A DNA stretch of 22,197 nt from a virus, in IMG/VR virus record IMGVR_UViG_3300021197_001694, positions 1 to 22,197 of that record; one strand, given 5' to 3'. A program made the translations under genes and the position numbers. The notes below the pieces were generated by a model. It did not search any database and was not told the origin of the DNA. It saw nothing but the letters and a program-made list of their open reading frames with translations. Below are positions 1 through 22,197 of the stretch, piece after piece (positions within the stretch are counted from its first letter, which is position 1; every line of letters starts with the position of its first letter).

Positions 1-2
1 CC

Positions 3-650
3 ACAGGTATCATCAGTGGTTCCAGTAACCTCCAGATGGGTGGTGACTTGATCTCCGCTGGTGCTCTTGACATCAACGGTTCAGCTCGTTCCGACATTGC
101 CAATGACCTCAAGGTTGGTGGTGATCTCATCATCGCTGGCGACATCCACTTCAGTGGTAGTCTTGAGATCGACGGTGACCTTCAGGTTGACGGCGACGTT
201 GTATTCACTGATGTAGCTGGTACCATGGCCATTGCCAATGATGCTCTCTACTTCCGTGATGCTGACGATGGTAAGCTCAAAAGCTACTCGTGGGATTCCC
301 TCATGGATTCGGTCGCAGGTGCTGGTTTGACCAACACTAACGGTCAGCTTTCTGCAGATGGCGCTTCGGCACCAAACGCAATTGGTGACGCAAACGCAAC
401 CCTGGCAGAGGGCTTCAACTACGGTAGTTCGGCTTTGACCGCTAATCGTGCCTGGGCTCTCCCAGCTCCACAGGAAGTGGGTGATACTGTGCACGTTAAG
501 GCACCAGCTGGCTGCTCTGCAACCAACTACATTGCAATCAGCGGTGGTACAATTGATGGAGATCTCACTGAGCTTCGTCTTGAGTCCCCATATGCTGCAG
601 TTTCTTTGATCTGCGTCAATGTGGCTAGTGACCTCTGGAGAATCTACTAA
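3..650 (+). CDS. Fibre-like virion protein, C-terminal part (5' end outside window)
   Basis: The frame is open from the first bases of the window, so this is the last 215 codons of a longer gene; the internal Met codon at 36 has no Shine-Dalgarno site and is probably not the start. The first third is a run of short repeats of the type GGDLIIAGDI / GDLQVDGDVVF, the pattern of beta-rich, often trimeric, phage fibre shafts. It is followed by a segment around DALYFRDADDG and AGAGLTNTNGQLSAD of a kind seen in many phage fibre or spike proteins, and a C-terminal domain ending in DLWRIY. Codon use is strongly biased (GGT, CTC, GAC), as in the capsid gene, suggesting high expression. It ends just before a strong terminator and sits immediately upstream of the scaffold and capsid genes. 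It could be a tail fibre, a head fibre or a capsid decoration protein; the sequence does not separate these. Confidence 0.6.
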   Translation, partial: TGIISGSSNLQMGGDLISAGALDINGSARSDIANDLKVGGDLIIAGDIHFSGSLEIDGDLQVDGDVVFTDVAGTMAIANDALYFRDADDGKLKSYSWDSLMDSVAGAGLTNTNGQLSADGASAPNAIGDANATLAEGFNYGSSALTANRAWALPAPQEVGDTVHVKAPAGCSATNYIAISGGTIDGDLTELRLESPYAAVSLICVNVASDLWRIY

Positions 651-690
651 TCCGGACCTTGTCCTGATTGGCAGAATCTGCTAATAATCT

Positions 691-724
691 GGGCGCCCCT
701 CCTTGTGGGGGGCGTCCTTTTTAT
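691..724 (+). terminator. Rho-independent terminator after the fibre-like gene
   Basis: A 9-bp GC-rich stem (GGGCGCCCC at 691-699 with GGGGCGTCC at 709-717, one G-T pair) is followed directly by TTTTTATTT. It ends transcription of the fibre-like gene and isolates the scaffold-capsid unit. Confidence 0.9.
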
Positions 725-760
725 TTCGAGACCATAGAAAACACATCTATTAGTCATTTC

Positions 761-780
761 ACTATTTTTAATACTATTTA
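761..780 (+). promoter_or_regulatory. Candidate late promoter, doubled ACTATTT(A/T) element
   Basis: ACTATTTT at 761-768 and ACTATTTA at 773-780 lie in the AT-rich gap between the terminator and the scaffold gene; the second copy ends 33 nt before the ATG at 814. The same octamer recurs in the same position before other virion genes. No -35-like hexamer accompanies it, as in T4-type late promoters, which consist of a single -10-like box. The promoter role is inferred. Confidence 0.55.
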
Positions 781-813
781 TTTTTGACTATATGTCAGAT
801 GTGGAGTAATTTT

Positions 814-1917
814 ATGTCGTCCTTATTAGAAGAAGCGATTGTTGATGCCAAGGCTCTTAAAGAAGCAGCCCTGAAAAACGCCGAGAACGTAGTATTAGAA
901 AAATATTCATCCGAAGTAAAGGATGCCATTGGTGCTCTGTTAGAGCAGGAAATGGAAGATAGCTGGGAAGGCGATACTGCTACTCCACTCAATGAGGAAG
1001 AAGAAAAGCCATCCACCAAATTTATGGAAAACCTTCCGTATGCCCACGAAGGTTCGGAACTTGATGGACCAGAAGACGATGAGATTGTTGAAATCGATTT
1101 TGATGCCCTGAAACAGCGGATTGCCGCAGAGGATGAAGTGGTGGAGAGCGATGATATGATTGACGCTGCAGCGCTCGCTGACGAAGTAGCTCTGCAGGGA
1201 GACGACGAGGCTCCTATGCAAGAGGGGGATTGGCAGGACTTTGAGCACGATGAAGATGCTGCTGAAGAAACCTCCGCCATCGGCGCCCTCGCAGAAGAGG
1301 AAGATATCGATCTCAACGAAGAGATGCTATCTGATCTTATTGAAGAGCTAGTTGTTGACATGACTCCCCGACCACAGGGTTGGTCGTCGGTAAACTCTGC
1401 TGATAACAGCATTGAGCAAGCAAACAACGATGCCATGGCAGCTGCCCAAGCTGCACACCTCGAAGAAGAGGAAATTGAAGAGGAAGTGGGAACCGCTCCA
1501 GATGTTGTATCTGATGCTGCGCTGTATGAATCCCAACTGTCCCACCTTACAGAATCCAATCGAGAGCTACGTGCTCTCATTATGGAATCCAAGGATCAGC
1601 TTACAAGGTTGAACTTGGAAAACGCCAAACTTGTTTATCAAAACAAGGCTTTGAATAGCACCTCCCTGAATGAGCGGCAAAAGAATCAAATTGCCGAAGC
1701 TGTTCAATCTGCCAATTCTGTTGAAGAAGCAGGTATGATCTTTGAAACAATTCAAAACGCAGTGGGGGCACCGACTGATCATCGCACACGCCCACAGACA
1801 CTTCGTGAAGCAGTTCAGAGACCTACATCGCTTTTGATCAATTCTAAGAAAAACAACACGGCAACTAAAGACCCAAATATGGGTCGCATGCTGCGTTTAG
1901 CAGGTTTGAATAAATAA
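814..1917 (+). CDS. gp22: Prohead core scaffolding protein (gp22-like)
   Basis: A very acidic, helix-rich 367-residue protein placed directly before the major capsid gene, the position of the T4 internal scaffold gp22. The ATG at 814 is chosen because GGAG at 802-805 is well spaced; a TTG ten codons upstream (784) lacks such a site. The N-terminal region (1-50) is helical, 50-240 is rich in Glu and Asp, and a coiled-coil-like stretch lies at about 245-285. The C-terminal part contains LNERQKNQIAEAV and SVEEAGMIFETIQ and ends MGRMLRLAGLNK, which I associate with scaffold proteins of marine T4-like phages. Several matches to the T4 prohead-protease consensus (L/I)xE-(A/G) are present, such as LKEA at 15-18, IAEA at about 293-296 and LREA at about 330-333, fitting a scaffold that is degraded during maturation. 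Confidence 0.75.
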   Translation: MSSLLEEAIVDAKALKEAALKNAENVVLEKYSSEVKDAIGALLEQEMEDSWEGDTATPLNEEEEKPSTKFMENLPYAHEGSELDGPEDDEIVEIDFDALKQRIAAEDEVVESDDMIDAAALADEVALQGDDEAPMQEGDWQDFEHDEDAAEETSAIGALAEEEDIDLNEEMLSDLIEELVVDMTPRPQGWSSVNSADNSIEQANNDAMAAAQAAHLEEEEIEEEVGTAPDVVSDAALYESQLSHLTESNRELRALIMESKDQLTRLNLENAKLVYQNKALNSTSLNERQKNQIAEAVQSANSVEEAGMIFETIQNAVGAPTDHRTRPQTLREAVQRPTSLLINSKKNNTATKDPNMGRMLRLAGLNK

Positions 1918-1943
1918 CAATAACATACAGGAGGTTATATAAA

Positions 1944-3665
1944 ATGTCTATTGTACAGAAATTAACCGAAGGTATCGTTAATCGTGACCTTGCTCAGGAA
2001 GGTAGTGCTCTCATTAATAAGTGGGAACAGACCGGTCTTCTTGAGGGACTCACAGACGATACCAAGCGGAACGGAATGGCTCGATTGCTTGAGAACCAGG
2101 CAAAGGAGCTTCTCCGTGAGTCTTCATCCATGAGTGGTGGAGACGTTGAGGGTTTTGCAGCTGTTGCATTCCCACTCGTTCGCCGAGTATTCGGCAGCTT
2201 GATTGCTAGCGATCTCGTTAGTGTCCAGCCAATGAGCCTGCCATCAGGTCTCATCTTCTTCCTCGACTTTACCACAAGCACCACAATTGGCGCCGGTGAA
2301 GCCGCGGATTCCCCTCGTTTGGGTTACCCAACAGGTTCTTCCCTCTATGGTGGTGGTGTCGTAGGCGCCCAGATCACCGGCGGTGTTGACCTTTCTGGTG
2401 TATTCGCCGAAGAGGGTCCATACGCCCTTAACAACGGTTACTCGTCTCCAACAGGCTCTGCTAACATCGCGCCTGTTATCAAGGTTACTGGTGCTGTTGG
2501 TGCTGGCGGTGTTTTCGTGACTATCGGTTCCGGTCCTTCACTCCCCGGATATGGTGGTCAGGAAATGCTTCAGTTCGACCCAGATCTCGTTTCTGGTTCG
2601 GGTGTAGCGATTGGTGCCGTTTCGGCATCGGTTCTTAACGCTGATCAGTTCAACTTTGATGACTATGTTGCTATCTTGCTGAGCGGACTCCCTGCACCAA
2701 CTGCAGGTGGGCTCCACATTCGACGCCTTACTCGTAAGGATCCAAACAATGCGGACGTAATTCTCTTTACGGTTGCTGGTACTGGTTCGGCTGCACAGCT
2801 GAGTGGCGCTCTCGGGGCTGTCACTTCGTGCACCTTCCCAGAGACGGATAACTTCATCGATGGTGGTGCACTCGGCTCTGTCGAGGGTGCAATTGAGTGG
2901 GGACTTGAGGCTAACACCGATATCCCAGAGATCGACATCAAGGTCGACTCGGTAGCTGTTACAGCTGTCACCAAGAAGCTGAAGGCTAAGTGGACCCCAG
3001 AATTGGGTCAGGACCTCAACGCATACCATAACTTGGATGCAGAGGTTGAGTTGACACAGATCCTCTCGGAGCAGATTGCTCTTGAGATCGATCGCGAGAT
3101 CCTTGAGGACCTCGTACGTGATTCGGCTGCTGGCGTTCGTTTCTGGAGCCGTAACCCAGGTGAGTTCCTTGACCGCGAGACCGGTGCTATTAGTGGACTC
3201 GGTGAGTTCACAGGTAACGTATCCGAGTGGTATGAGACTCTCATTGAGACCATCAATGATGTCTCGGCACAGATCCATCGCAAGACTCTGCGTGGTGCTG
3301 CTAACTTCGTGGTCTGCGGACCGGAGATTGCAAACCTGCTTGAGTTTACAGCTGGTTTCCGTGCTAACGTAACTGCTGATAGCGACCGCGGTGACGCGGG
3401 TGCTGTTAAGGTTGGTTCGCTTTCGAAGAAGTTCGACGTTATCGTCGATCCTTACTTCCCGCGTCAGTTGATCCTTGTGGGTCGACGCGGTAGCAGCTTC
3501 CTTGAGAGCGGCTATGTGTACGCACCATACGTACCACTCCAGACTACACCAACTATCTTCGGTGTTGAAGACTTCGTGCCTCGCAAGGGCGTGATGACTC
3601 GATATGCCAAGAAGATGGTTCGTCCGGATATGTACGGACTGGTCGTCTGCCGAGGACTCGTATAG
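1944..3665 (+). CDS. gp23: Major capsid protein (gp23-like, HK97 fold expected)
   Basis: 573 residues; T4 gp23 is 521. The diagnostic block is at about residues 72-105: FPLVRRVFGSLIASDLVSVQP followed by MSLPSGLIFFLDF, the conserved start of the mature capsid domain in T4-like phages. The N-terminal 70 residues include LINKWEQTGLLEGL and resemble the T4 propeptide. Candidate processing sites of the (L/I)xE-(A/G/S) type are LTE-G at 7-10, LLE-G at 32-35 and LRE-S at 57-60; by position the last best matches the T4 cut. The C-terminal region (GVEDFVPRKGVMTRYAKKM, PDMYGLVVCRGL) is also typical. The start codon has a near-ideal AGGAGGT site and codon use is strongly optimised, as expected for the most abundant virion protein. 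It is separated from the scaffold gene by 26 nt and followed by a perfect terminator hairpin. No ACTATTTA element precedes it, so it is probably co-transcribed with the scaffold gene. Confidence 0.95.
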   Translation: MSIVQKLTEGIVNRDLAQEGSALINKWEQTGLLEGLTDDTKRNGMARLLENQAKELLRESSSMSGGDVEGFAAVAFPLVRRVFGSLIASDLVSVQPMSLPSGLIFFLDFTTSTTIGAGEAADSPRLGYPTGSSLYGGGVVGAQITGGVDLSGVFAEEGPYALNNGYSSPTGSANIAPVIKVTGAVGAGGVFVTIGSGPSLPGYGGQEMLQFDPDLVSGSGVAIGAVSASVLNADQFNFDDYVAILLSGLPAPTAGGLHIRRLTRKDPNNADVILFTVAGTGSAAQLSGALGAVTSCTFPETDNFIDGGALGSVEGAIEWGLEANTDIPEIDIKVDSVAVTAVTKKLKAKWTPELGQDLNAYHNLDAEVELTQILSEQIALEIDREILEDLVRDSAAGVRFWSRNPGEFLDRETGAISGLGEFTGNVSEWYETLIETINDVSAQIHRKTLRGAANFVVCGPEIANLLEFTAGFRANVTADSDRGDAGAVKVGSLSKKFDVIVDPYFPRQLILVGRRGSSFLESGYVYAPYVPLQTTPTIFGVEDFVPRKGVMTRYAKKMVRPDMYGLVVCRGLV

Positions 3666-3693
3666 TCCTAGCTTGACATAAAGTCAAAATAGT

Positions 3694-3724
3694 GAAAGCC
3701 CCGTCTCTTTGAGGCGGGGCTTTC
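3694..3724 (+). terminator. Terminator after the capsid gene, 14-bp stem
   Basis: GAAAGCCCCGTCTC (3694-3707), loop TTT (3708-3710) and GAGGCGGGGCTTTC (3711-3724) form a 14-bp stem with a single G-T pair. The A-rich left base and T-rich right base make it potentially bidirectional. The ensuing T tract is short (TATTTAG) and overlaps a candidate promoter element. Confidence 0.9.
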
Positions 3725-3730
3725 TATTTA
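3723..3730 (+). promoter_or_regulatory. Candidate late promoter, TCTATTTA element
   Basis: TCTATTTA, one base from the ACTATTTA motif, begins in the last two bases of the terminator stem and ends 28 nt before the ATG at 3759. It would restart transcription for the neck genes. The call rests on recurrence of the motif at the same distance from other starts. Confidence 0.45.
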
Positions 3731-3758
3731 GTAATAGCTTACAAATCGAGGAACTCAA

Positions 3759-5027
3759 ATGGCCATCCCAAATTTAAATCCTGCGTCCACTACTAACGCC
3801 AATATTTTACCAGTTACTGGGAATGCCGACAACGTTGCTGCCACCCTTCCTTTCGGCATCTATGATGGTTCGGACTCTTTCTTGTCAGGAGCTTCTGACC
3901 AAGTAGCTTTTGCCTATAAAAAACTGGGAGGCGATGTACTAGACATTGAACTGGCGGAAGGAAATGTTTATGCCGCGTATGAAGAAGCAGTTTTAGAATA
4001 CTCCTATATTGTAAACCTTCATCAAAGTAAGAACTCGCTTTCTGATTATTTGGGTGCCACGACAGGGTCTTTTGATGAAGACGGACAATTTCTTTCCGGA
4101 TCTACACTGTCCGGGTCTAATATTGAATTAAGATATCCGAAGTTTGATTATGGTTATGTCCGGCGCATCACAGAGGGTTTAGCCACTGAGGGGGGCTTCG
4201 GCGGCACCACTCCGATCTATTCGGCATCGATCGGACGAGTTGTAGGACAACAAGACTATGATTTGCAGACGTTGCTATCGGAATCATCGGCTACCGACAC
4301 AAGTGTAGCCTATTATGGGCAGGTAAAGAACAAGCGAGTTATTATTCGCAAGGTCTTCTTCAGAACCCCGCGCGCAATGTGGCGCTTTTATGGTTACTAT
4401 GGTGGCTTCTCCGTGGTGGGTAACTTGCGAACCTATGGACAGTATGCCGACGATTCGACTTTTGAGATTGTCCCAACGTGGCAGAACAAGTTGCAAGCCA
4501 TGGCTTATGAGGATGCGCTTTACACCCGAGTATCTCACTATTCTTACGAGATCAAAGATAACATGTTAAGGGTATTCCCTCAGCCCGATGGCACAAGTCC
4601 AAAGAATTACTGGGTCCAGTTCAGTATTGAAAACCAATACGAGCCCTGGGAAGATAGTCCACGCGGCGATACCGGAGCTGAAGGTATCAACAATATGAAC
4701 ACCCTACCCTTCCAAAATATTCCTTATGAGAATATTAACTCAATTGGTAAGCAGTGGATTCGTAGATTTGCACTAGCCCTGACCAAAGAGATGCTAGGAC
4801 AGGTCCGAGGTAAGTTTGCCACCGTACCAATTCCGGGCGAGAGCGTCACACTTAATGCTTCCGACTTGCTCTCTCAAGCTAAAGCGGAGCAAGACGCACT
4901 TCGTGATGAGCTTAAGGCACTCTTGGAAGAGATGACCTACGATAAGCTTGCAGCTGCGGACTCCTCAATGCAGGACTCAGCCGCCAAGGTTCTCCAAGCT
5001 GTGCCAGCCGGCATTTTTGTAGGGTAA
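3759..5027 (+). CDS. Neck / head-tail connector protein (gp13-like candidate)
   Basis: 422 residues. The start is supported by GAGGA at 3748-3752, six bases before the ATG. Visible features are AAYEEAVLEYSYIVNLHQSKN at about 70-90, VGQQDYDLQ at about 168, an aromatic-rich block FFRTPRAMWRFYGYYGG, then WQNKLQAMAYEDALYTRVSH. The C-terminal part reads IGKQWIRRFALALTKEMLGQ, TVPIPGESVTLNASDLLSQA and LRDELKALLEEMTYDKL. This C-terminal pattern is what I associate with gp13-type neck proteins of marine T4-like phages; T4 gp13 itself is shorter (309 residues). The position after the capsid gene and before the sheath suits a head-completion or neck role joining head to tail. It could be another connector protein; the structural assignment is firmer than the exact gp number. 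Confidence 0.6.
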   Translation: MAIPNLNPASTTNANILPVTGNADNVAATLPFGIYDGSDSFLSGASDQVAFAYKKLGGDVLDIELAEGNVYAAYEEAVLEYSYIVNLHQSKNSLSDYLGATTGSFDEDGQFLSGSTLSGSNIELRYPKFDYGYVRRITEGLATEGGFGGTTPIYSASIGRVVGQQDYDLQTLLSESSATDTSVAYYGQVKNKRVIIRKVFFRTPRAMWRFYGYYGGFSVVGNLRTYGQYADDSTFEIVPTWQNKLQAMAYEDALYTRVSHYSYEIKDNMLRVFPQPDGTSPKNYWVQFSIENQYEPWEDSPRGDTGAEGINNMNTLPFQNIPYENINSIGKQWIRRFALALTKEMLGQVRGKFATVPIPGESVTLNASDLLSQAKAEQDALRDELKALLEEMTYDKLAAADSSMQDSAAKVLQAVPAGIFVG

Positions 5028-5031
5028 ATAA

Positions 5032-5976
5032 ATGGCGCGCAGTAAAAGAACACAAAAAGAGATACAAGATAAGCGCTCCCAGCGATTTGATTATGTCGGC
5101 GACAAGAAGGTTGAGAGTAAACTCCAAGAGATTGAGTTTCCGTCCTCTTCTTTGGAGACGATCGACGGCGCAATGATGCGTTTTGTGGATGAGGATCTTA
5201 ATTTGTCCACCACGACTAACACTGGATTCAAAAAAGTACCAGTGTTGTGGGTCACCGCTGAACGAGCATATCAGATCAAACATAACAAAGATCTGCGAGA
5301 CAATGAAGAGACACTGATCCTACCTCTTATCAGCATTAACCGATCTAGCGTAACCAAAGAGCCTAACTTTAAAGGCACTGTCTATGCTAACATCTACCCG
5401 GAGCCGGATGCTAGAGGTGGGACGATCACGGTAGCACGACAGATTAATCAAAAGAAGACGGCAGAGTTCCAGAACGCTCAGTCCAAACGAAAGTATGGCG
5501 TCGATAACAATGTAGCCGCTAAAAGCTACAATTCTAGCAAGCGAAACATGACTACTCAAAAGGTCGTCTATGAGACAATCACTATTCCGCTCCCAGTCTG
5601 GGTCAAGGTGAGATACGAGATTACCGTCCGAACAGAATATCAGCAGCAGCTTAATGAGCTGATCCGACCTTTCTTCACGATTGCCGGTAACTCCCCTATG
5701 CCTCCCCGCATTGAAAACGAGGGACACTTTTACGAAGTTTTCATCGATGGTTCCTTTGCTAATAACTCAAATAAAGCCAACCTAGGAATGGCCCAGCGTA
5801 ATTATGAGACCACTATTGGTATTGACGTTTTGGGATACCTAATTGGTGAGGGCGAAAACCAAGAAAAGCCCAAGATTGTCAAGCGTGAAAACGCTGTCGA
5901 TTTTAAGTTTGCCAGAGAAAGAACAATACTCGGTGATATTCCCGACACTATTAAAGATGGATTTTATAGAGAATAA
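5032..5976 (+). CDS. Neck or tail-terminator protein (gp14/gp15-like candidate)
   Basis: 314 residues, starting 4 nt after the preceding gene, so probably translationally coupled. The N-terminus is basic (ARSKRTQKEIQDKRSQRFDY). A central block with VLWVTAERAYQIKHNKDLRDN and LILPLISINRSSV is followed by TIPLPVWVKVRYEITVRTEY, QQLNELIRPFFTIAG and ETTIGIDVLGYLIGEG. Beta-strand segments with an EYQQQLNEL helix resemble the fold of tail-terminator or sheath-stabiliser proteins, which bind sequences through stacked beta sheets. In T4-like genomes gp13, gp14 and gp15 are adjacent; here only two genes fill that slot. I favour gp15 (tail sheath stabiliser) from the EITVRTEYQQQ region, with gp14 as the alternative. 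It ends 61 nt before the sheath gene, and the gap carries a doubled candidate promoter. Confidence 0.5.
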   Translation: MARSKRTQKEIQDKRSQRFDYVGDKKVESKLQEIEFPSSSLETIDGAMMRFVDEDLNLSTTTNTGFKKVPVLWVTAERAYQIKHNKDLRDNEETLILPLISINRSSVTKEPNFKGTVYANIYPEPDARGGTITVARQINQKKTAEFQNAQSKRKYGVDNNVAAKSYNSSKRNMTTQKVVYETITIPLPVWVKVRYEITVRTEYQQQLNELIRPFFTIAGNSPMPPRIENEGHFYEVFIDGSFANNSNKANLGMAQRNYETTIGIDVLGYLIGEGENQEKPKIVKRENAVDFKFARERTILGDIPDTIKDGFYRE

Positions 5977-5986
5977 TACCATTGAT

Positions 5987-6004
5987 ACTATTTAGCACTA
6001 TTTA
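5987..6004 (+). promoter_or_regulatory. Candidate late promoter, tandem ACTATTTA
   Basis: Two perfect ACTATTTA copies at 5987-5994 and 5997-6004 start 10 bases apart, one helical turn. The second ends 33 nt before the sheath ATG at 6038. The tandem arrangement before one of the most highly expressed virion genes suggests either two start sites or a factor binding on one face of the helix. Function is inferred. Confidence 0.6.
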
Positions 6005-6037
6005 CTTTTGAATATCTCGCAGAGGAGAATACAGCGA

Positions 6038-8848
6038 ATGTCAGTTAAAAATTACAGATTTGTATCCCCGGGAGTATTTGTCAACGAGATCGACAACTCC
6101 CAGCTTCCCGCATCTCCAGCAGGAATTGGTCCCGTCATTATTGGACGAGCAGAAAAAGGACCAGCTTTACGACCAGTTACAGTAAGCTCTTTTGAAGAGT
6201 ATGTTAATGTATTTGGTACACCAGCCCCAGGACAAGCTGGTGACGATGTATGGCGGGAAGGAACTGACAAATCAGCCACCACGTATGGCATGTATGCCGC
6301 ACAGGCATATCTGAGGAACAGTTCGCCTTTGACTTACATTCGCCTTAATGGCGCCGCAAACGCAAACGCCACCACAGCCGGGGCAGCTGGGTGGTCTGGT
6401 GACAATGCTTACGGCTTGTTCGTGTTTGAGTCGGGCTCCAGCGGAGAACCAATGACGGGCTCTCTTGCCGCTATTATTTACACTACTGATGGAACAGCAG
6501 GCGTTCGCTTGAGCGGTTCGCATTTCACTCTCTCCGGCGGCACCACGGCCCCTACGGGAGCTATCGACGCCATCGTCTCTGCAGTCGGTCCCGGACGAGA
6601 GTTCCGTCTTCTTATCGACAACTACAAAGGCACAGACGACCTTAACATAGTTTTCAACTTCAATCGCGACGATTCGCGTTACATTCGCAAGGTCCTCAAC
6701 ACTAACCCACAAATGACTAACGCTGCTACGGCAGGAGAGTCCCACGACCTTAACTATTTCCTAGGCGAGACATTTGATCACCACATGGAAACTACAGTGA
6801 CTGCGAGCGGCGCTTCTAATGTTTACGGTGCGATCGCGATCTTGAGAAGCTCCGGCACAAGCGCGGCCTCGGGAAGTACCTTTACTGATTCGCTTCAATC
6901 CGCACAGACCCCATGGATTATCAGTTCCCGTATGTCGCCGACCGATACTCCGATCAATCTGTTCCAGTTTCATGCTCTTGATGAGCCCGGAGACTGGTCT
7001 AACCGAAACATCAAAGTTTCCATTCAAGATATCAAGCGCTCCACCAACGACAGCACCGATTACGGTACTTTCTCGGTGGTTGTGCGCCAGTTGAGTGACA
7101 GCGACAACGTAGTGCGAGTCATCGAGCAGTTCAATAACTGCGATCTTAACCCCGACTCTTTAAACTATGTCGGACGCAAGATTGGAACCCAGTACCAAGA
7201 GTGGGAGCCTACTGATCGTCGGTACCGAACCCGCGGCGACTGGCCCAACAACTCTGCTTATGTTCGAATTAACGTTGCTTCTAACGTAGAAGCTGGTTCG
7301 ACCAACTCGTCACTTCTCCCATTCGGCTTCAAAGGCATCGTTAAGTATGACGATGAAGTCTTGACCTCAGGATCCGCCGCAGCGGATGGTAACTGGGCGT
7401 CCAAATCAGGCGACGCGACTGCCGGGGTCATCTACGCCGGACCATTCACTGCAAGATCAGGGACAGCAGCTACTGAGTTCAACATTGATATTGCTTACCC
7501 AGCCCCCGAGTTGCGAGTGAGTGCCAGCGACGGCAATCTTTCGAACCCCACCGACGCTTACTTCGGTCTCCAGACAGCTCGCTCTGCCGGCAGCTCGGTC
7601 TTCGCACAGTCCACAATTGACTTGATGCGCCCTCGCGGCGGCATCGTCGGATCGATGTTCAGTGTAGACTCGGCAGCCAATAAAACTGAACGTTCGGTTG
7701 ACTTTACTCTAGATGACATCTCGGGTTCCGAGGGTGTCTGGGTAAGTGGCTCACATAACAACGCTGGAGCCGGCTTGGGCTCCCTTACCTATGTGAACGG
7801 CGCAGTGAGCGGTGTACTCGACCAAGGTTATGATCGTTTCACCGTCCCAATGAATGGCGGTTTCGATGGTGTTAATGTCAGGAACATGGATGCCTTCGCC
7901 AACATCAACATCGGTAGCTCCGAGACAACAAGTTATACCTTTAACACTCTGCGACGTACTATCGATGCTATCTCGGATCCAGAGGTTGTTGAGATGAATC
8001 TTGCTGCAATCCCCGGTCTCACACAGGAAGGTCTTACAACGAACCTTATCAATGTGTGTGAAGATCGAGCGGATGCACTCGCAGTCATCGATCTACCGAA
8101 TGCCTTCCAGCCTCGCGAAGAGGGTGAGGAAATCAAGCGCCTTAATGAGTCGAGCACTATTACAACTCTGATTAACGGTCTCCGTTCGCGAGGACTTAAC
8201 TCCTCCTACGGCTGCACCTACTACCCATGGGTTCGTGCACGAGACACCATCAACGGCGCGTTTGTATGGCTCCCGCCATCCATCCCAGCTATCGGTACAT
8301 TCTCTAGCTCGCAGCGCAAGACGCAGGTCTGGTTCGCACCAGCCGGCTTCAACCGCGGCGGACTCACAGAAGGTTCCGCAGGCATCCCAGTCGTTGACGT
8401 AGCCCACCAGCTGCGACGTAAGGATCGTGATGACCTTTACACAGCGAACATTAACCCAATCGCCAAGTTCCCAGCAGAGGGTATCGTAATCTTCGGTCAG
8501 AAGACTCTACAGGTTACACCTTCCGCTCTGGACCGTATTAACGTCCGACGCCTGATGATCTTCGTGAAGAAGCGCATTTCCCAGATTGCATCTGGACTGC
8601 TCTTTGATCCAAACGTCAAGCAGACATGGTTGCGATTCAAGGGACAGGTCGACCCCTTCTTGGCTAACGTCAAGACAAACTTTGGTTTGACTGACTACAA
8701 GGTGGTCCTCGACAGTACTACCACGACCCCTGAACTAGTGGATCGAAACATCCTCTACGCACAGATTTATCTGAAGCCAGCACGATCTATCGAGTTTATT
8801 GCAATTGATTTCAATATTACTAGAACGGGAGCATCGTTTGACGACTAA
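6038..8848 (+). CDS. gp18: Tail sheath protein (gp18-like), enlarged
   Basis: 936 residues from the ATG at 6038, which has AGAGGAG at 6021-6027; the TTG at 6008 lies only a few bases after the promoter element and is unlikely to be used. The N-terminus shows the sheath hallmark YRFVSPGVFVNEID, then GPVIIGRAEKGP. The C-terminal third has AEGIVIFGQKTLQ, DRINVRRLMIFVKKRISQIA, GLLFDPNVKQTWLRFKGQVD and the terminal SIEFIAIDFNITRTGASFDD, all typical of contractile sheath subunits. T4 gp18 is 659 residues; the extra 280 or so lie mainly between about 110 and 600, in Ser/Gly/Ala/Thr-rich segments such as TAGVRLSGSHFTLSGGTTAP, probably surface domains on the outer face of the sheath. The protein forms the contractile outer tube that drives the inner tube through the envelope. 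Codon use becomes more strongly optimised toward the conserved C-terminal core. Confidence 0.93.
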   Translation: MSVKNYRFVSPGVFVNEIDNSQLPASPAGIGPVIIGRAEKGPALRPVTVSSFEEYVNVFGTPAPGQAGDDVWREGTDKSATTYGMYAAQAYLRNSSPLTYIRLNGAANANATTAGAAGWSGDNAYGLFVFESGSSGEPMTGSLAAIIYTTDGTAGVRLSGSHFTLSGGTTAPTGAIDAIVSAVGPGREFRLLIDNYKGTDDLNIVFNFNRDDSRYIRKVLNTNPQMTNAATAGESHDLNYFLGETFDHHMETTVTASGASNVYGAIAILRSSGTSAASGSTFTDSLQSAQTPWIISSRMSPTDTPINLFQFHALDEPGDWSNRNIKVSIQDIKRSTNDSTDYGTFSVVVRQLSDSDNVVRVIEQFNNCDLNPDSLNYVGRKIGTQYQEWEPTDRRYRTRGDWPNNSAYVRINVASNVEAGSTNSSLLPFGFKGIVKYDDEVLTSGSAAADGNWASKSGDATAGVIYAGPFTARSGTAATEFNIDIAYPAPELRVSASDGNLSNPTDAYFGLQTARSAGSSVFAQSTIDLMRPRGGIVGSMFSVDSAANKTERSVDFTLDDISGSEGVWVSGSHNNAGAGLGSLTYVNGAVSGVLDQGYDRFTVPMNGGFDGVNVRNMDAFANINIGSSETTSYTFNTLRRTIDAISDPEVVEMNLAAIPGLTQEGLTTNLINVCEDRADALAVIDLPNAFQPREEGEEIKRLNESSTITTLINGLRSRGLNSSYGCTYYPWVRARDTINGAFVWLPPSIPAIGTFSSSQRKTQVWFAPAGFNRGGLTEGSAGIPVVDVAHQLRRKDRDDLYTANINPIAKFPAEGIVIFGQKTLQVTPSALDRINVRRLMIFVKKRISQIASGLLFDPNVKQTWLRFKGQVDPFLANVKTNFGLTDYKVVLDSTTTTPELVDRNILYAQIYLKPARSIEFIAIDFNITRTGASFDD

Positions 8849-8872
8849 AGAAGGACGGTTTTAAAAAGCCGC

Positions 8873-8880
8873 ACTACTTA
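8873..8880 (+). promoter_or_regulatory. Candidate late promoter variant, ACTACTTA
   Basis: ACTACTTA differs by one base from ACTATTTA and ends 28 nt before the tail tube ATG at 8909. It overlaps a small inverted repeat, CTACTT-AA-AAGTAG (8875-8888), which could also be a weak RNA hairpin. This is a weaker match than the other copies. Confidence 0.35.
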
Positions 8881-8908
8881 AAAGTAGAGACAACAGGAGA
8901 TTTCACTA

Positions 8909-9484
8909 ATGCCATTTTGGACCAGCGCCCTATCAGAACCAAAAAGACAACATCGTTTTTTGGTTACCCTTCCTAACCTTGCAACCGCCGACGGACGTTT
9001 TGCATACCAGCAGTATCTGGCAAAGATTGCCGCAAAGCCTTCTTACCAGATCAATGAGGTGGAACACAAGTTCCTCGGTAACACTTACTACTACCCCGGC
9101 ACTGTTTCATGGCAGGCTGTGGACATCACCATCGTTAACGCCATCAACCCAGATGGTAACGCTCTGTTGATGGAGGCACTTACCCAGTCGGGTTACTTGC
9201 TTCCAGATGTACAGGAAGATGTTTTCACCAATCCATCGCAGAACCCAGGAACGCTTAACAAGTTTGATTCGGTTAATGCTCTGGGTAACGTTGTCATTGA
9301 GGAACTTAACGGTCAGGGCGGTCTTGTAGGCGAGTGGACCTTGAATAACTCCTTCTTGACACGAGCTACTTTTGGAAATCTTGACTATAATGGTGATGAA
9401 ATCCTTAATGTTGAGATGTCAATCAGGTATGATTGGGCTACGTATGTATCAGGTCCCGGTGTTGACGCTGCCGTCGACCTGTAG
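8909..9484 (+). CDS. gp19: Tail tube protein (gp19-like)
   Basis: 191 residues, close to T4 gp19 (163). The N-terminus MPFWTSALSEPKRQHRFLV, then KPSYQINEVEHKFLGNTYYY and PGTVSWQAVDITIVNAINPD, is the classic gp19 core, and the C-terminus has LDYNGDEILNVEMSIRYDWA. The protein polymerises into the rigid inner tube through which DNA passes. It directly follows the sheath gene, as in T4. AGGAG at about 8896 precedes the ATG. Codon use is strongly optimised, matching a high-copy virion protein. Confidence 0.92.
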   Translation: MPFWTSALSEPKRQHRFLVTLPNLATADGRFAYQQYLAKIAAKPSYQINEVEHKFLGNTYYYPGTVSWQAVDITIVNAINPDGNALLMEALTQSGYLLPDVQEDVFTNPSQNPGTLNKFDSVNALGNVVIEELNGQGGLVGEWTLNNSFLTRATFGNLDYNGDEILNVEMSIRYDWATYVSGPGVDAAVDL

Positions 9485-9498
9485 AAAGAAGGTGAATA

Positions 9499-10344
9499 GT
9501 GTCTAGGAGAAATAATCTAGAGCGGACAGGCGCCCCGCAAGCAGATGCGCCCGCACCATTAGAAATCGAAGGAGGCTCGGACCTTTTTGCTTTTGTAAAC
9601 CCGACGGAGTTTGTTGAACTCCCAAGTCGCGGTGCGTATTATCCCGAAGGGCACCCCCTTCACAATAAAGCTGTTATTGAGATCAAACACATGACAGCCA
9701 AGGAAGAAGATATTCTAACTTCCGAAGCGCTTTTAAGAAACGGACTAGCAGTCGATCGTCTCCTAGAATCGGTTATCATTGATAATCGTATTAAGGTAGC
9801 GGACCTGCTTCTTGGAGACAAGAATGCCATCTTGATTGCGACGCGCATGACAGGCTTTGGACCCTTCTATGAAGTAAATGCCACCTGTCCCTCATGCGAC
9901 CGCAAGTCGGATTATACTTTTAACCTCACCGAGCTTCAGACCCGCGAGGTCACGCTTGGCGATAATGTAGCCGACGAGGGCAACGGTGTGTTCTCTTTTG
10001 ATCTTCCGGTGAGTAAGGTTCGTATCTATGTGCGCCTTCTTACTACACGTGATGAAGATAACATTACATCTCTGCTTATTAGCAAAGACGGTACCACTGC
10101 TTCTAATCCTATTACGGGCTTACTTAAGGCTGTCGTAGTGGGAGCCAATGAGCACACCGACCCCGCCACTGTTCATAAGTTTATAGAGATGATGCCTATC
10201 CCAGATGTGAAGCATTTGCGCACTACTTATGAGAACCTTAAACCCGATGTTGACCTTCGTTTTGATTATACATGCCCCCTTTGCCACGAAGAAGGAAAGG
10301 TAGGTATGCCCTTGACGGCACAGTTTTTTTGGCCTGACCAGTAA
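9499..10344 (+). CDS. gp26: gp26-like baseplate / tail assembly protein, zero-frame product
   Basis: 281 residues with a GTG start at 9499 preceded by GAAGG at 9488-9492. The sequence VELPSRGAYYPEGHPLHNKA, then VIEIKHMTAKEEDILTS and NGLAVDRLLESVI, matches the family of T4 gp26, a baseplate hub subunit. Two CxxC pairs, C130/C133 (CPSC) and C259/C262 (CPLC), should form a zinc site. The gene lies between the tail tube and tape measure genes, which is where most tailed phages encode their tail assembly chaperone. Its last codons read CAG TTT TTT TGG CCT GAC CAG TAA. The T7 run lies only four codons before the stop, and a 60-codon frame continues in +1 (equivalent to -2). The zero-frame protein is therefore probably the major form of a two-product gene. 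Confidence 0.8.
   Translation: MSRRNNLERTGAPQADAPAPLEIEGGSDLFAFVNPTEFVELPSRGAYYPEGHPLHNKAVIEIKHMTAKEEDILTSEALLRNGLAVDRLLESVIIDNRIKVADLLLGDKNAILIATRMTGFGPFYEVNATCPSCDRKSDYTFNLTELQTREVTLGDNVADEGNGVFSFDLPVSKVRIYVRLLTTRDEDNITSLLISKDGTTASNPITGLLKAVVVGANEHTDPATVHKFIEMMPIPDVKHLRTTYENLKPDVDLRFDYTCPLCHEEGKVGMPLTAQFFWPDQ
10324..10330 (+). other. Candidate programmed frameshift site (T7 run)
   Basis: Seven consecutive T residues at the end of the gp26-like gene, read TTT TTT TGG in frame zero. A +1 slip of the P-site Phe tRNA (TTT at 10327-10329 to 10328-10330), or a -2 slip on the same run, enters the downstream frame at GGC (10331). The zero-frame stop TAA is at 10342. Shifts by +1 or -2 have precedents in phage structural genes (Listeria PSA and Mu). 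Confidence 0.6.
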
Positions 10345-10513
10345 GTACCAAGCAGCAGTCTACGAAGAGTTCTTTCTCCTTAAGCATCACGGCGGTTGGT
10401 CGTTCACAGAATTGTATAATTTGCCCATTGCTTTGCGCCGTTGGTTCCTCGAACGTTTATCGTCCGAGTTTAAGAAACAAAAGGAGCAAACGCAGAAAGC
10501 GAGAACAAAGTAA
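10331..10513 (+). CDS. Frameshift extension of the gp26-like gene (60 codons, no ordinary start)
   Basis: This frame, +1 relative to the gp26-like gene, is closed by TGA at 10313 and runs open to TAA at 10511. It translates as GLTSKYQAAVYEEFFLLKHH, then GGWSFTELYNLPIALRRWFL and ERLSSEFKKQKEQTQKARTK, a convincing protein with conserved-looking aromatic and Gly residues and a basic helical tail. It has no ATG or GTG; the first TTG (10412) is already past the conserved-looking part and lacks a Shine-Dalgarno site, and a CTG at 10334 also lacks one. The simplest reading is that it is made as a C-terminal extension of the upstream protein by frameshifting, giving about 337 residues. By analogy with lambda G/GT and other tail assembly chaperones, the fusion would bind the tape measure protein and the short form the tube protein. 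Low-level CTG initiation is the alternative. Confidence 0.65.
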   Translation, partial: GLTSKYQAAVYEEFFLLKHHGGWSFTELYNLPIALRRWFLERLSSEFKKQKEQTQKARTK

Positions 10514-10530
10514 ATTCTTTCTTTTTTCGA

Positions 10531-10538
10531 ACTATTTA
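10531..10538 (+). promoter_or_regulatory. Candidate late promoter, ACTATTTA element
   Basis: A perfect ACTATTTA in an AT-rich 48-nt gap (ACTATTTATATTTAAG), ending 23 nt before the ATG at 10562. It would add transcription for the small gene, tape measure and baseplate genes downstream. Confidence 0.5.
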
Positions 10539-10561
10539 TATTTAAGTAGGATACCTTCCCC

Positions 10562-10888
10562 ATGAGCAAATTAGTAAAACAAGCAATAGACCTTAACCAA
10601 ATTGGTAAACCCCTCACCGAAGCTTATTATACGGCTTTCGCGAATAAGGTACGGGATATGATGCTCGACCTTTATTATATGGGGTATGATGTCCCGATGA
10701 GTGTTACGGGCACCTCTGCACAAGTGGACTCATTCATGAAAGCCCTCAAGGGCGAAAAAAGGTACATGGATTCCTATCTCAAGCATGGACTTAATGATCC
10801 GGCAACAATGTCTTCTAAGCATGCTTTATCCAACTCCGTTAGACAATTTGAATTAGAGACTGGCTTAAGGTGGCCATTCAAAAACTAG
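10562..10888 (+). CDS. Small protein of unknown function between chaperone-like gene and tape measure
   Basis: 108 residues, not recognised. It is probably mostly helical, with an N-terminal SKLVKQAIDLNQIGKPLTEA, a Met/Tyr-rich stretch VRDMMLDLYYMGYDVP and a C-terminus ending GLRWPFKN. There is no signal peptide or membrane segment. The ribosome site is weak (TAGGA about 13 nt upstream), but a candidate late promoter stands immediately upstream and the tape measure gene starts 9 nt after the stop. The position suggests a tail or baseplate assembly role, but nothing in the sequence proves it. Confidence 0.7.
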   Translation: MSKLVKQAIDLNQIGKPLTEAYYTAFANKVRDMMLDLYYMGYDVPMSVTGTSAQVDSFMKALKGEKRYMDSYLKHGLNDPATMSSKHALSNSVRQFELETGLRWPFKN

Positions 10889-10897
10889 GAGTTTTAA

Positions 10898-12763
10898 ATG
10901 GCTACACTAGAAGAACTTAAACAAAGGCTCGAAGCCGAAGAGGCGCTCATCCAGATGGAGAATGAGCGTAAGGCTCAAATGAGCGACAGTATAGCGGACC
11001 TTAAGCTGGAACGCGCTCAACTGGAGAAGGGCACCGTCGCATACAGAGCCATGACGGCTCAGATCGCCGAAGAACTCCAAGAGCGCAGCGACCTCAACGC
11101 CCAAATCAAGCAGCAGACGGAAGATCTTAAGGCGCAAACTAAAGCCTACCAAGAGAACGAAAAGGTCGTTGCAAAGACGCAGGATCAATTGGAATCTCTT
11201 GCGGGGGGATTCCTATCTCTCAACACCAAGATGGGCAAGATGGCCCAGGGAATGTCCAACGGAGACATCAGCCTTAGTAAATTTGCCAAATCCGGAAAAG
11301 CAGGCGAATTCGCTCTTGGGCAACTAAAAGCCGCCGGCGCCAAAGTAGTCGACATGTTTATCGAGTTTGGTATGCAGCAAGATAAGGTCCTAGCCAACTT
11401 CCGCGCACAAACAGGCGCAGGTGATGAATTCAATGAGGTTATTCGCACTAGTGCACTGGACAATATCGCCCTAGGGGTTACTCTAGAGGAAACGGCTGGC
11501 GCCGTACGGGAACTCAAGAATGAGTATACCGATTTTACATACTTAAATGAGCAACAGCAGCGCGCTCTCACTAATACAACCACTATGCTTAACAAGTTGG
11601 GAATGAGCTTCTCGACACAAGCCTCCATCATGCAAACCGCAACCCAAGCCATGGGCATGGATGTGAAGCAAGCCAACAACCTGCTTGTGGATCTCGCATC
11701 TACCGCCCAATCCTTGGGAGTGGATGTTGAGAAACTAGGACAACAGTTTGCACAGAATGCCGATTTCCTAGTCCGGTTTGGTGAAGATGGTAAGGAAGTG
11801 TTTGAAGAGATGGCAGTAGCTGCCAAGGCTCTCGGCACCGAAATGAGTACTCTTGTTAAGGTAACTGACAAGTTCAAGACCTTTGATGAGGCTGGACGTT
11901 CTGTCGGACGCTTTAATGCAATCTTGGGCGGACCCTTCCTGAACTCTATGGACATGCTGAACGCCTCCTATGAGGACCCTATAGCGGGAATCCAGATGCT
12001 GCGAGAAGGCTTTGAGCAGGCTGGCAAGTCGGTTGAGGATTTAAGCGGAGCAGAACTCGAAGCATTTGCGAGCGCCCTTGGGCTCTCTACAACCGAAACA
12101 GTCGAGCTTTTAGGGAAATCGAATGAGGAATTGGAGCTTCAGCGTAAGACCCAGGAAGAAATGGCGGAAGCTGCCAGAAAGGCCCAGCCGGTGATGGATC
12201 AACTCTCTATGGCATTCAAGACGCTATTAGCCGATGGCAAGCCTTTGATAGACGTTTTCGTGCATCTTCTTGGTTATGTAGGGGACTTTGCCAAGTTCAT
12301 AGGATCCGCGGAGAACGCCATGGGCAAGTTTGTTAAAATTGGTATGGCTGCCGCAGGAATTGCAGCACTCGTCGGCGCCCCGTTTACTGGGGGGGCTTCC
12401 CTGATTACCTATGGGGCGATCGCGGGCACAGCCGGCTTAGCAGCGTTTGGCGGCGGAGGCGGCGGAGGCGGAGGCGGTGGAACCCCTCACTTCGCTACTG
12501 GCGGAACAGTCACCACTGAGCAGGCTATCGTTCACCCCGGCGAGATGCTGATTACAGGCGGACAGGGAACAGAGGTTGTCTCCCAGAAAGACTTTAAAGA
12601 ATTGCTAGACGGGCTGAAGAAGATGACAGCCAGCGGCGTTACCGGTGGTTCGCCAATACAGATCGCAGTCTACATCGGTCGGAAGAAGATTGACGATGTT
12701 GTGGTGGAAGCACTCAATTCACCAACAGGTAGGAAGGTCATAACCCCCTATTCTATGGTATAG
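10898..12763 (+). CDS. Tail tape measure protein (gp29 counterpart)
   Basis: 621 residues; T4 gp29 is 590. Residues 1-95 form a charged coiled coil (EELKQRLEAEEALIQ, IKQQTEDLKAQTKAY). The middle, about 120-450, is helical with Gln- and Ala-rich stretches. A hydrophobic region at about 478-517 (MAAAGIAALVGAPFTGG, AIAGTAGLAAFGG) could insert into the host membrane during DNA ejection. It is followed by a run of 11 glycines and the tape measure C-terminal signature PHFATGGTV, AIVHPGEMLITGGQGTEVV. The protein sets tail length, and its size predicts a tail slightly longer than that of T4 if the usual scaling holds. AGGAG precedes the ATG. It follows the chaperone-like frameshift cassette, the canonical tail-gene order. 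Confidence 0.85.
   Translation: MATLEELKQRLEAEEALIQMENERKAQMSDSIADLKLERAQLEKGTVAYRAMTAQIAEELQERSDLNAQIKQQTEDLKAQTKAYQENEKVVAKTQDQLESLAGGFLSLNTKMGKMAQGMSNGDISLSKFAKSGKAGEFALGQLKAAGAKVVDMFIEFGMQQDKVLANFRAQTGAGDEFNEVIRTSALDNIALGVTLEETAGAVRELKNEYTDFTYLNEQQQRALTNTTTMLNKLGMSFSTQASIMQTATQAMGMDVKQANNLLVDLASTAQSLGVDVEKLGQQFAQNADFLVRFGEDGKEVFEEMAVAAKALGTEMSTLVKVTDKFKTFDEAGRSVGRFNAILGGPFLNSMDMLNASYEDPIAGIQMLREGFEQAGKSVEDLSGAELEAFASALGLSTTETVELLGKSNEELELQRKTQEEMAEAARKAQPVMDQLSMAFKTLLADGKPLIDVFVHLLGYVGDFAKFIGSAENAMGKFVKIGMAAAGIAALVGAPFTGGASLITYGAIAGTAGLAAFGGGGGGGGGGGTPHFATGGTVTTEQAIVHPGEMLITGGQGTEVVSQKDFKELLDGLKKMTASGVTGGSPIQIAVYIGRKKIDDVVVEALNSPTGRKVITPYSMV
12449..12481 (+). repeat. GGN codon run encoding 11 glycines in the tape measure gene
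   Basis: A 33-base tract of GGC, GGA and GGT codons encodes residues 518-528, between the hydrophobic segment and the C-terminal domain. It probably forms a flexible linker. As a low-complexity repeat it could vary in length between relatives. Confidence 0.85.
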
Positions 12764-12777
12764 GAGAAAATTAGAAG

Positions 12778-13590
12778 ATGGCATATATCGAGACACCCAG
12801 TTTAGCTACAAATGATTTTTTCACCATTAAGTTTATCCACCTTCCTACTGAAACAGAGGTTCAGTTCAAGGGATGGGTCAATGAATTTTCCGATCAGTTC
12901 ACCTCAATCTGGAATGAGACTCCGGTATATGGACGTATGGACCCAATGTCGACCTTTCAACGGACTAGTCGACAGATCGCTCTTGCATTTTCCGTAGTCT
13001 CCGATTCTCGCCAAGAAGCAGTAGCAAATTTAGCCAATGTAAACGCACTCATCGAGTTTCTATACCCAGTATATCAGAAGAGCAGCGGCCGCAGTGTACA
13101 GAACACACTTAAGGCTGGTCCCCTCATTGGCATGCAGTGGACTAATCTTATCAGTGACGCTAGCTCGGGTGCTCGTCTTACCGGCTACCTCGGTGGATTA
13201 ACATACAGCCCGCAAATGGACCAAGGAGGGTTTGTACTCAAAGATCAGTCTGTAGAGACAGAAGCGAATGAGTTCACCACGTGGGATACCCGTACCAAGG
13301 TTGGTACCTCAAACACCACGGTTACCGATAAGCGATCTTACATTCCCAAGAGGCTAGATATCAATCTGGATTATACTGTATTGCATACCCATTTAACCGG
13401 CTGGTATAAAGATGGGCAAAATGGATATGTTTTTGGTGACAAGAATGTTAACGGTAAGTTTCCAAATGCTTCCTATATCAAAACAGTTACCAACATAGAT
13501 GCTGTTTCTACGACAGCGCCCGACGGTACCACCTCCGGCAGCTTAAGCGTGACTAATGATCTGACCAATGAAGCCTTGGTGCTGGAGTAA
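12778..13590 (+). CDS. Baseplate protein, candidate tail-tube initiator or cap (gp54/gp48 role)
   Basis: 270 residues. The N-terminal half reads FFTIKFIHLPTETEVQFKGW, NEFSDQFTSIWNETPVYGRM, DPMSTFQRTSRQIALAFSVV and LANVNALIEFLYPVYQ, a pattern I associate with small tube-like baseplate proteins in many myoviruses. The 'GRMDP...FQRT.R.I.L.F.V' section is a beta-sheet core like that of tube proteins. The second half has YIPKRLDINLDYTVLHTHLT and a Thr/Ser-rich tail. It lies between the tape measure and the gp53-like gene, where a protein linking hub and tube would be expected, so a role like T4 gp54 or gp48 is plausible but inferred. AGGAG lies 11 nt before the ATG. Confidence 0.55.
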   Translation: MAYIETPSLATNDFFTIKFIHLPTETEVQFKGWVNEFSDQFTSIWNETPVYGRMDPMSTFQRTSRQIALAFSVVSDSRQEAVANLANVNALIEFLYPVYQKSSGRSVQNTLKAGPLIGMQWTNLISDASSGARLTGYLGGLTYSPQMDQGGFVLKDQSVETEANEFTTWDTRTKVGTSNTTVTDKRSYIPKRLDINLDYTVLHTHLTGWYKDGQNGYVFGDKNVNGKFPNASYIKTVTNIDAVSTTAPDGTTSGSLSVTNDLTNEALVLE

Positions 13591-13604
13591 TAGAGGAATA
13601 TATC

Positions 13605-13949
13605 ATGGGAAACCGCTACGATAAACGAAGAATTGTCCTCAACGATGACGAAATGTATGAAAGCTTCATGCAGAATCGACACATGAGAAATATCCGGCAG
13701 TATGCTACGGGAATGTTAAAGTATCCTACCGTTGAAGAAATGAAAACCCTCACGCGTGTTCGCTATATCTGGAAAGCCGGCGACAGGTTCTATAAGTTAG
13801 CTATCGAGAACTACGGGAGTGCCCAGTACTGGTGGCTGATTGCCCTATTTAACCAGCGCCCAACAGATGCAAGCCTCAATGTCGGAGACCTCATTTATAT
13901 TCCATTGCCATTGGATGCCACGTTGAGAATGTTCGGACAAGAGGGGTAG
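13605..13949 (+). CDS. gp53: Baseplate wedge protein with LysM fold (gp53-like)
   Basis: 114 residues. A short N-terminal segment (NRYDKRRIVLNDDEMYESF) is followed by a LysM-type domain at about 55-105: YIWKAGDRFYKLAIENYGSA, QYWWLIALFNQRPTDASLNV and GDLIYIPLPLD. The 'W..GDRFYKLA...YG...YWW.IA..N...D..L..GD.IYIP' pattern is typical of gp53-type baseplate wedge proteins. In T4, gp53 clamps neighbouring wedges around the hub. T4 gp53 is 196 residues, so this is a reduced form. It is placed amid baseplate genes with a GAGGA ribosome site. Confidence 0.75.
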   Translation: MGNRYDKRRIVLNDDEMYESFMQNRHMRNIRQYATGMLKYPTVEEMKTLTRVRYIWKAGDRFYKLAIENYGSAQYWWLIALFNQRPTDASLNVGDLIYIPLPLDATLRMFGQEG

Positions 13950-13957
13950 ATAAAAAA

Positions 13958-16900
13958 ATGGCCACAACCAGAGACCAACAGCTCGTATATCAGTTCCAGC
14001 AAGATCTAGTGATGCCGGCTGCTAAGGCTTTTATTGCTGACTACTTTACAGAAAAACCTTCGCGCCTCAATGAACCTCCCTTTGGTCCCTTTATAATCAA
14101 CGAGGAAAGCGGAGAAGCCCGGACTGTGACGGGTTCCGACGCCGAAGTAAAGCGAGTAACAAACCAGTTATATGGAGGAACTGGCACAAAATGGAAAAAG
14201 AAGTTTATTAAGGAGGTGCGTGACGCGAGAATGGATTGGATCCTCGACTGGGCCAAACCACAGAACATGCCAGAAATCTTGCCTCTTGCGAGCGAGACAT
14301 CTCCGGTGGGTCCTCCTCCGAACGAGTCCGCATACCTAACGTCGGAGCAGTTCGTAGTCTTTATGACAATGCTGCAGCAGATCGGGCGCATTGACTACGG
14401 CAGCGCCGGCGGGCTGTTCTCCGTCAGCCGGGGTGATTTCTATAACAAGATATGGTTAGGCGGAACCCGCGACGCTCCACAGTGGTACGCCCTGGTGAAG
14501 CCCATAGAGATTGATGGGGAAATAATTATGGGCCCCGTTTACACAGAGCCGGACTTGAGTGGTTGGCGTGGAGATTACAATTTCCGTACGTATGAGCAAC
14601 TCATCCCCGATCGCTTCTCGACCTACATCGAGTCGGGTCGAGAAGTCCCCAATCTGGACAATATTCCGGTGGTCTTTAAAAACCCCGCCGCGATATATAT
14701 CCAATCTTCCGGGGCTAGCCAGCTTTTTAAAATGTTTATTGAGCGCGTGGCGCGCAGTAATCCCGATCAACTCCAAACTGCCGCGCGCGCCGTAGCAAAG
14801 GAAATATGGGGAGATATTAACTTTGCAGAGCAAAAGCGCGCCATTCAGTCCGCACTGCCTGGGTCAAAATCTGAACAACTCCAGAAGCCCCTTACAGAAG
14901 AAACAACAGTACCAAAGAAACGCAATCTTACTCCTAATGATTTCCAGTGCTATCTTTTGGAGCGAATCTCGGAGCTGAGTGCGACACATAAGACGAACTA
15001 TAAGCATGTTGTTATGGTAGACACTAACTCACAGCCTGCCTTAGTTACGAATGCGGTCAACCACACTCCGAAGAAGACAGAACAGGCGCGCACTCTTCTT
15101 AACTTGTGCCCTGATGTTTATGGTGCTCTGGTGCCATATATTCGCCTGTCTCGGGTGGAGTATGATAGTAAGGGGAAAATTATTCCTAGCTCGGAAAAGG
15201 AGCTAGAAATTCCCAACTTCTTAAAAAAAACAGATCTGGAGAAAATTTTGGATGGCGATCTCGGTCGCGCTCCGGGTGCGGGTATTAAATCCTTTTCATG
15301 GACCCTTGCGGGAGTACAGCCCGCAGAGGTAGACAACAACATCAGCGCGAAACTTGAAATTTATTTTCAGACAGTAGCAGATTTCTTTGCGGGTGGTTCG
15401 GACCAAGGTGGAAAGAAAAACCCTTCATTTCTAGACTTGATTATTGCCTCCCCTACTATTAGAGATGACGACGCAGAGTCACTTCGTGAAAAACCGGGTA
15501 AATGCTTGGCAGGAGATGACCTGCATCAGCAGTATGATGGGGTCAACTTCCGCATTAAGGTATGTGCCGGCTGGGCAACACCGGACAATCTAGGGACGAT
15601 GTTTAAGATGAAAGACGGAGAGGAAGAAGCCCTTGAATCGGCGCTGGAAGCGACGCGTGTCTCTTTATATCTCCAGCAGGTTCGCCATAATATTGACTTT
15701 CAACAGGACGGCGCCGTAACTTTAAGTATTGATTACCAAGCCTCATTGAGTGGGCTGTTGAAAGGGAGCGGCTCGGACATCTTTGCTTCTTCTTCGAAAT
15801 GGGCCAAGAGGAACGTGGAGGCAGCCGAGAAAGAGATTGACAAGCTAGATAAAAAGAGAAAACGGTTGAAAGAACTGGGTTCCGACAGTTCGACCATGCA
15901 GCCGGTCGAAGAAAAGCTAGCTAGTGCCGTAGAGAGTCTCCGCTTAATCCGAGAAGAAGATAAACTAGAGAAGTACCGTAAGTTACTCAAAAATCTATTC
16001 CGCGAAGGGAAAGTATATAACCTGCCCGTGCCCGCTCAAGAACTTCTTCTCATACCCTATGCCGACCTTACTCCATCGCAACGTGCAGAACGCGCTAAGC
16101 GTCGTAAAGCGCAGAACGCCACCATAACAGATTCTAAAGGGAACACTTATCAATTGCTGAAAGATCTTGCAGTCGCCGACACCACAGAAGAAGCAAGTAA
16201 AGCCTATAGCGAAACGGAAAGTAAGCGGTTTGTAGAGATGCGCACCAAATATACCGGAGACGCTGCAGATACAATTAATGTTCCATTTTTTTACCTTGGA
16301 GATTTGTTGGACAACGTTCTTGAGCAGATAAAGGAGAACCAGGGCACCGCTCTAGATTTCAATTTTTTCTTGTCCGATGTGGAAATGGTCGATCCCCTCT
16401 TGGCTCTTCAATTTAAAAACATTGAGCAGCTGTCCGCCTGCGGTACACTTAAAAATGTTGGGTTTCTTACAGCCCTCATTGCCAAGAATCCCGTTAAATA
16501 TAGTGGGTTTAGCGGAGTTGTACAACTTATGAATATCGGAGACATTCCTATATCGGTAGACGCCTTCCAGCTCTGGTTCAAAAATGCCGTAGTTGCGAAG
16601 GGGCGCTCGAAATATTTCTTTTTACATTTTGTAAAAGATATTTGCAATGGGCTCATTACGAAAGCACTCCGCTCAATCTGCTTTGGTCCTACCTTAAATT
16701 TTGAACAGCGATTTGATGCACAGCCGCTTACGTTAGCTCCAAGTACGTCTATTAGACCGGGTAGTGTTGTCAATGTGAAGACGCTCGCCCGCGCCCGCCA
16801 AAACCTAACGTGCGAAGAAAAGGTTAGCAAATTGGGGCTGATTCTCATGCCGACGGATTCGCGCCCCAAGAACTTAAAAGGACAGTTTAACTCCGATCTG

Positions 16901-17467
16901 CGCAAGGGTATTTATCATAATTACCTAGGGTCTTCCTGTGGGCTTGTTAAAAACATTAGTTTTAACCGAGAGGACCAGCCTTACCTCCGGGAGTCAAAAA
17001 TTCAAAAAGACGGAGTCCTAGGAGCCGAACAGCTTCGAGAGTTGTATTCAGCCCAAATAGATATGGTTGGGAATAACCTTTACCAGAACGGTGCGTATAC
17101 TTATATTAGCCCACTTTTGTTGCCCTCGACCAAAAAACAGCTCCAACTCTTGGGACTAAACGGGTATTACCTCGTAACCTCTGTGGCATCGACGATCACC
17201 GATCAGTCTTTTGATACGGTCATTCATGCTCTGCATGAAGGGGTGAAGTTCGGACAAAACCAGCTCATTGCACCCGAGACGTATACGGGACTCACATCAG
17301 AGGTGCTAGATAGAGTATACTGGAATCCGCAAGAAGATGAACATTTTGACCCCGAGCCGGACCCAACCGCCTCCACCCGCGCTGAAAGGCAAGGCGAGAC
17401 GAAGGCGGAAACCGCGGCGAGACAAAAGGAAGAGTATGAAGATATGGACTTCGGAGCGGGCATATGA
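13958..17467 (+). CDS. Large baseplate protein, hub-like C-terminus (1169 aa)
   Basis: 1169 residues, the largest protein here; exact family not recognised. Residues 1-330 hold a soluble N-terminal region with a Pro-rich link (NMPEILPLASETSPVGPPPN). About 330-620 is beta-rich, with CPDVYGALVPYIRLSRVEYD and HNIDFQQDGAVTLSIDYQAS. About 610-690 is a charged coiled coil (AAEKEIDKLDKKRKRLKEL). A third region has PFFYLGDLLDNVLEQI and GDIPISVDAFQLWFKNAVV, and the C-terminal part has LGLNGYYLVTSVASTITDQS plus a charged tail. The 'YYLVTSV...I....F.T.I.A' element is common near the end of contractile-tail hub proteins. Position between the gp53-like gene and a 447-residue protein whose ATG overlaps its stop supports a baseplate role. 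It could combine hub and wedge functions that T4 spreads over several genes. Confidence 0.6.
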   Translation: MATTRDQQLVYQFQQDLVMPAAKAFIADYFTEKPSRLNEPPFGPFIINEESGEARTVTGSDAEVKRVTNQLYGGTGTKWKKKFIKEVRDARMDWILDWAKPQNMPEILPLASETSPVGPPPNESAYLTSEQFVVFMTMLQQIGRIDYGSAGGLFSVSRGDFYNKIWLGGTRDAPQWYALVKPIEIDGEIIMGPVYTEPDLSGWRGDYNFRTYEQLIPDRFSTYIESGREVPNLDNIPVVFKNPAAIYIQSSGASQLFKMFIERVARSNPDQLQTAARAVAKEIWGDINFAEQKRAIQSALPGSKSEQLQKPLTEETTVPKKRNLTPNDFQCYLLERISELSATHKTNYKHVVMVDTNSQPALVTNAVNHTPKKTEQARTLLNLCPDVYGALVPYIRLSRVEYDSKGKIIPSSEKELEIPNFLKKTDLEKILDGDLGRAPGAGIKSFSWTLAGVQPAEVDNNISAKLEIYFQTVADFFAGGSDQGGKKNPSFLDLIIASPTIRDDDAESLREKPGKCLAGDDLHQQYDGVNFRIKVCAGWATPDNLGTMFKMKDGEEEALESALEATRVSLYLQQVRHNIDFQQDGAVTLSIDYQASLSGLLKGSGSDIFASSSKWAKRNVEAAEKEIDKLDKKRKRLKELGSDSSTMQPVEEKLASAVESLRLIREEDKLEKYRKLLKNLFREGKVYNLPVPAQELLLIPYADLTPSQRAERAKRRKAQNATITDSKGNTYQLLKDLAVADTTEEASKAYSETESKRFVEMRTKYTGDAADTINVPFFYLGDLLDNVLEQIKENQGTALDFNFFLSDVEMVDPLLALQFKNIEQLSACGTLKNVGFLTALIAKNPVKYSGFSGVVQLMNIGDIPISVDAFQLWFKNAVVAKGRSKYFFLHFVKDICNGLITKALRSICFGPTLNFEQRFDAQPLTLAPSTSIRPGSVVNVKTLARARQNLTCEEKVSKLGLILMPTDSRPKNLKGQFNSDLRKGIYHNYLGSSCGLVKNISFNREDQPYLRESKIQKDGVLGAEQLRELYSAQIDMVGNNLYQNGAYTYISPLLLPSTKKQLQLLGLNGYYLVTSVASTITDQSFDTVIHALHEGVKFGQNQLIAPETYTGLTSEVLDRVYWNPQEDEHFDPEPDPTASTRAERQGETKAETAARQKEEYEDMDFGAGI

Positions 17468-18807
17468 CAACATTCGACTATACTAGTTTTGATATGCGAA
17501 ACCCGGGAGGCAATAACGGATTGTCTTCTTTTGCCATGTACTATCAGCGACTTATGTATAAGGAGGCTCTTTATCCTGCCCGCCTTTTTGCGCCTCTGGA
17601 CACATGGTACGATAAGTTATATTATGGTCGCGTGGATCAGATGCAAAACACAGTTATCCCCAGTATTTCGGACTTGCAAACCATTCCTGCGGCTTCAAAA
17701 CCGAACCTCTTTGCTCTCAATTTTGTAGTAGATGCATTTCAGGACTTTGTAGGACAGATGAAAAATTCTGTTATTCTAGGAGTTATCCGTAAAAGTCGCC
17801 CCTCTCCCGAGGGACAAATGATTGCGACAAATGGCAAAATCTATAACCCTAAAGCCTATGAGGCGTATCAAGACCCCACGCGACTTTACAATGATTATTT
17901 GCAACAAATCCTGAACCAGTTCCGAGACACCCTCTTGCCAGAACAGTCCAATCAGATTGTTAATTTCAAGTCCTTCACTACACATTATGTGTCCTTTCTT
18001 CAGAACACGGCTAGATTTATTCCTGTTACGAAGAGCGGCTACTTGCTTACCAGCATCTTTAATGTTTTAAATAGCGGACTTTCCATCGCACTAGATCGCC
18101 GAGATGCAGATAACGATACTTATAAATATGAAAAGTGGATCAATGATCCTAACTTTACTTTTTATGTGCGCGTAGCAAAGAAGTTTGGATTTATCGTGAA
18201 TAAAAATGCACCATGGATCTTGACAGCAGATTTGTTTTCCCCGGCCATGATGACATATATCAATGCTTATACGGATAGTTATAATAACCCGATCACTAAA
18301 GAGTCTTTCTTTGACTCCTATTACATGAAAACCTATCTTACCGATATAGAGGATCTAAAGATTTTTATCTTTAACTCCTACGCAGCATTTATCGATATGC
18401 GTCCCGGTTATGAGGAGAGAGTCTATTTGCCTAACTGCGACAAATACAAGATCATCTCCAAATCGCGACAATCGGAATTTGTAGCCCAGGGTGCTGTGGA
18501 CGCGGTGCTCACCGACAAGTACATGGCAGATCTCTATCTGGCGTTACGCCATGCTGAGAGTGGACTGTCCGAAGATCCATCCCATAAGTTTAAAGTGGAG
18601 ATGTCTAGCATTTATCAAACCCAACCCAAAAAGTCTATTACTCCGTTGCAGAATGTGGCGGATTATGTTAATCTTGTATATCGAGACTACATCTACAGTA
18701 TAGACTATTTGTTCCTTAATGAATTATTATTGCAAAAAGCCCTTGACAATCAAGCCCTAGGTGGTAAAATATCTACAAGTGGCGCGATTGCCAAAAATAT
18801 TTATTAG
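17464..18807 (+). CDS. Probable baseplate or tail structural protein, family unknown
   Basis: 447 residues, unrecognised. The ATG overlaps the TGA of the preceding gene (ATGA, 17464-17467), so translation is coupled; GGAGCGGG lies just upstream. The protein is Tyr- and Asn-rich with no signal peptide or membrane helix. Visible stretches include FAMYYQRLMYKEALYPARLF, KSFTTHYVSFLQNTARFIPV, YVRVAKKFGFIVNKNAPWIL and LQNVADYVNLVYRDYIYSID. Coupling to the hub-like gene implies assembly in a fixed ratio with it, most likely in the baseplate. It closes the virion block: the next gene is a DNA polymerase. A sigma70-like promoter lies within its last 70 bases. Confidence 0.65.
   Translation: MTTFDYTSFDMRNPGGNNGLSSFAMYYQRLMYKEALYPARLFAPLDTWYDKLYYGRVDQMQNTVIPSISDLQTIPAASKPNLFALNFVVDAFQDFVGQMKNSVILGVIRKSRPSPEGQMIATNGKIYNPKAYEAYQDPTRLYNDYLQQILNQFRDTLLPEQSNQIVNFKSFTTHYVSFLQNTARFIPVTKSGYLLTSIFNVLNSGLSIALDRRDADNDTYKYEKWINDPNFTFYVRVAKKFGFIVNKNAPWILTADLFSPAMMTYINAYTDSYNNPITKESFFDSYYMKTYLTDIEDLKIFIFNSYAAFIDMRPGYEERVYLPNCDKYKIISKSRQSEFVAQGAVDAVLTDKYMADLYLALRHAESGLSEDPSHKFKVEMSSIYQTQPKKSITPLQNVADYVNLVYRDYIYSIDYLFLNELLLQKALDNQALGGKISTSGAIAKNIY
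18743..18770 (+). promoter_or_regulatory. Sigma70-like promoter for the polymerase gene, extended -10
   Basis: TTGACA (18743-18748), 16-nt spacer, TAAAAT (18765-18770), with TGG directly before the -10. It lies inside the end of the 447-residue gene and 46 nt upstream of the polymerase TTG start. The perfect -35, 5/6 -10 and extended -10 make it the best host-type promoter in the window. Its location lets the polymerase be expressed independently of the late baseplate operon. Confidence 0.65.
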
Positions 18808-18816
18808 GGAGGCTTC

Positions 18817-20004
18817 TTGCTTTTTCAGGTTCTAGACACAAAGGCAGATTGTGTCGGCTACTACGCCAATAATGTCATCTATCCCCAACGTAATCTCCCC
18901 CCGGAGGGGTCTACGTGGGACTACTCCCCGCATTTGCTCGGCAAAGACTACGAGATTGCCCGCATCTACAGCCAAGGAGCGACGATTACAGACGTTTGTC
19001 CGGAAGATATGAAGGCTGACTGGGAAAAGATCAAAAAGACGCTTAAATCGTGTCTCAAAGCCTTCCACACCTCTCGTATCTCAATGAATGAGAACTGTTT
19101 TTACGATTTGGTGCCGGAATACTTCCTCTATCAGTATCTGGAGGCAAAAAACAAGATAACACAGCACGTTTTGGATACCCATGTGCGCCCCGGCAACTAC
19201 CGCCACATGCAGAACCTCCTCGAACTGGTTACTGCCATCCGTGGACACGAACTTAATGTGGATATTGCCCCCATCCGCCACCTTTTAAGCTCGGTCAAGG
19301 GGCAGAACTTTCATCGTACCGTACAGTCCACGCGTCATGTGTGTGATTACAACCCATGGGGGACTGTCACGGGGCGACTGGCGTCAAATCCGAAGAGTTT
19401 CCCAGTTCTGACGATGGGTAAAGAGTTTCGTTCCTGCATAAAGCCAAAGAATGACTGGCTTGTGGAGTTGGATTTTAATGCGGCAGAGTTGCGAGTGTTG
19501 TTGGCGCTATCTGGTCAAGAGCAGCCCCAAAATGACATTCATGACTGGAATGTAAAGAACGTTTTTGGTGGCTCATTGAGCCGCGATGAAGCTAAGGTTA
19601 AGACTTTCGCATGGCTGTATTCTAGTAATGAAAACAAGGAGTTAGAGCGACTCTATACCAAGGATTTTGTGCGAAATAAGTACTGGGATGGCTTCAAAAT
19701 TACGACAGATTATGGTAGAATAATGGAGAACGTAGACGAGCACCATGCGCTCAACTACATCGTTCAAAGCACCACAATTGACATGGTGCACGAGCAGGCT
19801 TACAAGGTCTACGAGCTTTTGAAGGGGAGAAAAAGCCACATCGCATTTCTTATTCACGACGCTGTATATATTGATTTGGCCGACGAAGATCGATATGATT
19901 TGCTGAATTTGCTTGACACGTTCAAGAAAACGCGTTATGATATGTTCAAGGTTAACGTCTCCGCAGGAAAGAACCTCGGAGAGATGAAGGAATTAAAACT
20001 GTGA
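18817..20004 (+). CDS. polA: Family A DNA polymerase, compact, no exonuclease domain
   Basis: 395 residues from a TTG start at 18817, chosen because GGAGG (18808-18812) is just upstream and no ATG or GTG occurs nearby in frame. Polymerase motifs of the Pol I family are all present: TVTGRL (183-188), motif A ELDFNAAELR (217-226, catalytic D219), motif B R256-x3-K260-x3-F264-x3-Y268, QST (317-319) and motif C IHDA (346-349, catalytic D348). Phe264 corresponds to E. coli F762. The usual HDE of motif C is HDA: the Glu next to the catalytic Asp is missing. There is no 3'-5' or 5'-3' exonuclease domain, and the 180 residues before the first palm motif leave little room for a full thumb. Proofreading, if any, must come from another gene. 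T4 itself replicates with a family B enzyme, so this module has a different origin from the virion genes. Confidence 0.9.
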   Translation: MLFQVLDTKADCVGYYANNVIYPQRNLPPEGSTWDYSPHLLGKDYEIARIYSQGATITDVCPEDMKADWEKIKKTLKSCLKAFHTSRISMNENCFYDLVPEYFLYQYLEAKNKITQHVLDTHVRPGNYRHMQNLLELVTAIRGHELNVDIAPIRHLLSSVKGQNFHRTVQSTRHVCDYNPWGTVTGRLASNPKSFPVLTMGKEFRSCIKPKNDWLVELDFNAAELRVLLALSGQEQPQNDIHDWNVKNVFGGSLSRDEAKVKTFAWLYSSNENKELERLYTKDFVRNKYWDGFKITTDYGRIMENVDEHHALNYIVQSTTIDMVHEQAYKVYELLKGRKSHIAFLIHDAVYIDLADEDRYDLLNLLDTFKKTRYDMFKVNVSAGKNLGEMKELKL

Positions 20005-20318
20005 AGAAGATTTATCAAAAACTAGTGAGGGATCGCATCCCTGGAATTATTGCAGACGACGGAAAGTCCTTCGCCACCCGTAAGGCGGATGAGGAAGAGA
20101 TTATTTCCTATGCTTTTAAGAAGCTTCATGAAGAGGTTCAAGAATTCTCAGAGGACCCTTCTGCAGAAGAGGCTGCAGATGTGATGGAGATTTTTCACTT
20201 CTTGTGCGACAAACTAGGCATCCGCGATAGCGCCATCATGGCGCAAGCTACCTCCAAGCGCATCCTGCGCGGTGGCTTTGAGCAGGGTGTTATCCTTGAA
20301 TGGGTAGACGACGAATGA
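20001..20318 (+). CDS. MazG-like nucleotide pyrophosphohydrolase
   Basis: 105 residues. The GTG start at 20001 overlaps the polymerase stop (GTGA) and places the family signature YQKLVRDRIPGII at residues 5-17, right at the N-terminus as in known relatives. Metal-binding residues of the all-alpha NTP pyrophosphohydrolase fold are visible: E44, E45 and E48 (HEEVQEF) and E57/D60 (EEAADVMEI). The protein resembles the phosphoribosyl-ATP pyrophosphohydrolase / MazG-like group with the KLVRDKIP motif. Likely activity is hydrolysis of nucleoside triphosphates to monophosphates plus pyrophosphate, either cleansing aberrant dNTPs or altering host nucleotide signals. Coupling to the polymerase supports a role in nucleotide pools during phage replication. 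The natural substrate cannot be read from the sequence. Confidence 0.85.
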   Translation: MKKIYQKLVRDRIPGIIADDGKSFATRKADEEEIISYAFKKLHEEVQEFSEDPSAEEAADVMEIFHFLCDKLGIRDSAIMAQATSKRILRGGFEQGVILEWVDDE

Positions 20319-21184
20319 TTGTAGTAGGTCTAGGTAAGGCTGGTTGCAATATCGCGAAAGCTTTTGGAAAGTTTCCGCAGTATGAGACTTTTGGGATTGA
20401 CACCACCAAAGATGCCACGATCACCATTAAGTCAAGGTCCAGCCATGAAGAGTATGACACCTCTTTCCCAGATTTGCGACGCAAACTCAAGGCTAAAGAC
20501 GAGGATGTATTGGTGGTGACTAGTGGTGCCGGCAAGATTTCCGGCGGTATTCTACGACTTATGGAGCAACTTAAGACGCACAATCGGCTCCGAGTTCTCT
20601 ATATTCAACCGGACCTGTCACTCATGAGTGAAACTCAGAAAAAGCAGGAAAGGGTGGTCAAAAACGTGCTACAGGAGTATGCGCGATCAGGATTGGTAGA
20701 GCGAATATATCTGATCGACAACCTCGCCATCGAGCGCAGTATTGGCGAAGTCTCGATTGTTGGTTATTATGACACCCTTAATCACGCGGTGGTGAACACT
20801 ATCCACATGATTAACGTGTTTGAGAACACAGAGCCCATCCTAGGGAACTTTATTCAGCCACATGAGATCGCACGTATTGCCACCATCGGCGTGGTTATGA
20901 TGGACAACGAAGAAGAGACGAAAGATAAAGAAAACTGGTTTTACCACTTGACACGCCCTAGGGATGTGGTATACTACTATGGTATTGGAAAGGATGACCT
21001 TAAGAACGATGGTACACTCTTCGGAAGAATTAATCGCTTTGTTAAATCGAAGATCGAAGAAGGGCTTAACGTTTCTTACGGCGTCTTTGAAACAAGCTAT
21101 GAACAAAAATATTGTTATTGCATTAAATATTCATCTATGGTACAATCATATGGTGAACTACTAGACGATCAGGATATTGGCTGA
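20315..21184 (+). CDS. Divergent tubulin/FtsZ-like protein
   Basis: 289 residues from the ATG at 20315, which overlaps the previous stop (ATGA); an ATG at 20300 would add five residues before the first beta strand and has no better ribosome site. The FtsZ layout is visible in order: nucleotide-binding loop MIVVGLGKAGCNIAKAF (1-17), beta strand with GIDTTKDA (27-34, compare INTDxQAL), the signature-loop position VLVVTSGAGKISGGILRL (65-82, compare the FtsZ GGGTGTG loop), RVLYIQPD (93-100), RIYLIDN (130-136, compare VIPN) and a T7-loop-like FIQPHEIARIATIG (179-192, compare INxDFADVR). The key GTPase residues are altered: GGGTGTG is SGAGKISGG, and the NxD of the T7 loop is QPH followed by E184. 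It may bind nucleotide without normal polymer-coupled hydrolysis. Jumbo phages use a related tubulin, PhuZ, to position DNA; whether this protein polymerises is unknown. Confidence 0.7.
   Translation: MIVVGLGKAGCNIAKAFGKFPQYETFGIDTTKDATITIKSRSSHEEYDTSFPDLRRKLKAKDEDVLVVTSGAGKISGGILRLMEQLKTHNRLRVLYIQPDLSLMSETQKKQERVVKNVLQEYARSGLVERIYLIDNLAIERSIGEVSIVGYYDTLNHAVVNTIHMINVFENTEPILGNFIQPHEIARIATIGVVMMDNEEETKDKENWFYHLTRPRDVVYYYGIGKDDLKNDGTLFGRINRFVKSKIEEGLNVSYGVFETSYEQKYCYCIKYSSMVQSYGELLDDQDIG
20948..20975 (+). promoter_or_regulatory. Sigma70-like promoter inside the FtsZ-like gene
   Basis: TTGACA (20948-20953), 16-nt spacer, TATACT (20970-20975), with TGG just before the -10. It is 241 nt upstream of the single-strand DNA-binding gene and inside coding sequence. 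It shares a perfect -35 and the TGG extended -10 with the element at 18743, and both spacers contain CCCTAGG. Confidence 0.5.
21118..21146 (+). promoter_or_regulatory. Sigma70-like promoter for the gp32-like gene
   Basis: TTGCAT (21118-21123), 17-nt spacer, TACAAT (21141-21146), again with TGG before the -10. It ends 70 nt before the ATG of the single-strand DNA-binding gene, within the last codons of the FtsZ-like gene. Together with the promoter at 20948 it would give strong separate expression of a protein needed in high copy. Confidence 0.55.
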
Positions 21185-21216
21185 TCGTACTTTAACCCAA
21201 CTATAAGGAGATAAAA

Positions 21217-21987
21217 ATGGGTATCAATTTAGACAAGATGAGAGAGAAGCTCTCGTCACTACGTGGAGACGGCAACTCAAATGACACATTCTGGCGACCG
21301 GAAGACGGCGATCAGGATATTCGGATCGTTCCGACAGCTGACGGCGATCCCTTCAAGGAGATGTGGTTTCACTACAATCTCGAAAAGGGCGGCTTCCTAT
21401 GCCCCAAGCGCAACTTCGGTGACGAATGTCCCGTGTGCGACTTTGCTTCGCAGCTTTGGCGCGAAGGCGTTGATAATAACGACGAGCACAGCAAGAAGAC
21501 CGCTAAAAGCCTTTTTGTACGACAGCGATTCTTCAGCCCCGTCATGGTACGTGGAGAAGAAGACAAGGGTGTGCGTATCTGGGGTTACGGCAAAATGGCT
21601 TATGAGAGTTTGTTGACGCTTGTACTGAACCCCGAGTATGGTGATGTAACTGATACTGAGACCGGCACCGACCTTACACTGACGTATGGTAAGCCCCCGG
21701 GAGCATCTTTCCCGCAGACCAAGCTGGTGCCACGCCGACGTTCGTCTTCTCTTTGTGAGGATATGACCCCTGAGAAGTGCACCGAACTGCTTGACGGCAT
21801 TCCGGAGTTTTCGGGACTGTTCGAGCGCAAGGCAACAGCTGATGTTCAGACTATCTTGGACAACTTTGTTAACTCCCAGGTCACCGACCCGGAAAGCGTT
21901 AGCACAGAGACGACCAAGTACGGTACTAAAACTGAAGGCGAAGGCAACGCAGTTGACAACGCCTTTGCGGAGCTTGGCGCTCTTTAA
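21217..21987 (+). CDS. gp32: Single-strand DNA-binding protein (gp32-like)
   Basis: 256 residues; T4 gp32 is 301. AAGGAG lies nine bases before the ATG. The N-terminal INLDKMREKLSSL resembles the basic/amphipathic self-association arm of gp32. The zinc ligands H52, C62, C71 and C74 (FHYNLEKGGFLC, then DECPVC) match the H-x12-C-x9-C-x2-C site of T4 gp32 with slightly shorter spacing. The OB-fold core continues with WRPEDGDQDIRIVPT before and SLFVRQRFFSPVMVRGEEDK and VRIWGYGKMAYESLLTLVLN after the zinc loop. The C-terminal tail (TEGEGNAVDNAFAELGAL) is acidic but less so than that of T4; such tails recruit replication partners. It coats single-stranded DNA during replication and recombination and fits the polymerase upstream. 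Confidence 0.88.
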   Translation: MGINLDKMREKLSSLRGDGNSNDTFWRPEDGDQDIRIVPTADGDPFKEMWFHYNLEKGGFLCPKRNFGDECPVCDFASQLWREGVDNNDEHSKKTAKSLFVRQRFFSPVMVRGEEDKGVRIWGYGKMAYESLLTLVLNPEYGDVTDTETGTDLTLTYGKPPGASFPQTKLVPRRRSSSLCEDMTPEKCTELLDGIPEFSGLFERKATADVQTILDNFVNSQVTDPESVSTETTKYGTKTEGEGNAVDNAFAELGAL

Positions 21988-22002
21988 TATCCCCCCCACA
22001 GG

Positions 22003-22027
22003 GAGGCACAGGGTTATCAGGTGCCTC
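22003..22027 (+). other. Hairpin between the gp32-like and histone-like genes
   Basis: GAGGCAC (22003-22009) and GTGCCTC (22021-22027) form a 7-bp perfect stem with an 11-nt loop in the 59-nt gap after the gp32-like gene. No T tract follows, so it is not a standard terminator; it may stabilise the upstream mRNA or attenuate read-through. A run of seven C residues (21991-21997) precedes it. Confidence 0.45.
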
Positions 22028-22046
22028 ACTAAAGAAAGGAAGAGTT

Positions 22047-22197
22047 ATGACAACTACTACAACGAACCGTCTTGAGACGCTGATTACGCTTCTTGAAGAG
22101 ACTCGCGATGATCACGATAAGTTCTTTGGCACTGGAAACAATGCCGCCGGAACCCGTGTACGCAAGGCTATGCAGGAAGTTAAGACGCTCGCTCAAG
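22047..22197 (+). CDS. Histone H1-like (Hc1-type) DNA-binding protein, N-terminal part
   Basis: Fifty codons are visible, open to the window end. The ATG at 22047 has AAAGGAAGAG upstream. After a short Thr-rich start, RLETLITLLEETRDDHDKFF leads into GTGNNAAGTRVRKAMQEVKT, which closely resembles the core GNKAA-x-RVR-K of Hc1 histone H1-like proteins of Bacteroidota and Chlamydia. These are small proteins with a helical N-terminus and a Lys-rich tail that condense DNA. The basic tail would lie beyond the window. Placed after the single-strand DNA-binding gene, it may package or protect phage DNA, or act on the host nucleoid. Identification rests on the motif only. Confidence 0.7.
   Translation, partial: MTTTTTNRLETLITLLEETRDDHDKFFGTGNNAAGTRVRKAMQEVKTLAQ

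Follow-up and report, generated by a model that had tools for sequence, protein, structure and literature searches.

Comparison with its relatives makes it very probable that the gp26-like gene studied here encodes a tail assembly chaperone and is read with a programmed +1 ribosomal frameshift. The DNA analyzed was an IMG/VR virus record of 22,197 bases (the window), a T4-like morphogenesis region that encodes a Gp23-type capsid protein, the sheath and the tube, followed by the gp26-like gene, the +1 frame, a 108-aa ORF and the tape measure protein. Comparison of related loci established a conserved +1 frame, purifying selection on that frame, a dual-coded site and codons compatible with slippage; the shift itself, its rate and the chaperone function are what we infer. 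Most ribosomes would stop at TAA 10342-10344 and release a 281-aa short form (G). In a minority, the peptidyl-tRNA-Phe on UUU 10327-10329, with UGG waiting in the A site, would re-pair on UUU 10328-10330, after which GGC 10331 and then CUG would be read, giving a 337-aa GT fusion whose last 60 residues would be a three-helix T domain. The predicted junction in the fusion is ...AQFFGLTSK..., that is, FF-GL for a +1 shift (FFF-GL for a -2 shift). On the model of lambda G/GT, the role of G would be to coat the tape measure protein and that of T to bring in tail tube subunits.

Table 1. Features of the window around the proposed frameshift site.
Feature	Coordinates	Strand	Evidence
Tail tube gene	8909..9484	+	phrog_4542, E 1e-17
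gp26-like gene, proposed G (short) tail assembly chaperone; 281 aa, GTG start, two CxxC pairs	9499..10344	+	PF12322 T4_baseplate, E 3e-15; phrog_150 baseplate hub, E 7e-17
SD-like AAGGAAAGGTAGG, then 0-frame ATG 10306-10308	10292..10308	+	Anti-SD pairing against synonymous shuffles
TGA closing the +1 frame just 5' of the slip site	10313..10315	+	Reading frames
T7 run, proposed slippery site	10324..10330	+	NTT P-site codon then T in 100/100 clusters; CTT and TTC-TTT variants
Dual-coded TGG CCT: W-P in frame 0, G-L (GGC CTN) in +1	10330..10335	+	CCT in 99/100 clusters
Start-less +1 frame, T domain (60 aa + stop), DUF6760-like; would form the C-terminal part of a 337-aa GT fusion	10331..10513	+	Homologous frame in relatives; dN/dS
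108-aa ORF between T and the tape measure gene	10562..10888	+	DUF7403 match, E 5e-4, sub-threshold
Tape measure protein gene	10898..12763	+	phrog_58, E 9e-15

The gp26-like product scored 56.9 bits against PF12322 (T4_baseplate), for which the curated cut-off is 24.5, and PHROG matches placed the gene and the T frame between the tube and tape measure genes. The initial annotation had predicted the G role for the gp26 family and the T role for the 60-codon frame. This position favors that assignment, as does the homology of T to cyanophage gp51, with a chain from there to the C-terminus of T4 gp51, and it agrees with the published T4 chaperone assignments as cited in PMC10885494 and PMC12846349. 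The 108-aa ORF possibly encodes a further tail assembly factor. Elsewhere in the window, a 395-aa ORF near the structural genes (18817-20004, TTG start as listed) matched DNA polymerase family A (PF00476, E 5e-16), and a gp32-like protein is encoded at 21217-21987. A 294-aa ORF (20300-21184) containing 'VVGLGKAGCNIAKAF' and 'VVTSGAGKISGG' recalls a tubulin/FtsZ-like nucleotide-binding protein and had no match in Pfam.

The 3' end of the gp26-like ORF reads CAG TTT TTT TGG CCT GAC CAG TAA, and the slip site in the window is TTTTTTTGGCCT. The T7 run lies four codons ahead of the gp26-like stop, as initially reported, and deletion of one T from it joins the gp26-like and T frames. The +1 frame is bounded by a TGA and by TAA 10511-10513. 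Since the TGA, 11 nt 5' of the T7 run, closes the frame, entry into the T frame is limited to positions 10316-10332. From GGC 10331 the frame runs for exactly 60 codons (10331-10510, GLTSKYQAAVYEEFF...KARTK), and the reading frames confirmed both this length and the reported absence of ATG and GTG; only internal TTGs were found. The window T frame was not recognized by PHROGs. The other (-1) frame 3' of the gp26 stop was short, and it was not conserved among the gp26 relatives checked.

Conservation of the T frame was examined in a first set of 80 viral loci, retrieved with gp26 as query, and in later sets obtained by further scans and searched with an iterated T-domain profile. In all loci of the first set with a usable 3' end, a homologous frame was present in the same +1 phase, with the pattern FFGL..Y...VYEEFF.LKHHGGWSF.E.YNLP..LRRWF; the proposed comparison of related gp26-like genes thus gave a same-phase frame after each gene and a conserved slippery run. 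The iterated profile detected the T domain in 317 of 322 loci, and the remaining 5 were cut by contig ends, with T visible by eye. T was in +1 after gp26 in 242 of the 243 non-cyanophage relatives, including all window-like (82), immuto-like (93) and Mel-JY01-like (62) loci, 4 of which were contig-cut and judged by eye. The same phase was seen in Microcystis phage Mel-JY01, Flavobacterium phage immuto 2-6A, Bacillus phage SP-15, Listeria phage LIS04, Streptococcus phage GXN1 and the 484-kb LR756508; SP-15 gp26, used as query against the viral contigs, matched SP-15 alone. T was in -1 in all 79 P-SSM2-like cyanophage loci, and in the huge phage LR756511 it was an ORF with its own ATG. Where deposited phages are annotated, the T region was a gap, a truncated ORF, or had a start called within gp26. 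Beyond the 0-frame stop, the three clades gave raw dN/dS values of 0.19, 0.18 and 0.24 for the T frame and values above 1 for the other two frames; these ratios indicate that the T frame is under purifying selection. The protein-like character first noticed in its translation is far beyond chance, given the same-phase homologues in every window-like relative, the dN/dS of 0.18-0.24 and the near-invariant slip codons.

For the slip site, 233 loci that carry the standard anchor were compared across the three large +1 clades; at 80% identity over the 180 nt upstream they formed 100 clusters. In frame 0, the codon just ahead of TGG (or TAC) was TTT in 92 clusters and CTT in 8, and the next base was T in all 100; the sites thus took the forms TTT_TGG, CTT_TGG and TTT_TAC (NTT-T). 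Simple probabilities for these counts leave shared ancestry out of account, and no weight is placed on them. TTC stood at this codon in none of the 100 clusters, although it makes up about a quarter of the Phe codons in these genes. Taken alone, the NTT pattern could also be explained by a conserved Phe in the +1 frame. The next Pro codon was CCT in 99 clusters, in comparison with 0.21-0.44 of Pro codons elsewhere, and the lone exception, TCT, retained the +1 Leu. Because CCT supplies the Leu of the +1 G-L, the +1 frame is already in use at that point. Some sites count against the proposed slip: three distinct immuto-like sequences (TTT CTA TGG) and LR756508 (TTT CTA TTC) require a slip one codon earlier (UUU_C), and an earlier-codon slip is also required at the LIS04 site, TTT TTT AGT.

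Translation signals upstream of the site were also analyzed. The initial annotation saw no ribosome site for the T frame. An SD-like stretch, AAGGAAAGGTAGG at 10292-10304, is in fact present, but the claim held in so far as only 0-frame ATG and TTG codons follow it and no +1-frame start does. In E. coli prfB, the slip occurs on CUU_U with the SD 3 nt upstream; the SD-like stretch in the window lies about 20 nt 5' of the slip, beyond the usual prfB spacing. In each of the three +1 clades, anti-SD pairing at the stretch exceeded that of synonymous shuffles (z -8.6 in the window clade), a sign of selection beyond codon usage. At prfB spacing, the SD-like signal was weak in the window clade and went little beyond amino-acid constraint in the other two. 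A 0-frame ATG follows the SD-like stretch in many relatives (ATG 10306 in the window). The stretch may serve a T-only form started through the same shift, or ribosome pausing.

Several other explanations of the locus were weighed. The initial annotation allowed a shift of either +1 or -2, and the +1 part stood. The T7 run by itself permits UUU to re-pair two bases back, as in a Mu-type -2 shift. However, the frame is unchanged in relatives with TTT CTT TGG or TTC TTT TGG, where a -2 move would pair tRNA-Leu with UUC or tRNA-Phe with UCU; because these variants lack -2 re-pairing, the shift is read as +1, and a -2 shift is very improbable. As deletion of a single T fuses the frames, T7 might also be a homopolymer error for T6 in one continuous ORF, or polymerase slippage might make the fusion. 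We regard such an artefact as extremely improbable: the same phase recurs in scores of independent contigs and several deposited phage genomes, and 28 distinct sequences in which the T run is interrupted by C (TTTCTTTGG) keep the +1 arrangement, so that neither slippage of the polymerase nor a T6 misread as T7 can serve as a general explanation.

It is improbable, too, that T is a separate small protein made without frameshifting from an internal or non-AUG start, perhaps by way of the SD-like stretch. The pairing strength of that stretch would suit such a protein, as would the T ORFs with their own ATG in LR756511 and cyanophage gp51, the Actinomycetota DUF6760 genes that look separate with NTGA overlaps, and a GGAGGT followed by a T-frame GTG in one window-like subclade. 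However, the upstream TGA and the lack of ATG and GTG in the window T frame argue against it. Of 59 distinct window-like sequences, 40, the window among them, lacked ATG, GTG and TTG between the T-frame opening and 12 codons beyond the slip, and T-frame pairs of SD and start were not enriched over synonymous shuffles (9 vs 7.6, 0 vs 3.3 and 5 vs 3.6). A separate protein would also leave the conservation of NTT_T TGG CCT unexplained. Slightly less probable again is that translation starts in frame 0 at ATG 10306 and then undergoes the same +1 shift, which would give a free T of about 68 aa besides or in place of GT. An AAGGA lies 9 nt ahead of this ATG, the SD-like strength exceeds that of synonymous shuffles in the three +1 clades, and 0-frame pairs of SD and start were moderately enriched (23 vs 18.2; 15 vs 7.3), but the start codon is not conserved, being mostly ATT in immuto-like phages, and the frameshift is needed all the same.

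The fusion predicted by the +1 reading was modelled. Residues 36-150 (the N-terminal domain) were modelled confidently, the middle was uncertain, and T formed three helices with a pLDDT of about 80-92. The N-terminal domain modelled alone had a mean pLDDT of 92.5, and its top PDB match by E-value was the HK97 tail assembly chaperone 2ob9 (probability 0.28, TM 0.33/0.38), which at E 1.2 is only a hint. The PDB fold searches gave no match at E<=0.001.

The relation of T to T4, cyanophage and DUF6760 proteins was examined by profile methods. T4 has a second PF12322 protein, gp51, which is longer at its C-terminus by about 50 residues, and the cyanophage T domain (annotated gp51) matched this extension with 94-95% probability in profile comparison. 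The window T domain was linked to the cyanophage T by the iterated profile; HHalign of the window T profile directly against T4 gp51 was not significant, so the cyanophage intermediate is the only link. A homology test of the T4 gp51 C-terminus gave an HMM score of 9.3, which 2 of 2000 shuffles reached. From these comparisons, gp51 of T4 probably carries T as an in-frame fusion, and the simplest reading is of one G-T module, with a +1 shift here and duplication plus in-frame fusion in T4. In cyanophages, an invariant NNT TTT TTC (the U_UUU_UUC heptamer) ends gp26 ahead of the gp51 ORF in 62 distinct sequences. As TTC accounts for 15% of the Phe codons in the rest of these genes, -1 frameshifting besides the ATG start is likely, and cyanophage T is probably expressed by a -1 shift and/or its own start. 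Against DUF6760 (PF20546), the window T scored 16.8-17.1 bits, under the Pfam cut-off of 27, and for this reason it is named DUF6760-like only; DUF6760 matches at E<=0.01 were found in 9 of 39 T frames (best 3.4e-5). Among 397 genomes sampled from the phylum Actinomycetota, 21 carried DUF6760 (T-like) domains, and none was present in the 36 genomes of the class tried first. Inspected by eye in the readable loci, the Actinomycetota DUF6760 ORFs come after tube-like and CxxC genes, and each begins in another frame with an NTGA overlap on the stop of the CxxC gene before it. Such loci probably belong to contractile injection systems in which T has a gene of its own.

A wider reading, which is possible though we hold it unlikely, is that of an ancestral G-T module with at least four decodings (+1 at NUU_U; -1 at U_UUU_UUC; duplication and fusion in T4; a separate-start gene) and, in the +1 lineage, a T-only isoform made via the internal SD. 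Within this four-way reading, a +1 frameshift at NUU_U would be the decoding in the window and most uncultured relatives, and a separate-start T gene that of LR756511 and probably also of contractile injection systems. If the +1 frameshift is true, many T4-like phages frameshift, in the rarer +1 direction and at a prfB-like site, and the two-gene solution of T4 is one alternative among several. It would also link gp51 and the DUF6760-like proteins with tail chaperoning. The start-less T gene, which deposited phage annotations omit or truncate, would then have a name, and the relatives would supply natural +1 slip sites (UUU_U, CUU_U) to work on.

The chaperone frameshift of long-tailed phages has been described as conserved 'except T4' (PMC5009743). 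T4 has been the stated exception, and the initial remark that accounts of T4 do not usually include a frameshift of this kind is correct. The G/GT kind of chaperone pair is already known. As in lambda G/GT, the genes lie between tube and tape measure and a short protein would be accompanied by a minor frameshift-extended form; unlike in lambda, where the shift is -1, the shift here would be +1, and the short protein is a member of the gp26 family of T4 (PF12322). T4-like chaperones are reported to comprise a short gene and a longer fusion gene (Vladimirov, Gautam & Davidson 2022, as cited in PMC10885494 and PMC12846349). T4 gp26/gp51 share the family and the short and long forms with the window, but T4 has a separate gp26 and a longer paralogue, gp51, the last ~50 aa of which probably correspond to T, whereas the window has one gene and a +1 shift. 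According to a 2025 paper, Vladimirov 2022 described -1 sites at poly-T runs of T4-like phages, and the -1 part may therefore be known already. No description of a +1 mode for the gp26 family turned up in the literature searched, which did not include Vladimirov 2022. The gp26/gp51 of P-SSM2-type cyanophages are likewise a homologous G followed by a homologous T, but that T is in -1, has its own ATG and is preceded by the invariant U_UUU_UUC, which is the proposed site of SPP1 gp17.5. A +1 frameshift with UUU at the slip (TTT-CGC) has been proposed for the chaperones of the haloarchaeal myoviruses HSTV-2 and the HF1 group (PMC7230728, PMC5009743); unlike the window, these are archaeal viruses, and their chaperones showed no resemblance to gp26 by eye. 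A +1 shift is also described for the major tail protein of PSA (PMC5009743). Re-pairing of the P-site tRNA in +1 is shared with E. coli prfB (CUU_U), influenza PA-X (UUU_CGU) and the major tail proteins of Listeria PSA and SPP1 (CCC_U), and the prfB-type CUU_U is used by immuto-like phages and the PA-X-type UUU_CGU is found in GXN1. In those other genes a stop or rare codon occupies the A site, whereas in the window group it is mostly UGG.
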